A stretch of DNA of 64,000 nt from Metabacillus litoralis (GTDB lineage Bacteria; Bacillota; Bacilli; Bacillales; Bacillaceae), in NCBI RefSeq assembly GCF_003667825.1, contig NZ_CP033043.1, forward strand, positions 4,844,501 to 4,908,500, given 5' to 3'. The notes under the pieces are model-generated. The model saw only the letters and a list, made by a program, of their open reading frames with translations. It made no database searches and was not told where the DNA came from. The translations under genes were made by a program, and so were the position numbers. This document shows positions 1 to 64,000 of this stretch, piece after piece. Each line of letters opens with the position of its first letter. Positions within the stretch are counted from its first letter, which is position 1.

Positions 1-654
1 AGAAGGAGATAAACCAATCATGTAAGAATCTGTTCCCATTAATTTTAACTCAGATACGAGTGTTTTAAATGTTTGAATACCCTCTTTTTTTATTTCCCCA
101 ATTCCATGAAAATCGAATAAAACAAGTTCTACTTGATTTTGGGAAACCTCGGATAACAAACGGTTATGATTTAATCTGATCATATTCTCATTTAGTTCAC
201 CAAACAACGGAACAAGGACAAGCCCTTTTGTTAAACATATAAAAGGTGCTGATAATTCGATGATTTTTGTAAGAGATTGTTCAAGCTGCTCTTTTTTTTC
301 TAACAGTTCGAAGTTCGTTTCAGAAAGTCGTCTTCGATGTAGCTCCACAGTGTCCACGAGTGTTTGAATTCGGTTGTCTTGTTCTATACATATTAAATGA
401 CCTTGATTGTACTCCCAGTTCACCTTAATTTGATAAAGAGCATAAGGTGATTCTTGAGTTGTCATGACAATCTCTGTTGTGATGAGCTTTTCTGAAAGTA
501 AAGATTGAGCTTTTCTCTTGCTTTCAATATCAACTAAATCTAAGAAGTTCGATGCTTCACCAAAGATTTTGGAAGCTAAGTCAGAAGCTTCTAATATATT
601 AAACTCTTGATCAATTGTGAAATAAGGAAGCGGGATGTGTTTGATTGTAAGCAT
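1..654 (-). CDS. PAS-like/STAS domain regulator, partial (C-terminus outside window)
   Basis: The reading frame is open from an ATG at 654 to the window edge, 218 codons without a stop. The first ~55 residues look like a small PAS-type sensor domain (FTIDQEFNILEASDLASKIF), followed by a charged helical linker (~105-130) and a STAS domain beginning near residue 140 (LVLVPLFGELNE). STAS proteins of the RsbR type form stressosomes that relay signals to SigB or other outputs. The usual phosphorylatable Thr after the second strand is not visible; the segment reads LFDFHGIGEI. The gene starts 5 nt after the stop of the B12-binding gene, so the two are almost certainly one operon, and a role as that sensor's output partner is inferred. 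Domain naming is by pattern only. Confidence 0.75.
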   Translation of the reverse strand, partial: MLTIKHIPLPYFTIDQEFNILEASDLASKIFGEASNFLDLVDIESKRKAQSLLSEKLITTEIVMTTQESPYALYQIKVNWEYNQGHLICIEQDNRIQTLVDTVELHRRRLSETNFELLEKKEQLEQSLTKIIELSAPFICLTKGLVLVPLFGELNENMIRLNHNRLLSEVSQNQVELVLFDFHGIGEIKKEGIQTFKTLVSELKLMGTDSYMIGLSPS

Positions 655-659
655 GAAAG

Positions 660-1310
660 TTACACTCCTTGTATTGAATGTTGCCCGAGCCATCCTTGAA
701 GTTCTGTTAGAGATGGAAATAATTTTGTTTTGCTAGAGCAGTGCGAGGTAAAGTCATATGTTGATAAAAGACGACCTCCTACGATAACAGTAGGTTGATG
801 TGGAAGATCCTCTAAAGCTTTAATATAAGTTTTAAGAATTTCTGCATGATACCAAATCGAAAAAGAAAGTCCAATCACACTTGGTTGCCATTTGTCAGCT
901 GCCTTTAAGGCATACTCTAATGGTAAATTTGCACCAAGTAATTTTGTTTTCCAACCAAATTCTTCAAACAGTTGTGCAACCATTTTGAGTCCTATATCAT
1001 GTTGTTCGTTTTCAAGGCATAAAAACATTGCTTTGTTTGGTTTCATTTGCAAGAATTGATTGTTTTTTGTGTAGTAATTAAACCTAGCGATTATGTATTC
1101 ACAAGTCGATGTAGCAAGATGCTCATCAGCGACAGTTATTTGATTTGATTCCCAAAGATCACCAATATATTGCATAGCTTTTGTAATGAGTTCCTCAAAG
1201 ACTTCTTTACGAGTGATTTCCTCATTAACTTCGTGAATCAAGATTTCCCATGCTGCATCTTGATCTCCATCAAGAAGGAAACGGGCAAATTCATGAACCC
1301 TCCATGCCAT
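660..1310 (-). CDS. Cobalamin-binding sensor protein with CarH-type Wx9EH motif, no DNA-binding domain
   Basis: 216 residues in two parts. A helical cap domain (about 1-85) is followed by a Rossmann-like B12-binding domain (about 92-205). The B12 domain carries the base-off histidine in ENEQHDIG (H104), the serine strand IGLSFS and the VIVGGR turn. The cap contains W53, E63 and H64 in the spacing W-x9-E-H. This is the signature of the adenosylcobalamin photoreceptor CarH, whose cap Trp and His close over the B12 upper face. CarH also has a MerR DNA-binding domain; here the protein is the bare sensor module. It is the first gene of a pair with a PAS-STAS protein, suggesting a light- or B12-dependent input to a stressosome-like partner (inference). 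A methyltransferase corrinoid protein is the alternative, but no methyltransferase gene is adjacent. Confidence 0.85.
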   Translation of the reverse strand: MAWRVHEFARFLLDGDQDAAWEILIHEVNEEITRKEVFEELITKAMQYIGDLWESNQITVADEHLATSTCEYIIARFNYYTKNNQFLQMKPNKAMFLCLENEQHDIGLKMVAQLFEEFGWKTKLLGANLPLEYALKAADKWQPSVIGLSFSIWYHAEILKTYIKALEDLPHQPTVIVGGRLLSTYDFTSHCSSKTKLFPSLTELQGWLGQHSIQGV

Positions 1311-1573
1311 GATCTCACCTCATTTTTGAAAGGGTTTGATATTTAGATAGGTAAATTTTGCTTCGTTATTATCTTATCATATTTTTCCTATAGCTGTTCA
1401 CTCATGATGTTTATTAATCTAAGACTCTTGGCTATTAGGACATGAACAGTAGGTTAGAAGAGAAGCGTATTAATCCACTTATACCCTATTCTAGGGTATA
1501 ATATAGAGATATGATAAGAAGTCAAAAACATTTATATAAAATTGCAATGTACAAGTAATAAAGGGGGAATTTG

Positions 1574-2470
1574 ATGACAGAAATACCGATGGAAGTTCAG
1601 AAACAAATGAAAAAGCATCAAGGTTTGTCTAAATCGAAAATTATTAAAAGAACACTTTTTATTTTTATAGGTGCTGTTTTAATGGCAGTCGGCTTGGAAA
1701 TCTTTCTAGTGCCTAATCAGGTTATTGATGGTGGTATAGTAGGGATTTCGATTATATTATCGCATTTGCTTGGTATGAAACTTGGACTATTTATCTTTCT
1801 TTTAAATATACCTTTTTTCTTTATAGGATATAAACAAATTGGGAAAACCTTTGCCCTTTCTACGGTATTTGGCATATCTGTTTTATCAGTAGCAACGGCT
1901 TTATTACACCCTGTTCCAGCTTTTACAGAGGATGTTCTTCTAGCAACAGTATTTGGTGGAATCATTCTTGGTATTGGAGTAGGAATTGTTCTAAGATACG
2001 GTGGATCTCTGGATGGTACTGAAATACTGGCGGTTCTTTTTAATAAAAAGTTACCTTTTTCCGTTGGAGAAATTATTATGTTCTTCAATATTTTCATTCT
2101 TGGTAGTGCAGGATTTGTGTTCGGATGGAACAGAGCTATGTATTCTTTAATCGCCTATTTTATAGCATTTAAAACGATTGATATCGTACTTGAAGGTTTG
2201 GATGAATCAAAATCAGCATGGATTATTAGTGAGAATTATCAAGAAATAGGTGATGCAATCCTAGCTCGTTTGGGTCGTGGAGTTACATTTTTAAACGGTG
2301 AAGGTGCATACACTGGTGATAACAAAAAAGTGATTTTCTGTGTGATTACGCGGTTAGAGGAAGCCAAATTAAAATCGATCGTTGAAGATTTAGACGAGTC
2401 CGCCTTTTTGGCTGTGGCAAATATTGCTGAAGTAAGAGGTGGCCGATTTAAAAAGAAAGATATTCATTAA
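1574..2470 (+). CDS. YitT family membrane protein (DUF161/DUF2179)
   Basis: 298 residues. A cytoplasmic N-terminus of ~25 residues precedes five to six hydrophobic segments (about 25-210), then a soluble DUF2179 domain (about 215-295; ESKSAWIISENYQEIG, GRGVTFLNGEGAYTG). This is the standard arrangement of YitT, YpjC, YvjA, YqfU and YxkD in Bacillus, whose molecular function is unknown; the GRGVT/GAYTG part resembles small ligand-binding folds. The start is the ATG at 1574, preceded by AAGGGGG with 6 nt spacing; a TTG one codon earlier is too close to that site. It stands alone between two terminators. Confidence 0.88.
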   Translation: MTEIPMEVQKQMKKHQGLSKSKIIKRTLFIFIGAVLMAVGLEIFLVPNQVIDGGIVGISIILSHLLGMKLGLFIFLLNIPFFFIGYKQIGKTFALSTVFGISVLSVATALLHPVPAFTEDVLLATVFGGIILGIGVGIVLRYGGSLDGTEILAVLFNKKLPFSVGEIIMFFNIFILGSAGFVFGWNRAMYSLIAYFIAFKTIDIVLEGLDESKSAWIISENYQEIGDAILARLGRGVTFLNGEGAYTGDNKKVIFCVITRLEEAKLKSIVEDLDESAFLAVANIAEVRGGRFKKKDIH

Positions 2471-2476
2471 ATATAG

Positions 2477-2507
2477 AAACTCTATAGTTGCTGACTATAG
2501 AGTTTTT
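2477..2507 (+). terminator. Rho-independent terminator of the YitT gene
   Basis: Perfect 11-bp stem AAACTCTATAG / CTATAGAGTTT with a 7-nt loop, running into a T stretch 7 bases after the stop codon. Confidence 0.85.
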
Positions 2508-2601
2508 GCTTTGAGCAAAATTTTCAATTCAAATTAGACTATTTCATTACTTCCCTTCATACCCATAAATAATGGACAAGAATAGGTAAGGGTGGGAGAG
2601 A

Positions 2602-3198
2602 ATGGAGGATTTAATTCTTAATGTTTTGGATTGGCTTACAAGTTTTGGATATTTAGGAATTGCAATTGGTCTTATGCTTGAGGTTATTCCTAGTGAGATT
2701 GTACTTGGTTATGGTGGGTATATGATCGTGCTTGGGAAAATTGGCTTCATTGGAGCTATTGTAGCTGGAGTGATAGGTGGAACAATGGCTCAACTTTTTT
2801 TATATTGGCTTGGTAGCATAGGTGGGAGACCTTTTCTTGAAAAGTATGGGAAATACTTGTTGATTAATAAACACCATTTAGAATTATCAGAAGCATGGTT
2901 TGAAAAATACGGTTCAGGTGTTATTTTTGGAGCTAGATTTATTCCAGTTGTGAGACATGCAATTAGTATTCCAGCTGGAATATCAAAGATGTCATTATGG
3001 AAATTCACATTTTACACAGTAGCGGCTATGATTCCTTGGACAATTTTCTTTCTGTATTTAGGTATGGAGTTAGGAAATAACTGGATGTATATCAAAGAAA
3101 CAGCACAACCATATTTTCTTCCGCTTACCTGCTCCGCTATATTATTGGCGGTTGTATATTACCTTGTAAAAAAGTTTAAAAATCCTCATAGCAATTAA
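2602..3198 (+). CDS. DedA family membrane protein
   Basis: 198 residues with 4-5 hydrophobic segments. It shows the DedA landmarks: the early acidic pair in GLMLEVIPSEIVLGYGGYM (about 23-41), and GARFIPVVRHAISIPAG (about 110-127) with the conserved arginines. DedA proteins are inner-membrane transporters; recent work on the family implicates them in recycling lipid carriers such as undecaprenyl phosphate or in phosphatidylethanolamine flipping. The ATG at 2602 follows GGGTGGGAG. The gene is monocistronic, with its own terminator. Which DedA subgroup it belongs to cannot be told from sequence alone. Confidence 0.92.
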   Translation: MEDLILNVLDWLTSFGYLGIAIGLMLEVIPSEIVLGYGGYMIVLGKIGFIGAIVAGVIGGTMAQLFLYWLGSIGGRPFLEKYGKYLLINKHHLELSEAWFEKYGSGVIFGARFIPVVRHAISIPAGISKMSLWKFTFYTVAAMIPWTIFFLYLGMELGNNWMYIKETAQPYFLPLTCSAILLAVVYYLVKKFKNPHSN

Positions 3199-3224
3199 AA
3201 GTTATCCAACTGGATAGCTTTTTT
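3199..3224 (+). terminator. Rho-independent terminator of the dedA gene
   Basis: AAGTTATCC / GGATAGCTT stem with one G-U pair and a 3-nt loop followed by TTTTT, directly after the stop codon. Confidence 0.75.
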
Positions 3225-3279
3225 AGTTGTTAAAGTATTGCTTTTTAGACAATAGCGGAATATAATAATTAATGCTATA

Positions 3280-3368
3280 AGTTAAATATTATTAAAGTTA
3301 AGTATTTAGTAGTGATAAGAGTAATCACTGCTTTTTATTTCTTTAAATACTTAACTTAGTTAAATATT
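3280..3368 (+). promoter_or_regulatory. Cluster of four AGTTAARTATT operator-like repeats upstream of the MFS gene
   Basis: The 11-mer AGTTAA(A/G)TATT occurs forward at 3280, 3296 and 3358 and reversed at 3346. The last two form a 23-bp near-perfect palindrome (3346-3368) ending 28 nt before the ATG. Copies at 3295-3308 and 3344-3357 form a perfect 14-bp inverted repeat. It encloses a second, shorter inverted repeat AGTGAT/ATCACT (3311-3329) followed by a T-rich run that could act as an attenuator. AT-rich palindromes of this type are typical MarR- or TetR-family operators of drug-export genes; no such regulator gene is adjacent. Confidence 0.6.
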
Positions 3369-3396
3369 AATCAATATAATAAAATGAGGTGTAAAT

Positions 3397-5025
3397 ATGG
3401 AGCACTTAAGTCATAAGGAAAAAGTTACAATTATGATCGCCATTATTGGTGCAATGTTCTTTGCGGCAGTTAACCAAACGATAGTGGGAAATGCGTTGCC
3501 GAAGATTATTGCTGATTTAGGTGGGCTGGACTACTATAGCTGGGTATTTACCATTTATATGCTAACTTCAGCGATTACGACGATTTTAGTTGGGAAATTA
3601 TCCGATATATAGGGACGTAAGCCGTTTATTTTAACAGGAATTTTTATTTTTATGATTGGTGCCTTCTTATCAGGATTATCTAAGGATATCATTCAGTTGA
3701 TTATTTATCGAGGAATCCAAGGATTTGGTGCAGGTATGATTATGTCAACAGCCTTTACAGCTGTAGGAGACTTGTTTGCCCCCCGTGAAAGGGGTCGTTG
3801 GCAGGGAGCAATGGGTGCTGTATTTGGAATTTCAAGTGTATTCGGTCCGACTCTGGGTGGATACATTGTTGATAATCTTGAATGGAAATGGGTTTTCTGG
3901 GTGTTCCTACCATTAGGGATTGTAGCTGCTATTCTTATTTGGAAATTGTTCCCTAAAATGGAGAAGAAGGCAGGGGAATCTGTTGATTATCTAGGTTCGA
4001 TTTTTCTCACTGGGACAATTGTTCCCGCCTTATTGGCTTTCTCTTGGGCAGGAACAAAATATGAATGGAATTCCTCACAAATTATCGGTCTATTCACAGG
4101 AGCAATTGTGTCTTTCATTATCTTTGTTTTAGTGGAGAAAAAAGCAAAAAGTCCAATTTTACCTTTATATTTGTTTAAAAACAGTATTTTTACGATTTCA
4201 AATGTGATTGGATTTGCAATTGGTGTTGCGATGTTTGGAGGAGTTATGTATATCCCATACTTTGTGCAGGGGGTGTTAGGATTTACTGCAACTCATTCAA
4301 GCTTTATTACAATGACCATGACGTTAGGTTTAGTGTTTGCAAGTAGTATTGGCGGACAAATCATTTCCAAAACAGGGAAATACAAGCTTCAAGCAATTAT
4401 TGGCTTAATTGTAACAACGATAGGGATGTTCTTGTTCACAACAATGGACGCTGAAACATCACAATGGACGTTAATTGCTTATCTTGTTTTAGTTGGGATA
4501 GGCATTGGAGTAGGTATGACAGTATTTACTTTAACTGTTCAAAATGCTGTAGAACAGAAGTTTTTAGGAGTTGCAACAGCAACATCACAATTATTCCGTT
4601 CAATTGGTGGTACTGTTGGGGTTGCTTTAATGGGAACGGTTTTAAATCAACGTATGAGTGATAATATGGCTGAATCGTTAAAAGATGTTCAACAGCAAGC
4701 TGCTTCTGTTCCTCCTGAAATGCAGGAAAACATACAAGCATTGCAAAATCCACAGTTACTATTAGATCATGAAAAGCTATCACAAATTCAGCAAAGCATG
4801 CCGGCTGAAATGGTAAGTTTATTTGAGAAGTTCGTTACTATGCTTCAAGACTCATTAAGCTTTGCACTATCAGGCGTATTCATGACGGCAACAATAGTCA
4901 TGATTGCTGCTGTTGCTCTTACTTTCTTCTTAAAAGAAATTCCTTTAAGAAGCTCAAGTGCACAGAATACAGAGCAGCAGAAAGAAGTTCAAGCAAAACA
5001 ATCATTTACAAAGCAACCTGTATAA
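3397..5025 (+). pseudogene. MFS multidrug exporter, DHA2 (14-TMS) family, interrupted by an in-frame TAG
   Basis: One continuous frame of 543 codons is broken only by TAG at 3610-3612. The first 71 codons end in GKLSDI and the frame resumes with GRKPF. This is the conserved MFS motif A (G-x-L-x-D-x-x-G-R-K), in which the lost residue is normally Tyr or Phe, so a single base change (TAT or TAC to TAG) explains the break. The downstream part includes GRWQGAMGAVFGISSVFGPTLGG (motif C, antiporter) and about 12 membrane segments, similar to LmrB/Blt/EmrB-type drug:proton antiporters. The start ATG follows ATGAGGTG. Either a fresh pseudogene, a natural suppressor or read-through case, or a sequencing error; translation could also restart at an internal ATG (3652), losing the first two helices. 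Confidence 0.85.
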
Positions 5026-5048
5026 AGAGAGGATTTCCTCTCTTTTTT
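5026..5048 (+). terminator. Rho-independent terminator after the MFS gene
   Basis: AGAGAGGA / TCCTCTCT stem with a 2-nt loop region and a run of six T, overlapping the end of the coding region. Confidence 0.8.
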
Positions 5049-5112
5049 AATTACATAAAGAAAAGTATTAGTGGAAGAATGGTAGTGATTGAAAGAATGG
5101 AGGTGAATATGA

Positions 5113-5274
5113 ATGGATCAAAAAGATCAAGAATTTTATGATAATGAAGTATTTGCTCAAGCTCAGGTTGTTCAGCATCCTAAGGAAAAAAATCATACGG
5201 CTTTAGTTCTAGATCAATCATTTCACCTGTTGTCGGGTAGTGATTTAACATCTGACGATACGGTGAATGAATAA
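5113..5274 (+). CDS. Small acidic hypothetical protein (53 aa)
   Basis: ATG at 5113 is preceded by GGAGGTG with 8 nt spacing, and the frame runs 53 codons to TAA, followed directly by a strong terminator. This gives it its own transcription unit. The product starts MDQKDQEFYDNEV and ends DLTSDDTVNE; it is hydrophilic and acidic, with no membrane segment or cysteine. I do not recognise the family. The good ribosome site and terminator make a real gene likely. A second ATG at 5109 in another frame stops after ten codons and is not the start. Confidence 0.65.
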   Translation: MDQKDQEFYDNEVFAQAQVVQHPKEKNHTALVLDQSFHLLSGSDLTSDDTVNE

Positions 5275-5280
5275 AAAACC

Positions 5281-5317
5281 AAAGGCTCAAATGAGATGAT
5301 CATTTGAGCCTTTATTT
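5281..5317 (+). terminator. Rho-independent terminator of the 53-aa gene
   Basis: Perfect 14-bp stem AAAGGCTCAAATGA / TCATTTGAGCCTTT with a 5-nt loop, followed by ATTTT. Confidence 0.9.
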
Positions 5318-5374
5318 TAGTATAAGTGGTATAATTTTACACTATAGAGAGAATTCAATTTAGGAGAGGATCGT

Positions 5375-6043
5375 ATGATAAGAGCAATATTGTTTGACTT
5401 AGATGGTACATTGTTGAATCGTGATTTATCGCTTCGAAAATTTATTGAGGATCAGTACATACGCCTAAATATAAAGCATATACCAAATGACCAATACATT
5501 AATCGTTTTATAGAACTAGATCAACATGGATATGTATGGAAAGATAAAGTGTATGCTCAATTAATTGAAGAGTTGAAAATAAAGGATCTAACAGCCTCTC
5601 AATTACTACAGGATTACCTTGCGTTTTTCCCAAGACATTGTACCCCATTTGATCATCTGAAAAAAATGTTAGACACAATAAAGCAACAAAATATTCAACT
5701 TGGGATGATTTCAAATGGATTTGGTCAATTTCAGATGGACAATATCAAAGCGTTGGAGATAGATAATTATTTTGATGTTATGCTGATTTCTGAAAATGAG
5801 GGAATTAAAAAACCTGATCGAGAGATATTTATTAGAGCGTTATCTAAATTGGGAGTCTCTTCAGATGAAAGTATGTTTGTAGGGGACCATCCAGTAAATG
5901 ATATCGAAGCTGCAAAAAAAGTGGGGATGAAAACCATCTGGAAGCAAAATACTCATTTTAGCCATGCTCCTGCTGCTGATTATTGTGTGACAGATTTAAT
6001 TGAGATCATTGATATTATTGAGAGAGAGAGAAAGGTGGAGTAG
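5375..6043 (+). CDS. HAD superfamily hydrolase (class IA phosphatase)
   Basis: 222 residues with all four HAD motifs. Motif I is FDLDGTLLN (nucleophile D8, general acid D10), motif II is the Ser in ISNGF (near 112), motif III is the Lys in IKKPDREIF (near 150), and motif IV is FVGDHPVNDIEAAK (near 170). The helical cap between motifs I and II marks subclass IA (phosphoglycolate phosphatase/YfnB-like, phosphonatase-like). These are cytosolic, Mg-dependent phosphomonoesterases with varied sugar-phosphate or nucleotide substrates; the substrate here is unknown. ATG at 5375 follows TAGGAGAGG. It is convergent with the Sda-like gene. Confidence 0.9.
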   Translation: MIRAILFDLDGTLLNRDLSLRKFIEDQYIRLNIKHIPNDQYINRFIELDQHGYVWKDKVYAQLIEELKIKDLTASQLLQDYLAFFPRHCTPFDHLKKMLDTIKQQNIQLGMISNGFGQFQMDNIKALEIDNYFDVMLISENEGIKKPDREIFIRALSKLGVSSDESMFVGDHPVNDIEAAKKVGMKTIWKQNTHFSHAPAADYCVTDLIEIIDIIERERKVE

Positions 6044-6106
6044 GTAAAGGCGTATAAAGTTTGTTGCAAGCCTTCCTCAAGTCCCATCATAAATAAAGTA
6101 TCCGAC

Positions 6107-6138
6107 AAAAAAGGCTGTCCCAATTGGTGGGGCAGCCT
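6107..6138 (-). terminator. Rho-independent terminator of the sda-like gene
   Basis: On the minus strand AGGCTGCCCC and GGGACAGCCT form a stem followed by TTTTTT, 8 nt after the stop of the Sda-like gene. The plus strand lacks a T run. Confidence 0.8.
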
Positions 6139-6145
6139 ATAAATA

Positions 6146-6310
6146 TTAATTAATTTTCTTTAATTGTTTTTTTAGGAAATTTGGTTTGTTAAGTCCTCTT
6201 TCGTTAATCTCTTTTTCTAGCAACTTAATAAAATCTGGACTTAAATGTAATTTACTAGCTTCATGAAAACTATTTAATAAAGTTGTATCTGATAGTTTTG
6301 AAAACCTCAT
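6146..6310 (-). CDS. sda: Sda-family sporulation checkpoint protein
   Basis: 54 residues. The first ~40 (MRFSKLSDTTLLNSFHEASK, then LHLSPDFIKLLEKEINERGL) align position by position with B. subtilis Sda ([31 protein letters not shown]...). Conserved features are the leading LSD, the helical hairpin and the exposed Phe of DFI. Sda binds the sporulation kinase KinA and blocks phosphorylation when replication is perturbed. The ATG follows AAAGGATGAT. The gene lies 177 bp downstream of, and co-directional with, the ribonucleotide reductase genes, with a terminator after it. The tail NKPNFLKKQLKKIN is longer and more basic than in B. subtilis. It could be the main Sda or a paralogue. Confidence 0.85.
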   Translation of the reverse strand: MRFSKLSDTTLLNSFHEASKLHLSPDFIKLLEKEINERGLNKPNFLKKQLKKIN

Positions 6311-6486
6311 ATTATCATCCTTTACTTTATCGCTCTCTATTTATTTACCACATAGAGTACACTGTTAAACGACTTTATGTAAAAAGATGTAGAAATTTTG
6401 TTTAAGTTTTTTATAAGATAAGAGTAACGATATATGAGATAAAAACAATTAAATAAACGTTTGTTTAAACTTTTATACCTTTGTCA

Positions 6487-7533
6487 TTACAGGTCATCGA
6501 AGCCGTTATCTACATGATTGACCTTCGTATATTGTCTTGATTTTTGTTCGAAGAAATCTGATTTGCCAAGATCTACTTCTTCATATGCTTTGATCCACTT
6601 CAACGGATTGGAGCGATATCCCTCAAATGGGCGTTCATATCCCAGCTGATTGCAACGGACATTTGCATAAAATTTAATATAGTCCTCAACATCTTGAATA
6701 TTAATTCCATCCATTTTGTTGCCTATAATAAAACGTCCCCATTCAATTTCTAGCTCAGCAGCAGTAATGAACGTTTCTTTGACAAACGATGCAAGCTCTT
6801 CGGTATCATACTCAGGATATTGTTTTAATACTTCTTTAAAAATTTGAACAAATAAATCAACATGAATTTGCTCATCCCGGTTTATGTAGTTAATCATCGT
6901 GCTAGTTGCTACCATTTTTTGATTGCGTGCTAGATTATAGAAGAAGGCAAATCCCGAGTAGAAGAAAAGACCTTCTAATATCACATCATATACAATTGAT
7001 TTTAGAAGATGCTCAACAGTTGGCTGTTCAGCAAATGATTGATATCCGTTTGTGACAAACTCATTACGCTTTCTTAATATAGGTTCATTTCGCCAATATT
7101 CAAAGACTTCATCTTGCTTTTGTTTTGATACTAAGCTAGATAATACATAAGAATACGAGTGATTATGAATAACTTCCTGTTGTGCCAGCATGATCATTAA
7201 TGCATTTATACTTGAATCAGTAATGTAGTCTGATACTTTTCCCGCATAATCAGTTTGAATACTATCTAAAAGGGCAAGAAGACCAATAATTTTTAAAAAT
7301 GCATCCTGCTCATCATTTGTTAAGTTTGGATATTGTTTAATATCTTGAGCCATATTGATCTCAAATGGTGTCCAGAAGTTGGCAAGCATTTTTTTATAAC
7401 GAGGATATGCCCAAGGAAACGCAACGTCATCCCAGTTTAAAACGTTTGAGCTTTCTCCATTAATAATAGCTGTTGAGCGATTGGGAGCATTTGCATCCAT
7501 AATTTTGCGCTTCGATAATGTGGTGTTTTGCAT
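6487..7533 (-). CDS. nrdB: Ribonucleoside-diphosphate reductase beta subunit (class I, NrdB type)
   Basis: 348 residues. Di-metal ligands and radical site are all present at E. coli NrdB spacing: D90, E120, H123, Y127 (radical tyrosine, EVIHNHSYSY), E187, E221 and H224 (RDEQIH). The protein makes the tyrosyl radical that starts deoxyribonucleotide synthesis in the alpha subunit; it is cytosolic and acts as a dimer. The C-terminus ends in an acidic tail (NGFDDL), as needed for docking to alpha. It is the second gene of the nrdA-nrdB operon behind the B12 riboswitch. No nrdI or thioredoxin-like nrdH is present, which argues against class Ib. Confidence 0.95.
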   Translation of the reverse strand: MQNTTLSKRKIMDANAPNRSTAIINGESSNVLNWDDVAFPWAYPRYKKMLANFWTPFEINMAQDIKQYPNLTNDEQDAFLKIIGLLALLDSIQTDYAGKVSDYITDSSINALMIMLAQQEVIHNHSYSYVLSSLVSKQKQDEVFEYWRNEPILRKRNEFVTNGYQSFAEQPTVEHLLKSIVYDVILEGLFFYSGFAFFYNLARNQKMVATSTMINYINRDEQIHVDLFVQIFKEVLKQYPEYDTEELASFVKETFITAAELEIEWGRFIIGNKMDGINIQDVEDYIKFYANVRCNQLGYERPFEGYRSNPLKWIKAYEEVDLGKSDFFEQKSRQYTKVNHVDNGFDDL

Positions 7534-7565
7534 AGAATTACTCCTTTATTTGAAAAAAGTTTATA

Positions 7566-7590
7566 GAGCGTCTCAAAACTAAAGACGCTC
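7566..7590 (-). terminator. Intercistronic hairpin between nrdA and nrdB
   Basis: GAGCGTCT / AGACGCTC stem with 9-nt loop, then TATAAACTTTTTT on the minus strand. The T run is displaced by 7 nt, so it is more likely a partial terminator or mRNA-stability hairpin than a full stop, since nrdB has its own AAAGGAG site downstream. Confidence 0.5.
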
Positions 7591-7596
7591 CTCTTA

Positions 7597-9888
7597 TTAA
7601 CTTGCGCATGAGTCACATTCTTCAATTGTGCTAGAAGTTGAACGTAAGTAATACGTAGTTTTTAATCCTTCTCTCCATGCTGTAATGTGTAAATCAAGTA
7701 AATCCTTAGCTTTTATTGTGTTTTGCACATATATGTTAAAGGAAATGGATTGATCAATATGTTGCTGTCTTGCAGCATTTTGTTTGATGCTCCATTTTTG
7801 ATCAATAAAATAGGCCGATTTATAATACCAAGTTGTTTCAGAATTCAAATCTGGAACAGTAACTGGAATCTTATAATCTTTCTTCTCTTCTGAGTAAACC
7901 TTTTGGAATATTGGATCAATACTCGCTGTACTGCCTGCAATAATTGAAGTTGATGCATTTGGCGCAACTGCCATTAAATAGCTGTTACGTATTCCATGAC
8001 TTTGAACATCTTCCTTTAGAGTATCCCAATCTAAATCACTATTATTTGAGGAATAGCCTCTTTTATCGAAGTAGGAGCCTGTTTCCCAGTCGGAGCCTTT
8101 ATATACAGGATAAGCGCCTTTGTCTTTTGAAAGCTCCATGCTAGCTTGAATCGTTAGATAAGAAATTCTTTCATATAGCTTGTCCGCGTAGGAAACAGCT
8201 TCCTCGTTTTCCCATTTTAATTGCTTTAGGGCAAGAAGATGATGCCAGCCGAATGTTCCTAAACCAATTGCTCTATATTTTTCATTTGTTAATCTAGCTT
8301 GAAGAACAGGAATGGTATTAAGATCAATAACATTGTCCAGCATTCTTACTTGGATAGGAATAAGTTTTTCTAAAACATCATTTGTAACAGCTTTTGCAAG
8401 GTTAATAGAGGAAAGGTTACATACAACAAAATCACCTGGTGTTTTTACTGTAATGATTTTTCCATCCTCAGTGAATTGCTCTTCAACTGTTGTAGGACTT
8501 TGATTCTGTGTGATTTCTGTGCACAAATTGCTGCAATAAATCATTCCTTGGTGTGAGTTGGCATTCTTGCGGTTTACCTCATCTCGATAGAACATATATG
8601 GCGTACCAGCCTCTAACTGACTGATCATAATTCGCTTCATAATATCAATCGCAGGGACCTTTTCCTTAGATAACTGTTCATTTTGAACACATTCCCAATA
8701 GCGTTCTCTGAAGCTTCCTTGTCCTTTTTGTTCATCATAATAATCTTCGATGCTAAAGCCCATTACTTTACGAACTTCATGGGGATCAAATAGGTACCAA
8801 TCACCACGTGCTTCAACCTGCTCCATAAATACATCAGGAATACACACACCAGTAAATAAGTCATGTGTCCGCATTCTTTCATCACCATTGTTCAGCTTAG
8901 AATCAAGAAATGAAAAGATATCTTTATGCCACACATCCAAGTAAACAGCGATGGCTCCCTTACGCTGACCTAATTGATCAACGCTAACAGCAGTGTTGTT
9001 AAGCTGCTTCATCCATGGAATAACACCAGAAGACACGCCTTTGAACCCGCGGATATCACTACCACGGCTTCGAATTTTTCCTAGATATGCACCAACACCT
9101 CCACCAGATTTTGAAAGATTGGCAATATCAGTGTTACTATCAAAAATTCCTTGTAAACTATCATCGATTGTATCAATAAAACAACTCGATAATTGACCAA
9201 CAGGTTTTCCTGCATTTGATAAAGTAGGTGTTGCAACGGTCATATAAAGGTTGCTCATTGCCCAATACGCCTGTTTTATAAGCTCAAGACGATGATCTTT
9301 GTTTTCATTTGCCATTAATGTCATTGCAATAATAATAAAACGCTCTTGAGGCAGTTCATATGTTTGTTTACTAAAATCACGTGTTAAATAACGATCTGCT
9401 AATGTTCTTAGGCCAATATATGTAAAGAGGTTATCATTTTCCGGCTTAATAAAGGAACCAATTTGTGAAAGTTCACTTTGAGAATATTGTTCAAGAAGCT
9501 TAGAGCTATAGAGTCCTTTTGAAACGAGAGTGTTCACTAAATCATAAAAATCTCCATATTTTTGCTTTTTATCATAACCTCTGTTTTCTGCAGCTTCTTT
9601 ATACAGTTTTGATAAGTAGATTTGCGCACAAAAGTATGTCCATTCTGGCTCTTGTTCATTTATATTTGACAAGCCTTCTAGAATGAGTAAATTAGTAAGT
9701 TGATCTGTAGTATAAGACTCTCTTTGTACGATCGTGTTTTGGATTCGTGTTAAGTAGTCATCTATATGTAAAGAAGGGAAGTTTTGATGAATGCTTTCAA
9801 TGTATGAAGTTAATTTGGATATGTCAAATGCTTCCTGGTCGTTTTTGTTGTTATAAATAATAGGGGATGTTGATGTTGCGATGCTCAT
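7597..9888 (-). CDS. nrdA: Ribonucleoside-diphosphate reductase alpha subunit (class I, NrdA type)
   Basis: 763 residues from ATG 9888. A more upstream in-frame ATG would encode the ribosome site GGAGGAATA itself, so it is rejected. Active-site residues are visible: C236 (SSCF), N454-C456-E458 (SNLCTEI), C490 (VVCNLSSINL), the radical-path Tyr pair in TTYYLRS, and the C-terminal redox pair C758/C761 (ECDSCAS). The first ~90 residues resemble a diverged ATP-cone. The enzyme reduces ribonucleotides to deoxyribonucleotides with NrdB. Its leader is an adenosylcobalamin riboswitch. The expected logic is repression of this B12-independent enzyme when B12 is present, which implies that a class II NrdJ is encoded elsewhere (inference). 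Confidence 0.95.
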   Translation of the reverse strand: MSIATSTSPIIYNNKNDQEAFDISKLTSYIESIHQNFPSLHIDDYLTRIQNTIVQRESYTTDQLTNLLILEGLSNINEQEPEWTYFCAQIYLSKLYKEAAENRGYDKKQKYGDFYDLVNTLVSKGLYSSKLLEQYSQSELSQIGSFIKPENDNLFTYIGLRTLADRYLTRDFSKQTYELPQERFIIIAMTLMANENKDHRLELIKQAYWAMSNLYMTVATPTLSNAGKPVGQLSSCFIDTIDDSLQGIFDSNTDIANLSKSGGGVGAYLGKIRSRGSDIRGFKGVSSGVIPWMKQLNNTAVSVDQLGQRKGAIAVYLDVWHKDIFSFLDSKLNNGDERMRTHDLFTGVCIPDVFMEQVEARGDWYLFDPHEVRKVMGFSIEDYYDEQKGQGSFRERYWECVQNEQLSKEKVPAIDIMKRIMISQLEAGTPYMFYRDEVNRKNANSHQGMIYCSNLCTEITQNQSPTTVEEQFTEDGKIITVKTPGDFVVCNLSSINLAKAVTNDVLEKLIPIQVRMLDNVIDLNTIPVLQARLTNEKYRAIGLGTFGWHHLLALKQLKWENEEAVSYADKLYERISYLTIQASMELSKDKGAYPVYKGSDWETGSYFDKRGYSSNNSDLDWDTLKEDVQSHGIRNSYLMAVAPNASTSIIAGSTASIDPIFQKVYSEEKKDYKIPVTVPDLNSETTWYYKSAYFIDQKWSIKQNAARQQHIDQSISFNIYVQNTIKAKDLLDLHITAWREGLKTTYYLRSTSSTIEECDSCAS

Positions 9889-10017
9889 AAAATATTCCTC
9901 CATCTGTTGAATTAGTAACACAGGGAGAGAGATAAAACGACAGAGGAGAGTTCAAGGCAAAAAGAGCCTCAATGATCAGCTATCGTCTCACCTTCTCAGT
10001 CCCCGAAGAAATTGAAA

Positions 10018-10192
10018 CTTCCACAAGATATAGGTAGGTCTCCTGACTTATGCTCGTCCTACTATGAGTCCTTCCCATACCTAATATGTACAGTGGATTT
10101 CTCAATTCGTCACATTTACAGTTGCGGGGACAGTTCTGGAATTGCACCAGATTCCCTTTTCAGCCTTAATTGGCACCTGAATCTTGTAAAAT
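10018..10192 (-). promoter_or_regulatory. Cobalamin (AdoCbl) riboswitch in the nrdA leader
   Basis: Read on the minus strand the leader shows the ordered class-I cobalamin riboswitch landmarks: a 5' GGTGCC, AAAGGGAATCTGGTGCAATTCCAG, ACTGTCCCCGCAACTGTAA, then CCACTG, GGGAAGG and the B12 box AGTCAGGAGACCTACC (10033-10049). The aptamer lies ~130 nt upstream of the nrdA ribosome site. A GACTGAGAAGGTGAGACGATAG segment follows; I could not resolve which hairpin forms the expression platform. Confidence 0.95.
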
Positions 10193-10341
10193 ACAATATA
10201 TAGTTTTATGTTTTGGTTGATAAATCAATATATAGTTATAATTAGATATATTTCCATGATATAGCACATATACAAAATAATCAACCAATTGTTTTCGTTT
10301 GTCGAAAATTATCTAGTTTGATAGAAACTTGTAAAGGAAAG

Positions 10342-10371
10342 GGGGCTGTCAAAATAATGACAGCCCCTTTC
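10342..10371 (-). terminator. Rho-independent terminator of nhaC
   Basis: GGGGCTGTC / GACAGCCCC stem just after the nhaC stop, followed by TTTCC on the minus strand. Confidence 0.7.
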
Positions 10372-10372
10372 T

Positions 10373-11740
10373 TTATACACGTTTACTAAAAAATCCATAT
10401 ATAACTGTTAATATTGGTGAGAGATATAAAAAGAACGCAAATGGTAAAAATGCTAAAACGGGTACACCAAGTGTTTGAGCGAAGAAAGCTCCACTAACTC
10501 CCCATGGAATTAAGGGATTAAGTAATGTTCCGGCATCTTCAAGTGTTCGTGATAAATATTTGCGGTCAAGCTTGATTTTATCGTAAAGACCTTTAAATGA
10601 TTGACCTGGGATAAGAATTGATAAGTATTGTTCACCGGTTAATAGGTTTACGCCAAACGATGAAGCGGCAGTTGATAAAATAAGCTGTCCCTTTGATTGT
10701 ATACGGTCAATTAATCCATTTAATAGTGTAGGGATAATGCGTAATGCATTAAGTAATCCACCGAAGGCAAAGGCAATTAAGATAAGTGAGATGGACCACA
10801 TCATTGATTGTAGGCCACCCCGGTTTAGCATATTACTAACCTGTTCATTTTCTATAGAATAAGAAGTTCCATTTTGTAAAACTGTTAGAAATTCATTCAG
10901 CATTAATCCTTGAAAAACGATGGCTGTTATTCCTGCTGTTATAATACCAATCACTAAAGATGGGATAACTGCAACTCTTTTTATAGCGAGAATAATGACT
11001 ATAAGAGGTGAAAACAATGTGATGATGCTAATGTTAACTTGAGATTCTATAATAGTTATCATGTTTTTCATGTCATCTATTGACGTAAAGTCAATAGGTG
11101 TGACCCGACCTAAAATAAAAAAGATCACGGCTGCAATTAGAATGCTAGGTAAAGTAGTGAATGTCATATGTCTTATATGAGTAAACAAATCTACAGATGA
11201 AACACCAGAAGCGAAGTTTGTTGTATCGGACATTGGAGACATTTTGTCACCAAAGCATGCGCCTGAAATGATAGCTCCAGCAACCCATTCAATTGGTAAG
11301 CCTGCTGCCATACCTGCTCCCATTAAAGCAACACCAATTGTACTAACTGTTGTAAAGGAGCTTCCTACTAAACTTGAAATGACCATACATGAAAAAAGGG
11401 AGGTCATTAATAAGTATTCTGGATTAATAACAGTTAAAGCATAAACCATAACTGTTGGAATTGTCCCACTACTCATCCAAGCACCAATTAATACACCTAT
11501 AAGTGCCAATATAATAATAGGTTGAATTCCATTTTGTATTCCTTGGACAATACCTGTCTCTAATTCTTTCCATTTGAATTTATGAAGTAAGCCAATGATT
11601 GAGATTAGAACTAAACAAACAAGTAAGGCAATATGTGGTTCTGTTTTTAATACAAATAAACTGGCAAATATCGTTGCTAATACTAGTAACAAAACTAGTA
11701 ACGATTGTTGAAAGGTAAAGGTTTTTATTTGATCATTCAT
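10373..11740 (-). CDS. nhaC: Na+/H+ antiporter, NhaC family
   Basis: 455 residues with about 11-12 membrane segments. The motif ISGACFGDKMSPMSDTTN (near 157-175), with polar and charged residues in a transmembrane region, is characteristic of NhaC proteins, as is LLNPLIPWGVSG near the C-terminus. NhaC exchanges internal Na+ for external protons, giving pH and sodium homeostasis. The ATG follows AAAGGAG with 7 nt spacing. In B. subtilis nhaC is next to nhaX; here hemAT is inserted between them. Confidence 0.92.
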   Translation of the reverse strand: MNDQIKTFTFQQSLLVLLLVLATIFASLFVLKTEPHIALLVCLVLISIIGLLHKFKWKELETGIVQGIQNGIQPIIILALIGVLIGAWMSSGTIPTVMVYALTVINPEYLLMTSLFSCMVISSLVGSSFTTVSTIGVALMGAGMAAGLPIEWVAGAIISGACFGDKMSPMSDTTNFASGVSSVDLFTHIRHMTFTTLPSILIAAVIFFILGRVTPIDFTSIDDMKNMITIIESQVNISIITLFSPLIVIILAIKRVAVIPSLVIGIITAGITAIVFQGLMLNEFLTVLQNGTSYSIENEQVSNMLNRGGLQSMMWSISLILIAFAFGGLLNALRIIPTLLNGLIDRIQSKGQLILSTAASSFGVNLLTGEQYLSILIPGQSFKGLYDKIKLDRKYLSRTLEDAGTLLNPLIPWGVSGAFFAQTLGVPVLAFLPFAFFLYLSPILTVIYGFFSKRV

Positions 11741-11907
11741 GATATACTCCTTTATAGCTTGAACGCTTTTGTGCTTTTTCGTACAAAAGTATTATACCAA
11801 TCTAGTTTTTTCTGTCAATCAAATTAAGAAAATGATTAAATAGATAAAGATATTTTGTGTTTTGTTTTATTGATATACTATTCTTTGGAATTGAAGTGCA
11901 TCAAAAT

Positions 11908-11931
11908 AGACCAATGGATTACCATTGGTCT
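11908..11931 (-). terminator. Rho-independent terminator of hemAT
   Basis: Perfect 10-bp stem AGACCAATGG / CCATTGGTCT with a 4-nt loop, followed by ATTTTG on the minus strand. Confidence 0.75.
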
Positions 11932-11942
11932 TAAACATCACT

Positions 11943-13253
11943 CTATATTGTTCTAGCCATTACTTTTAGATTTTCGGATGTTTCTGCAATTGAATTAATG
12001 TTGTTAGAAACATCGTTAATAACATTTGTAAAGTTCATTAAATCTGTTTTAGATTGTTCGCTTTGCTGTTTGTTTTTATTCATGATTTCAAGAATGTTAT
12101 CAAAGAATGAGTTCATGTCATTCATTTGATCAGTTCCTTTAGTTGTAAGCTCGGCAACATGATTAATAGAACCGGAAATACTATCAATTTGGTTATGAAT
12201 ATTTGTGATTAAGCTTGAAACACCTTGAACTGAATTTTTTGTTTCTTCAGCAAGCTTACGAACTTCACTCGCAACAACGGCGAAACCTTTACCATATTCA
12301 CCTGCACGTGCTGATTCAATAGCAGCATTTAGAGCCAGTAAATTCGTTTGTTCTGCAATAGCGGTTACGATAGAAACAACTTGATTAATTTTTTCAGAAG
12401 TTGTTTCTAGTGACTTCATTTGTTGTAGAATTTCAACCGTACTTTTCTCAATAGAAGACATAAGGTCATTTTGTTTTTCTAGATCATTTTTTCCGTTGTG
12501 TGCTTGTCCTTCTGCAGTTGAAGCTGCTTCATAGCGGTCTGCTGAATAAGAAGCAATTTCTTGTGATTGAGCAAGAATTTCCTGAATAAATGCATTTGTA
12601 TTTTCACTTGCCTCAGCAAGCTGAGTTGCAAGTTGATTTACTTCGGCACGTATTTGCTCCTTGGCAGCTTCTGCTTCATCGCGAACTTTGGCATATTCAT
12701 TATCATATGCTTCTAAAACAATTTGCTGTTCCAAATTAAAGAGTTTGCTAATACTTTGAACAACGGTAATGATTTCTTTCTTTGTATTAAGATGCGGCTC
12801 CACTGTATCAATGATTGAATTAAGTAGTTGCTGGAAAGCAGCCATATACCATTTTGCTTCAAGACCGATCTTTACATGAATATGAGCAATTCTTCTCATT
12901 CGTTTTACATCTTCATCATCAAGATTACCGTTAAACATTTTCATAATATGTGTTTTTAAGGTTTGCTGTAAACGATCTACTGAGCTGTGTTCATTAATAA
13001 TGCCCATAAGACCACTATCTGCTTCAAATGAAGAGTAAAATGCGCGAACAATTTCCTCAATATTTTTTTCAATATATGGTTGTATTGATAAAGCGGTTAC
13101 CAAATCATCTTTTGTTAGATCGATCATTCCAATCTGCTTTTTTAATTCAACTTCTGATATATTTAAAACAACTGCAGAAACGTGTTGATTCTTAAGGTTG
13201 TCACTTAGTGCCGATGTTGTAGTTTTTTTCTCTTTTTTAAACAAAATTCCCAT
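11943..13253 (-). CDS. hemAT: Globin-coupled aerotaxis transducer HemAT
   Basis: 436 residues from ATG 13253, chosen because GGGGAATGG lies 4-12 nt upstream; the ATG 15 nt earlier has no ribosome site. Residues ~40-180 are a sensor globin with the proximal haem histidine H126 in [18 protein letters not shown] linker and coiled coil follow (~190-240). The rest is a methyl-accepting signalling domain with the hairpin tip [21 protein letters not shown]. There are no membrane segments, as in B. subtilis HemAT, a soluble oxygen sensor that controls CheA. It sits between nhaC and nhaX, unlike in B. subtilis, suggesting rearrangement. Confidence 0.93.
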
Positions 13254-13344
13254 CAAACCATTCCCCATTTCAAAAATATATACTTATTAGGTATATCGGC
13301 ATGGTAATAATAAATATGAAGTGATTTAACAGAAATTTTAAAAT

Positions 13345-13373
13345 TAAAAAAGTGGAAGAGTGATCCCTTCCAC
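13345..13373 (-). terminator. Rho-independent terminator of nhaX
   Basis: GTGGAAG / CTTCCAC stem with TTTTTT on the minus strand, 13 nt after the nhaX stop codon. Confidence 0.75.
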
Positions 13374-13385
13374 CAATGTGTATGA

Positions 13386-13919
13386 TTATTTAGCTATTAA
13401 TACTGGGATGGAAGCACGTTGTGATACTTTTTCACTAACGCTTCCAAAGATTAATTTTTTTAGGCCGCTCATGTCTCGACTACCAACAACAATTAAATCT
13501 CCATTGTTTTCTTTTGCATAAGTAACAATTCCTTCAGAAGGTTCACCATATGAAACGGCAACGTCTGCTTGTACATGATGACGATCTAAAATTTGCTTGG
13601 CTTCATTTTCTAATGCCATTATTTGCTTACTATTTTTTTCATTTATAACCGTTTCTCTATCGCTGCTGTTTTCCTGAGGAATTGGGACAACAGGAATATT
13701 CCCTACTCCGCCAACAGGGTACGAGTGTACAGGCGATAATAATGGAGTGCTAGCTTGATCAATACCTTCTGTAAACAAGTTCTCTTTATGAATATAAATA
13801 ACAGAAAGGTTGGAGTCCATTTTCTTACACATACTAATTCCTAATTCCAGTGCTTCTTTACTATCGTTTGTTCCATCAAAAGCAACAACTACATGTTTTA
13901 ATGAATTCAACTCAATCAT
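13386..13919 (-). CDS. nhaX: Universal stress protein NhaX
   Basis: 177 residues, single UspA domain. The N-terminal strand is VVVAFDGTNDSKEALELG, with the Asp of the ATP pocket. The C-terminal ATP loop is VVGSRDMSGLKKLIFGSVSEKV, close to the G-x2-G-x9-G-S consensus but with Asp in place of the second Gly. An insertion of ~40 residues rich in Pro, Gly and Ser (about 58-98) separates the two halves. NhaX in B. subtilis is encoded beside nhaC, which supports the name. The Gly-to-Asp change could weaken nucleotide binding. ATG follows AAAGGATG. Confidence 0.8.
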   Translation of the reverse strand: MIELNSLKHVVVAFDGTNDSKEALELGISMCKKMDSNLSVIYIHKENLFTEGIDQASTPLLSPVHSYPVGGVGNIPVVPIPQENSSDRETVINEKNSKQIMALENEAKQILDRHHVQADVAVSYGEPSEGIVTYAKENNGDLIVVGSRDMSGLKKLIFGSVSEKVSQRASIPVLIAK

Positions 13920-13975
13920 CCTTTCTTTTTTTTGTTCTTTACCCTATTTGTATATATCTAATCAAACTCTATCTG

Positions 13976-14047
13976 TTAAAAAATTAAATTAAGTAAAAAG
14001 CCAATAACGACAATGGCTCCAACAATCATAAACAATGTTCTGATCAT
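13976..14047 (-). CDS. 23-aa single-span membrane peptide
   Basis: ATG at 14047 sits 6 nt after a perfect GGAGGAT ribosome site. The 23-codon product starts MIRTLFMIVGAIVVIGFLLN and is almost one hydrophobic helix. Its position between the HPr-like gene and nhaX, all on the same strand with short gaps, suggests co-transcription. I do not recognise it; its size and pattern fit the class of small stress- or envelope-related membrane peptides. No terminator separates it from nhaX. Confidence 0.55.
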   Translation of the reverse strand: MIRTLFMIVGAIVVIGFLLNLIF

Positions 14048-14071
14048 AGTGATATCCTCCATTCCGTAAAA

Positions 14072-14389
14072 TTAAATTTTCACTTTCATCGCTGGTTGAA
14101 TGATACGCTGACTTTTCTGTGCTGTATTTATAGAACATATTTCTTTAAAGTCGTTCACTTTTAAATGAGGATATGGTCCATCAATCGCTATATTTATTTC
14201 TTGTCCATTTTTAATCATTAATAAATAAGTGAGTAAAGCAGGAAAATTTGCTGTATTGATTACATGTTTGTTTTTAGTAACTAAGTAGATTTTTCCTTCA
14301 TATGATTTTGCCAGTTGAGTGATCTTCATAACCTGATCAATACGAACTTGTTCTTCGACTTTTAAGCTAAAAGTAATTAATTTATTCAT
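14072..14389 (-). CDS. HPr-like domain protein lacking both phosphorylation sites
   Basis: 105 residues. Spacing and pattern follow HPr: an opening strand, helix (QVMKITQLAKSYEGKIYLV), strand, second helix (NFPALLTYLLMIKNGQEINIAIDG), then a C-terminal extension. The catalytic His15 segment (GIHARPA in HPr) is replaced by VEEQVRIDQV. The Ser46 region (KSIMG) is replaced by NFPALL. It therefore cannot act as a PTS phosphocarrier in the usual way. A regulatory or degenerate role is possible, as with Crh, which also lacks the His. ATG follows GGAGGAATTC. The fold assignment is by pattern; confidence is moderate. Confidence 0.6.
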   Translation of the reverse strand: MNKLITFSLKVEEQVRIDQVMKITQLAKSYEGKIYLVTKNKHVINTANFPALLTYLLMIKNGQEINIAIDGPYPHLKVNDFKEICSINTAQKSQRIIQPAMKVKI

Positions 14390-14608
14390 ATGAATTCCTC
14401 CATAGAAAGAATGTGTTGGTTATTTTACGGATACATACCTCCATAATTAAATTTAGAAACCTAACGGCATAAAAATCCTACTATAGTCCTTATAGGAATA
14501 TGCTGTTGCTAGATGGTAAAAAAAACAATTAAAAAAGCCTTGGAAATCATTCATCTTTATTAGGAAAAAATGTATATTATAGGTAGTGGAAGAGAAAGGA
14601 AGTTGGGG

Positions 14609-14812
14609 ATGGAAAAAGTAAAATACATAAGCATGCTTTCTGCAGTCTTCACACAGATCGCAGGTATTATTTTTTTATTTATAAACATAACGATCGCAGT
14701 TGGACTATTTTTAGCTTATTTTCTTTCATTACTTGTTTTAGTCGTTGCGTTTATAAAAATAAGACTAGATGAAAAAAAGGAGGATGACAAAAATGATTAT
14801 CGTGACTACTGA
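14609..14812 (+). CDS. Small two-span membrane protein, unknown
   Basis: 67 residues from ATG 14609, which follows AGAAAGGAAG; an ATG 39 nt upstream lacks a ribosome site. Two hydrophobic segments (about 8-30 and 33-52) are followed by a charged C-terminal tail (RLDEKKEDDKNDYRDY). Its last 20 nt overlap the start of the YbjQ-type gene, whose ribosome site lies inside this frame, so the two are translationally linked. Function unknown; membrane partner of the downstream protein is only a guess from the overlap. Confidence 0.6.
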   Translation: MEKVKYISMLSAVFTQIAGIIFLFINITIAVGLFLAYFLSLLVLVVAFIKIRLDEKKEDDKNDYRDY

Positions 14813-15110
14813 AACTGTACCAGGTAAGGAAACAAAGGAATATAAGGGCTTTGTAAGGGGAAGTACTGTCCAATCTAAGCACATTGGAAAAGATTTAATG
14901 GCGGGACTAAAAACCATTGTCGGTGGAGAACTCAAGGAATACACAGAAATGATGGAAGAAGCACGACAAAAAGCAATCGGGCGTATGGTTGATGATGCAA
15001 AAGCAAAAGGCGCTAACGCGATTGTTTGTATGAGGTTGGAATCCTCAGCTGTTATGCAAAATGCTTCAGAAATTATTGCATACGGTACAGCTGTAACAGT
15101 TGAAGAGTAG
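14793..15110 (+). CDS. YbjQ family (DUF74/UPF0145) protein
   Basis: 105 residues. MIIVTTETVPGKETKEYKGF at the start and GGELKEYTEMMEEARQKAIGRM in the middle are hallmarks of the YbjQ/UPF0145 family, as is the KAKGANAIVCMRLES strand. These small proteins form ring-shaped pentamers and have been called heavy-metal-binding from their fold; the cellular role is unknown. ATG 14793 was chosen because AAAGGAGG ends 8 nt before it; two earlier in-frame ATGs overlap that site. Confidence 0.9.
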   Translation: MIIVTTETVPGKETKEYKGFVRGSTVQSKHIGKDLMAGLKTIVGGELKEYTEMMEEARQKAIGRMVDDAKAKGANAIVCMRLESSAVMQNASEIIAYGTAVTVEE

Positions 15111-15126
15111 ATCGATGATCATAACT

Positions 15127-15164
15127 AATAACCCCAGTTGCATAGTGACTGGGGTTATTTATAT
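15127..15164 (+). terminator. Rho-independent terminator of the ybjQ-like gene
   Basis: AATAACCCCAGT / ACTGGGGTTATT stem with a 9-nt loop followed by TATATTTG. Confidence 0.8.
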
Positions 15165-15219
15165 TTGTTTAGGAATATAGCGTATTTATGTCAACTTCCT
15201 GGTAGTAAGTTGTGTAGAG

Positions 15220-16857
15220 TGTTCTGATAGTGGGAGAATCGGGATAGATGAAGGTACGTGGATAGCGGTTGTGTGCCGATAGTGGGAGAATATGGACAGA
15301 GGGAGGTGTGTGGGTAGCGGTTGTGTGCCGATAGTGGAGAATCGGGACAGATGAAGGTGTGAGGGTAGCGGTTGTGTCCCGATAGTGAGAGAATCGGGAC
15401 AGATGAAGGTACGTGGATAGCGGTTGTGTCCCGATAGTGAGAGAATCGGGACAGATGGAGGTGTGAGCAAAGCGAATGTGTGCCGATAGTGGGAGAATCG
15501 GGACAGATGAAGGTACGTGGATAGCGGTTGTGTCCCGATAGTGAGAGAATCGGGACAGATGAAGGTGTGAGGGTAGCTGTTGTGTCTCGATAGTGGGAGA
15601 ATCGGGACAGATGAAGGAGTGAGCAAAGCTGTTGTGTCCCGATAGTGGGAGAATCGGGACAGATGAAGGTACGGGGATAGCGGTTGTGTCCCGATAGAGA
15701 GAGAATCGGGACAGATGAAGGAGTGAGCAAAGCTGTTGTGTCCCGATAGTGGGGGAATCGGGACAGATGAAGGAGTGAGCAAAGCTGTTGTGTCCCGATA
15801 GTGGGAGGATCGGGACAGATGAAGGAGTGAGCAAAGCTGTTGTGTCCCGATAGTGAGAGAATAGAGAAAAATGAAGGTATGAGCAAAGCGGTTATGTCTC
15901 GATAGTGGGGGAATCGGGACAGATGAAGGAGTGAGCAAAGCGAATGTGTCCCGATAGTGGGGGAATCGGGACAAATGAGTGTGTGAGCTAAGCGAATGTG
16001 TCCCGATAGTGAGAGAATCGGGAAAGATGAAGGTACGTGGATAGCGTTTGTGTCCCGATAGTGGGAGAATCGGGACAGATGAAGGAGTGAGCAAAGCGAA
16101 TGTGTCCCGATAGTGAGAGAATTGGGACAGATGAAGGTGTGAGCAAAGCTGTTGTGTCCCGATAGTGAGAGAATCGAGACAAATGAAGGAGTGAGCAAAG
16201 CTGTTGTGTCCCGATAGTGGGGGAATCGGGACAAATGAGTGTGTGAGTAAAGCGAATGTGTCCCGATAGTGAGAGAATCGAGACAAATGAAGGAGTGAGC
16301 AAAGCGAATGTGTCCCGATAGTGAGAGAATCGAGACAAATGAAGGTATGAGCAAAGCGGTTATGTCCCGATAGTGAGAGAATCGGGACAGATGAAGATGT
16401 GAGCAAAGCTGTTGTGTCCCGATAGTGAGAGAATCGAGACAAATGAAGGAGTGAGCAAAGCGTTCGTGTCCCGATAGTGGGGGAATCGGGACAAATGAAG
16501 GAGTGAGCAAAGCGGTTGTGTCCCGATAGTGAGAGAATTGGGACAGATGAAGGGGTGAGCAAAGCGGTTGTGTCCCGATAGTGAGAGAATCGAGACAAAT
16601 GAAGGAGTGAGCAAAGCGAATGTGTCCCGATAGTGGGGGAATCGGGACAAATGAGTGTGTGAGCAAAGCGGTTGTGTCCCGATAGTGAGAGAATCGAGAC
16701 AAATGAAGGTATGAGCAAAGCGAATGTGTCCCAATAGTGAGAAAATCGGGACAGAGAAAGGTGTGAGCAAAGCAAATGTGTCCCGATAGTGAGAAAATCG
16801 GGACAGATGAAGGAGTGAGCAAAGCTGTTGTGTCCCGATAGTGAGAGAATCGACACA
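15220..16857. repeat. 32-unit, 52-bp tandem array of imperfect hairpins
   Basis: The unit is roughly TGTCCCGATAGTGAGAGA, then ATCGGGACAGATGAAGGAG, then TGAGCAAAGCGGTTG. It repeats 32 times, with GATAG anchors at 15226, 15278, 15330, 15381, then every 52 bp exactly to 16837. Only one unit (the third) has lost a base. Each unit holds an inverted repeat TGTCCCGAT / ATCGGGACA around a 9-nt loop. Differences between units are almost all substitutions. Two spacer classes exist: GTACGTGGATAGC, mainly at the left, and GTGAGCAAAGC, mainly at the right. The array fills the gap between two convergent genes. All three minus-strand frames lack stops in the consensus, which creates long artificial reading frames. 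Function unknown. Confidence 0.97.
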
Positions 16858-16885
16858 ATCCTTTCGAAAAAGCCTATCTTAATCA

Positions 16886-17515
16886 CTAATAGCAGATACC
16901 TACCCGTTTATAAGCGAACTCCTCTTTAAACAGTTGATCATATGTAAAATGAGCAGTATCTTCAACAGATATTTCTTTTCCGTCTAGTGGTAAAAAATCA
17001 GCGGAGTAACGATATTGTTTTGTTAATTTTCCATCAGGAAGATAAGTTGGACAGATGATTGTCCATTTTAAAGGGCTGCTTTTTAACATGTTAAATGCTG
17101 CCAAATGCTCTTCTGCGGCTCTTGTAGTTCTACGGCGTGATTCAGTTGATTGAAAACGAAAAAGCTCCGGCTGTATACGTGATTGCAAGATTCCTGCAGT
17201 GCCAATTGTGATGATTCGTGTAATGTTTTTAGCTACCATTGCTTCAATCATATTTGGAGTGGCAAGAGAAAGAGTGTGTTGACCATCCGTGTTCAATGCG
17301 CTCACAACTGCGTCACTGTCACTTATAGCTAGCTCTACATCTTTAAAGTTAGTTGCATCACCTTTTATGATCCTTAAATTAGGGGAGGTGATTATTTTTT
17401 CAGGAGATCGGACAAGAACTGTTACAGAATAACCATCTGATAAAAGAAAATTTAATATTTCCTTTCCAACACGGCCAGTTGCTCCAAATAAGGTAATCTT
17501 CTTCAATATTTTCAC
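16886..17515 (-). CDS. NAD(P)-binding oxidoreductase, YwnB/NmrA-like atypical SDR
   Basis: 209 residues with a Rossmann nucleotide-binding loop GATGRVG (11-17) directly after the first strand. It has the order typical of NAD(P)H-binding atypical short-chain dehydrogenases: DAVVSAL at strand 4, RIITIGTAGIL at strand 5 and WTIICPTYLPDG. There is no YxxxK catalytic pair, as in the YwnB/NmrA-type subgroup, which often has redox-sensing or flavin-reductase-like roles. The start follows AGAGGTGAAAAT. Its TAG stop overlaps by one base a GTG that opens a long frame through the 52-bp array; this is probably coincidental. Confidence 0.8.
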   Translation of the reverse strand: MKILKKITLFGATGRVGKEILNFLLSDGYSVTVLVRSPEKIITSPNLRIIKGDATNFKDVELAISDSDAVVSALNTDGQHTLSLATPNMIEAMVAKNITRIITIGTAGILQSRIQPELFRFQSTESRRRTTRAAEEHLAAFNMLKSSPLKWTIICPTYLPDGKLTKQYRYSADFLPLDGKEISVEDTAHFTYDQLFKEEFAYKRVGICY

Positions 17516-17564
17516 CTCTTTCCATTTGTTATTACTATACCGAACTTTTTATATTTAGGAAAAT

Positions 17565-17780
17565 ATGCTGCATACATTAAAAAAAGCTGACATACTAAAT
17601 GTCAGCCCGATTAAAGCCTCTTTTTTGCTTGTTCCCAATAATGAATTTGGGGAAATCGTATATGAACAAAATATTCATGAAATAAAGTGTATCCAACAAA
17701 TCCCACTTGTTTCCAATCGATCGCATCAAACATGGATCTTCAACTCCTTTTCTTATGTTTCAGGAGAGTTAAATGTGTGA
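17565..17780 (+). CDS. Short ComK-like fragment or degenerate gene (71 aa)
   Basis: ATG at 17565 follows TTTAGGAAA. The product has a pattern resembling the N-terminal part of competence regulator ComK. An xxLVPxxxxGEIVYEQN stretch is followed by a basic/hydrophobic strand, then IPLVSNRSH and a Ser/Gly-rich FNSFSYVSGEL; ComK has LPxxxxGKI, PLQIVDRSC and GSSYAGRKAG. It stops before the DNA-binding half of ComK, and the other frames downstream do not obviously continue it. It may be a truncated paralogue that modulates competence, a decayed gene, or an unrelated small protein. The similarity is weak and needs a profile search. Confidence 0.35.
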   Translation: MLHTLKKADILNVSPIKASFLLVPNNEFGEIVYEQNIHEIKCIQQIPLVSNRSHQTWIFNSFSYVSGELNV

Positions 17781-17841
17781 AAATCTACGTTTAAAGTATG
17801 ATGTTTATATACTATATGGTGTTAATGACTTGTTTGATACA

Positions 17842-17880
17842 TAAAAAAGAAAGAGGCCGACACGATTGTGCCGACCTCTT
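17842..17880 (-). terminator. Rho-independent terminator of sspB
   Basis: On the minus strand AAGAGGTCGGCAC pairs with GTGTCGGCCTCTT (two G-U pairs) around AATC, followed by TCTTTTTT. Confidence 0.85.
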
Positions 17881-17899
17881 AGCCAATTATATGAAATTG

Positions 17900-18118
17900 T
17901 TATTGTTGAGTATAACCGCTCATAGATTGTTGAGCCATTGATACTAAACGCTTAGTGATTTCTCCACCTACAGAACCGTTTGCACGTGAAGTAGTTTCTC
18001 CACCAAGGTTAACACCGAATTCAGAAGCGATCTCATATTTCATTTGATCGATAGCTTGAGCTGCTCCTGGTACTACTAGTTGATTAGACGAATTGCTGTT
18101 GTTTGAACTTTGTGACAT
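17900..18118 (-). CDS. sspB: Alpha/beta-type small acid-soluble spore protein
   Basis: 72 residues. The family core is complete: [18 protein letters not shown], the germination protease site SEFGVNLG and [22 protein letters not shown]. The protein coats and protects DNA in the dormant spore and is degraded by GPR on germination. The ATG follows GAGGAG. A SigG promoter lies ~150 bp upstream, consistent with forespore expression. The position near yheE-yheD matches sspB of B. subtilis, though alpha/beta SASPs are too alike to name one by sequence alone. Confidence 0.93.
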
Positions 18119-18269
18119 TTCTATTCATCTCCTCATAATAGTTTTATGGTTGGGTTAGTTGGAGTTGCACCAACGTATGAAGAAAGCTTGTCCTTCATAG
18201 CCTTGCTCGGCGTAACCCATTGATTTAAGTTGATGTGTTGTTTGTGTTTGTTTGTTTGTTGTTACTAAG

Positions 18270-18298
18270 TATTATGGATCTTTTTTTTGTTTATATAC
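18270..18298 (-). promoter_or_regulatory. SigG (forespore) promoter of sspB
   Basis: On the minus strand GTATA (18294-18298) and CATAATA (18270-18276) are separated by 17 bp, matching the SigG consensus. Transcription would start near 18262, leaving an unusually long leader of ~145 nt that contains hairpins CTATGAAG/CTTCATA and GTTGG/CCAAC before the ribosome site. Confidence 0.7.
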
Positions 18299-18512
18299 AT
18301 TTTTTTTTGAGAAATTTTCAGTTGCTTTTTTGCTAAATGATTTGAACTGAAAAATTCTTGGTTGATTGTTTAGTATTATGAGCGGCTTTCTTTGAAAGTA
18401 TGCAAAAAAATAAAAAGAATTTTAAAAAGTTATAAACTTTACCCGAAAGAACCTACATAAAAGCTTCTTTGTTGAGAGATTCTAGACATATGAGATTGAT
18501 AAAGGGGCTGAA

Positions 18513-18758
18513 ATGATGCATTTGTGTCCTTTATGTAATGGACTTGAGGAAAGGATCATTCAATGTCCAAATTGTAAAACAGTTATGGAAGATAAGGGGA
18601 AGGTAACAGATTATTTTGATGATTATAGCGCATATATGGATATTGATATGATGAAGATGTATGACGGGCAATTAACATCCCTAGAAGATCATTTGTGTTT
18701 GCATTATTTTTATTGTCCTAGTTGTCAGCATCAAGAAACAAATAGTATTCAGGAATAG
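18513..18758 (+). CDS. Small zinc-ribbon protein, unknown
   Basis: 81 residues with three CxxC-type knuckles: CPLC (5-8), CPNC (18-21) and a final CPSC (near 71). The middle is acidic and rich in Asp, Tyr and Met (TDYFDDYSAYMDIDMMKMYDG). The pattern indicates a zinc-binding rubredoxin- or ribbon-like protein; I do not recognise a characterised family. ATG follows AAAGGGGCTG. A strong terminator shared with msmX follows. Confidence 0.7.
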   Translation: MMHLCPLCNGLEERIIQCPNCKTVMEDKGKVTDYFDDYSAYMDIDMMKMYDGQLTSLEDHLCLHYFYCPSCQHQETNSIQE

Positions 18759-18797
18759 AAAACGAGAGGGAACCAACGGTCCCTCTCGTTTTTCTGT
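18759..18797. terminator. Bidirectional terminator between the zinc-ribbon gene and msmX
   Basis: AACGAGAGGGAACC / GGTCCCTCTCGTT stem with 3-nt loop and TTTTT on the plus side; the minus side has TTTTCTATTCC. Confidence 0.85.
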
Positions 18798-18803
18798 TAG
18801 ATA

Positions 18804-19916
18804 TTATTTTTCGCCAGCAGGACGAATACGAATTTCTGATTCTGTATCAAAGAAGTGAGCTTTGTTCATGTCTAATGCTAAATCAAGTGATTGACCTGGC
18901 TTTACATCTGTACGAGAGTCAACACGTGCTACAAAAGATTGACCATCGATTTCAGAATAAAGCATTGTTTCAGCACCCATTAACTCAGCTACTTCGATTT
19001 TAGCTGTGATTTTAGTTCCTTGAGATGATTCGATGAATACAGGCTCATCATGGATTTCTTCTGGACGTACACCCATTAGAATTTCTTTGTTTACATAGCC
19101 TTGCTCACGTAGGTACTTCATTTTACCTTCTGGTACAGCTACAGAAGTAGTACCGAAAGAGAATTTACCATCTGTAAGAGTTCCTTTAAAGAAGTTCATT
19201 GCAGGTGATCCGATGAATCCACCAACGAATGCATTTTCAGGCTTGTCATAAACTTCTTTAGGTGAACCTACTTGTTGGATGATACCATCTTTTAATACAA
19301 CAAGACGAGTAGCCATTGTCATCGCTTCAGTTTGGTCATGTGTTACGTAGATTGTTGTTGTTTGTAAGCGTTGGTGTAATTTTGTGATTTCAGCACGCAT
19401 TGCTACACGAAGCTTAGCATCAAGGTTTGATAAAGGCTCATCCATTAAGAATACCTTTGCATCACGAACGATCGCACGACCTAAAGCAACACGCTGACGT
19501 TGACCACCAGATAAAGCTTTTGGTTTACGTTGTAGGTATTGCTCAAGACCTAAGATTTTCGCAGCTTCAGTTACACGACGCTCGATTTCATCTTTAGGTA
19601 ATTTACGAAGCTTTAAGCCGAATGCCATGTTATCATATACGTTCATATGTGGATATAGAGCGTAGTTTTGGAATACCATTGCGATGTCACGGTCTTTTGG
19701 TGCAACATCATTCATACGTTTTCCATCAATGAAGAAATCACCTTTTGAAATCTCTTCTAATCCTGCAACCATACGAAGTGTAGTAGATTTACCACAACCA
19801 GATGGACCAACGAATACGATAAACTCTTTATCTTGAATGTGAAGATTGAAATCTTCTACAGCAGTTACTTTATTATCATAAATTTTATAAATATTGTTTA
19901 ATTGTAATTCAGCCAT
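18804..19916 (-). CDS. msmX: Multi-sugar ABC transporter ATPase MsmX
   Basis: 370 residues. Walker A is GPSGCGKST (38-46), the signature is LSGGQRQR (near 134), Walker B is VFLMDEPLSNLDAKLR and the switch His is in VTHDQTEAMT. A C-terminal TOBE/OB regulatory domain (about 240-365, MGVRPEEIHDE) marks the MalK/UgpC/MsmX group. In B. subtilis MsmX is a shared ATPase that energises several oligosaccharide importers encoded elsewhere; the lone gene here, with no permeases, fits that. ATG follows GGAGGAATTAG, and a catabolite-response element lies just upstream. Confidence 0.92.
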   Translation of the reverse strand: MAELQLNNIYKIYDNKVTAVEDFNLHIQDKEFIVFVGPSGCGKSTTLRMVAGLEEISKGDFFIDGKRMNDVAPKDRDIAMVFQNYALYPHMNVYDNMAFGLKLRKLPKDEIERRVTEAAKILGLEQYLQRKPKALSGGQRQRVALGRAIVRDAKVFLMDEPLSNLDAKLRVAMRAEITKLHQRLQTTTIYVTHDQTEAMTMATRLVVLKDGIIQQVGSPKEVYDKPENAFVGGFIGSPAMNFFKGTLTDGKFSFGTTSVAVPEGKMKYLREQGYVNKEILMGVRPEEIHDEPVFIESSQGTKITAKIEVAELMGAETMLYSEIDGQSFVARVDSRTDVKPGQSLDLALDMNKAHFFDTESEIRIRPAGEK

Positions 19917-19936
19917 TACTAATTCCTCCCTTGATT

Positions 19937-19950
19937 TGAAAGCGTTTTAA
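19937..19950. promoter_or_regulatory. Candidate CcpA cre site upstream of msmX
   Basis: TGAAAGCGTTTTAA matches the cre consensus TGWAANCGNTNWCA at all but one fixed position and lies ~20-34 nt upstream of the msmX start, overlapping the region just before the ribosome site. Confidence 0.5.
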
Positions 19951-20044
19951 CTTGGTTTCATTGTAAGGGATTTCAGTTTAAGAAGTAAACGTACAAGTTG
20001 CACGAAAATAGGAAGATGATTTTGTGCAACTTGTAAACGTTATC

Positions 20045-20944
20045 TTATTTTTCTTGTTGAGCTAGAATAATGGCAAGAAAAATAAAGGCTGCATTTGAAA
20101 AAATGCGAATGTCCAACCCGGTTTTTTCAAGTAGTTTTTCCAAGCGATATTGCAGACTGTTACGGTGAATAAAGAGCCTTTTGGCAGTTGAGGAAGCATT
20201 TAAATTTGATTGGAAAAATGCCTCAATCGTGTGGAGAAGCTCTTTATCTTCTATTATTTCTAAGAAATGATTTGATAATATTTCCTTTCTTAACATAGAA
20301 GGGGCTCTCATGATAAGGGTTGGTAAGACATCATAAAAGCTAAGAACCTTGTCTTTATTGCTGGAACGATGAATGTTTTGAAAGCAGGCATGTTCTAGCG
20401 AAAATTTCTCTTTGAGTGAGGTATCGTTTTTTTGTAATTGTCCTATGTAAATAAACGGTTCGACATAAAAATCCGTTGTCAGTGTATCACTTAAGTCTTT
20501 TAATAAATCAACTTCTAAAATGTAGTTAGGCTTTTCCTCGATCATAATGCCATGTGACAGACTTAACCAGATGACAAGCTCTGTGTTCATAATTCCTTTA
20601 ACGGCTTCTTCGAAATTTTGTTTGTCATCAATTGGCTGTTTAAGGAAAAAATAATAAAAGCGTAAAGAGGTATGATCATTTGGAAGCGGAGGTAGTTTTT
20701 CATGATTATCACTGAATAAAAAATCATACCATTTCCGCTGATTCAATGTGTATTGAGTTTCATCAATACTATTTGTTGATTGAAAGAGCAATGATAATAA
20801 ATTTCTTTCTTCAGAACTTAATACGGATTTTAAAATTCCAAAAGGTTTTCCAAGATCTGTCTGAAACCATTCGAAATTTGTATCATGACGATTATAGTTT
20901 GTTGTTAGCGCCTCTCCATAGTGCTTCTTTAAATTTTCTAACAT
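20045..20944 (-). CDS. PucR/CdaR-type transcriptional regulator
   Basis: 299 residues from ATG 20944 (AAGGAG 9 nt upstream); an earlier in-frame ATG would add a 73-residue hydrophobic stretch without a ribosome site. The last ~60 residues (FFQSNLNASSTAKRLFIHRN, then SLQYRLEKLLEKTGLDI) are the PucR C-terminal helix-turn-helix (HTH_30). The N-terminal two thirds has no clear sensor signature. Such regulators respond to sugar acids or purine products. Its place directly upstream of msmX on the same strand suggests a link with sugar uptake (inference). Confidence 0.8.
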   Translation of the reverse strand: MLENLKKHYGEALTTNYNRHDTNFEWFQTDLGKPFGILKSVLSSEERNLLSLLFQSTNSIDETQYTLNQRKWYDFLFSDNHEKLPPLPNDHTSLRFYYFFLKQPIDDKQNFEEAVKGIMNTELVIWLSLSHGIMIEEKPNYILEVDLLKDLSDTLTTDFYVEPFIYIGQLQKNDTSLKEKFSLEHACFQNIHRSSNKDKVLSFYDVLPTLIMRAPSMLRKEILSNHFLEIIEDKELLHTIEAFFQSNLNASSTAKRLFIHRNSLQYRLEKLLEKTGLDIRIFSNAAFIFLAIILAQQEK

Positions 20945-21080
20945 ACAAGGGCTCCTTCTTGGTCTAGATCTGTGTTGATTTTTTTTCTGAAAAATCGATT
21001 TTATATAAATTAAATGGTAAAAGATTACACCTTTATAAACAAGTAAAAGGATTTGAAATATATCATACTGTTTTAGAGCA

Positions 21081-21109
21081 AATAAAAAAAGCTGCAAGTA
21101 GCAGCTTTT
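21081..21109 (-). terminator. Rho-independent terminator of the yheE/small-acidic-protein unit
   Basis: AAAAGCTGC / GCAGCTTTT stem with AAGTA loop; a run of seven T follows on the minus strand. Confidence 0.85.
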
Positions 21110-21299
21110 AATCATCAATGGTATTTGGTGGCTCTTCTTCAACAAGTTTTCTTGCTTCTTCAATATTTGTTGAATCCTCTCTCATATGAACAGATCCACC
21201 TGATAAGCCTTCATTGATCATTCGATCAATATCGAGATAGGCTTTATCTTTTCCTTCATAATTAATATCCTGTTTAACTGCTTCATCTCTATCTTTCAT
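21108..21299 (-). CDS. Small acidic protein of unknown function (63 aa)
   Basis: 63 residues from ATG 21299, with AGGAGG upstream (11 nt spacing); an upstream in-frame GTG lies before that site. The product is very acidic (net negative; VEEEPPNTIDD at the end) with a Gly-rich turn GLSGGSVHMRED in the middle, and has no membrane segment or cysteine. It follows yheE and the four YheC/D ATP-grasp genes on the same strand and ends in a shared terminator, so it probably belongs to that sporulation cassette. I do not recognise the family. Confidence 0.65.
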   Translation of the reverse strand: MKDRDEAVKQDINYEGKDKAYLDIDRMINEGLSGGSVHMREDSTNIEEARKLVEEEPPNTIDD

Positions 21300-21357
21300 A
21301 CAAGTACCAACCTCCTTGAACACTATTTTGTGTCCAAGAGGAAATGATCATTCATGT

Positions 21358-21567
21358 TTACTCATAAACGTGAAATAGCATTAATTCATGAATTTGCGTT
21401 TGTAACTTTGTTTCATCTTCTTTGAGTGGTGTGACAGATCCCCATTCAATTTGTCCATTTTTATGGTAAATCCCATCATAATGTGAACCTCTAAAATAAA
21501 ATGAAATACGCCAGCCAGGTAACTTTGCTTGTTTGAACAATGGTTTGTATTGAAAATGTGTAATCAA
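21358..21567 (-). CDS. yheE: YheE family protein (DUF5342)
   Basis: 69 residues. The core LPGWRISFYFRGSHYDGIYHKNG resembles B. subtilis YheE in sequence and gene position (between sspB and yheD). The preferred start is TTG 21567, 8 nt after AAGGGAG, giving MITHFQYKPLF; the ATG 24 nt upstream would place the ribosome site inside the gene. It is predicted to be a small beta-rich soluble protein. Function unknown; association with the spore-coat YheC/D genes is by location. Confidence 0.75.
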   Translation of the reverse strand: MITHFQYKPLFKQAKLPGWRISFYFRGSHYDGIYHKNGQIEWGSVTPLKEDETKLQTQIHELMLFHVYE

Positions 21568-21631
21568 GCTAATCGCTCCCTTCCTAACCATTATAGAAAT
21601 AATACGGCGAAAATGGGAGAATTCCTTCTAC

Positions 21632-22675
21632 CTATTTATGGTATTTTTCTAATTCAATAAATAATTGTACAAGCTCAGTGATCCGTTGTTTCTGAATCTC
21701 TTGCTCATCAAAAATCATTGGTTTTGAATTTACCTCAAAAAGAAAGGGCCAGCCTTCTGGAGTTAGACCAATGTCCAACGAAAATTCACCAACAAAGCCA
21801 AATGCTTTTGTTAAAAGTGTCCCTACTTTGTTTGCGAGCCAGTTGATTTGTTTAGTTGAGCATCGCTCCTTAACCTGTTCAAACGAAATGATTTCGCCAC
21901 CATTTGGGACATGTGTTATAATCGAGCTTTTTGATGCCTTCCTTACACCGATTCCAACAGGTTTGTATTCATTGTCTCGATATAAACAAATAACGCGTAA
22001 ATCATACTTACAGTCTTCGATCTTATCCGTTATAATTTCTTCTTGAAGAAGGTATTTTTCTCTATTTAAATGACTGTTAACCCATGTCCTAAAGTTTTCT
22101 TCATTGTAGTAAATAGTGGTTGTATTTGATTGGATCGTGTAATGAGCTTCTTTTCGTGAAAGCTTATAAATGCCAGATCCTTTGTGACCATTTTTGGGTT
22201 TAGCATAAAGAGAGTTATGAGAATGAAGAAGGTCGGATATATGTACTATATCAGTAAGTAGCCATGTTTTTGGTAAATAAGATTGCATTTCACTATCCTG
22301 AGACAGAGCGGAGTACGTTTCCCATTTGTTAAAAAAGCCATAGTTGAAAAATGGTTTTCTTTGCTGTTCATATAATGCTTTTAGCGCTAAAACCTCTTTT
22401 GAAATTTCTTCACTTCGAGACGAAATTTTATTATAAATGATATCAGGAAAAGGGAAAGAAATCTTTCCCCATTTCTTCCATTCAAAAAAATAAACATAGC
22501 CATTAACACCATTTTCTTCAACACCATCTGTTGTAAAAACAAAGGATAACCCGCCGAATTTAGAAAGTTCACTTTGGATATTTTTGAAAACTGTAGCATT
22601 ACCACGAAAAATATGGTTTTTGCCACCTTTGCTTGCTAGAATTCCTACAAGAGGGACATAATCAGTTTTCTTCAT
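21632..22675 (-). CDS. YheC/YheD-family ATP-grasp protein (fourth of four)
   Basis: 347 residues with the YheCD ATP-grasp core: SLYAKPKNGHKGSGIYKLSR (near 155-175, ATP-binding lysine and glycine-rich loop), YDLRVICL, and the metal and ATP residues in GEFSLDIGLTPEGWPFLFEVNSKPM (near 295-320). It lacks the ~90-residue beta-rich N-terminal part seen in YheD. It overlaps the preceding gene by 14 nt, so the two are translationally coupled. YheC/YheD proteins localise to the developing spore coat in B. subtilis. ATP-grasp enzymes usually ligate carboxylates to amines, but no substrate is known for this family. Confidence 0.85.
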   Translation of the reverse strand: MKKTDYVPLVGILASKGGKNHIFRGNATVFKNIQSELSKFGGLSFVFTTDGVEENGVNGYVYFFEWKKWGKISFPFPDIIYNKISSRSEEISKEVLALKALYEQQRKPFFNYGFFNKWETYSALSQDSEMQSYLPKTWLLTDIVHISDLLHSHNSLYAKPKNGHKGSGIYKLSRKEAHYTIQSNTTTIYYNEENFRTWVNSHLNREKYLLQEEIITDKIEDCKYDLRVICLYRDNEYKPVGIGVRKASKSSIITHVPNGGEIISFEQVKERCSTKQINWLANKVGTLLTKAFGFVGEFSLDIGLTPEGWPFLFEVNSKPMIFDEQEIQKQRITELVQLFIELEKYHK

Positions 22676-24035
22676 GAACTAATTCCTCTGGATGAAATAT
22701 TGCTTTTTTCGATAAATAAACACCATATTGAAGGGATGCTTTTCTTGTTGTAAGGTCCGCATCCTTCAGCTCAGGATGTGAAAAGATAGATCTTCCTGGC
22801 TTTGAATTAGCTTCAAACATCCATACTCGACCGTCTTGATCTACCCCAAAATCAAAACCTATTTCTCCGATAAAGCCTTTAATATGCTGATCAATTTTTT
22901 TACTTAGTGTAATAGCTGCCTCGGTTAAGTTATGGAATGTTTTCATTCTCTCCTGAGGGTCATCATAAATTTCTTCAAGTGTTTTAACAACTCCACCATT
23001 ATTTAAATGGGTGGTTACACTGCCACGACCAGCAACCTTTGCAGCTAGTGCGGTAACCTTCCAGCTTCCGTACTCATCCTTATTTGTATGAATTCGAAAA
23101 TCAATTGCTTTACCATCAAACCGAATAAGCTTAATTCCCTGTTGTGCAAGATAACTTGATAGAAGTCTGTCTTTAAAAGAAGCTTTTAAGAAGCTTTCAA
23201 GAGATGGATATCTTCTAAGTCTATTAATTTCCTTATCATCTCGGTAACGTGAATAATATGTATTCTCTTCACGTGAATACATGAGCTGAAACACTCCTAA
23301 TCCTAAGCTCCCATTTGCAGGCTTTAAATAAATGCTTTTATACGATGAAAGCATTTCCTCCATCTGACTTATAGAAGGGTTGTGAATGGTTTCAGGTAAG
23401 TAATGTGCAACCTCATTATCTTGGATAAGAAGCTGATGCATGGACCATTTATTAAAAAAACCTGGATTGTACCATGGAATTGTATATTCTTCTGTTAACC
23501 GTTTTTTAACAAGTTTAAGTGCTTGGTGGTTTTCAATTCTTCTATTTGGTAGTCGGTCATAAACAGCATTAGGAAAAGGAAAGGTCCCTCTTTTCCAACC
23601 GTTTTTTCCATATGTGTAACCTTCAATTGTGCCTTCTTCCCAGTTAATATGATGAGCGCCAAACACAAAGGAATAGATGCCAAGTGACTGATCAATGGAT
23701 AAAAACTTAGCAAAGAAAAGAGAGCGCTCACCAATTGGGCGTAATGAGGACTCTGTAAAGCCTGCCGTAAAGATGCCAACCAACGGACCTAGATGTAATG
23801 TATAGTCATGAATGATAAGGTGAGTCTTTCCTAAGGCAGGAAGCAGCAGTTGTTCTGATAATTCTCTCGGTATTACAATGTTATCTATGAGTGTTTCATC
23901 ATACAAAACATCACATGGTAGGGTAATCGTACCGAAAGAAACGAATCCAATCTTACCGAAATGTTGAGCAGTTATTGGTAAAGAAATGGTTAATTGCTCT
24001 GTATCTTTTATTTGAATGGAATAGATTTTATTCAT
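22662..24035 (-). CDS. yheD: Endospore coat-associated ATP-grasp protein YheD
   Basis: 457 residues. The N-terminal ~100 residues form a beta-rich module with GKTHLIIHDYTLHLGPLVGIFTAGF. The ATP-grasp domain has SIYLKPANGSLGLGVFQL (near 235), AIDFRIHTNKD, and GEIGFDFGVDQDGRVWMFEA followed by NSKPG (near 395-420) with the Glu/Asn metal ligands. Length and order match B. subtilis YheD (about 450 aa). It begins 8 nt inside the end of the upstream yheC and has its own AAGGAG site. It is probably made in the mother cell during coat assembly. Confidence 0.88.
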   Translation of the reverse strand: MNKIYSIQIKDTEQLTISLPITAQHFGKIGFVSFGTITLPCDVLYDETLIDNIVIPRELSEQLLLPALGKTHLIIHDYTLHLGPLVGIFTAGFTESSLRPIGERSLFFAKFLSIDQSLGIYSFVFGAHHINWEEGTIEGYTYGKNGWKRGTFPFPNAVYDRLPNRRIENHQALKLVKKRLTEEYTIPWYNPGFFNKWSMHQLLIQDNEVAHYLPETIHNPSISQMEEMLSSYKSIYLKPANGSLGLGVFQLMYSREENTYYSRYRDDKEINRLRRYPSLESFLKASFKDRLLSSYLAQQGIKLIRFDGKAIDFRIHTNKDEYGSWKVTALAAKVAGRGSVTTHLNNGGVVKTLEEIYDDPQERMKTFHNLTEAAITLSKKIDQHIKGFIGEIGFDFGVDQDGRVWMFEANSKPGRSIFSHPELKDADLTTRKASLQYGVYLSKKAIFHPEELVHEEN

Positions 24036-25125
24036 TGACTTCAGCTCCTTTGTTATCTCTTTGCTTCATTAAATAATGACAATATGCTAATGGAGATTCA
24101 TAAAGAACATCTTTTAAATGTGGCTTTGTTTCAACAAAGGTTTTTCGACCCGGTTTTGAATTAATATCAAGTATCCATGTGGATCCATCCTGTGCAAAAC
24201 CTATATCGATTCCTACTTCGAACAATCTATTAAACTTCATATCAAGCAACTTTGGCAAATGGGTAATGATTGTAGAAAGCTCATCTTCAAGTAAAAACTT
24301 TTGCTTCATTGTTAAAGACTTTGACCATTCTTCATATGAGATCGGAGCTCCACCGCTGTTTAAGTTTGATAAAAACGATCCATGATACCCTTTACGTACC
24401 CCTTTTTCTACTAGAATCCACTCTCCATTTCGATCCTTTTGAAGAAGTAAGCGAATATCGAACGGATAACCTTCCTGATCTGTAAGGGAAAGAAAGGGTT
24501 GAAGCAGATAGCTTTGCTGCTTTATAAGCCTGTCACACCAATCTGAAAATAGCTGTAATGACTGAAATGATTTTGTCTTTTTATCGTGACCTTTATGATA
24601 AGTGATGTTTACATCATTTGAAGTTTGCCTAACAGCAATGATTCCGTTTCCTCTAGATCCAGATATAGGTTTTAACATGCAACTAGAATTAGTTCTAATA
24701 TGTTTTATAATTTGTGCAGATGTTGTTAGTTTTTCGGTTTCAGGTAGGTAGGAATTGATGGGCTCACTATCTATTAAGTTTGAATAAATTTGCCATTTAT
24801 CAGGCAATCCAAACCCTAAAAATGTTGTTGAAGGGTTTTTCTTTAACCAGTCAACAATTGGCTTGCTTTTTTTTGATGCTTGTTGATTGTTATAAAAGCA
24901 GCGGTCATAAATAAAAGTAGGAATTGAAAAGGAAGCAATCTTCCATGTTTGGGTTATTGAATCATATTTTTCACCGTTAATGGTTAAAGTAGAAGGATCA
25001 ATGGAGGTAGGTTCAAAACGAACGCACTCGATATTAAATGAAGCACTTCGTTTGGCAATTTCTGTTGCATATCCATTTTCATGATTTAGATGTACAGCTA
25101 AAAAACCTAATGTAACTTTGTGCAT
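24028..25125 (-). CDS. yheC: Endospore coat-associated ATP-grasp protein YheC
   Basis: 365 residues starting MHKVTLGFLAVHLNHENGYA. The short N-terminus lacks the YheD beta module. ATP-grasp residues are in SCMLKPISGSRGNGIIAV (near 155), YPFDIRLLLQKD and FEVGIDIGFAQDGSTWILDI followed by NSKPGRKT (near 320-340). Size and position immediately upstream of yheD match B. subtilis yheC. The start follows AAAAGGAAGTG. The operon order here is YheD-like, yheC, yheD, YheC-like, which looks like a duplication of the B. subtilis pair. Confidence 0.88.
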   Translation of the reverse strand: MHKVTLGFLAVHLNHENGYATEIAKRSASFNIECVRFEPTSIDPSTLTINGEKYDSITQTWKIASFSIPTFIYDRCFYNNQQASKKSKPIVDWLKKNPSTTFLGFGLPDKWQIYSNLIDSEPINSYLPETEKLTTSAQIIKHIRTNSSCMLKPISGSRGNGIIAVRQTSNDVNITYHKGHDKKTKSFQSLQLFSDWCDRLIKQQSYLLQPFLSLTDQEGYPFDIRLLLQKDRNGEWILVEKGVRKGYHGSFLSNLNSGGAPISYEEWSKSLTMKQKFLLEDELSTIITHLPKLLDMKFNRLFEVGIDIGFAQDGSTWILDINSKPGRKTFVETKPHLKDVLYESPLAYCHYLMKQRDNKGAEVNE

Positions 25126-25172
25126 GTTAAGTCACTTCCTTTTCGTTTCCTTTCATTGTGAAGCAGTTAGAT

Positions 25173-26531
25173 TTATTTTTGATCATATAAAAACTGACAA
25201 TAGTTTATAACTGATTTAGCAGATGGACGAACTTTGCCTTTTTTGGGATCATCCTCTGATTTAGAGGGCTTTGTATTCACTTCGATGATCCAAGGGTGGC
25301 CATCATCGTCAAGTGCTAAATCAATGCCGAACTCTCCGAATTCTCCACCTGCTTGAATACATACAACATCAACAATTTCTAAAGAAAGCTCTGATAATAG
25401 CTTCTTTAAATGAAGACCTTCTTTTTCTCCAAATAATTCATTAAGCAAGCTTTTTATTTTAAAGATTTCTCCGCCTCTTGCTAAATTAGCAACAAATTGT
25501 TGATCTCCTGACACTCTGGCAACAGCTGAAGAAACCTTCCAATGATGCAGGTCTTTCTTATGACATAAAAACCGAAAATCTAATGTTCGATTTTGATATT
25601 GTTTTAATTTGATCGTTTCTTGCAGGAGAAAACCTTCTTTTTTTAAGCGAGGGTAAAGAGCGGTGAATAATTGATCAAAGCTATCATATTCTTTTTTGAT
25701 CTCACCGGAAAAAGTAGTAAAATCAAGAGAGTAGGAGCTGTCTTCATGTTCTATTACTCTAAAAATTCTTTTCCCCTGGCTTCCGTTAATTGGTTTAATG
25801 AAAAGATCCTTTTTCTCGTTAAGCATATCTTCTAAATTAGATTTAGACTCTAAGAGCATGCTTTCAGGTAAATAAGGAATAAGATGTTCACTTGCAGATA
25901 GAATTTGATGAATTTCCCATTTATTTAGAAAACGATCATTAAAATATGGTATTTTATTTTCAATAAAGTCAGTTGTGATATCTAAGAAATTTTTTGATTT
26001 TTCCAGTTTTCTAGAATGAATACGGTTATGAACAACATCAGGGTATGGCAATGTAGCTTTTACCCACTGATTGTCATGTAAATAGTAGCCACTCATTTTT
26101 TCCTTATTGTAAGTTGAAAACGAAAACACATAGAAAAAGCAGCCATTTTTTTCGGAAAACAAGGCAAGTTCTTTGCAAAAATCATGAATGGAGCCAAAAT
26201 GAACACCCTGATCCTTTTTCTTTATCTCTGTTATCAGGCCAATTACCGGCCCTAGCTTTAGTTGATTACGGTTTTTAAGTTCTCCTTGAAGAAATAAGGT
26301 TTTGTCAGGTAGATTGAGCGTTTCATACGTTTCCTTTGAAACGGACAAACTAAAGTTCTCCTCATCTATAAATACGATTGGACAGGACACAGTATGCATT
26401 CCGCAACTAATTTTCAGGGAATGAACGAATTTAGGGAGACCTAAATGAACACGGAGTCCTTCACTCATTTCACATATATTTGGTCTAAAAGTTGATGGTA
26501 ACTGTTTTATTTCAATCATACTTTGCATCAT
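25173..26531 (-). CDS. YheD-like ATP-grasp protein (first of four)
   Basis: 452 residues with the full YheD layout: an N-terminal beta module (~1-110, including LKLGPVIGLITEI) then ATP-grasp with DLFIKPINGSQGKRIFRV (near 250), LDFRFLCHKKD and FGEFGIDLALDDDGHPWIIE followed by VNTKPS (near 405-430). ATG 26531 follows AAGGGG. It is the promoter-proximal gene of the cassette and is divergent from yheB. Compared with YheD its glycine loop has KR in place of a Gly/Val, so it may differ in substrate. Paralogy with yheD is inferred from length and layout. Confidence 0.85.
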   Translation of the reverse strand: MMQSMIEIKQLPSTFRPNICEMSEGLRVHLGLPKFVHSLKISCGMHTVSCPIVFIDEENFSLSVSKETYETLNLPDKTLFLQGELKNRNQLKLGPVIGLITEIKKKDQGVHFGSIHDFCKELALFSEKNGCFFYVFSFSTYNKEKMSGYYLHDNQWVKATLPYPDVVHNRIHSRKLEKSKNFLDITTDFIENKIPYFNDRFLNKWEIHQILSASEHLIPYLPESMLLESKSNLEDMLNEKKDLFIKPINGSQGKRIFRVIEHEDSSYSLDFTTFSGEIKKEYDSFDQLFTALYPRLKKEGFLLQETIKLKQYQNRTLDFRFLCHKKDLHHWKVSSAVARVSGDQQFVANLARGGEIFKIKSLLNELFGEKEGLHLKKLLSELSLEIVDVVCIQAGGEFGEFGIDLALDDDGHPWIIEVNTKPSKSEDDPKKGKVRPSAKSVINYCQFLYDQK

Positions 26532-26647
26532 AGAAACCCCTTATTTGCTCGCCTAACAGACAAGCTCTATAATGTTCTTAGGCAGATGTTGATATAACAT
26601 CGTATGTTTTTGAAAAAAAAAGGTGATGTTGTGGAAGGTAGATGGTA

Positions 26648-27784
26648 ATGAAAGATGTAATTATGGCAGTGATAATGATTGTAATTGGTGCAGCCATTGG
26701 GGGAGTTACGAACTCATTGGCAATTAAAATGCTCTTTCGTCCTTATAAACCTCTCTATTTTTTAGGGAAAAGAGTTCCTTTTACACCGGGACTGATTCCG
26801 AAGCGGAGAGAGGAGCTTGCTGAACAGTTAGGAAAAATGGTTGTTCAGCATTTGTTAACAGCAGAAGGGATGAAACGCAAATTTTTACAATCACAATTTA
26901 GAGACCAGGTTATTACTTGGGGAGAAGCACAGATTAGAAAGCTTGTGATTTCTGAAAAAACTCCATCACAACTTATGAATTCATTAAATATTCATGAGCC
27001 TGAGAAAGTAGTAAATGATACCTTAAGAAATTTCCTTCATAGAAAATTCGAACAAGTGGTAAAGGAAAATTCGCAAAAGCCGTTAAATGAGGTTCTTTCT
27101 AAAAATGTTTTAGATGATGTTTATGTTGCTATTCCAAAGGTGACTCAATTTATTGTTGATAAAGGCATTTCATATTTTGAAAGCAAGGAAGGTAAGCAAA
27201 AGCTTGGTAAAATGATTGAAGATTTTCTTGCAACTAGAGGAATGCTAGGTAATATGATTGGAATGTTTTTAGGAAATGAAAGCCTGGTTGATAAGGTACA
27301 GCCAGAAGTGATTAAGTTTTTGAAAAACGACGAAACGAAAGTGTTAGTTACGACGTTAATTGGGCGCGAATGGAATTCTATTCAAGACATGACCTTTAAT
27401 GAGCTTGATCAAAAATGGGGTTTTGTTGAAAAAGGATCTCGCATTCTTGATACTGTTATCGATACATTGAAGGTTGATAAGCTTCTATCCAAGCCAATTT
27501 CCACTTACTTAAAACCAAATGAAGAGAAAATCATAAAAGAATGGCTTCCAATGGTAGTTGATGTTTCAACTAAATACCTTATTTCTCATTTAGATGAAAT
27601 TTTAAAACAGCTGAAGCTTGAAGATGTTGTACGGGAACAAGTAGAGTCTTTCGCAGTAGAAAGACTAGAGGACATTATTCTTTCAATATCAAGGAAAGAA
27701 TTTAAAATGATTACCTATCTTGGAGCGCTACTTGGAGGGATCATTGGGGGATTACAAGCGATAATTGTCATGCTCATTCAATAA
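26648..27784 (+). CDS. yheB: YheB, DUF445 family membrane protein
   Basis: 378 residues. The N-terminal segment ([19 protein letters not shown]) leads into [15 protein letters not shown] and the DUF445 signature [21 protein letters not shown] long soluble helical middle follows, and a C-terminal membrane segment ([20 protein letters not shown]) closes the protein. DUF445 proteins are anchored at both ends; the function is unknown and YheB is linked to sporulation by neighbourhood only. ATG 26648 has GGAAGG at 9 nt; an ATG two codons earlier has only 3 nt. Confidence 0.9.
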
Positions 27785-27874
27785 AATAGCTGGTTTTCTA
27801 TGCAGAGATGAAAATAGTTTGTTATAGTGGAGAAAGAGCCTACATAGGTTAATACTAGAAAGGAGGCTCATCAT

Positions 27875-28222
27875 ATGCCTGAAAACTTATATGATGTTGC
27901 ATACAATTTAGAAAAAGCTCTACGTGAAAGTGATGATTTCAAAGCGTTAAAAAATCTTTACGATGAAGTGAACGCAGATGAATCAGCAAGTAAGATGTTC
28001 GAAAACTTCCGTAACATCCAACTAAATCTTCAACAAAAGCAAATGTCTGGACAAGAAATTACACAAGAAGAAATTGAACAGGCACAAAAATCTGTTCAAC
28101 TTGTTCAACAACACGAAAAAATTGCCCAACTTATGGCGGCAGAGCAACGCTTAAGTATGGTTGTTACAGAACTAAATAAAATTATTATGAAACCACTTGA
28201 GGAAATGTACGGAAGCTTATAA
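27875..28222 (+). CDS. yheA: YheA, YlbF/YmcA family protein
   Basis: 115 residues, almost all helical, with YNLEKALRESDDFKALKNLY at the start and MFENFRNIQLNLQQKQMSGQ in the middle. It matches UPF0342 YheA in length and sequence. Relatives YlbF and YmcA form a complex that acts on RNA decay and Spo0A phosphorylation. YheA itself has no defined role. ATG follows AAAGGAGGCTCATC. It stands 90 bp downstream of yheB and ends in a strong terminator. Confidence 0.93.
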   Translation: MPENLYDVAYNLEKALRESDDFKALKNLYDEVNADESASKMFENFRNIQLNLQQKQMSGQEITQEEIEQAQKSVQLVQQHEKIAQLMAAEQRLSMVVTELNKIIMKPLEEMYGSL

Positions 28223-28250
28223 GACATACATAAATATGTACTAGCTCTTT

Positions 28251-28281
28251 AGCAGAATGGGAAAACCATTCTGCTTTTTTA
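28251..28281 (+). terminator. Rho-independent terminator of yheA
   Basis: Perfect 10-bp stem AGCAGAATGG / CCATTCTGCT, GAAAA loop, then TTTTT. Confidence 0.9.
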
Positions 28282-28414
28282 TGTTTAGGTATGATTGAAA
28301 AAAACATACAAATTCCAAACATTTCATCACAACACCACCACTCTTGTTCTATTTTTCGAAAGAAGGACATAACCTCATAATAGGTTTTAGACATCTGTAG
28401 AAGGGGGACTCGCT

Positions 28415-29287
28415 GTGACTTTTTACCGATTACTTGCATTGAATATCGATGGAACTTTGCTTCGTTCAAATGGTCGTCTCCAAGCGTCAACGAAGGAAGC
28501 AATTGATTTTGTGAAAGAAAAAGAGGTCTACGTGACGCTTGTAACAAATAGGCATTTTCAATCTGCCAAAAAGCTTGCTAAAGCATTAAAACTAGATTCA
28601 TTTTTAGTCACACATGGTGGAGCATTTATTTCCGAAAATCTAGATGAGCCTTTTTATGAGAAGCGACTATCTGAAGATTTAACGTTTAATCTTGTTCAAG
28701 TGTTGGAGAATTTTAATTGCAATATCCGTCTTACACATGAACGCTTTTCAATTGGAAATCGAAAAAAAATTGCTTCAAATTTACTTAGTAAGTCAATCCT
28801 TAATACATCAGATTCAATGTTTTATCCGGTTCAATTTGTGGATTCATTAGGAGACACACTTAGAGATGAGCCGGTTTCTGCCACGAAAATCGATGTTCAT
28901 TTCAAATATGATGAAGAAAAAGAAGAGGCGGAAAAATTAATTCAAGAGGCTTTTGATGAAGTTGATCTAAAAACCAGCAGTAAATCTAAGAGTTTTGAGA
29001 TTGTTAGAAAAGGGGTTTCAAAGGAAAACGGCTTGCGTGCCCTTGCTAGCCATTTGAAGATACCATTGCATGAAACGGTGGCTATTGGTGATTCAGACGA
29101 TGATATTGAAATGATTAAGTCTGCAGGCTTGGGGGTAGCAATGTGGAATGCACCATTTGAAGTGAAGCATGCAGCTGACTGGGTAACACGTTCAAATAAT
29201 CAGCAAGGCGTTGCCTATATGGTAAAAGAGCATTTTCGCAAGCAGCAAAGACAAGATTTTTTACGAAAAATTAAAATTGATAAATAA
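28415..29287 (+). CDS. yhaX: YhaX, HAD-superfamily (Cof-like) protein with Asn in place of the nucleophile
   Basis: 290 residues from a GTG start preceded by AAGGGGGA. The Cof-type layout is clear: motif I region LALNIDGTLL, motif II VTLVTNRH, SKENGLRALASHL with the motif III Lys, and motif IV VAIGDSDDDIEMI (near 225-240). In motif I the first Asp of DxDGT, the phosphoryl acceptor, is Asn. The usual phosphatase reaction should therefore be impaired, as I recall for YhaX homologues generally. B. subtilis yhaX is a sporulation gene under SigE. A role as a phosphosugar- or flavin-binding non-catalytic protein is possible. Confidence 0.88.
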   Translation: MTFYRLLALNIDGTLLRSNGRLQASTKEAIDFVKEKEVYVTLVTNRHFQSAKKLAKALKLDSFLVTHGGAFISENLDEPFYEKRLSEDLTFNLVQVLENFNCNIRLTHERFSIGNRKKIASNLLSKSILNTSDSMFYPVQFVDSLGDTLRDEPVSATKIDVHFKYDEEKEEAEKLIQEAFDEVDLKTSSKSKSFEIVRKGVSKENGLRALASHLKIPLHETVAIGDSDDDIEMIKSAGLGVAMWNAPFEVKHAADWVTRSNNQQGVAYMVKEHFRKQQRQDFLRKIKIDK

Positions 29288-29321
29288 CAAAAAGGGAGAG
29301 AGTGGACTCTCCCTTTTTGTT
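29286..29321. terminator. Bidirectional terminator between yhaX and the convergent gene
   Basis: AACAAAAAGGGAGAG / CTCTCCCTTTTTGTT stem with a 6-nt loop; T runs on both strands. Confidence 0.85.
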
Positions 29322-29323
29322 AT

Positions 29324-29878
29324 TTAAGATTGGTTTCTTTTAATAGCAGGGTATTCTGTTAACTTTCCCTCATAAACAAGCTGCAACTTATCACTTTTAC
29401 GGAAATCATCAGGAGTAATTAAAGCAGGGAGTTTATCCCATAATTTGATTCCAGAGCGTTGAAGAATTTCAGCCACAAACTGTGAGCAAAAATAGGAGTT
29501 ACTAAATTCAACTGGTTCATTAAGGGATACCCCTAAAACACCGAATAGATTATATAGAAACTTTTTTTGATTTTTGATAAAAACATTTAAAACACGTCTC
29601 ATCTTTTCTACATCACGATTTGATACTTCAAGCTTATATATGACACAGGTTGTGTCAGGGTACTTACTGTAAGTTCCTGTGTAAACATCTTCTTTTACAA
29701 AACCACCGTTAATTGGATTACTGGGGTTTTTCCTACCAAAGCTGTACATTTCATTTAAAGTTGGATCAAAGGCAATGGAGGCATGATTATATGGAGCCTT
29801 TGTATATTTTTTAATAGACTTTGTAAACAATGTCCCAGTATCAGTGAGCAAAATATAAACATATGTTTTGGCTGTCAT
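29324..29878 (-). CDS. Permuted papain-like (NlpC/P60 superfamily) protein
   Basis: 184 residues from ATG 29878 (GAGGGAAGT upstream); an upstream extension overlaps the divergent gene and is rejected. The His of YNHASIAFD (near 33) comes before the Cys of NSYFCSQFVAEIL (near 135), the circularly permuted order of the YiiX/YycO-like amidases and cysteine peptidases. A DxxYS segment and ITPDDF near the end also fit the family. No signal peptide is visible, so it is probably cytosolic or spore-localised. Substrate unknown. Confidence 0.75.
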   Translation of the reverse strand: MTAKTYVYILLTDTGTLFTKSIKKYTKAPYNHASIAFDPTLNEMYSFGRKNPSNPINGGFVKEDVYTGTYSKYPDTTCVIYKLEVSNRDVEKMRRVLNVFIKNQKKFLYNLFGVLGVSLNEPVEFSNSYFCSQFVAEILQRSGIKLWDKLPALITPDDFRKSDKLQLVYEGKLTEYPAIKRNQS

Positions 29879-29957
29879 ATTACTTCCCTCTTTTATATCT
29901 TCCTGAAATACTCTATCCTTAATTATACAATATTTCATTTTTTTGGTGGGTGAAAAC

Positions 29958-30872
29958 TTGATTACAACACTTTGGACCTTATCGATCTTTTTAATTGTAT
30001 TAAGTAGTGTGAGCATAGTTTTTATATTCATGAGCAAAAGGGAGCCCGAGAAGGATTTTACCGCTATATTTTTAAGAGTAAAAACTTGGTGGGGAATGTT
30101 TGCCGTATTTTGTATGGCTACTTTATTTAATCCAGTTGTTTCGTTGTTGTCACTAATGATTTTATGTTTTTTTGCTCTGAAAGAGTATTTTTCTATGATG
30201 AAAACGAGAAAAGCTGATCGGCGCTTATTTCTTTGGTCGTATTTAGCAATTCCTGTACAGTTTTATTGGATTTATATCGGATGGTATGGAATGTTTATCG
30301 TGTTCATTCCTGTCTATGTTTTCTTGTTTTTACCTCTACCAAGGCTTCTAGGTAAAGGTACAAGTGGTTTTTTGCGTTCAGTAAGCTCAACACAGTGGGG
30401 ACTAATGTTAATGGTGTTTGGGTTAAGTCATTTAGCTTATTATCAATTTGCAACACCAGAACATGGAGCAAATTTAGTTCTTTTTCTCGTTGTATTAACA
30501 CAAGTGAATGATGTTGTTCATTATTTGATTTCGATTTATATAGGGAAAAGAAAGGTAGTACCCTCAGCGAATCCTACCATTACATGGGAAGGGTATATAG
30601 GTGCAACCATTGTTACAACTACAATTGCATACTTTATTTATCCTTATTTAACACCACTCGACTTAAAATTTGGTATCATATCAGGTATATTGATTAGCTT
30701 AAGTGGATTTTTTGGAAGTTTGACCATTTCAGTTTTAAAGCGTGATTTGCTTATAGGGGACCGTGAAAAACTAAAGAACGTACAAAAAAGCTATTTAACA
30801 CGTGTTGATAGTTTAACCTATACCTCACCTGTGTTTTTCCATGTTATCCGTTATTTTTATGAGTTTATGTAA
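29958..30872 (+). CDS. CdsA-like phosphatidate cytidylyltransferase family protein
   Basis: About 304 residues with eight hydrophobic segments. The C-terminal part carries the CTP-transferase signature in diverged form: SVLKRDLLIGDREKLKNVQK, then SYLTRVDSLTYTSPVFFHV, compared with KRxxxxKD...GGxxDRxDSLxxxxP in CdsA. CdsA makes CDP-diacylglycerol for phospholipid synthesis; this is probably a secondary paralogue, since the essential cdsA is normally beside uppS. The start is uncertain: TTG 29958 has GGTGGG 6-8 nt upstream, while GTG and TTG codons further up lie within that site. Confidence 0.8.
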   Translation: MITTLWTLSIFLIVLSSVSIVFIFMSKREPEKDFTAIFLRVKTWWGMFAVFCMATLFNPVVSLLSLMILCFFALKEYFSMMKTRKADRRLFLWSYLAIPVQFYWIYIGWYGMFIVFIPVYVFLFLPLPRLLGKGTSGFLRSVSSTQWGLMLMVFGLSHLAYYQFATPEHGANLVLFLVVLTQVNDVVHYLISIYIGKRKVVPSANPTITWEGYIGATIVTTTIAYFIYPYLTPLDLKFGIISGILISLSGFFGSLTISVLKRDLLIGDREKLKNVQKSYLTRVDSLTYTSPVFFHVIRYFYEFM

Positions 30873-30877
30873 ACAAA

Positions 30878-30904
30878 GGGGCTGTCTAGATGGACAGTCC
30901 CATT
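30878..30904 (+). terminator. Probable terminator of the CdsA-like gene
   Basis: GGGCTGTC / GACAGTCCC stem with a one-base bulge, followed by ATTTTAATTT. Confidence 0.65.
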
Positions 30905-30920
30905 TTAATTTGTTTAGAAC

Positions 30921-31235
30921 CTACTCCTTATATCGTAAGTAGTGGTAATTCTCCGTCGGAATTCGTTCTATTACATTTCCTTGCTCGTCCTTATACACCT
31001 CATACTCTTGATATACTTCAACAGCATATCCATCCTCTTCTTTCAAATCGACTAGTCTGTTTTCAAACTCAGGTAAAGCAGCAGACTCTTCTGTTTCTGT
31101 TGTAGCAGTTTCAGCATCATCAGCTGGTACTGGAATACTGACTATGGCTTGTTCCTTCTCAAAAAATTGTGGAGAATCTAGATAACCTATCATAGCAACT
31201 ACTGCAACAATGATAACTGGAGCAATTTTTTTCAA
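30921..31235 (-). CDS. Small secreted or membrane-anchored acidic protein, unknown
   Basis: 104 residues. KK plus a hydrophobic segment (IAPVIIVAVVAMIGYL, 4-19) forms a signal peptide or anchor without an obvious cleavage site or lipobox. A Thr/Glu-rich acidic linker (ADDAETATTETEE) is followed by a tyrosine-rich C-terminal part (VEVYQEYEVYKDEQGN, YHYLRYKE). The ribosome site AGGAGGCAACCGCAG precedes ATG. No known family recognised. It probably faces the outside of the membrane. Confidence 0.65.
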   Translation of the reverse strand: MKKIAPVIIVAVVAMIGYLDSPQFFEKEQAIVSIPVPADDAETATTETEESAALPEFENRLVDLKEEDGYAVEVYQEYEVYKDEQGNVIERIPTENYHYLRYKE

Positions 31236-31437
31236 CTGCGGTTGCCTCCTATTTTTGTAATCTTACTATTATTCTATGACTTTACTGGTGGATATTATTA
31301 TTAATATTTATTACTTTTACGATTATCGCTTGTGACTGTATATAAGTAATTGTTACTATAACAAGTGGAAGGAATTTGTTAACTTATATTAAATAGCAAG
31401 TCGATATAATAAAAACGTTTAAATGAAGGGGCAGAAT

Positions 31438-31902
31438 ATGAACAAAGAATATGTAGAGAAACTAGAAACAAAAGTTAAAGAATATGAAGAAGCCATATTA
31501 GATATGTCAGCACCAATTATTCCATCGATTGTTCCAGATACAATCTTAGTACCAATTACGGGAATTCTCCTTGAAGAAAGATTTGAAAAAATTCGAATTA
31601 AGATTTTATCGTATATCCAAACACATGATATTGAGACGGCTATTATTGATATGACAGATATTACATTAGATAAAATTGAACAAATTGGTATGCGAGAATT
31701 AGGAAACGAAATACATCAATTAACAGATGCAATCTTTTTAATGGGGGTGGAGCCTTATTATGTTGGTCTTTCTCCACAGCTTATTAAAGAGATTGTTTCA
31801 ACGGGAGTGCAAATAAAAGCAGAGTCTTTTTCTACATTTCAATCAGCATTAAAACATTTAATGAAAAAGAAAGGTATTGTCCTACAAAAGGCTTCTGTAT
31901 AA
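31438..31902 (+). CDS. STAS-domain protein, RsbR/stressosome-like
   Basis: 154 residues from ATG 31438 (GAAGGGGC upstream). A short N-terminal coiled coil (YVEKLETKVKEYEEAILDMS) leads into a full STAS domain, IIPSIVPDTILVPITGILLEERFEKI through FSTFQSALKHL. The segment IIDMTDITLDKIEQIG places a Thr at the position phosphorylated in RsbR and RsbS. It lacks an N-terminal globin-like sensor, so it is a scaffold or antagonist-type STAS protein. It resembles the partial STAS gene at the left edge of the window in layout (LSAP/MSAP motif before the first strand). Confidence 0.85.
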   Translation: MNKEYVEKLETKVKEYEEAILDMSAPIIPSIVPDTILVPITGILLEERFEKIRIKILSYIQTHDIETAIIDMTDITLDKIEQIGMRELGNEIHQLTDAIFLMGVEPYYVGLSPQLIKEIVSTGVQIKAESFSTFQSALKHLMKKKGIVLQKASV

Positions 31903-31909
31903 AGATAAC

Positions 31910-31962
31910 ATTGACCGAGACACTTGTTTTTTGTACTATCAGAAAGATACGGTCAATTTTTT
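31910..31962 (+). terminator. Probable terminator of the STAS gene
   Basis: ATTGACCG / CGGTCAAT stem with a long (32-nt) loop followed by TTTTTT. Confidence 0.6.
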
Positions 31963-32069
31963 ATGAATGATAGTAGAAAAAATAAGGCTTTCGACATGAG
32001 GACTTGGGGATAAGCAAGTTTTTCTAATAAACTAAAAAGAAGTCTTGAAAAAAATAGGGTGATAATGAA

Positions 32070-33566
32070 ATGAAAATTTATATAAAAGGTATACAAGATG
32101 AGCGATTCCATCGCCCACTTACATTGATTGGTAATTTATTTTTTGAGGAAACAGAGCTCTGCTTTATAGAAGATGATCATACTCTAGAAGCGGAGTTTTT
32201 TATTCAAGAAGATGATGAACGTGTTTCAATTAAAGGATATTTACTATCAGAGGATGGCAAGCGATATGAGGCAAACAAGGAAAAGCAAATTCCTGTTAAT
32301 GTAGAAGGGAAAGAACGCTTAAGACTAGTGAAAAACACTCTTTCATTTGTTTATTTAACCCTCCTACAGGATTACACAGGTATGATTCAAAAGTGGGGAA
32401 TTTTAACTGGAATACGTCCTACAAAGCTTTATCATAAAAAGCGGCAGGAAGGAATGTCATCAGAAAACATCCATAAAATGTTTAAAGAGGAATATTTGCT
32501 GTCCGACGAAAAAATTCATCTTATGCAGCAGATCGTTGAAAGACAGCTAGAAGTCATTCCTGATTTAGATTCCCTGTCTAATGAGGTTAGTATCTATGTT
32601 GGAATTCCTTTTTGTCCAACAAAGTGTGCTTACTGTACGTTTCCAGCGTATGCAATCAATGGTAGACAAGGGTCAGTTACTTCTTTCCTAGGTGGCCTTC
32701 ATTATGAAATGAGAGAAATCGGTCGTTGGTTAAAGGAAAAGAACATCAAAATTACAACTGTTTATTATGGTGGCGGAACACCGACAAGTATTACAGCAGA
32801 AGAGATGGATATGTTGTATGAAGAAATGGCTGAATCGTTCCCACATTTAGAAAATATTAGAGAAATTACAGTAGAAGCAGGCAGACCGGACACGATAACA
32901 AAGGAAAAGCTTGAGATTTTAAATAAGTGGAAAATCGATCGCATTAGTATTAATCCTCAATCTTATACACAGGCAACATTAAAGGCAATTGGACGCCACC
33001 ATACTGTTGAAGAAACAATAGAGAAGTTTCATTTAGCTAGAAGTATGGGGATGAATAATATTAATATGGATTTAATTATCGGCTTACCAGGTGAAGGTGT
33101 TGACGAATTTGATTATTCTCTTGCAGAATCAGCAAAGTTGATGCCGGAGTCATTAACGGTTCACACACTTTCTTTTAAGCGTGCATCAGAAATGACGCAA
33201 AACAAACATAAGTATAAAGTGGCAAGCCGTGAAGAAATTACAACAATGATGGATCATGCAGTCTCTTGGACAAAGGATCATGGATATACTCCATATTATT
33301 TATACCGTCAAAAAAACATCCTCGGAAATTTAGAGAATGTTGGTTATGCCTTAAAAGGGCAGGATAGTCTATATAACATTATGATTATGGAAGAACAGCA
33401 AACGATTATTGGTATTGGGTGCGGGGCTGCAAGTAAGTTTGTTCATCCTGTGACAAGAAAAATTACTCACTTCGCCAACCCAAAGGATCCAAAATCCTAT
33501 AATGATGGTTTTGAACATTATACAAATGAAAAAATAGCTATTTTAGAAGAGTTGTTTTCAAAATAA
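32070..33566 (+). CDS. hemZ: Oxygen-independent coproporphyrinogen III oxidase-like protein HemZ
   Basis: 498 residues. An N-terminal ~165-residue domain specific to HemZ precedes the radical-SAM core, whose iron-sulfur cysteines are in VGIPFCPTKCAYCTFP (CxxxCxxC, near 172-187). YYGGGTPTSITAEEMD binds SAM, and later motifs are INPQSYTQATLKAIGRHH and MDLIIGLPGE. HemZ is the second HemN-like protein of Bacillus and acts in anaerobic haem synthesis. ATG follows AATAGGGTGAT. The gene ends 2 bp before a repetitive MITE-like element. Confidence 0.92.
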   Translation: MKIYIKGIQDERFHRPLTLIGNLFFEETELCFIEDDHTLEAEFFIQEDDERVSIKGYLLSEDGKRYEANKEKQIPVNVEGKERLRLVKNTLSFVYLTLLQDYTGMIQKWGILTGIRPTKLYHKKRQEGMSSENIHKMFKEEYLLSDEKIHLMQQIVERQLEVIPDLDSLSNEVSIYVGIPFCPTKCAYCTFPAYAINGRQGSVTSFLGGLHYEMREIGRWLKEKNIKITTVYYGGGTPTSITAEEMDMLYEEMAESFPHLENIREITVEAGRPDTITKEKLEILNKWKIDRISINPQSYTQATLKAIGRHHTVEETIEKFHLARSMGMNNINMDLIIGLPGEGVDEFDYSLAESAKLMPESLTVHTLSFKRASEMTQNKHKYKVASREEITTMMDHAVSWTKDHGYTPYYLYRQKNILGNLENVGYALKGQDSLYNIMIMEEQQTIIGIGCGAASKFVHPVTRKITHFANPKDPKSYNDGFEHYTNEKIAILEELFSK

Positions 33567-33567
33567 A

Positions 33568-33981
33568 GAACAGGTTCGGTTCCCAAATACAAATACTAAA
33601 TTAGTACATCAATTAGCAGTCCTATTTGTAACAGAATAAGACTGCTTCTTTTTTGTTGATCTGGGGGCTAATTAAATGGACGGTTAACTTAAATAAGCGG
33701 ATTTTTTCCGGTTAGACTGAAGAATGGAACTCGTTTTGGGGATATAAGTGGATTTTTTCCGGTTAAGCAAAGTAAAATGGTCCATTTTCATCTTTTTTGA
33801 TTAAATAGGCGGAATGTTTCCGTCTATTTAATCTATTTTATGTGATAATTCCTCATTTAGAGGAATTTTTCCCCTTATTTTAGTAGCTTATTTACTTGCC
33901 AAACTGCTTTTTCATCCTAGTGAGGATTACTATATGAAAGCAAGTAAATTTGTATGTTGTACTTCAAAACAGAACCCTTTA
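33568..33981 (+). mobile_element. Non-coding MITE-like element, copy 1
   Basis: This 414-bp stretch matches, in inverted orientation, most of the element at 54620-55312. Shared landmarks in order are AACAGGTTCGGTT at the left end, ACTAAATTAG, AGCAGTCC...GACTGCTT hairpin, TAATTAAATGGA, two AAGCGG/TGGATTTTTTCCGGTTA segments, AAAATGGTCCATTTT, the long hairpin GATTAAATAGGCGGAA / TTCCGTCTATTTAATC, TTTACTTG and GTACTTCAAAACAGAACC at the right end. It lacks ~210 bp present in copy 2. No target duplication is visible here. It contains no gene. Its first hairpin with TTCTTTTTT may serve as the hemZ terminator. Confidence 0.75.
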
Positions 33982-34087
33982 TTTGTATATGCCCTGTTGT
34001 ATCAAGATACTTAATTTGCTAACAAGCAGGATATCAACCAGCTTTCTTGAATTAATATATTGAAATACATTTTAGGGGTGGATGAGA

Positions 34088-34864
34088 ATGACATATCAAA
34101 CGATTGAGCTAGTCAAAGAGGGGAATTTTGCTACATTATATCTAAACAGAGTGAACTCATTAAACGCAATGGACGTAGAAATGCTTCAGGAATTAGCTGA
34201 GTGCTTAGCTGATGTTGCTGCTTCTAATGTAAAGCTTTTGTTTGTTACTGGAAGAGGTCGTGCCTTTTCAGCTGGCGGTGATTTAAAAACGATGCTATCT
34301 AATGCAGATGAATCTGGCTTTCAAACCGTGATGAACAATATAAAAAACATTATTGTCAGCTTATACACGATGCCTGCGGTAACAGTAAGCTTTCTTAACG
34401 GGGCTGCAGCTGGCTTAGGACTAAGTTTTGCTTTAGCATGTGATCAGGTATTTGCGGAAAAAAATGCGAAGATTGCTATGAATTTTATTAATATTGGTCT
34501 TATTCCAGATGGTGGAGGGCATTTCTTTTTAAAGAAAAGATTAGGAGAGCACAAGGCTAAGCAAGTAATCTGGGAAGGTAAATCAATGACCTCCGATGAA
34601 GCATTAAAGGTAGGGATTGTTGACATGGCTTATGAAGGAGATACAGAAGAACAGCTTGAGTTGATAAAAAGGGAATTGGAAGCGCGTCCATTAAAGGCGA
34701 TGATTGCTTCAAAACTGATATATAGTGAACAAGAAAAACAGCTCTTGCTCGAAACATTAGATTCTGAAACTGAAAAACAATTAGAAATGAGGCGAACACA
34801 AGATCATCGTGAAGGAGTTGCAGCGTTTTTAGAAAAACGTCCGGCTCATTTTATCGGGAATTAA
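34088..34864 (+). CDS. yhaR: Enoyl-CoA hydratase/isomerase family protein YhaR
   Basis: 258 residues. Crotonase fold markers are visible: NSLNAMDVEMLQEL, the first oxyanion loop GRGRAFSAGGDLK (near 57-69), and NGAAAGLGLSFALACD with IGLIPDGGGHFFLKKRLG (near 103-160). The second catalytic Glu of classical hydratases is replaced in the IPDGGG region, so isomerase or other crotonase chemistry is as likely as hydration. ATG 34088 lies 6 nt after AGGGGTGG; an ATG two codons earlier is too close. The gene is flanked by repeats on both sides. Confidence 0.88.
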   Translation: MTYQTIELVKEGNFATLYLNRVNSLNAMDVEMLQELAECLADVAASNVKLLFVTGRGRAFSAGGDLKTMLSNADESGFQTVMNNIKNIIVSLYTMPAVTVSFLNGAAAGLGLSFALACDQVFAEKNAKIAMNFINIGLIPDGGGHFFLKKRLGEHKAKQVIWEGKSMTSDEALKVGIVDMAYEGDTEEQLELIKRELEARPLKAMIASKLIYSEQEKQLLLETLDSETEKQLEMRRTQDHREGVAAFLEKRPAHFIGN

Positions 34865-34871
34865 TTGAATT

Positions 34872-35096
34872 GGAGGCTTTATCTTCGATTATAAGAATTT
34901 ATCCGCGATTCCTGGAGGTTTATCTGCGATTATAAGAATTTATCCGCGATTCCTGGAGGTTTATCTTCGATTATAAGAATTTATCTGCGATTCCTGGAGG
35001 TTTATCTTCGATTATAAGAATTTATCCGCGATTCCTGGAGGTTTATCTTCGATTATAAGAATTTATCAACGATTCCTGATGGTTTATCTTCGATTA
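34872..35096. repeat. 41-bp tandem array (five units plus a partial)
   Basis: The unit GGAGGTTTATCTTCGATTA, then TAAGAATTTATCCGCGATTCCT starts at 34872, 34914, 34955, 34996, 35037 and (degenerate) 35078; spacing is 42, then 41 bp four times. Each unit itself consists of two ~20-bp halves sharing TTTATCNNCGATT. It fills the gap between the convergent genes yhaR and yhzD. No coding potential or inverted repeat within the unit. Confidence 0.95.
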
Positions 35097-35121
35097 GACA
35101 AAAAACGACAAACTATCACAT

Positions 35122-35154
35122 TAAAAAGGAACTGCCTCACTATGGCAGTTCCTT
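35122..35154 (-). terminator. Rho-independent terminator of yhzD
   Basis: AAGGAACTGCC / GGCAGTTCCTT stem with a 7-nt loop and TTTTTAA on the minus strand. Confidence 0.85.
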
Positions 35155-35157
35155 AAT

Positions 35158-35343
35158 TTATCTTCCAAATAACACGAGCTTCCCGGCTGCAGATGTACAG
35201 CGGTGTGTTTTATCTGTATAATTTTGTTCTTCTAATTTACGTTGTCCAATTTCTTTTGCCTCATTTTCAGATTGTGCTTCAAAGCTCTCATCTAAAAGTT
35301 TTTCCCCATTTTTTTCAAAAACCGTTAAATAGTAAGTCCCCAT
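35158..35343 (-). CDS. yhzD: YhzD-like small protein
   Basis: 61 residues, MGTYYLTVFEKNGEKLLDES then FEAQSENEAKEIGQRKLEE. It has the beta-beta-alpha pattern of the YhzD family and lies in the same place next to yhaO as in B. subtilis. ATG follows AGGGGAGGAAATGAAGG. It is a soluble cytosolic protein of unknown function. Its C-terminus KLVLFGR is a short strand. Confidence 0.82.
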   Translation of the reverse strand: MGTYYLTVFEKNGEKLLDESFEAQSENEAKEIGQRKLEEQNYTDKTHRCTSAAGKLVLFGR

Positions 35344-35697
35344 CCTTCATTTCCTCCCCTTGTTGTAAACATTATAATTATATGATTCTTACTTCTATTA
35401 TACTTTTCCTGCAGGAATATGAAACATTCTTTTACCAAGATGGAAGGTTGGAGGATGCTGGTACGAGTTTACTTTCGGGGCTAGAGTCTATAATGCTAGT
35501 AGTGTTCTTTTTACCTTTTTTAAGATAAGGATCTTGTGATTCTTAAAAATGCTTCTGTTTTTCTCATACATAGGAGAACGATAAGTTACACATACGTAAA
35601 ATTAATCATCACAGAACGTGCATTCGTATTTTGGAGATGATACTATATAAGTAGGGAATATTAATTGTTTACGTGGTTTATAAAGGATGGGACAAAT
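35344..35697. other. Intergenic region between yhzD and yhaO, no gene seen
   Basis: 354 bp between divergent genes. It should hold both promoters, but I see no strong -35/-10 pair. A frame of 111 codons on the plus strand overlaps yhzD and is not gene-like. No repeat or structured RNA recognised. Confidence 0.6.
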
Positions 35698-36936
35698 ATG
35701 AGTTCAATCAAGTTTATACATGCTGCTGATCTCCATTTGGACAGCCCGTTTATCGGATTAAAGCATATGCCTTCAAATCTTTTTGAAAGAGTGAGAGAAA
35801 GTACATTCTTAGCTTTTTCTAGAATGATATCACTTGCGATTGAAAGAGAAGTGGATTTTCTATTACTTTCAGGTGATTTGTACGATGAAGATGAGAGAAG
35901 TTTAAAGGCGCAGTTAAAGCTAAAAAGAGAATTTGAACGATTAGAACAAGCGGGAATCCAAGTTTACATTATACATGGAAATCATGATCATATGAGTGGA
36001 AAGTGGATTGATCTGAAGTGGCCTGAAAATGTTCATGTTTTTTCAAGTCATTCGGTTGAAATGAAGGAATATCGTAAAAACGACATACCGCTCGCCTATA
36101 TTTATGGTTATAGTTATCCAACCCGATCTCTACAGGAAAATATAACCTCTCAATATATAAAAAAGGAAAATCCTTCTGTGTATCATATAGGTATGCTGCA
36201 TGGGTCGATAGAGGGAAGTCAAGAGCATGATGTGTATTGTCCGTTTAAGCTTCATGAGCTAATTGAGAAAGAATTTAACTATTGGGCTCTAGGGCACATT
36301 CATAAGCGTCAGATTTTATATGAAAATCATCAAGTGATTGCTTATTCAGGGAACATTCAAGGACGACATCGTAAGGAAACTGGAGAAAAGGGCTGTTATG
36401 TAGTTGAATTGGAAGAAGGAGTAACGAAGAGTACGTTTGTTTCTACTGAAGAAATCTTGTGGGAAGACGTTGAAATATCAATTGATGGACTTCTTCACTT
36501 TTCTGAATTACTGATTAAATGTGAGACAGCCATTGAATCCATTCAAAAGAAAGCTCAGCCAACATGTTTAACAATCACTTTAACAGGGGCAGGTTTTTTA
36601 GCTGATACTCTGCAGCAACAGGACATTGCCCATGATATTATAGATATTTTTAATGAACGTGCGGAGGAGCAGGAAAACTTTGTTTGGATTGTGAAACTTA
36701 CTAATAAAACATATAAAAAGAGGATTGATACTTCTAAGCTTTCCACTTTCTATACTGATTTGCAAAAAACAGTAGACGATTATCATTCATTTGAAGAAGT
36801 GATTAACCCACTTATTAAGCACCCAGTATATCGGAAATATTTTCAAGATTACACCTTAGAAGAACAAAAGCAGCTACTGAAGGAAGCGGAGAAATTATTA
36901 CAAAACGAACTTTTACAACAAGGTGAAATAAAGTGA
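35698..36936 (+). CDS. yhaO: YhaO, SbcD/Mre11-like phosphoesterase
   Basis: 412 residues from ATG 35698 (AAGGATGGG upstream). Calcineurin-type metallophosphoesterase motifs run in order: FIHAADLHLDSPF (D-x-H), LLLSGDLYDED (GDxxD), YIIHGNHDHMSG (GNHD), GMLHGSIEG and ALGHIHKRQ (GHxH). The C-terminal ~150 residues are a helical domain. It is the nuclease partner of YhaN; the pair resembles SbcCD/Mre11-Rad50, suggesting DNA end processing. Its stop is 10 nt from the yhaN start, so the two form one operon. Confidence 0.93.
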   Translation: MSSIKFIHAADLHLDSPFIGLKHMPSNLFERVRESTFLAFSRMISLAIEREVDFLLLSGDLYDEDERSLKAQLKLKREFERLEQAGIQVYIIHGNHDHMSGKWIDLKWPENVHVFSSHSVEMKEYRKNDIPLAYIYGYSYPTRSLQENITSQYIKKENPSVYHIGMLHGSIEGSQEHDVYCPFKLHELIEKEFNYWALGHIHKRQILYENHQVIAYSGNIQGRHRKETGEKGCYVVELEEGVTKSTFVSTEEILWEDVEISIDGLLHFSELLIKCETAIESIQKKAQPTCLTITLTGAGFLADTLQQQDIAHDIIDIFNERAEEQENFVWIVKLTNKTYKKRIDTSKLSTFYTDLQKTVDDYHSFEEVINPLIKHPVYRKYFQDYTLEEQKQLLKEAEKLLQNELLQQGEIK

Positions 36937-36946
36937 GGTGAACACT

Positions 36947-39934
36947 TTGAAAATTGAAGAATTACATATTTATGGTTACGGTAAATTTGAAAATCAGCAT
37001 TTTTATTTAGGTAAGTCCAACCTATTTGTATTTTATGGGGAAAATGAAGCCGGCAAATCTACAATTATGTCATTTATACATAGCATTTTATTCGGTTTTC
37101 CCACTAAACAACAAGCAGAAAATCGTTATGAGCCTAAACGAGCAACAAGCTATGGGGGTTATTTAATTTTAAGAGGTGAAGAGAACAGGCGACTAAAAAT
37201 AGAAAGAGTACCAGGGAAATTTGGTGGGCAGGTCACAATTGAGATGGAGGATGGAACAACAAGAGATGAAGAATATTTAGGTGAGTTATTATCTGGATTA
37301 GATAAAGAAACGTATCGTTCTATCTTCTCGTTTGATGTTCATGGCCTACAGCAAATTCATAAAATGAGCTCAGATCAAGTTGGGAAATTCTTATTTTTAT
37401 CAAGCATTTATGGTGCTGATGCATTATTTACTATTGAGGATAAATTAACAAAGCAACAGGAACTCATTTATAAGCCGAATGGTAAGAAGCCAACATTAAA
37501 TGAAGAGCTAGTGGGATTAAAGGATAGCGCTGCTAAGATGTTAGAAGCTAAAAGAAAAAATAGTGACTACGAGCAATTATTAAAAGCAAAAGAATCCCTT
37601 AAGGAAAAGTTATCTCAAGTAGTAGTTGCGAAAAAAGAAAACATGTCTTTACAAAGAGAGTTAGAAAGAATAAAATCTGTTATTCCCCTCATTAAGGAAA
37701 GAAACTGGTGTTTAGAACAATTAAAGTCCTTGCCTGACACAGAGCTTTTTCCGGAGGATGCCATTCAGCAGCTAGATCACTTTAATATGTCTCTTCAGCC
37801 ACTTGAGGTCAAATTACATTCTTCAAAAAGTAACTATGAGCAAGTGAACAAAGAGCTAGAAGATTTACTAATAAATGAAGCATATATTCAAAATAAAAAA
37901 GCTATTCAAGAAGCACGTGAACAATTTGCTCTTTTTGATGAAAAGCAAAAGAAACAATCTCATTTAATAAAGAGAATTGAACAACTACAGTATGAAGTTG
38001 AACTTCTTAAACAAAGACTCTATCCTCATTTTAGTGATGAAGAAATATTTGAAATAAATGCAACCATTCCAATGAAGGAAGCAATAAAGAAGATCATACT
38101 TGAGGATCAGCAGGTCAAGCAACGAAAGCAAATGTTGGATGAGCAGTTTGAACAATCAAGAAATTCAATTGAAGAAACTGAATGGAAAATAAATGAACTG
38201 CGTAAAGAAGAGCTACCTGATGATGAAAGAAAGAACATGGAACAGAAGGTCGAAGAATCAAAGAATGTTAACACGAAGCATCTTCAACAAGAACGAGAGA
38301 GACTTTTAAATGAATTAACAAGGCGTAGGAAGGAGCATAAACAGGAGAAAAAGGTAGGAACGATGTTAATTTTTTTCTTAGTGATGCTCTCCCTAATTGG
38401 TATGGTATGGTCCTTCATCCAGCAGCATTGGATAATTCTAATTGTTTGTATAGCAATAGGTGTTAGTTTCATTCTTCAAGTAAAAAATAAAAAAACGAAA
38501 AAAGATCCACTTCTTCTACATTTAACAATGGAGCTTGAGAAAATTGAAGAGGATTTAAAAAAGGGAATGGCATATGAGTCATCCTCTTCTCAATCATTAC
38601 CAGAATTAATCCACCTTCTTGATTATGATCAAAAGATAAAACAAACGCTCCACCATGAGCAACTACTTTTTCAACAACAAGAGAGAAACTACGAAAGAAT
38701 TGTAAAGCAATATGAGGAGTGGGAAAAAACTCAGTTTCAATTAAAACAAAAGCAAGCTCATTTAGCTAAGTTGTTGAAGATTGATGAGCATGCATCATCA
38801 GAAGCACTTTTAGAAGCGTTTGAGTTGTTGCAACAACTTCAGCATATTATCCTTGAAAAGAACAAACTTATCGCTGAAGAAAATTTAATAAAACAGGAAT
38901 TGTTAAAGTATGAACAAATGGTTGACGAGATCATAAAGGCTTGTGATATTGATGGAAACTCCATTGAACAAGCAGTTTATGAGTTGTCTAAGCAGTTGAG
39001 CATAGAAGGCACAAAGAAGGAAAAACAAAAACAGTTATTAGAGAAAAGAAGAGAGTTAGATGAAGAACTTCGTGAATATGTTCAAAGCACTACATTTTTA
39101 AAACAGCAAAAAGAAGATTTTATCGAACGTAGTGGATGTGAAACAGAAGATGAGTTCCGCAAACAAGCAAAACTGCATGAACAACGAGAGGCAGTACGAA
39201 AGCAAAAGCAATGGATTGATAAACAGTTAGCTACAGAAAAAGACATTGATATTGACACACTTTCCAACACAAAAATTGACGATATTGAGGTAAGGTTACA
39301 AGAGGTAGAGGAGGAAATAAACGTACTTGAAGCAAGTGAAAGGAAACTCCAACAAGAACAATCCAGCACTCTCATTAAATTAGAAGAGATGGAACAGAGT
39401 GGAACGTACTCAAAACTAAGACATTCTTTTGAAAATAAAAAGGCTATTGTTAAAGAGGAAGCAGAAAAATGGATTGTTAGAGCACTTGCTAAAGATTTGC
39501 TACACAAAACAGTTCAGAGGCACAGAGAAGAAAAATTACCTGAGTTAATGACATCAATAGCTTACTTTTTTACAAGACTTACATCTAGCATGTATCACAA
39601 TGTCTATTTACCAAATGATAAGCAGTCGTTTATCGTGGAGCGACATGATGGAACAAAGTTTTTTGCAGAAGAGCTAAGTCAAGCAACCTCGGAACAACTG
39701 TATTTATCGATACGACTAGCGATTATAAAAAATATAAACAAGCAAGTGAATTTGCCAATTATTATGGATGATAGCTTTGTTCATTTTGATCATCGCAGAA
39801 CATCAAACACCATTTCTTTATTAAATGAACTTAAAGAAGAGAATCAAGTGATTTATTTTACATGCCACGAGCATATGGCAAATTCCTATCAGTCTCAGAA
39901 TATGGTTAACCTATCACAAATAAATGTTAGTTAG
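36947..39934 (+). CDS. yhaN: YhaN, SbcC/Rad50-like ATPase with central membrane segments
   Basis: 995 residues from TTG 36947 (AGGTGA 5-7 nt upstream), giving MKIEELHIYGYGKFE, the usual YhaN start. Walker A is GENEAGKST (31-39). Long coiled coils (~170-450 and ~530-860) flank a hydrophobic hairpin (about 470-515, MLIFFLVMLSLIGMVW, WIILIVCIAIGVSFIL) in place of a zinc hook. The signature SQATSEQLYLSIRLAI and Walker B LPIIMDDSFVHFDHRR are near the end. The membrane hairpin at the tip of the coiled coil is the unusual trait of YhaN and implies a membrane-tethered SMC-like complex with YhaO. Confidence 0.92.
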   Translation: MKIEELHIYGYGKFENQHFYLGKSNLFVFYGENEAGKSTIMSFIHSILFGFPTKQQAENRYEPKRATSYGGYLILRGEENRRLKIERVPGKFGGQVTIEMEDGTTRDEEYLGELLSGLDKETYRSIFSFDVHGLQQIHKMSSDQVGKFLFLSSIYGADALFTIEDKLTKQQELIYKPNGKKPTLNEELVGLKDSAAKMLEAKRKNSDYEQLLKAKESLKEKLSQVVVAKKENMSLQRELERIKSVIPLIKERNWCLEQLKSLPDTELFPEDAIQQLDHFNMSLQPLEVKLHSSKSNYEQVNKELEDLLINEAYIQNKKAIQEAREQFALFDEKQKKQSHLIKRIEQLQYEVELLKQRLYPHFSDEEIFEINATIPMKEAIKKIILEDQQVKQRKQMLDEQFEQSRNSIEETEWKINELRKEELPDDERKNMEQKVEESKNVNTKHLQQERERLLNELTRRRKEHKQEKKVGTMLIFFLVMLSLIGMVWSFIQQHWIILIVCIAIGVSFILQVKNKKTKKDPLLLHLTMELEKIEEDLKKGMAYESSSSQSLPELIHLLDYDQKIKQTLHHEQLLFQQQERNYERIVKQYEEWEKTQFQLKQKQAHLAKLLKIDEHASSEALLEAFELLQQLQHIILEKNKLIAEENLIKQELLKYEQMVDEIIKACDIDGNSIEQAVYELSKQLSIEGTKKEKQKQLLEKRRELDEELREYVQSTTFLKQQKEDFIERSGCETEDEFRKQAKLHEQREAVRKQKQWIDKQLATEKDIDIDTLSNTKIDDIEVRLQEVEEEINVLEASERKLQQEQSSTLIKLEEMEQSGTYSKLRHSFENKKAIVKEEAEKWIVRALAKDLLHKTVQRHREEKLPELMTSIAYFFTRLTSSMYHNVYLPNDKQSFIVERHDGTKFFAEELSQATSEQLYLSIRLAIIKNINKQVNLPIIMDDSFVHFDHRRTSNTISLLNELKEENQVIYFTCHEHMANSYQSQNMVNLSQINVS

Positions 39935-40099
39935 TTTGGTTTAAATGAAAGTGTATGGCAGCCGAAAGAATAAAGGAACTATGCTATACTAGCGATACGT
40001 ATATAAAATGTTGATGTTTAAAAAGAAGCATGGCGATTACAACAATGCCTAAAACGTAAGAAGTAAAAAAAGATGATCCAACCGAGAGGAGCTTTATAA

Positions 40100-41044
40100 A
40101 TGGGAAAAGGGATTTTGCATTATGACGTTGGAGAACAAGTTGAAGTACACCTACTAATCAAAACTTCCACTAAAGGAATTGCAAGCAATGGTAAAGCTTT
40201 TTTAACGTTAATTTTACAAGACACATCAGGGGAAATAGAAGCAAAGCTTTGGGATGCATCACAGGATGATGAAGTCCTCTATTCCCCGCAAAGCATTGTC
40301 AAAGTATTAGGAGATATTCATCATTATCGTGGACGAAATCAGTTGAAAATTCGCAAGATCCGTCCGAAGCATGACGAAGAGCAGATTGAAATTTCAGATC
40401 TTCTCGAAACTGCTCCTATAGCAAAAGAAGTGATGAATGAGAAGATTACACAATACATTTTTGAAATGAAAAACTCAAATATCCAGCGTATTACTAGGTA
40501 TTTATTGAAAAAGCACGGTGCTGCTTTTATTGAATATCCAGCAGCGACAAAAAACCACCACGAGTTTGTATCTGGTCTTGCCTATCATGTTGTTTCAATG
40601 CTTGATTTGGCAAAATCAATTGCTACTTTATATCCTAGTCTTGATACGGATCTTCTTTATGCAGGAGTTATTCTACATGATTTAGGAAAGGTGACTGAAT
40701 TGTCTGGACCAATTAGCACAACTTATACAGTTGAAGGAAATCTTCTAGGTCATATATCCATTATGGTAAATGAAATTGCTAAAGCGGCTGAACACCTTCA
40801 AATCGAAGGGGAAGAAGTAGTAGTCCTACAGCACCTCGTTTTAAGTCATCATGGAAAGGCTGAATGGGGTAGTCCAAAACCACCTATGATTAAAGAAGCA
40901 GAAATTTTACATTATATTGATAATCTTGATGCAAAAATGAATATGATGGATCGTGCCCTTGAACGAGTTAAGCCAGGGGAATACACAGAAAGAGTATTTG
41001 CTCTTGATAACCGTTCCTTTTATAAGCCGACATTTCATAAATAA
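40100..41044 (+). CDS. yhaM: 3'-5' exoribonuclease YhaM
   Basis: 314 residues. The N-terminal ~95 residues are an OB-fold ([20 protein letters not shown]). An HD domain follows: the metal-binding His of [16 protein letters not shown], the HD pair in [16 protein letters not shown] (near 190-205), [16 protein letters not shown] and [12 protein letters not shown]. YhaM trims RNA 3' ends with Mn or Co and takes part in RNA turnover. ATG follows GAGAGGAGC. It is 165 bp downstream of yhaN and 86 bp upstream of yhaL. Confidence 0.95.
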
Positions 41045-41130
41045 ATAGGCATAAAAACGCTATTTCGTTCATATGCTCCTACAAAAGAGCTTGTTCAAGT
41101 GTACAAGTCTTTAAAAGGGGAGGAAGTATA

Positions 41131-41349
41131 ATGTTCGTTATGCCTTGGTGGATTTATTTATGTATTATAGGGATTCTTGTAAGTGGATATATGGCATTTA
41201 AAACAGCACGACAAGATAAACAAATTGATGATACGTTCATTGAACAGGAGGGTCAAGTATATCTTGACCGTATTGAACAGGAACGTCAGAAAAAAAGAGA
41301 TCTGTTAACACAGCAACAGGAGCTACAAGACGATCAAACAGCAAGCTAA
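41131..41349 (+). CDS. yhaL: YhaL sporulation protein
   Basis: 72 residues. One N-terminal membrane segment (WWIYLCIIGILVSGYMAF, 5-22) is followed by a charged helical cytoplasmic tail rich in Gln, Asp, Glu and Lys. Sequence, size and place between yhaM and prsA match B. subtilis YhaL, annotated as a sporulation protein. ATG follows GGGGAGGAAG. Its role is not known in detail. Confidence 0.85.
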   Translation: MFVMPWWIYLCIIGILVSGYMAFKTARQDKQIDDTFIEQEGQVYLDRIEQERQKKRDLLTQQQELQDDQTAS

Positions 41350-41368
41350 GATATTGCTTGCTACAAAC

Positions 41369-41400
41369 AAAGGCTCTCGTCAAAACGACGAGAGCCTTTA
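41369..41400. terminator. Terminator between convergent yhaL and prsA
   Basis: AAGGCTCTCGTC / GACGAGAGCCTT perfect 12-bp stem with AAAAC loop and T-rich flanks on both strands. Confidence 0.85.
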
Positions 41401-41410
41401 ATTAGTGGAA

Positions 41411-42292
41411 TTATTCTTTTGTTTCTTCTTCTTTTTCTGCTGGTTCTTCCGTTTCTGCTGCTTTAAAAGTATCCTTTAAGTCTTCATCCTTCACTTCTAC
41501 ATTTGATTCTTTAATTGCTTTGTCTAACGCATTTTGGATTGTATCAGGTTGTTGGATCTTTTGGTTGCGAACTTCTTCTTTTAAGGATTCTTTCATTTCT
41601 TCAAGTGGTTTCACTGTTTCTGTTACTTTGATGATGTGGAAACCATAATCTGACTTTACAGGTGCACTTACTTCACCTTCTTTTAATTTAAAGGCTGCAT
41701 CCTGGAATTCTTGAACCATTGCACCTTCACCAAACCATCCAAGATCTCCACCGTTTTGAGCTGAACCAGGATCTGTAGAATATTCTTTTGCAAGATCTTC
41801 AAATGATTCACCCGCATCTAATTTTTCCTTCACTTCTTTTGCCGTTGCTTCATCTGCGACTAAAATATGGCTTGCTCTAATTTGACCTTCCAGTGTATCG
41901 TAGTAAGCCTTAATATCTTCATCTGTTACCTCAGCTTCAGCTTCGGCTGCTTTCTTTCTAAGCAGATCCACTTTGACCATTTGTTTTACAACATCTTCAC
42001 CTTGAGTTTGGACAACACTTTCAAATTGAGCACCGTATTGTGTTTTTAAGTTATCAAATTCAGTTTGAACTTCTTCATCTGTTACTTCATATTTTTCACT
42101 TAATACTTTTTCATGAACGAGCTCTGTTAACACATCTGCACCGAAACGAGCCTTCATTGCATCGTAAAATTCGTCCTTCGTAATATTACCAGCTTTTGTT
42201 TCTACAACAACTTCAGAGTCAGCATTATTGTTGCAAGCACTTAGTGCAAGTATGCTAGTTGCTGCTGCTAATACAATTGCGATCTTTTTCAT
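41411..42292 (-). CDS. prsA: Foldase lipoprotein PrsA
   Basis: 293 residues. The lipoprotein signal peptide ends at the lipobox LSAC (C20). A central parvulin-type PpiC domain (about 132-225) includes IRASHILVADEATAKEVKEK, FEDLAKEYSTDPGS, GGDLGWFGEGAMVQEF and YGFHIIKVTE. N- and C-terminal helical chaperone arms surround it, with an acidic Glu-rich tail. PrsA is anchored outside the membrane and folds secreted enzymes and PBPs. ATG is preceded by TAGGAG with wide spacing. In B. subtilis its expression is lowered by ScoC/Hpr, which is also encoded in this window. Confidence 0.95.
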   Translation of the reverse strand: MKKIAIVLAAATSILALSACNNNADSEVVVETKAGNITKDEFYDAMKARFGADVLTELVHEKVLSEKYEVTDEEVQTEFDNLKTQYGAQFESVVQTQGEDVVKQMVKVDLLRKKAAEAEAEVTDEDIKAYYDTLEGQIRASHILVADEATAKEVKEKLDAGESFEDLAKEYSTDPGSAQNGGDLGWFGEGAMVQEFQDAAFKLKEGEVSAPVKSDYGFHIIKVTETVKPLEEMKESLKEEVRNQKIQQPDTIQNALDKAIKESNVEVKDEDLKDTFKAAETEEPAEKEEETKE

Positions 42293-42642
42293 CTTTACTA
42301 CAACTCCTAGTTATGAAATTTAAACAGTATCTAGCTTGCTATGTATTTTAGATAGTACAAGAAATACTATACCATAATGTGACAAGTTCAAAAAGTTTTT
42401 TCAGATTGGGAAATCCATGGGAGAATGGTTACCCTTATGTAGCTTCTCCAAATAAGAAGAAAGCTAAAATCATGTAATAAAGAAAACTCATTCTGCTTAA
42501 ATGAAAATGTTAAGCACTAAAACATAACCTAAGCATGCCTAAAGAAAAAATAAGCTAATTCCTCAAATCTGGGCAAACGTCCAAACAAAAAGCCTGAATT
42601 TATATAGGATATAAGTGTAAAGAGAAAAGGAGGTAATTAGTT
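42293..42642. other. Intergenic region between prsA and the YjcZ-type gene cluster
   Basis: 350 bp holding the divergent promoters of prsA and the first mini-gene. Near the right end GGGCAAACGTCCAA recurs in front of later mini-genes (near 42965 and, as GGGCAACAGTCCAA, near 43165), so it belongs to the duplicated unit. No other feature recognised. Confidence 0.55.
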
Positions 42643-42726
42643 ATGAGCTTTGGTTATTCAAATAGCTTTGCTTTAATCGTTGTGCTGTTCATTCTGTTAA
42701 TTATCGTTGGAGCTTCTTACCTTTAA
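42643..42726 (+). CDS. YjcZ-type sporulation mini-protein 1 (27 aa)
   Basis: 27 residues, MSFGYSNSFALIVVLFILLI then IVGASYL. A glycine/serine/aromatic N-terminus is followed by one membrane helix with the FALIVVLFILLIIxGAxxL signature of the YjcZ family, annotated as sporulation proteins in Bacillus. AAAGGAGGTAAT is the ribosome site. It is first of five near-identical tandem genes. Too short for many gene finders. Confidence 0.88.
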   Translation: MSFGYSNSFALIVVLFILLIIVGASYL

Positions 42727-42829
42727 TTAAAATGAGATGGCCTGAAAGACATAATCACAGGCAACGATCCAACCATTATGAACAAATATGACCTTTATGA
42801 TAAAGAAAAAGATAAGGGAGGTACTTGTT

Positions 42830-42913
42830 ATGAGCTTTGGTTTTTCAAATAATTTTGCTTTGATTGTAGTACTGTTCATTCTGTTAATCATCATTGGAGC
42901 TTCTTATCTTTAA
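42830..42913 (+). CDS. YjcZ-type sporulation mini-protein 2 (27 aa)
   Basis: MSFGFSNNFALIVVLFILLI then IIGASYL, differing from copy 1 at three residues. Ribosome site AAGGGAGGTAC. The upstream ~100 bp is also partly duplicated from copy to copy, so each gene may carry its own promoter. Confidence 0.88.
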   Translation: MSFGFSNNFALIVVLFILLIIIGASYL

Positions 42914-43036
42914 TTGACACTAATGAGATGTCTTAATAGACACTAAGATAAAAAATGAGGAAATTGGGCAAACGTCCAATCAACTCAAGTCAAATGACCA
43001 TAGAATAAAGTATAAAAGATAAGGGAGGATTTCATT

Positions 43037-43120
43037 ATGAGCTTTGGTTATTCAAATAACTTTGCTTTGATTGTAGTACTGTTCATTCTGTTAATCATCA
43101 TTGGAGCTTCTTATCTTTAA
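43037..43120 (+). CDS. YjcZ-type sporulation mini-protein 3 (27 aa)
   Basis: MSFGYSNNFALIVVLFILLI then IIGASYL. Ribosome site AAGGGAGGAT. About 40 bp upstream CATAGAATA with an AC 15 bp further up fits a SigK-type promoter (AC-N15/17-CATANNNTA), which would place expression in the late mother cell. Confidence 0.88.
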   Translation: MSFGYSNNFALIVVLFILLIIIGASYL

Positions 43121-43237
43121 ATCTACAATGTCATTATAAGACATTAAGATAAAATTTGAAGGAATTGGGCAACAGTCCAATCACATGAGTACAAATGACC
43201 ATATGATATAGGGAAGAGATAAAGGAGGTAATTAATT

Positions 43238-43321
43238 ATGAGCCACGGTTTTACAGGAAACTTTGCTTTGATTGTAGTATTGTTCATCCTATTAATTATT
43301 ATTGGAGCTTCTTACCTTTAA
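43238..43321 (+). CDS. YjcZ-type sporulation mini-protein 4 (27 aa)
   Basis: MSHGFTGNFALIVVLFILLI then IIGASYL. The N-terminus has diverged (SHGFTG for SFGYSN) while the membrane helix is unchanged. Ribosome site AAAGGAGGTAAT. CATATGATA ~37 bp upstream with an AC 15 bp before it is again a SigK-like arrangement. Confidence 0.88.
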   Translation: MSHGFTGNFALIVVLFILLIIIGASYL

Positions 43322-43374
43322 TAAAGTCATATAAATAAAGATTATTTGTATCACCTTGAAAAGGGGGTGTAATA

Positions 43375-43458
43375 ATGAGCGGTGCATATACAGGTGGATT
43401 CGCGTTAATCGTTGTATTGTTCATCTTGTTAATCATTGTTGGTGCAGCATGGTTATAA
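43375..43458 (+). CDS. YjcZ-type sporulation mini-protein 5 (27 aa)
   Basis: MSGAYTGGFALIVVLFILLI then IVGAAWL, the most diverged copy, with silent changes throughout the helix (GCGTTAATCGTT for GCTTTGATTGTA). It is separated from copy 4 by only 53 bp, with ribosome site AAGGGGGTG, and probably co-transcribed with it. A strong terminator follows. Confidence 0.88.
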   Translation: MSGAYTGGFALIVVLFILLIIVGAAWL

Positions 43459-43472
43459 GATAAATCATTAAG

Positions 43473-43505
43473 AAAAGCTAACAGGGCGTCCCTGTTAGCT
43501 TTTTA
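43473..43505 (+). terminator. Rho-independent terminator of the YjcZ-type cluster
   Basis: Perfect 14-bp stem AAAAGCTAACAGGG / CCCTGTTAGCTTTT with a CGT loop and TTTTT tail. Confidence 0.93.
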
Positions 43506-43664
43506 ACTTTTAGATATGTATGATTTTTGTATATTTCCATAATGGAATTTTGAGCCTCGAGGAAAATAAAGACATGCGTTTTTAAAACACTCATACATAA
43601 CCGTTGCAGGAATGGAGCATGAGATCATTTTAACCGAGGCTACTAAGAAGATAAAACATATGAA

Positions 43665-43844
43665 TTAGGTATACAGAATTTCAATATATGAAGAGATTAA
43701 CAAAATGGTAATAAGAACATTTATTGTTCTAAAAACTTTTGTTTGGCGGTCTTCAGGAATCTCACGAACTAAGCATAAAGCATTTGTAAGCTTGTTTATA
43801 TAAAACAAGATAAAGACTGCAAACAAGATAAAGAAGATTATCAT
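43665..43844 (-). CDS. Small membrane protein, unknown (59 aa)
   Basis: ATG at 43844 is 7 nt after AGGGGGAT, and the 59-codon frame gives two hydrophobic segments (MIIFFILFAVFILFYI, 1-16, and TINVLITILLISSYIEILY, 40-58). They are joined by a charged loop (VREIPEDRQTK). The position between prsA and yhaJ corresponds to yhaK in B. subtilis, but I cannot confirm homology. No known family recognised; the ribosome site and hydrophobic layout support a real gene. Confidence 0.6.
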   Translation of the reverse strand: MIIFFILFAVFILFYINKLTNALCLVREIPEDRQTKVFRTINVLITILLISSYIEILYT

Positions 43845-44064
43845 TTTGAGATCCCCCTTCCCTCATTATACATATTAGATTACCAGACTATTGAAGAAAA
43901 AGATAGCATTTGACAACTATTACATTTCAAATATATGTAAAGATCACACTGCACAGGAAAGCCCTAGTAGAAAAGACAGGCCCATAGTTGCTCTTATTTT
44001 TATAGCCCTAAGTGCAAGCTTTATAACATATAAAAAAGTGACAAGCCAGAGCTTATCACTTTTT

Positions 44065-44604
44065 CTATTTATTTTGAACAAGAACTTCATAACCATCCTC
44101 AAATTCTTCGATAAAACATAGCTTAGGAGCAAAGAGTAGATGTTTTAAAAGGAGAAAATCCGGAACACAAAGTCCAATATGAAATGCCATTGCAATGCTA
44201 AAATAATGCATGTAGGTAGGCAAATATATACTCCCAAGTACAAAGAGAATGGAGAATGTGACAAAAGGTGTTAGGAGTGAAGCAATCATTTCATTTTTTT
44301 TCATTCCCTGACATGCTTTTAATTGAATTGTTGGGAATAAATAGAAAAGCTTAATCCTCGCTGAAACTCTGCAGCCACAAAGAACTAATGGAATCATGTG
44401 GAGCAGTTTATGAAAAGGAGGCATGCTAATTAATAACAAGACAAACATAAGGAAATGTCCGTCTTTGAGATGCACTTTTGAATAAAGAAGATTGATAGGT
44501 AAGTAGGTTAAAATAAACGAAAGAATCATCGTTAACAAAGATATTAATATGATTCTGTATAGTCCAATATCTTTTGTAAGATTGATGGTTTTCCAGCAGC
44601 TCAT
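44065..44604 (-). CDS. yhaJ: DUF3267 membrane protein, YhaJ-like putative metalloprotease relative
   Basis: 179 residues from ATG 44604 (an earlier GTG has no ribosome site). Four to five membrane segments include a PFHKLLHMIPL motif (near 65-75) at the place of the HExxH of DUF3267 putative zincins. The Glu is replaced by Lys, so catalysis is doubtful. The place next to yhaI fits YhaJ of B. subtilis. The ribosome site is weak (GGTGAG close to the ATG), and the start is therefore uncertain. Confidence 0.65.
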   Translation of the reverse strand: MSCWKTINLTKDIGLYRIILISLLTMILSFILTYLPINLLYSKVHLKDGHFLMFVLLLISMPPFHKLLHMIPLVLCGCRVSARIKLFYLFPTIQLKACQGMKKNEMIASLLTPFVTFSILFVLGSIYLPTYMHYFSIAMAFHIGLCVPDFLLLKHLLFAPKLCFIEEFEDGYEVLVQNK

Positions 44605-44841
44605 CGTCTCACCGTCCACATTTGCTAAATCTAATTACTACAATACTGTACGACGGTGCAAAGAAAAAATCAATATGGAATTTGGAATTGGATAGCTTTT
44701 AGATAAAAAGTATCAATTTAGATGTTGGTTCATACTTTCTGTTTAATTTCAATAACAAAAGTATTCGTTAAAACTTTCTTAAAATTCGCTAATACTATAA
44801 AATAAAGGACAATAATGTATGTACGAGAAAGAGGGTAACAA

Positions 44842-45171
44842 ATGGATTCTATAGAGAAGCGTTTGGAGACATTGGAATATTATCAAACGTTATTCATTAA
44901 AATGCTGGAGCCGGAAAAATTTCCTTTTTATCATATGGTGATGAGTAAAGGATTATCTAAGGAAGAAATTGAAGAAATTCATGCAATATGCCATGAGCTT
45001 AGTGCGAACCATAATGAACAAAAAGCGCAAGGGTTAGTGATCTTTACAGACCTCCTTACGCAATTTGCCGGCCAATTAAATGCAAAGCTGGATTTATATG
45101 AAACAATCCGTGCTTTGCATAAGCAAAAATTATACAGACCTCTTATGGATGATTTTTTGGAATTAATGTAG
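44842..45171 (+). CDS. yhaI: YhaI family protein (DUF1878)
   Basis: 109 residues, mostly helical: MDSIEKRLETLEYYQTLFIK, FPFYHMVMSKGLSKEEIEEI and LNAKLDLYETIRALHKQKLY. Length and sequence match YhaI/DUF1878, small soluble proteins of unknown function encoded next to hpr in Bacillus. ATG follows AGAGGGTAAC. It is convergent with hpr, 10 bp apart. Confidence 0.88.
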   Translation: MDSIEKRLETLEYYQTLFIKMLEPEKFPFYHMVMSKGLSKEEIEEIHAICHELSANHNEQKAQGLVIFTDLLTQFAGQLNAKLDLYETIRALHKQKLYRPLMDDFLELM

Positions 45172-45181
45172 TGATCGTTCA

Positions 45182-45766
45182 TTAAGTTGATGAAATTAAT
45201 TGTTCAGACTTAGACTCTTTTTCTTTTCCTGGGGTATCATTGAATGCATCCTCTATGCTGTGGAATGACTGTTCAAAGATCTCCATAAAGTCTTCGCCGT
45301 AGATGTTACGAATAATACACATCATTTCCATCATTTCTGGAAACTTCCCATATAAATTTTGAAGTGGTAAAGCACCTTTTAATACAGAGTTTCTGTCTGG
45401 ACTAAAGTCTTCTAAAAGCTTTGAAAGTATTTCCTCACCTTGTTTTGTTAGTTTAATATACGTGTTGCGCTTGTCATTGGCTTTTTTGGAAAACTCTAAG
45501 TAACCTCTTTCCTCAAGTTTCTTTGAGAAGTTAAAGGCAGTAGATACATGCATAACTCCGAATTTAGCAATCTCTGAAATTGAAGCTCCGTTTAAATGAT
45601 CGGCAATCCATAAAATATGGTGCTCGTTAATATTTAAATCGTATGGCTTTATCCATTGTTGCCAATCCTTTTCAATTGTTTTCCAAAGTGCTTTACTAAG
45701 CTGTGCAACGCGTTGACTAAATAACAAGGCTTCTTTTACTGTAAATTCCCTTTCATTATGTTTCAT
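45182..45766 (-). CDS. hpr: Transition-state regulator Hpr (ScoC), MarR family
   Basis: 194 residues. A MarR winged helix lies between ~45 and 135, with [40 protein letters not shown] (recognition helix) and [20 protein letters not shown] (wing). Dimerisation helices lie on either side. Hpr/ScoC represses extracellular protease genes, sporulation genes and transport genes in growing cells, and is encoded at the same place in B. subtilis. The ATG follows AGGGGTGACGGCTG. Possible targets in this window (prsA, sporulation genes) are not shown by sequence. Confidence 0.94.
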
Positions 45767-45896
45767 CAGCCGTCACCCCTGATCTCCCTATTATTATTCT
45801 CTATTATGCCAATAAAATAAAGATTAATAAAGATATAAATTTACGAAATTTTTAAAAATTTTTGTAAACCCTTTAATATCAATGGTTTAGGAATAA

Positions 45897-45937
45897 AAAA
45901 AAGTGTGAAGACAATGCTTGTCCATCACACTTTTTGA
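45897..45937. terminator. Hairpin terminator between yhaH and hpr promoter region
   Basis: AAAAAGTGTGA / TCACACTTTTT stem extended by GACA/TGTC, T runs on both strands; it ends the yhaH transcript on the minus strand. Confidence 0.8.
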
Positions 45938-45976
45938 TGAAATAGAAAAATAATTCATATCCTAAGAGGATTTATT

Positions 45977-46330
45977 TTACTTCAAGGTTTGTTCGAGATT
46001 TTTAATTTTCATGTCAATTTCTTCAATTTCTTTCATCAAGTCATTTTTATGTGGTTCAATTTCTTGCTGAAATTGTTCGACTGTTTTTTTAAAGTCAGAG
46101 GATACCTCTTTCATGACTACTGAGCCATCCTTTACCGTTTTGATGAGTTGTTCTTTCAATGCTTTGCTTTCATTTTTAAGTTGGTGTAAAAGATCTTCGA
46201 GTTGCTTTCGATTTAAGTTTAATTGTCCGCGTAATTCTTTTCCTGAAGAAGGAGTTGAAAGTAATGTGGCAATGCTGCCGATCACTCCTCCAACAACGAG
46301 ACCAAATAGTAAAGAATTTTTATTTGCCAT
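45977..46330 (-). CDS. yhaH: YhaH, YtxH-domain protein
   Basis: 117 residues from ATG 46330 after a GGAGGGATAAG site; a longer version without a ribosome site is rejected. The N-terminal YtxH segment, LLFGLVVGGVIGSIATLLST then PSSGKELR, is a membrane or hydrophobic hairpin followed by the conserved SGKELR. The rest is a long amphipathic coiled coil. YtxH-type proteins are general-stress, often SigB-controlled, proteins of unknown mechanism. The location upstream of hpr matches B. subtilis yhaH. Confidence 0.88.
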   Translation of the reverse strand: MANKNSLLFGLVVGGVIGSIATLLSTPSSGKELRGQLNLNRKQLEDLLHQLKNESKALKEQLIKTVKDGSVVMKEVSSDFKKTVEQFQQEIEPHKNDLMKEIEEIDMKIKNLEQTLK

Positions 46331-46618
46331 TCTTATCCCTCCATATTTTATGTAGATCATTAAAACACTCGTACAACCTCTTATCAACATACCCAAAGGT
46401 GTCTTCATTAAACATTATACATAGATACAGAAAAGTTAGCATAAATATTTAGAAAGTCCTTCATTACTTCCTACTATTGTCCACTTCGGTTCGTGCTTCG
46501 ATGGACAGGTTTTCGTAAATTTAGGTTCTTTTGAGATTTTGCTTCAAGGAGGCAAAACCAACATAAGATGTCACCAAACCAATTTCAAAAATGCATCAAG
46601 ATTGAAGGGAGGATGAGC

Positions 46619-46813
46619 ATGTCAGGTGTTATCTTTTTATTTTTTGTCATAAGCTTATTACTATTTATTGGTGCTTTTCATTATTTTAAACTTCTACAAC
46701 AATCAACATCTTATCCACCTAAAAAAGTAGTCAAACAAAAGGTGTCTGTACTTGCTACTGGAGGAGTCATCATGCTGGTAATTGGTGTTATTTTAATGTT
46801 TTTTAATCAGTAA
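46619..46813 (+). CDS. Small two-span membrane protein, unknown (64 aa)
   Basis: 64 residues from ATG 46619, 6 nt after AAGGGAGG. Two membrane segments (VIFLFFVISLLLFIGAFHYF and VLATGGVIMLVIGVILMFF) are separated by a short basic loop (PPKKVVKQK). No family recognised. It has a strong terminator shared with trpP, so it is a single-gene unit. Confidence 0.65.
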   Translation: MSGVIFLFFVISLLLFIGAFHYFKLLQQSTSYPPKKVVKQKVSVLATGGVIMLVIGVILMFFNQ

Positions 46814-46865
46814 TGGAGATCCGGGTGAAAGGTGACTTAGATCTGCGTACTTAAAATAATGAAAG

Positions 46866-46899
46866 AAAAACCCCGATCAAATGTGATCGGGGTTTTTCT
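46866..46899. terminator. Bidirectional terminator between the small membrane gene and trpP
   Basis: Perfect stem AAAAACCCCGATCA / TGATCGGGGTTTTT with AATG loop. Confidence 0.93.
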
Positions 46900-46909
46900 T
46901 TATACGTTC

Positions 46910-47434
46910 TTAAGCAACTGTTAAGTTTTTTGAGCGTTTGAAAATACTTTGAACAATTGGCAGGATAATAATCATGGCTGCTCCATTAAATAAAGTGGCA
47001 GGAAGAACAACAGTTAGAAATAATGTTGTAAATGCGACACCACCTGGTAATCCAACAATTAATAAGGCAGCAGTTAAAAAGATTGTTCCTGAAACAATTG
47101 TACCAATAACAGCGAGTACAGTAGCTGTGGCAACTTTATGGGCAATTTTCTTTACAACTAAGAATAAGCCGTAAAATACAAATGCTGTAATGATTTTGTC
47201 AATGATGTTTGGTAGAAACCCACCAGGGAATGTTGATGTTAACGCAGATAAAAATCCAGTTACGATACCGAGTAAAGTAACATTTTTCATACTAGGAAAC
47301 ATAATGATTCCAATAAACATCATCAATAGAATCATGTCAGGCTTCATTCCATTGTAGAATGGAGGCATCACCATATGCAAAACAGCCCCAATTGCCGCAA
47401 ATAAAGATAAAATAACTAATACTCTCGTGTTCAT
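46910..47434 (-). CDS. trpP: Tryptophan transporter TrpP
   Basis: 174 residues with five to six membrane segments: LVILSLFAAIGAVLHMVMPP, GMKPDMILLMMFIGIIMFPS, GFLSALTSTFPGGFLPNIID and so on. Sequence and place beside serC match B. subtilis TrpP (formerly YhaG), an S-component-like tryptophan importer. A run of GAG/UAG triplets spans its ribosome binding site, the mark of translational control by TRAP. ATG follows GAGGAGAGATGAG. Confidence 0.93.
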   Translation of the reverse strand: MNTRVLVILSLFAAIGAVLHMVMPPFYNGMKPDMILLMMFIGIIMFPSMKNVTLLGIVTGFLSALTSTFPGGFLPNIIDKIITAFVFYGLFLVVKKIAHKVATATVLAVIGTIVSGTIFLTAALLIVGLPGGVAFTTLFLTVVLPATLFNGAAMIIILPIVQSIFKRSKNLTVA

Positions 47435-47437
47435 TTT

Positions 47438-47473
47438 CTCATCTCTCCTCTTCTAATCTCATAAACTAATCTC
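47438..47473 (-). promoter_or_regulatory. TRAP-binding (G/U)AG-repeat site over the trpP ribosome binding site
   Basis: On the minus strand seven (G/U)AG triplets occur: GAG 47471, UAG 47466, GAG 47458, UAG 47453, GAG 47448, GAG 47443, GAG 47438. The five nearest the gene are separated by exactly 2 nt each. The last ones form the Shine-Dalgarno itself. Tryptophan-bound TRAP would block translation, as known for trpP in B. subtilis. Confidence 0.85.
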
Positions 47474-47570
47474 CCCAATAGTGAACTCATTTCCTATTGC
47501 GAGAGCTTATCGTTATTATAGCAACAATTACTTATTCCGTACAGATTTTTTCTTTGAGTGTTACTACCAA

Positions 47571-47606
47571 AAAAAGGGGCTGTCACCCTAATTAGGAACA
47601 GCCCCT
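47571..47606 (-). terminator. Rho-independent terminator of serC
   Basis: GGGGCTGT / ACAGCCCC stem with an inner CCTAATTAGG pairing and TTTTTTT on the minus strand. Confidence 0.88.
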
Positions 47607-47615
47607 TACATCTTA

Positions 47616-48695
47616 TTAACTGTTTTGATTTTTAAATTCTGTCATGAATTTTGCTAATGCTTCACATGCTTCCTTAGGAACAGCATTGTAAGTTGAAGCA
47701 CGGCATCCACCTACAGAGCGATGACCTGCAAGGCCTATAAATTGACGCTCTTTTGCTTCCTGAAGGAATTTTTTTGTAAGTTCCTCATTTTGAAGTGTGA
47801 AGGTAATATTCATTAAAGAACGGCTGTCTTTTTCAGCATGTCCTTTATAAAATCCATTACTTTCATCAATCGCAGAGTAGATGTAGCCAGCTTTTTCTTC
47901 ATTGATTTGTTGAATCTGTTTTACTCCACCTTGTTCTTTTACCCACTCGAGTACTAAAGAAAGCATGTAAATAGCAAAGGTAGGAGGTGTGTTATATAAT
48001 GAATTATTTTTAGAATGAGTTGAATATTTTAAGATCGTTGGAACGTCTTCGTTTGCTGTTTCTAGAAACTCTTTCTTCACAATAACAACAGTTACCCCAG
48101 ACGGTCCAAGGTTTTTCTGAGCTCCTGCATAAATAAGATCAAATTTCTCTACATCAATTTCAGTGCAAAGAATATCGCTAGACATATCAGCGATTAAAGG
48201 AATAGGGCTCTCAGGATATTCCTTCCACTGAGTACCAAAAATCGTATTGTTTGATGTGATGTGAAGATAAGCACCATTTTCAACGTCATTTAATGAATAA
48301 TTGGTTGGGATGTGTGTGTAATTCTCATCTTTACTTGAAGCTAAAATACGAGTTTCTCCAAATGTTTTTGCTTCTTTTAGTGCTTTTTCTGACCATGAGC
48401 CAGTTGTAATAAAATGAGCTGTTTGACCTGATTTTAGGAAGTTCATTGGAATCATAGTGAACTGTAGGCTTGCTCCACCTTGTAGGAAAAGGACTTCGTA
48501 ATTGTCAGGAATTCCTAGAAGCTCTCTTAATAATGAATTTGCACGATTATGCACTTCTTCATAGTCTTTACTACGGTGACTAAGCTCCATAACAGACATA
48601 CCTGTGTTATTAAAATTCACTAATTCTTTTTGTGCGCGCTCTAGCACGGGTAACGGAATTGCCGCTGGTCCAGCATTAAAATTATATGCTCTCAA
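47616..48695 (-). CDS. serC: Phosphoserine aminotransferase SerC
   Basis: 359 residues. It begins MRAYNFNAGPAAIPLPVLER, with GMSVMELSHRSKDY, the PLP-binding lysine in YAGAQKNLGPSGVTVVIV (near 190-200) and substrate loop AGHRSVGGCRASTYNAV near the end. Class V fold, cytosolic dimer; it makes phosphoserine from 3-phosphohydroxypyruvate and is also used in pyridoxal synthesis. The start is TTG 48695, 7 nt after AGGAGGG. Monocistronic here. Confidence 0.95.
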   Translation of the reverse strand: MRAYNFNAGPAAIPLPVLERAQKELVNFNNTGMSVMELSHRSKDYEEVHNRANSLLRELLGIPDNYEVLFLQGGASLQFTMIPMNFLKSGQTAHFITTGSWSEKALKEAKTFGETRILASSKDENYTHIPTNYSLNDVENGAYLHITSNNTIFGTQWKEYPESPIPLIADMSSDILCTEIDVEKFDLIYAGAQKNLGPSGVTVVIVKKEFLETANEDVPTILKYSTHSKNNSLYNTPPTFAIYMLSLVLEWVKEQGGVKQIQQINEEKAGYIYSAIDESNGFYKGHAEKDSRSLMNITFTLQNEELTKKFLQEAKERQFIGLAGHRSVGGCRASTYNAVPKEACEALAKFMTEFKNQNS

Positions 48696-48971
48696 TGTAT
48701 TGCCCTCCTTGATATGAACGTAAAATAATACTCATATCCTATCATGAATAGAGAAGGAAATGTAGACTGAAAATTTTCATCTTTGTGAATGTTGGTGCAG
48801 AAAACGTTTACATTTCCTTCGAAAAACATTTCTTAATGACTTAGTGTTTGATAAACTACTAAAATAGTAAAAAAAATCACATTCTATTCTTTCATGGAAG
48901 TTTATATTTGTATAAACATTTCAAATACTAAAATGATACAATGAGTAACTGCACACAAAAAGGAGGTTTTC

Positions 48972-50498
48972 ATGACTCTAAGAAAAAAGCTACTAATTGC
49001 TTCAATCAGTATTATTTCTATATTTATGTTAATGATCGTTCTATTGGTTGGAATAATCACGAGTCGAATTCATCAAATATACGAGCAAGAGCAGGTTATA
49101 ACGCAAGTTAACCAAACACGTAACTTATTAAATAATGAACTAAAATCTTTGGATCGTTTTAATTTAGATTATGCTGCATGGGATGATACCTCTTCTTTTG
49201 TTGAAAACAAAAATGATCTTTATATTCAGTCGAATCTTACCTCTGAGACATTTCTACAAAACAAAATTGATCATATGATCTTCTTAAATAAAAGGGGACA
49301 GATTGTTCTTGTTAGACAAATTGATTCTGAAGGAAAACTTGTTAAAGATTATATTGATAGCAATTGGCTAGATAGATATAAACTTAAAAAAGTTCTTCAT
49401 ACAAATGAAAAGATAAACGGTTTAATTAAAACTCCTGAAGGAATCATGCTATTATCCGCTCGCCCGATCTTAAACAGTCAATATGAAGGACCTTCAAATG
49501 GAACACTTATTTTTACTAGAAAGTTAGATCAAGAACTTGTTAGTGAATTAGGCAATATCATTGAGCTTGATCTTTCTTTTTTTCAAGACGCACCTAAGAA
49601 ATTGTCTAAACAAGAGATGGAGCAATTAGAAAATGAAAATTTATATATTGACGAGGTAAGTGATACTACAATAGCAGGCTACAGTGTTCTAACGGATCTG
49701 AAAGGTGATCCACTTTCTTATATTGAAGTGAAAAGTGAAAGAACCATTTATAAAAATGGTAGGATGTTAATTCTATTAAATCTACTTTCATTTCTAGCCC
49801 TTGTAACAATTATTTGTACTGTACTTTATTTTACTTTTGATAAGATATTCGTTTCGCGAATCTTATCGTTAAAGCAAAGTATTGCCAACATTCGTTCCTA
49901 CAACAATAATGGAAATAGCGTTGGTAGTCACGGTGATGATGAGATTGGCCACTTAGCAATGCAAATAAACGATATGCTTACAACACTTGAAAAATATAAT
50001 AACAAATGGAAGAAAAGAGCAAATTTTGATTCCCTTACTAATCTCCCTAACAGAGGATATCTAACAAAAAAAATGAATGATTTAATTTCAGCTGAAGAAG
50101 AATTTGCTGTATTTTTTATGGATTTAGATGGTTTTAAGGAAGTGAATGATTCTTATGGTCATGAAACAGGTGATAGTTTATTACAGCTTGTAGCTGAACG
50201 GCTTAAACATATCGTTCGTGAGGGTGACACAGTATCAAGGCTTGGTGGAGATGAATTCGTTTTGCTTGTAAATATGAAGAGGGACGAAGATCAATTAAGA
50301 ATATTAGCTGACAGAGTGATCAAGAAACTGAATGAACCTTATAAAATCAATAAGATTGTGATCACTGTATCGGCAAGTATTGGGATAGCACAATCGCCTA
50401 AACATGGGACAGATTATCATTCCCTTATTAAGATGGCAGATGAAGCCATGTATATAGCAAAGAAGGCAGGAAAAAACAATTTTCATTTATTGTCTTGA
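48972..50498 (+). CDS. Membrane-bound diguanylate cyclase with CHASE4 sensor
   Basis: 508 residues. A membrane segment (about 8-30), an extracytoplasmic CHASE4-type domain (about 35-255; FNLDYAAWDDTSSFV), a second membrane segment (265-290), a short HAMP (about 290-345) and a GGDEF domain (about 350-508). The active site is RLGGDEFVLLV, with an RxxD inhibitory site (REGD) five residues upstream and the metal-binding FFMDLDGFKEVNDSYGHE. All catalytic residues are intact, so it should make cyclic di-GMP. There is no EAL domain. ATG follows AAAAGGAGG. The signal sensed is unknown. Confidence 0.93.
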   Translation: MTLRKKLLIASISIISIFMLMIVLLVGIITSRIHQIYEQEQVITQVNQTRNLLNNELKSLDRFNLDYAAWDDTSSFVENKNDLYIQSNLTSETFLQNKIDHMIFLNKRGQIVLVRQIDSEGKLVKDYIDSNWLDRYKLKKVLHTNEKINGLIKTPEGIMLLSARPILNSQYEGPSNGTLIFTRKLDQELVSELGNIIELDLSFFQDAPKKLSKQEMEQLENENLYIDEVSDTTIAGYSVLTDLKGDPLSYIEVKSERTIYKNGRMLILLNLLSFLALVTIICTVLYFTFDKIFVSRILSLKQSIANIRSYNNNGNSVGSHGDDEIGHLAMQINDMLTTLEKYNNKWKKRANFDSLTNLPNRGYLTKKMNDLISAEEEFAVFFMDLDGFKEVNDSYGHETGDSLLQLVAERLKHIVREGDTVSRLGGDEFVLLVNMKRDEDQLRILADRVIKKLNEPYKINKIVITVSASIGIAQSPKHGTDYHSLIKMADEAMYIAKKAGKNNFHLLS

Positions 50499-50504
50499 AA
50501 AAAC

Positions 50505-50527
50505 AAAAGGGCCGTCATGGCCCTTTT
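50505..50527. terminator. Terminator between the diguanylate cyclase gene and hit
   Basis: AAAAGGGCC / GGCCCTTTT stem with GTCAT loop and T or A runs on either side. Confidence 0.85.
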
Positions 50528-50948
50528 ATTTAATTCCTTCTTTAATTGTGTTTGCAATTTCTTGGAGATCTTCTGGTGTATACTGATCTGCATGTGACTT
50601 CCATACAGCACCAAATCCGTCTCCCTTGCCGTATCTTGGCAGAATATGCATATGATAATGAAAAACAGATTGTCCGGCCTTTTCTCCATTATTGTTAAGT
50701 AAATTTAGGCCAACAGGCTGAAATTGCTCTTTTATGGAGTTGGCAATTTGAGGAACAACCTCAAATAATTTACTCGCAATTTCAGGTGTTAATTCATAAA
50801 TGTTTTCTCTATGTACTTTTGGAACAACCAGCGTATGTCCTTTCGTTACCTGGCTAATGTCTAGAAAGGCAATCACATGTTCATTTTCAAATACTTTTGC
50901 ACTTGGAATTTCTCCCTTAACAATTTTACAAAAAATACAGTCACTCAT
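50526..50948 (-). CDS. hit: HIT family hydrolase Hit
   Basis: 140 residues from ATG 50948 (AAGGAAGTG upstream). The histidine triad is in FHYHMHILPR (near 98-107), with zinc-type cysteines CIFCKIV at the start. HIT proteins hydrolyse nucleoside phosphoramidates and adenylylated intermediates in the cytosol. In B. subtilis hit lies divergent from ecsA in the same way. Here the divergent gap is ~920 bp and filled with repeats. Confidence 0.94.
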   Translation of the reverse strand: MSDCIFCKIVKGEIPSAKVFENEHVIAFLDISQVTKGHTLVVPKVHRENIYELTPEIASKLFEVVPQIANSIKEQFQPVGLNLLNNNGEKAGQSVFHYHMHILPRYGKGDGFGAVWKSHADQYTPEDLQEIANTIKEGIK

Positions 50949-51148
50949 TTTTTTCACTTCCTTCAAAAAAATTCTTATTCAACAGCTTTCAACATTATTT
51001 GTAAAGCAAGTATGTTATGTTTAACTACTAGAAATCCATCTCATTTTCGAAACAACTATATTTTACCATAAGAGAAAAGAAAAAGAACAGAGTGAAACGA
51101 ATGTTCACCCTGTTCCCGAGGAAGGAAAAAAACTCATATTATGGGAAA

Positions 51149-51672
51149 ATGTCTTTGATAAACACCTCATTTAACATTTAGATTTAAATGCTATCTGATG
51201 TGTGAAGACCATTGTTCAATGCAATCATCCCCTTGTTACTAAATAAACGTTCTAACATTTCGGAAACTGTATTTTGACAAACACCTCATTTATAAAATGA
51301 TGCTATACAGAGCGTTTATTTCAGAAAATAGCGGCCCGTAGACACCTCATTTCGTGAGTGTTCAATCATCAATGGGTAAAAACAATATAATTGTCTTTGA
51401 CAAACACCTCATTTAACATTTATTTAAATGCTATTTGATGTGTAGTGACCATTGTTCAATACAATCATCCCCTTGTTAGTTGTTTATATAACATAACAAA
51501 AAGTGGAATTGTCTTTGACAAACACCTCATTTACAAAATGATGTTACATTCAGGCATCTAATTCAACAGAATAGCGGCCCGTAAACACCTCATTTCGCGA
51601 GTGTTTTTTCAATGGTTAAGCAATGATCCCTTGAGTTAAAAGAAATTGTCTGGGACAAACACCTCATTTAAA
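51149..51672. repeat. Interspersed repeat array in the hit/ecsA divergent region, seven exact ACACCTCATTT copies
   Basis: The 11-mer ACACCTCATTT begins at 51161, 51281, 51342, 51404, 51522, 51585 and 51659, always on the plus strand. Gaps are 120, 61, 62, 118, 63 and 74 bp. Flanking sequence shows two alternating ~60-120 bp modules. A is (TGTCTTTGACA)AACACCTCATTTAAC...GACCATTGTTCAATRCAATC then ATCCCCTTGTTA. B is GACAAACACCTCATTTAYA AAATGATG...AATAGCGGCCCGTARACACC then TCATTTCG. The order is A-B-A-B-A'. No coding frame is supported. Confidence 0.93.
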
Positions 51673-51868
51673 GGTTTTTGTTTGAACAATTAACCCTTCC
51701 TCACTAATTATGATGTCCCGTAATTACAGGATTATGCGAAAAAGTTTTCTAAGTTTAGGCAAGTGATTTAAATTTTGATACTATAAAAAGAAGGTAGCGA
51801 AAAAAGTCTTTAATTTTTTCCTGCAAAACTAAATGGACAAATTAAAAAGTAAAAGGAGAAACGTGATC

Positions 51869-52615
51869 ATGACGCTTCTAAAGGTTGAACATTTAACAGG
51901 CGGGTATACTCGAAAACCTGTCTTAAAGGATATTTCATTTGAGGTGGAAAAAGGCAATATTGTTGGTCTAATCGGTCTAAATGGTGCAGGTAAAAGTACA
52001 ACAATCAAGCATATTATTGGAACAATGGAAGCTCATAAAGGACAAGTCTCCATTAATGGGAATACCTTTGCTTTAGATTCTGCAGCCTATCGTTCACAAT
52101 TTAGCTTTATACCAGAAACACCGATTTTATATGATGAGTTAACACTATATGAACATTTAGAGCTAACAGCGATGGCATATGGAATTGATAAGGACACTTT
52201 CGAAAAACGACTTCAGCCGTTATTAAAGGAATTTCGGATGGAGAAGAGGTTGAAGTGGTTTCCAGCTCACTTCTCAAAGGGTATGAAGCAAAAGGTCATG
52301 ATAATGTGTGCCTTCTTAGTTGAACCTGAGCTTTATATTATTGATGAGCCTTTTGTTGGTTTAGACCCATTAGCTATAAATTCATTATTGGAAATGATGG
52401 ATCAAGCGAAAAAACAAGGCTCAGGTATTCTTATGTCAACACACATACTAGCAACAGCGGAAAGATATTGTGATTCTTTTATTATTTTACATAACGGAGA
52501 AGTTCGCGCAAAAGGAACATTACTTCAATTAAGGGAACAGTTTGGGATGAGAGACGCGACTTTAGATGATCTTTATATTCAGTTAACAAAGGAAGATCAA
52601 GATGAAGAGCGTTAA
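51869..52615 (+). CDS. ecsA: ABC transporter ATPase EcsA
   Basis: 248 residues. Walker A is GLNGAGKST (near 38-46), the signature HFSKGMKQKVMIM (near 137), Walker B LYIIDEPFVGLDPLAI and switch His STHILATAERYCDS. It energises the membrane protein EcsB; the Ecs system of B. subtilis affects protein secretion, RasP intramembrane proteolysis and competence. ATG 51869 gives the usual MTLLKVEHLTGGYTRKPVL; a GTG two codons earlier is closer to AAAGGAG and may be used. It overlaps ecsB by 14 nt. Confidence 0.95.
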   Translation: MTLLKVEHLTGGYTRKPVLKDISFEVEKGNIVGLIGLNGAGKSTTIKHIIGTMEAHKGQVSINGNTFALDSAAYRSQFSFIPETPILYDELTLYEHLELTAMAYGIDKDTFEKRLQPLLKEFRMEKRLKWFPAHFSKGMKQKVMIMCAFLVEPELYIIDEPFVGLDPLAINSLLEMMDQAKKQGSGILMSTHILATAERYCDSFIILHNGEVRAKGTLLQLREQFGMRDATLDDLYIQLTKEDQDEER

Positions 52616-53828
52616 TGAGATATGGCAAACACGAGTAAATCAACATATAAATGAAACTAGAATGTACTTGAAGTATATGTTAAATGACCACCTTCTTTTT
52701 GTTTTTATTTTTTTAGGAGCAGGTGGAGCTTTAACTTATCAAAGATGGCTTGAAACATTATCTCCTGATTTTCCGGCTATCGTAATTATGACATTCACCT
52801 TTGCGTTTATCGTCATAACGTCAAGTGTTCGAACATTGTTGAAAGAAGCTGACATTGTTTTTTTACTACCGATGGAATTTAAACTAAGAGGTTATTTTCA
52901 AAAAGCTTTTAGATACAGTTTTATTACACAAAGCTTTTTCATTATTGTTCCTTTAATTTTATTTACACCCTTGTATTTTAAAGTAACAGATGCAAACGGA
53001 AGGACTCTTCTTATTTGTTTGGGGCTTTTACTACTGGTAAAGTTTTGGAACTTAAGGGTAAGTTGGGCGATGAGCTTTTATACAGAAGCTTCAGCAAAAT
53101 GGAGTGATCTGATTGTTCGATTTGTTTTAAATGTATCTGTGATTTATTTTATTTTCTCACAAGATTTCCTTTTCTTAATTGTTCTGTTTGTTATTATGAC
53201 AGGTTATGTTTTGTATTTTTCAAACAATGTAAAACAGAAGGCATTAAAATGGGAGCAACTTATTAAAAGAGAAGAAGGAAAGAAGCAATCTTTTTATAAG
53301 CTTGCAAACTTATTTACAGATGTGCCTAAGCTTAAGAAACAGGCAAAGCGTCGTGCGTATCTCGATTGGATGGTCAAGCAAGTAAAGTATCATCAGGAAA
53401 ATGTATATGAGTATTTGTATGTGCGTGCATTAATTCGATCAGGCGACTATTTGGGCATTATTGTTCGGCTAACTATCATCGGAAGCATAATCTTGTCATT
53501 CTTAAATGAACAGTTAACAGGCTACATCGTTGTATCCATTTTATTTATTTTTTTAACCGGCATTCAGATCATGAGTTTATATAAACATTTTGAATTATTA
53601 GAGTTGACTAACTTATATCCAAATGCTGAAAAGAAAAGATTAACAAGCTTCTTGAAAATAATGTTTACAGTCTTTTTGGTACAAACGGTGATTTATTCAC
53701 TCATCACATTACTATTTGCAAATGTATCTATTTTTGGTGGAACCTTTATTGTAACAGCTTTATTTTCCTATCTTTTTGTTTTTATTTATATGAAAAATAG
53801 AATAAAGAAGAGTGAAAAGGATGTATAG
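52602..53828 (+). CDS. ecsB: ABC transporter membrane subunit EcsB
   Basis: 408 residues with about nine to ten hydrophobic segments and a cytosolic loop (about 210-285, KWEQLIKREEGKKQSFYKLA, VKQVKYHQENVYEYLYVRAL). Sequence and gene order match EcsB. It starts within the end of ecsA, with GGAAGATCAAGATGAAGAGC providing a weak ribosome site, so translation is probably coupled. The substrate exported is unknown. Confidence 0.94.
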   Translation: MKSVNEIWQTRVNQHINETRMYLKYMLNDHLLFVFIFLGAGGALTYQRWLETLSPDFPAIVIMTFTFAFIVITSSVRTLLKEADIVFLLPMEFKLRGYFQKAFRYSFITQSFFIIVPLILFTPLYFKVTDANGRTLLICLGLLLLVKFWNLRVSWAMSFYTEASAKWSDLIVRFVLNVSVIYFIFSQDFLFLIVLFVIMTGYVLYFSNNVKQKALKWEQLIKREEGKKQSFYKLANLFTDVPKLKKQAKRRAYLDWMVKQVKYHQENVYEYLYVRALIRSGDYLGIIVRLTIIGSIILSFLNEQLTGYIVVSILFIFLTGIQIMSLYKHFELLELTNLYPNAEKKRLTSFLKIMFTVFLVQTVIYSLITLLFANVSIFGGTFIVTALFSYLFVFIYMKNRIKKSEKDV

Positions 53829-53830
53829 GT

Positions 53831-54532
53831 ATGAGCTATGAATTACGAGCTGCTGAAGAAGCAAGAATGTGGAAACAGAAGCTATTGAGAAAAGCATCGT
53901 TTTGGGAACGTTCATCTAAAAAAGCACAAAACAAAATGAACGGAATGATACCAGAAAAAGTACACCATACTGTTACCGAGAGTATTAAAAAGATGATCGA
54001 GGCAACATTACTAGGATCTAATATCACAACATTTCCTAAAAATGTTGAGGACCTAACATTTGAGCAACGAGAAAATTTGGTGAGAAAATCAATTGGAATG
54101 TACAAAAAAACAGCTGCAATTGAAGGGGCTTCAACCGGAGCAGGTGGTCTTCTTTTAGGCTTAGCAGATTTTCCGTTATTTCTTAGTATTAAAATGAAGT
54201 TCCTTTTTGAAGTTGCAAACCATTATGGATACAGTACGAAGGAATATGAGGAAAGATTATTTTTGCTTTATGTGTTTCAACTAGCCTTCTCTAGTGAAAC
54301 ACATAAAGAAGAAACTCTTACAATCATTGAAAATTGGGAAACAAAAAAACTAGAAATCAAAGACTTAGATTGGCGTATCTTTCAACAAGAATATCGTGAC
54401 TATATAGACCTTGTAAAACTAATGCAAATCATTCCAGGAATCGGCGCTGTTGTAGGTGGTGTAGCAAATTATCACCTTGTACAACAGCTTGGGGAATGTG
54501 CGATGAATAGTTATCGGTTGAGGGTGTTTTGA
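53831..54532 (+). CDS. ecsC: EcsC family protein
   Basis: 233 residues. EcsC/DUF697-like protein with YELRAAEEARMWKQKLLRKA at the start, IEGASTGAGGLLLGLADFPL (hydrophobic hairpin, near 96-118) and LMQIIPGIGAVVGGVANYHL near the end. It begins 2 nt after the ecsB stop. EcsC is a peripheral or partly membrane-inserted protein of unknown role in the Ecs operon. No clear hairpin terminator follows; the MITE-like element begins ~90 bp later. Confidence 0.92.
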   Translation: MSYELRAAEEARMWKQKLLRKASFWERSSKKAQNKMNGMIPEKVHHTVTESIKKMIEATLLGSNITTFPKNVEDLTFEQRENLVRKSIGMYKKTAAIEGASTGAGGLLLGLADFPLFLSIKMKFLFEVANHYGYSTKEYEERLFLLYVFQLAFSSETHKEETLTIIENWETKKLEIKDLDWRIFQQEYRDYIDLVKLMQIIPGIGAVVGGVANYHLVQQLGECAMNSYRLRVF

Positions 54533-54610
54533 AGTGCCTGTCACTTCCCGAAGTTTGTCGAATGACTTTCATAGCACAGGACATGAATTGAAACAGTAAA
54601 AAGGCAGGGC

Positions 54611-55321
54611 TAATCATAGTAACAGGTTCTGTTTTGAAGTACAAAATACAAATTAACATTGCTTTTCGTATAGTCATTCGGACTATGCTTAAAAAGCATT
54701 TTGACAAGTAAATCAGTAAAGAAAAATGCTTGGAAACATATATGCTCTAAGCATTTTTTATACCAAGATAAGTACCCGTTTCCAACTCTTCAAGAATCGC
54801 AAGGAAATAAGCTACTAATAAGCGGAGAAATTCCCCTTATTGAGGAAATAACATGAAAAATAGATTAAATAGACGGAAAGATTCCGCCTATTTAATCGAA
54901 AAAGACGAAAATGGTCCATTTTACATTACTTAACCGGAAAAATTCCGCTTATATCTCCAAATTGATTTCCACTCTTCATTCTAACCGGAAAAACTCCGCT
55001 TATTTATAAACTATTGGTTACTCAATTAAGGATAATCTGCTTTATTTATCCACCTCTCAGACCTTCATCCCCCCCTGGTAGTTAAAATCATTTTTAGCAC
55101 ACCATTTGGAATAGCAATGAGCTTGCGAATTTTATTGCTGACAAATACTTATGTCACCATGTTAAAAGTGGTTCGGAATTCTGGGCCTAGTTACCTTCCA
55201 TTTAATTAAACCCCATATATATCAATAAAAATAAGCAGTCATATTCAGTAGAGAATGGGACTGCTTATTAGTTTGCTAATTTAGTTTTTGTATTCGGAAA
55301 CCGAACCCGTTATAATCATAG
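54611..55321 (-). mobile_element. Non-coding MITE-like element, copy 2, with 9-bp target duplication
   Basis: The element spans 54620-55312 (693 bp). It is bounded by imperfect terminal inverted repeats TAACAGGTTCTGTTTTGAAG... and TAACGGGTTCGGTTTCCGAA... (about 27 of 37 positions alike), and by a perfect direct repeat TAATCATAG at 54611-54619 and 55313-55321. It is inverted relative to the element after hemZ and carries ~210 bp (about 55020-55230) missing there. Internal parts are three CCGGAAAAA(C/T)TCCGCTTAT-type segments, a long hairpin GATTAAATAGACGGAA / TTCCGCCTATTTAATC and a terminator-like hairpin AAGCAGTC...GACTGCTT. No transposase frame is present, so it would depend on one elsewhere. 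Confidence 0.82.
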
Positions 55322-55344
55322 CTTCTGCCTTTTGTTTATTACTT

Positions 55345-56550
55345 TCATTGCTTTATGGCTGATGAATGTTTGACGTGATCGATTTGGTATTGAATAGCAG
55401 CTTTACATAGTGTTTTAGCAGCAATAAGTAAAGCTTTTTCATCAATATCAAATTTAGGATGGTGATGAGGGTAAGCTTCATCTGCAGTCACGGGCTTTGC
55501 TCCAGTGAAGAAAAAAGTCCCTTTCACATTTTGTAGATAGTAGGCAAAATCCTCTCCACCCATTTGAAGTGGGCTTTCCTCAACTTCATAAACACCAGGT
55601 ACGCTAGGTGCAATTTGTTTTAAAAACTCTGTTTCGTTCTCATGATTAACAACAGCAGGGTATCCTCTGAAAAATTCATATTCATAATCTGCATCGCTCA
55701 TGAGACAGGTTCCTTTCACAACCCGTTCAATCTCATGTTCAATTTGTGTACGAACTTCTTCATCAAAGGTCCGTGCTGTGCCAATAAGCATGGCTGAATT
55801 TGCAATAATGTTAAAGGCGTTTTCCGCTACAAATGAACCAACCGTTACAACGGCTGATTGAATAGGGTCCACTTTACGACTTACAATCTGTTGTAAACTG
55901 GTTACCACTTGAGACCCTATTAATATGGCATCTTTTGTTTTATGAGGTTGTGCACCGTGTCCGCCTTTTCCACGAATAGTAATTTCAAAGCGGTCTGCAG
56001 CGGCCATTAATGGACCTACACGATACTGAATTTTACCGACAGGTTCAGTAGCCCATAAATGTGTACCAAAGATTACATCAACATCGTCTAAGCAACCGTC
56101 TTGAATCATTGATTTTGCTCCACCTGGTGCGTATTCTTCTGCATGTTGGTGAATAAGGACAATGTTTCCGTTAAGCTGATGTCGATTTTCATGAAGAGTT
56201 TTTGCTAACACAAGTAATGTTGCTGTGTGCCCATCATGTCCACATGCGTGCATCACACCAGGAACAGTTGATTTGTATTCAACATCTTTTTCATCTTGAA
56301 TTGGCAGGGCGTCAAAATCGGCTCTTAGTGCAACAGTAGGACCAGGGAGGTCACCTTTAATTGTTGCAACAACACCGTTACCACCAACATTCCCACGTAC
56401 GTTAACACCAAGTTTTTTATAATAATTTAAAATATATGCAGCTGTTTTTTCTTCTTTAAAAGAAAGCTCTGGATGCATATGTAAATATCTGCGAATGGTA
56501 ACCATTTCCGAAAAATAACTGTCTAGAGTAGACCAGAGATGATCAAGCAT
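55345..56550 (-). CDS. yhaA: M20 family amidohydrolase YhaA
   Basis: 401 residues. Zinc ligands and catalytic residues of the M20D group: MHPELSFKEEKTAAYI, VALRADFDALPIQDE, HACGHDGHTATLL (near 108-120), QHAEEYAPGGAKSMI with catalytic Glu pair, dimerisation domain with GGHGAQPHKTKDAI, and final HHHPKFDIDE. Such enzymes remove acyl groups from N-acyl amino acids. Place next to ecsABC corresponds to yhaA in B. subtilis. The ATG is preceded by AGGGGGAATACG. Confidence 0.92.
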   Translation of the reverse strand: MLDHLWSTLDSYFSEMVTIRRYLHMHPELSFKEEKTAAYILNYYKKLGVNVRGNVGGNGVVATIKGDLPGPTVALRADFDALPIQDEKDVEYKSTVPGVMHACGHDGHTATLLVLAKTLHENRHQLNGNIVLIHQHAEEYAPGGAKSMIQDGCLDDVDVIFGTHLWATEPVGKIQYRVGPLMAAADRFEITIRGKGGHGAQPHKTKDAILIGSQVVTSLQQIVSRKVDPIQSAVVTVGSFVAENAFNIIANSAMLIGTARTFDEEVRTQIEHEIERVVKGTCLMSDADYEYEFFRGYPAVVNHENETEFLKQIAPSVPGVYEVEESPLQMGGEDFAYYLQNVKGTFFFTGAKPVTADEAYPHHHPKFDIDEKALLIAAKTLCKAAIQYQIDHVKHSSAIKQ

Positions 56551-56728
56551 CGTATTCCCCCTATCATATTGATTTTAAGTATCTACGAGTTTCTACATAT
56601 AAAAAGCCATGTAAAATCATATGTTTACAATGTGAAATGTATTAAAATAGATTCGTATTAATATTAGATAGATTGTATTGAAAAATTTTGAAAATTTCAA
56701 GAAAATAATTTGGAGAGGAGGGATAATA

Positions 56729-57373
56729 GTGAAAACAAAAAATATAGTTATTTTATTAACGGTGTTATTTATAGGATTAATTGCTTTAGTGATGTTGAAT
56801 GCTACAAATAAATTCGAAACGATAATTGGAGAAACGTTATATTCTTTTCATGATCATCGTCTAGCAACAATATTTGAAGCTATAGGAATGCTTGGGTCAA
56901 CTATCGGAATTATTGTGACATTATTCATTTTTATGATCGTATTTGCCATTGTGGAAAAAGGTTTTATAACTTCTTCGCTTCTATTTGTTGCTGTTCTATT
57001 TGGAAATTTTTTAAATAAAGCATTAAAGGCTGTTATTGGGAGAGAGCGTCCAACATTTCCCCAACATATTGAAGATGGATATAGCTTTCCTAGTGGTCAT
57101 GTTATGGTTGGACTTCTTCTGTTTGGAACAATCGCTTATAAACTATTGAAAAAAACAAATGATCAAAAAATGAAACAAACCATTTTAGTTTGTACAAGTT
57201 TAATAGTCGTTGTTATTGGGATGAGCCGACTGTTGGAAGGAGAGCATTTTTTAACAGATGTAATTGGCGGAATGATTGCTGGTTCCCTTTTGCTAATTGG
57301 GATTATACATTTAGATGTTTATTTACATAAAATAATCAGCCGAAGAAAAGTAAAAAGTGACCTTTCTATTTAA
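56729..57373 (+). CDS. PAP2 family membrane phosphatase
   Basis: 214 residues from GTG 56729 (GGAGAGGAGGG upstream); an earlier ATG overlaps that site. Five to six membrane segments. The three phosphatase motifs are complete: KAVIGRERP (KxxxxxxRP), SFPSGHVM (PSGH) and SRLLEGEHFLTD (SRxxxxxHxxxD). These enzymes dephosphorylate lipid phosphates such as undecaprenyl pyrophosphate or phosphatidylglycerophosphate at the outer face of the membrane. Which substrate applies is not decidable here. Confidence 0.93.
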   Translation: MKTKNIVILLTVLFIGLIALVMLNATNKFETIIGETLYSFHDHRLATIFEAIGMLGSTIGIIVTLFIFMIVFAIVEKGFITSSLLFVAVLFGNFLNKALKAVIGRERPTFPQHIEDGYSFPSGHVMVGLLLFGTIAYKLLKKTNDQKMKQTILVCTSLIVVVIGMSRLLEGEHFLTDVIGGMIAGSLLLIGIIHLDVYLHKIISRRKVKSDLSI

Positions 57374-57392
57374 AAGTAAGTTAATAAATAAG

Positions 57393-57428
57393 AAACCAAC
57401 TCCTGCGCTTCATTGAGTTGGTTTTTTT
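57393..57428 (+). terminator. Rho-independent terminator of the PAP2 gene
   Basis: AAACCAACTC / GAGTTGGTTT stem with a 12-nt loop and TTTTTTT. Confidence 0.88.
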
Positions 57429-57430
57429 AT

Positions 57431-57985
57431 TTATTGAACAGGAGAACCTGGTGGGTAATAATAAGGCGGAATTTTAATCCAACCACGCTTACGCATTAAC
57501 GTTTTTAATGTTGTTCCAAAAGCTACCCATTCTGTATAGAAGTTTAACCAAAGTAAACCAATATCGTTACGGATAGCATCAGCTTGGCCTTTCGCACATG
57601 CTTGCATACACAGGACTAATTTAAATGAAATCCCATTTGAAATCTCATCATCTGTTAGTTTTACACCTAAAGGAACTTCCTTAGGGTTTGACTCTGGTTT
57701 CGCAGACGTAACATCTGGTAAAGGCACACCCTCTTTTTTCATAAAGTCACTTAACCTTTTTACCTGAGATTCACACAATTTGACCGCATCAACGAGCATT
57801 TCTCTTACCTCATCATCTGAGGTTGTGTTTAATCCAACTTCTTCATATCTTATGAACTCTTCCACCATCGTTACATACTTCCAAAGGTCACCAACCTCAA
57901 TAACATGGAGAGGAGAGTGCGGTTCATCTACTTTATCTATTGTTGTTTTTAATGTATTCCATACAGCTTCAAATGGATTAGGCAA
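57431..57985 (-). CDS. DUF3231 family protein (spore-coat CotF/ferritin-like)
   Basis: 184 residues from TTG 57985, seven nt after AGGAGGTG; the GTG three codons earlier is part of that site. A four-helix layout (DLWKYVTMVEEFIRYEEVGL, EMLVDAVKLCESQVKRLSDF, FKLVLCMQACAKGQADAIRN, LLWLNFYTEWVAFGTTLKTL) ends in GWIKIPPYYYPPG, typical of DUF3231. Proteins of this family resemble CotF-type spore-coat proteins and often occur as two tandem domains; here there is only one. Cytosolic or coat location; function unknown. Confidence 0.8.
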   Translation of the reverse strand: MPNPFEAVWNTLKTTIDKVDEPHSPLHVIEVGDLWKYVTMVEEFIRYEEVGLNTTSDDEVREMLVDAVKLCESQVKRLSDFMKKEGVPLPDVTSAKPESNPKEVPLGVKLTDDEISNGISFKLVLCMQACAKGQADAIRNDIGLLWLNFYTEWVAFGTTLKTLMRKRGWIKIPPYYYPPGSPVQ

Positions 57986-58150
57986 CTTCTTCACCTCCTA
58001 TTGTTTCTTAGTATGACTTTATTTTTTACAAAAGATGTAAAAGAAATTGATGTTTTAGTAGCTTCTTTTCTACGGTAGTTATTTAAAGGAATAAACTTAT
58101 TGCATCTAGAATATTAGATAGACAGAACTAAAAACGAGGGGAGAAAGACA

Positions 58151-59134
58151 ATGAAGTATAAAACACTAGGGAAAAGTGGCTTATTAGTTTCAGAGCTATG
58201 CTTAGGCGCCATGACATTTGGAAAAGAAGTAACAGAAGCGGATTCTATTCGTATGATTCACAACTTTCTTGATCAGGGTGGTAACTTTGTTGATACAGCA
58301 GATGTTTATGTTGGTGGAGAATCAGAAAAAATTGTTGGTAAAGCCATCAAAGATCGCCGTTCCGAGGTTGTTTTAGCTACAAAAGTTAGAATGCGAGTAG
58401 GTCCACATCCTAATGACTTTGGATATTCTAGACGGAGAATTCTAGAAGGGGTAGAGCAAAGTTTAAAAAGGTTAGATACGGATTATATTGACCTTTATCA
58501 ACTTCATGTTTGGGATAATATAACACCTATTGAGGAAACAATAAGAACACTTGATGATCTTATTAGTTCAGGTAAGGTAAGATACATAGGATGTTCAAAC
58601 TTCCTTGCGTGGCAGATGATGAAAGCTTTGTCATATAGTGATTTTCATAATATGGCTAGGTTCATTTCCATTCAACCTCAGTATAGTTTAATCAACCGTG
58701 AAATGGATCGTGAAATTTTACCTCTTTGTAAAGAAGAAAATGTTGGGGTAATTCCGTGGGCACCGATTGGTGGAGGATTTTTAACAGGAAAATATAAACA
58801 AGGTGAATCTCCTACAACAGGACGGCTCTCTAAAGGTGTGGGTGAGTCTAGCTGGGAGAACCGAAATAATGAAAAGAACTTTAAGATTTTACAAACAATC
58901 GAGAAGATCGCTCAAGCAGTTGATAAAACACCTGCACAGGTTTCTCTAAGGTGGCTTCTACAAAAAGAAGAGATTACATCACCAATCTTTGGTGCCAGCA
59001 GCCTGGAGCAATTTAATGAAAATATGGGAAGTGTTGATTGGGAGTTAACAGCTGAACAATGGAATCAACTTGATGAGATAAGTAAGCTTCCTAGCGAATA
59101 TCCGACAAGATTTCTTGAGAAATTCCAAAGATAA
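58151..59134 (+). CDS. Aldo/keto reductase
   Basis: 327 residues. The catalytic tetrad is visible: D (NFVDTADVYVGG), Y (VYVGGESE), K (VVLATKVR) and H (YQLHVWD). NADPH-binding strands near the C-terminus are SPIFGASSLEQFNENM. The family reduces carbonyls with NADPH in the cytosol. The start MKYKTLGKSGLLVSELCLG is standard for the YajO/IolS-like branch. ATG follows AGGGGAGAAAG. Substrate unknown; monocistronic. Confidence 0.92.
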   Translation: MKYKTLGKSGLLVSELCLGAMTFGKEVTEADSIRMIHNFLDQGGNFVDTADVYVGGESEKIVGKAIKDRRSEVVLATKVRMRVGPHPNDFGYSRRRILEGVEQSLKRLDTDYIDLYQLHVWDNITPIEETIRTLDDLISSGKVRYIGCSNFLAWQMMKALSYSDFHNMARFISIQPQYSLINREMDREILPLCKEENVGVIPWAPIGGGFLTGKYKQGESPTTGRLSKGVGESSWENRNNEKNFKILQTIEKIAQAVDKTPAQVSLRWLLQKEEITSPIFGASSLEQFNENMGSVDWELTAEQWNQLDEISKLPSEYPTRFLEKFQR

Positions 59135-59140
59135 TCACAT

Positions 59141-59180
59141 AAAGATCCTGTTAAACAGTTCTGTTTACAGGATCTTTTTT
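59141..59180 (+). terminator. Rho-independent terminator of the aldo/keto reductase gene
   Basis: AAAGATCCTGT / ACAGGATCTTT stem with inner AAACAG/CTGTTT pairing and TTTTTT. Confidence 0.9.
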
Positions 59181-59204
59181 GTCGTTTACTTTTGAGGTTT
59201 GAGT

Positions 59205-60611
59205 CTACAATAAAAACATAGCTACAATAGTTGTTATGACTAAACCAATTGAGACTGGAAGAAGATTTCGGCGAGCTAATTCAAACGGATCGACTCCACA
59301 AATCGCAGCTGCTGGAATAAGTGCCCATGGAATAATCGTTCCGCCTCCAACCCAGATAGCTGTTACTTGACCCAATGCTGTTAATGTAGCAGTACTGACT
59401 CCAATAGCTGTTGAAAACAGTTGTGCAATTGATCCAGCGAGAGATATACCCGAAAAGCCTGAACCATCTAGTCCTGTTAATATCCCTACACCTGTTAGTG
59501 TGACAGCTCCAACTTCCGGTGTTAAAGGAACAATATGTGCAAGAGCAATACCTAAATCATTTACGATTCCTTCAGAGGTTTCAGGAAGATAATGACCGAC
59601 AATGTCGTAATATCCCGCATCACCTAAATAAAAAAATGCAGCGATAGGAATGACTGGCCCGAACACTTTAAAACCAAATTGAAAGCCCTCAATTAAATAA
59701 TTTGTTGACTCCTCAAGTCCCTTTTTCTTATGAGCTAAACAGGTTGTGAGAATTAAAATAAGTAAGGATGTTCCACCAATTAATGCCGTGGCATCTCCAC
59801 CTTGTAGATTTAATGTAATCATTAAAATAACATCAATTACAAAAATGACTGGAATGATAATAGCAAGCCATTTTTTTGTGGCTGCTGATAACAAGCTGTG
59901 GTCTGTGTCTTCAATAGGAGATGATGTTGAAACAGTTGGAAAATCTTTACCTAGTTTTATATCTCTTTTTAAAAGAAAAAAAGCAGAGATTGTCGTTACA
60001 AGTCCCATTGTAATGACAAGGGGAATACTTGCTTCAATCACATCCCCAACTGGAATTCCCGCTGCATCAGCAGTAAGTTTAGGAGCTGCCTGAATAATGA
60101 AGTCCCCGGAAAGAGCAATACCATGCCCGAACAAATTAATAGCTATTGCTACACCAAGTGCAGGCAATCCGGCCCGAATGGCAACGGGTAACAATACAGC
60201 ACCTATTAGTGCAACTGCTGGTGAAGGCCAAAAGAAGAAGGAAATTATCATCATTAAAATTCCAATCGTCCAAAAGGCAGTTGTTGGATTTTTAATGATT
60301 TTTGAGAATGGTAAAATCATTACTTCATTAATGCCTGATATGGTCAAAATCTTACTCATTGCGACAATAATTGAAATAACGAGTATTGTTGGTAAAAGCT
60401 GTGTAATTGCAAAGGTAAAGCTATTAAAAAGACTTGTTATAGAATCACTAACAGAGAGTGTTGAAAAAGCAGCTAATGAAAGTATTCCTACTATACAAAC
60501 AATCGTTGTATCACGTCGGAAAAGCATAAAACCGATGATTCCAACTATAAACAGTAGGTAAACCCAGTGAATGAGTGTTATTTCTATCCCATTATGATCA
60601 CTCCTCAGCAA
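59205..60611 (-). CDS. Ion/organic-acid permease, YhfA-like (Na+/H+ antiporter superfamily)
   Basis: 468 residues, about 11-12 membrane segments. Re-entrant polar loops FWPSPAVALIGAVLLPVAIRAG (near 128-150) and LTGLDGSGFSGISLAGSIAQ (near 375-395) give it the layout of ion-transporter superfamily permeases related to B. subtilis YhfA. Substrate unknown. The start is uncertain: the frame opens at TTG 60611, but a good GAGGAG site lies just inside the frame with no normal start codon at a suitable distance after it. Possibly an atypical start or a sequence error there. Confidence 0.75.
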   Translation of the reverse strand: MLRSDHNGIEITLIHWVYLLFIVGIIGFMLFRRDTTIVCIVGILSLAAFSTLSVSDSITSLFNSFTFAITQLLPTILVISIIVAMSKILTISGINEVMILPFSKIIKNPTTAFWTIGILMMIISFFFWPSPAVALIGAVLLPVAIRAGLPALGVAIAINLFGHGIALSGDFIIQAAPKLTADAAGIPVGDVIEASIPLVITMGLVTTISAFFLLKRDIKLGKDFPTVSTSSPIEDTDHSLLSAATKKWLAIIIPVIFVIDVILMITLNLQGGDATALIGGTSLLILILTTCLAHKKKGLEESTNYLIEGFQFGFKVFGPVIPIAAFFYLGDAGYYDIVGHYLPETSEGIVNDLGIALAHIVPLTPEVGAVTLTGVGILTGLDGSGFSGISLAGSIAQLFSTAIGVSTATLTALGQVTAIWVGGGTIIPWALIPAAAICGVDPFELARRNLLPVSIGLVITTIVAMFLL

Positions 60612-60839
60612 AAGCCTAAATGGTTTTCTTTACACCTTATGAGGAATGAGGATAAGATGTGAGGAAGGAATGAAGGGAAGAATACTATATGTAATTGTTA
60701 GTAGATGTAGAAATTTAGCATCATACTGTGTAGAAATAAGATGTCATTTCCAAGGAAATATTGTCTAAATGACAGAGAAACTGAATAGGTAATAAGACAG
60801 GAGGCTGACCTGTTACTATTGGTCAGCCTCCTTGAATAG

Positions 60840-61355
<516 letters not shown>

Positions 61356-61477
61356 TCACCTCAAATAATTTATTTGGTTATATTATATCAACTGTTTTTT
61401 ATATATTTCCATTTTTAGTGTTTTCAACACATATACCTTCCTATTATTAACAATACTAAGCTAAAAGGGGTGATGAA

Positions 61478-63622
61478 ATGAAAAAGAAACTTCTTTTATC
61501 AAGCATTGCATTGGTTAGTATCGTAATCTTTGCTTTTTTAGGTTATCTTTTTATTATCTTTATGGGGAATTATGTCATCGATGAAGAAAAATTAGTAATG
61601 AATACAGCGTCAAAGCTTGTCGATTTTGAAGGAAAAGAAATTACAAAGCTTTACATAGAAAATAGAGAGCTTGTCGATATTTCTGAAGTTCCTGAATATG
61701 TTCAAAAAGCTTTCATTTCAGTTGAGGATCAGAGGTTTTATGAGCATCATGGAATTGATGCTAGAGCAATAACACGTGCCCTCTATAAAGATATTTTGGC
61801 CGGGGGAAAAGTAGAAGGCGGTAGTACAATTACTCAACAGCTAGCCAAAAATATTTTTTTAACAAATGACAAAACACTCCTAAGAAAAACAAAGGAAGCG
61901 ATCATTGCAGTTAACTTAGAAAAACGGTATAGCAAAGCCAAATTACTAGAAATGTATTTAAATCAAGTATATTTTGGACATGGAGCATACGGGATAAAGG
62001 CTGCAGCAAAGCTTTATTTTGATAAAGATGTTTCGGAATTGAGCCTTGAAGAAGGGGCGTTGCTCGCAGGAATTCCAAAAGCTCCCTCAACATACTCACC
62101 GATTGCAAATCCAGAAAAAAGTAAGCAAAGGCGGAATGTTATTTTAAGTTTAATGGGAGATCAACACTACATCACATATGATGAAGTTGTTAGTACACAA
62201 GGGAAAACAGTTAAGCTTAATGTGAATAAAAAACAAGAAAGTCCATGGCTTACTACTTACATTGATATGGTTTTTGATGAAGCAAGAGAAACGTATGCCA
62301 TATCGAATGAAGAATTATTAAGAGGTGGATATACCATCAAAGTTCCACTACAACTTAGCTTGCAAAAATCTGCGTATGATTTATTTCAGAAAAAGGAATA
62401 TTTTCCTGGAACAGATGATTTTGCACAAGGAGCTTTTATTTTACTTGATAACAAAACAGGTGGAGTGATAGCAGCAATAGGTGGCCGTGATTATGTACCA
62501 AAAGGATTAAATCGACTTAATGCGAAACGACAGCCTGGATCAACCTTTAAACCAGTTGCTGTTTATGCCCCGTCAATAGAAACAAAATTATTTAAACCAT
62601 ACTCGTTGCTAAAAGATGAGCAGTTAACATATGGTGATTATTCCCCTAAAAACTATGATAATCAGTATGCAGGAGAGGTATCTATGTTTGATGCCCTTAT
62701 TTCATCAAAAAATGCTGCTGCTGTTTGGACGTTATCAGAATTAGGGATAAAAACTAGTAAAGAATACTTAAAGTCTCTCGGAATGGGAATTAAGGATGAT
62801 GGTCTTGCAATTGCTCTTGGTGGACTGTCTGAAGGGGTAACACCTATTCAAATGGCGAATGCATATCGGACCTTTGCTACAAATGGAAGCTACAGTGAAC
62901 ATCACTTTATACAAGAAATAAAAAATAGAGATGGCAAGGTGATAGCAGAGCATCATTCAAAAACGAAAGATGTGTTTTCACCTCAAACAGCTTGGGATAT
63001 GACACGTATGCTGCAGCATGTTGTTACAGAAGGAACAGCACAAAATGGTCATTTTAAAGGAGAGTTAGCAGGTAAAACGGGAACCACTTCATATCCTAAT
63101 GTCCCTGGAGCCTCGAAGGATGCCTGGTTTGTAGGATACACGGAAAATGTAGTTGGAGCTCTTTGGATTGGCTATGATCAAACAGATAAAGAACATTATT
63201 TAACACATGGAAGCTCTTATCCGACGAAGCTTTTTAAAGACATTCTAAATGATGCTAAATGGGATCAAGATGTAGCCTTTGCTATGCCTGAAGGTGTACA
63301 GGACCTAGAAAGCCCTATAAGAATAAAAGAGATCGACCAAGTTGAAGCGAGATATACGTTCAAACCGCTTGGGTTAATTACATTAACACTTGAATGGGAA
63401 CCTTTAAAAGACGAACGGGTGGAATACCGCATCTATGAGCATTCAGAAGGAAACTCAACAGAGTTAATAGGCACGGTGAAGGGAACTGGAGTCTATGAGA
63501 TTCCATTTGCTAATGTGTTTTCAGGTACCTCTTATTCTGTTGCTCCTTATAACACGCAAACGAATGAGGAAGGAATTCAAACGAAATCACGGAAACCTAC
63601 TTTATTTAGTTCAAATCATTGA
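61478..63622 (+). CDS. pbpF: Class A penicillin-binding protein PbpF (PBP2C)
   Basis: 714 residues, the same length as B. subtilis PbpF and directly upstream of hemE as there. One N-terminal membrane anchor (5-29). The GT51 glycosyltransferase (about 65-235) has catalytic EDQRFYEHHGID (E84) and GGSTITQQLAKN. The transpeptidase (about 300-600) has STFKP (SxxK), SSKNAAAVW (SxN) and GKTGTTSY (KTG). It polymerises and cross-links peptidoglycan; PBP2C contributes to spore germ-cell wall formation. ATG follows AAAGGGGTG. Confidence 0.93.
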   Translation: MKKKLLLSSIALVSIVIFAFLGYLFIIFMGNYVIDEEKLVMNTASKLVDFEGKEITKLYIENRELVDISEVPEYVQKAFISVEDQRFYEHHGIDARAITRALYKDILAGGKVEGGSTITQQLAKNIFLTNDKTLLRKTKEAIIAVNLEKRYSKAKLLEMYLNQVYFGHGAYGIKAAAKLYFDKDVSELSLEEGALLAGIPKAPSTYSPIANPEKSKQRRNVILSLMGDQHYITYDEVVSTQGKTVKLNVNKKQESPWLTTYIDMVFDEARETYAISNEELLRGGYTIKVPLQLSLQKSAYDLFQKKEYFPGTDDFAQGAFILLDNKTGGVIAAIGGRDYVPKGLNRLNAKRQPGSTFKPVAVYAPSIETKLFKPYSLLKDEQLTYGDYSPKNYDNQYAGEVSMFDALISSKNAAAVWTLSELGIKTSKEYLKSLGMGIKDDGLAIALGGLSEGVTPIQMANAYRTFATNGSYSEHHFIQEIKNRDGKVIAEHHSKTKDVFSPQTAWDMTRMLQHVVTEGTAQNGHFKGELAGKTGTTSYPNVPGASKDAWFVGYTENVVGALWIGYDQTDKEHYLTHGSSYPTKLFKDILNDAKWDQDVAFAMPEGVQDLESPIRIKEIDQVEARYTFKPLGLITLTLEWEPLKDERVEYRIYEHSEGNSTELIGTVKGTGVYEIPFANVFSGTSYSVAPYNTQTNEEGIQTKSRKPTLFSSNH

Positions 63623-63765
63623 TTTGAAAGGAAAGCTAGGATGTTTTCGTCTTTTTTTTGACATTTGCATATCTAAGCTATACAACAGGAAATGAAACCG
63701 TTATAGTTGAAAGGGCAGAGAGTTTAATATAGAATAAATATTACTTTATAATTAATATTATTTAA

Positions 63766-63783
63766 TAAAGGGGTTAGCCCCTT
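63766..63783 (+). terminator. Short hairpin between pbpF and hemE, possible terminator
   Basis: AAAGGGG / CCCCTTCT around a TTAG loop; the T tail is poor, so it may instead be part of the hemE leader. Confidence 0.4.
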
Positions 63784-63809
63784 CTACATAGAAAGGTGGA
63801 CTTTTTTGG

Positions 63810-64000
63810 ATGGCTGAAAAAAAGATCAATGATACGTTTTTAAAAGCGTGTCGTGGAGAAAAAACGGACTATGTTCCAGTTTGGTATATGAGGCAGGCAG
63901 GGAGATCACAACCTGAATACCGGGCAATTAAGGAAAAATACAGCCTGTTTGAGATTACGCATCAACCCGAACTTTGTGCATACGTAACGAGATTACCGGT
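63810..64000 (+). CDS. hemE: Uroporphyrinogen decarboxylase HemE, partial
   Basis: The first 63 codons are in the window. [20 protein letters not shown] leads into the active-site signature [17 protein letters not shown] (residues ~22-38), which holds the substrate-binding Arg residues of HemE. The enzyme removes four carboxyl groups from uroporphyrinogen III in haem synthesis. AAAGGTGG lies 10 nt upstream of the ATG. The gene runs off the right edge; in B. subtilis hemH and hemY follow. Confidence 0.95.

Follow-up and report, generated by a model that had tools for sequence, protein, structure and literature searches.

An intergenic tandem array of Metabacillus litoralis belongs to a dispersed family of 52-bp satellites in which unit length is kept far more strictly than sequence, palindromic half-sites diverge less than most of the DNA between them, and nearly all arrays are oriented with the leading strand of replication. 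We favor, at a probability of roughly 45%, the reading that these satellites are phased arrays on double-stranded DNA whose palindromes would each be bound by a putative dimeric protein. The array lies within the window, as we term the whole 64,000-bp stretch of DNA that was analyzed (positions 4,844,501-4,908,500 of the single 5,230,624-bp contig of the genome here labeled G000); two congeners carrying such arrays are labeled G002 and G007.

The window array

TRF called the window array as a single array at 15219-16852, with a period of 52, 31.4 copies, 86% matches and 0% indels. An anchor scan gave 33 matches, one of which was spurious (15860), and the spacings between the 32 real anchors are 52 bp in 30 of 31 cases and 51 bp in the remaining one, which belongs to the third unit and reflects a base missing from the loop. 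Each unit approximates TGTCCCGAT-N9-ATCGGGACA; in unit 4 (Table 1), the half-sites read GTCYCGAT and ATCGRGAC, and the loop between them is bounded by the fixed bases A and GA. Thus, the 32 copies, the near-constant spacing and the inverted repeat in each unit, all described in an earlier note on this DNA, were recovered. A single unit is predicted to fold at -8.9 kcal/mol as DNA (z -4.95) and at -13.6 kcal/mol as RNA (z -2.79). The leading strand at this locus is the + strand, on which the array has a purine fraction of 0.68.

Table 1. Coordinates of the features described in the text (window positions, except for the last row)
Feature	Position or locus	Strand	Basis
YbjQ family gene (PF01906), co-directional, upstream of the array	14769..15110	+	Pfam
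Terminator-like hairpin and T-run, between YbjQ gene and array	15126..15169	+	-20.8 kcal/mol
52-bp satellite array, 32 palindromes	15219..16857	+	TRF, anchor scan, purine count
Example palindrome, unit 4: TGTCCCGAT-AGTGAGAGA-ATCGGGACA	15375..15401	+	Anchor scan, consensus
Long open frame spanning the array, taken as spurious	15186..16886	-	52 not divisible by 3; no Pfam match
NAD(P)H-binding gene (PF13460), convergent, downstream of the array	16886..17515	-	Pfam
IS256-family insertions in G002 arrays	L043, L044, L046, L047, L048, L049, L105, L114		Target-duplication reading

A coding repeat was ruled out, since 52 mod 3 = 1 and a Pfam search of the long open frame was negative; the frame was taken as spurious on the same two grounds. 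Identity with a known RNA was likewise rejected: an Rfam search of the window gave no match to the array, and the only match at gathering score was a cobalamin riboswitch outside of it (minus strand, 10016-10195, 122 bits). The window also contains repeats at 42788-43321 (201 bp, 2.6 copies) and 51150-51619 (240 bp, 1.9 copies).

Distribution and unit length of the family

The earlier note had proposed searching the genome and its relatives for the unit. With the window array as probe, dispersed arrays were found in G000 itself and in two out of 59 relatives; scoring covered 11 of the 27-34 first-look candidates in G000, G002 and G007. Among the matches listed, these three of 21 genus members each hold at least about 20 family loci. 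A palindrome pattern matched 285 times in G000, 251 times in G007 and 166 times in G002, with no match in the other 18 of the 21 genus genomes, while a reversed control pattern had none in all 21. A looser tandem pattern gave 408, 340 and 226 matches, in the same order of genomes, and again none in the other 18. Across 397 genomes drawn from the order, which included G000 but neither G002 nor G007, the palindrome pattern occurred in five, the four besides G000 having a single match apiece, and the control pattern occurred once, in one further genome. A phage or plasmid origin was rejected, since the array had no such matches; seven viral contigs have a single pattern match apiece.

Among the fetched family arrays, TRF reported periods of 51-53, mostly 52, with 2.2 to 46 copies (one two-unit array edge was called as period 58). 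Neighbor spacings of 40-64 bp in the three genomes equal 52 in 979 of 1036 cases, 51 in 37, 53 in 10 and other values in 10, whereas 5546 cells (10.4%) are substituted across 1030 units. Unit length is therefore far better conserved than unit sequence in this family (family A), which upholds a claim of the earlier note. The same period is kept by five arrays of these genomes that have other palindromes, with type B at four places and type C at one, and this constancy across different palindromes, together with that of family A, would be in keeping with the phased dimer array. The C-type palindrome, GTCGTTCAT..ATGAACGAC, is found at G000 3860181 (L089) and also at the edges of the A-type array 1861342 (L054).

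The arrays recur behind the same genes. For 19 of the 24 G000 arrays or pieces, the flank on the upstream side matches an array-bearing region of G002 or G007, and 12 of these 19 flanks match both, at identities of 84-97%; this comparison searched only G002 and G007 regions fetched for holding arrays, such that empty sites could not show. One flank match, 140986 in G007, lacks an array inside the distance limit. Among the other five flanks, four are unmatched (one having almost no flank) and one matches array sequence only. The window array has orthologs in both congeners, with units about 80% alike, and the YbjQ protein at this locus is identical in G000 and G002. Copy number at the locus is 31.4, 25.2 and 5.5 + 8.5 across the three genomes, the last pair flanking an insertion, and another orthologous array has 30.5 copies versus 2.3 with unchanged unit length. 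The earlier note had set against its own view the case of a common dispersed satellite free in position and length; the family is indeed dispersed, but its unit length is constant and its sites are shared with relatives.

Such rapid changes in copy number, the decay of edge units and the absence of the family from 18 of 21 genus genomes could reflect a selfish or passive satellite, which would expand by slippage or unequal exchange, would disturb the replication fork if its purine-rich repeats lay on the other strand, and would merely inherit a period of no use. The leading orientation of short-period repeats, described below, is also to be expected from this scenario. We nonetheless consider it unlikely, as the arms are several-fold less divergent than the linkers of the same arrays, which would be unexpected without selection, and the period is common to unrelated sequences in distant genomes (G053, see below; PMC8161180).

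Two observations concern the placement of arrays on the chromosome. The G000 contig starts (C1 15-261) and ends (5230201-5230624) inside 52-bp arrays, so an array is the probable site at which its circle was cut or joined. Among the listed loci of G000, G002 and G007, neither arm has any at origin distances of about 1.33-2.2 Mb.

Half-site conservation and gene context

Compared across 63 array consensus units, the core reads GTCYCGATA-N6-GAATCGRGACA; its GTCYCGAT and ATCGRGAC parts occur in nearly all of them, and bases at mid-linker are close to random. Divergence from the consensus of the same array affects 1-9% of units in the arms, apart from one variable pair at 17% and 13%. It amounts to 4-6% at the three fixed loop-edge bases, 3% at the first linker base and 7-22% at the loop centre and the remaining linker bases. 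Lower divergence in the arms than in the loop centre and linker (the first linker base excepted) would be consistent with the dimer array. The loop edges, A and GA, are asymmetric, and a symmetric dimer bound to the palindrome alone would leave the polarity of the arrays unexplained.

The earlier note had pointed to arm changes that keep pairing through G-U pairs. The variants themselves are present: among 996 family units of the three genomes, the variable pair is TG in 529, CG in 250, TA in 104 and CA in 102. As evidence for a hairpin they did not hold up, since covariation is absent at this pair, with 883 units paired versus 911 expected under independence in a count that excluded five arrays whose polarity was doubtful. 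Such independent variation is not what selection for a hairpin should produce, since its two sides ought to covary, but it is compatible with the two halves of a dimer-binding site. Contrary to the dimer array, stems tolerate C-to-T more than G-to-A (0.033 versus 0.020), compared with 0.050 and 0.053 in linkers, which hints weakly at pairing of the leading-sense strand.

The gene preceding an array is on the leading strand for 72 of 82 arrays or pieces, is opposite for nine, several of these being transposases or short frames overlapping the array, and could not be assigned for one. The 74 gaps that hold arrays comprise 44 leading co-directional, 25 convergent, and 3 and 2 of other kinds. Convergent gaps are enriched (25 of 74 with an array versus 22 of 226 without), although a barrier specific to convergent genes, one of the roles proposed in the earlier note, is at odds with the co-directional majority. 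Terminator-like hairpins are found ahead of 47 of the 70 arrays or pieces tested, a set that includes some with a transposase gene upstream.

Gene context and pairing both bear upon the possibility that the arrays function as RNA. Leading-sense read-through would then yield a string of hairpins joined by unpaired purine linkers, acting as a protein sponge or pairing with mRNA. The stable predicted hairpin of the window unit, the C-to-T tolerance of stems, the co-directional upstream genes and linkers that are purine-rich on one strand, and hence unstructured, are all compatible with this. Moreover, 52-nt repeats of B. coagulans are reported to be transcribed (PMC8625621), and small RNAs are among the options of Subirana and Messeguer (PMC8161180). 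Conversely, stem-pair covariation is absent within the family, an RNA function needs no fixed 52-nt period, terminator-like hairpins precede most of the tested arrays, the array has no Rfam match, and six G053 arrays behind lagging-strand genes are still leading-oriented (see below). A role as RNA is thus possible, if doubtful. For the phased dimer array, the same terminator-like hairpins would count in its favor, as would the orientation of the arrays in family A and in the unrelated genome G053.

Insertions at the middle of the linker

G002 arrays are interrupted by Mutator/IS256-family elements, with transposases of 388 and 420 aa (Table 1). IS256-type ends were recognized in 10 of 12 long array gaps examined, and a target duplication of 7-10 bp was readable in all ten, exact in nine and with one mismatch in L049. 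All ten duplications lie at the middle of the 27-nt linker, beginning 8-10 nt past one palindrome and ending 7-11 nt short of the next, as read by a script that required both sides together to rebuild a linker of 25-29 nt. The target sequences differ and both element orientations occur, in elements sampled through their presence in arrays only. The other two long gaps (2239 and 2241 bp), which have IstB-like genes, lack such a duplication. Since the linker middle is the dyad of the flanking inverted half-sites, the pattern may have either of two origins: bound proteins would leave the linker middle open, or the transposase would read the dyad. The former would suit the dimer array, the palindromes then being shielded and the linker accessible, while the latter would make the midpoint a preference of the transposase and not a footprint.

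Orientation relative to replication

Orientation in family A was assessed with leave-one-out position weights, and the leading-strand orientation scores better in 74 of 77 pieces, arrays split by insertions entering as several pieces. In G000, G002 and G007, we located dnaA and a dif-like site. The three negative scores belong to G000 1302568 (-20.3) and its ortholog G002 2362486 (-6.1), both near dif, and to the almost symmetric array G007 1903691 (-0.2); G007 85788 is close to neutral at +0.8. On the leading strand, the arrays found nearest the terminus have low purine fractions (0.37 for 1302568, 0.42 for 2362486 and 0.46 for 85788), and these three reversed or purine-poor arrays argue against the dimer array. 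A fork-fusion point beyond dif was rejected as an excuse for them because GC skew turns at or near dif in both genomes sampled (G000 and G007), and they consequently stand as exceptions. Family linkers are 69% purine on the leading strand, compared with a mean of 53% for 226 other intergenic gaps. Transcription and replication are poorly separable as the cause of polarity in these three genomes, due to the predominance of leading-strand genes upstream of the arrays.

Avoidance of primase trinucleotides on the lagging template was considered as an explanation and dropped. TTA and CTA seemed depleted relative to base composition (13 of 63 consensus units versus 27 in linker shuffles), but neither is depleted against the dinucleotide expectation (TTA 1.39, CTA 1.03).

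A clearer separation was obtained from G053, which represents another family of the order. It was the one genome with a 52-bp array among 20 stretches sampled from 16 genomes, and it was followed through 40 more 20-kb stretches; in G009, no 52-bp array was found within 0.4 Mb. The 30 G053 arrays of period 51-53 have sequences unlike family A. All 19 in the positive-GC-skew part are at least 52% purine on the + strand and all 11 in the negative part are at most 36%, such that the leading strand is purine-rich in 30 of 30. Other G053 intergenic DNA has a mean of 52% purine, with at least 58% in 8% of 284 gaps. A lagging-strand gene is upstream of six of the 30 arrays (105771, 290780, 504329, 2326983, 78438 and 2635287). 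Masked GC skew sets the strand clearly for L238 (0.070 beside 0.168 and 0.097) and less firmly for L234 (-0.020, next to -0.028 and 0.001, between -0.100 and -0.061), through which array 2326983 was counted. Because these six leading-oriented arrays are situated behind lagging-strand genes, it is replication and not transcription that sets array polarity in G053. At the same time, a strong inverted repeat (at most 1 in 60 shuffles as good) is present in only about 10 of the 30 consensus units, contrary to what the dimer array would lead one to expect.

Polarity is also encountered in repeats of shorter period. All ten G053 arrays of period 20-22 or 41-43, one of them inside an open frame, are purine-rich on the leading strand. 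The window has a second, intergenic tandem family at 34871-35096, with a 41-bp period and a subunit of about 20.5 bp (GAATCGNAGATAAA). In G000, this family is leading-oriented at 16 of 18 loci, and one of the two that deviate is the window copy. The rule does not hold in G029 either, where a 21-bp-type array (L209, about 4323-5087) has 0.45-0.51 purine on the apparent leading strand. Polarity is thus neither special to the 52-bp class nor exceptionless in short-period repeats. Shared as it is by both, it could have a common mutational or replication cause and may be unrelated to binding, which is a further point against the dimer array.

Orientation of this kind also raises the question of whether the arrays direct a DNA translocase or a recombination enzyme, as repeated versions of a KOPS-, SRS- or Chi-type polarity signal. 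This is highly improbable despite the leading-strand, purine-rich orientation, since the arrays nearest the terminus, where such a signal should matter most, are reversed or purine-poor. Identity with SRS, KOPS or Chi was rejected because the known motifs of such signals are rare in about 52 kb of units: the SRS/KOPS motifs GAGAAGGG and GGGNAGGG occur two and four times, and AGCGG about once per kb.

Proposed model and its generality

Among the roles put forward in the earlier note, we favor a phased protein-binding array. According to this model, a putative dimeric DNA-binding protein would occupy each palindrome. With 10.4 bp per turn, 52 bp makes 5.0 turns (4.95 with 10.5), which would place successive dimers nearly on one face, and contact between neighbors could build a filament or wrapped structure in a gap with little transcription. 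Through the asymmetry of its purine-rich loop and linker, the array might be tolerated, or used, mainly one way relative to the fork.

A broader and more speculative extension, which we regard as improbable on present evidence, is that 52-nt satellites constitute a general replication-polarised chromosome-structuring element of the Bacillales. Putative dimeric proteins would co-evolve with the palindromes, polymerise at the five-turn period and read or resist the fork one way. If so, orientation should follow replication even where transcription runs opposite. Two findings narrow the options for 52-nt satellite function, namely a polarity rule common to two unrelated sequence sets and the linker-middle insertions. 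Chi and SRS are polar features of Bacillus-type chromosomes; should the rule hold widely, these arrays would be a further one.

Relation to known repeats

Tandem repeats of 52 nt, constant in length and variable in sequence, are described for about 30% of the Bacillus species studied, beside a 20-21-nt class, and nucleoid proteins, as well as the small RNAs mentioned above, have been suggested as their function (Subirana and Messeguer, PMC8161180). By sequence features, the window array belongs to this published satellite class of Bacillus and other Firmicutes: the unit length is 52 (51-53) and constant between arrays, several families of the same length (A, B and C) coexist, the array is non-coding as far as sequence can tell, and a short signal is accompanied by its reverse, here GTCYCGAT and ATCGRGAC. 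The available text of PMC8161180 describes the class as lacking sequence conservation, mentions replication once, for the 20-21-nt class, and gives no replication orientation, gene position, half-site divergence or insertion footprint for the 52-nt class. A literature search, judged by titles and the beginnings of abstracts, found no report of the orientation of such repeats, although a first report in J Bacteriol from 2020 may hold it. Replication polarity, half-site conservation and the insertion pattern are accordingly new with respect to the literature found.

REP/BIME elements offer an obvious parallel, being short extragenic palindromes, mostly downstream of genes in unidirectional or convergent gaps, and targets of insertion elements including ISRm5 (PMC3733652, PMC1525189). 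The family palindrome is similarly extragenic, behind genes and within 20-40 bp. However, REP/BIME units are often paired in opposite orientation, whereas the family forms long direct tandem arrays with a fixed period and one polarity per replichore. Arrays driven by RAYT-type enzymes seem less likely, in that Y1-transposase genes are not specific to the array-bearing clade; they occur in 17 of 21 genomes, with or without arrays, and only one of four Y1 loci examined had a hairpin-like match, a single one. Leptospira interrogans also has dispersed intergenic satellites, but of other unit lengths (long units of 37, 46 and 69), and their orientation is not reported in the available text (PMC6749651). 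As in CRISPR, a palindromic repeat alternates with a spacer of constant length; unlike CRISPR spacers, the linkers are shared variants recurring within an array and are not unique, and there are many arrays per genome, behind ordinary genes.

Several printed families can be aligned with those described here. Of the families in PMC8161180, 77_52_5 of B. litoralis shares 98% identity with G000 array 1861342 and 74% with the window array. Family 42_52_9 is 73% identical to the G000 C array, the first 31 nt of which match at 29 positions, and B. coagulans 8_52_18 matches 42_52_9 at 28 of the same 31 (PMC8161180). A close relative of the C-type palindrome is in print for both B. litoralis and B. 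coagulans.
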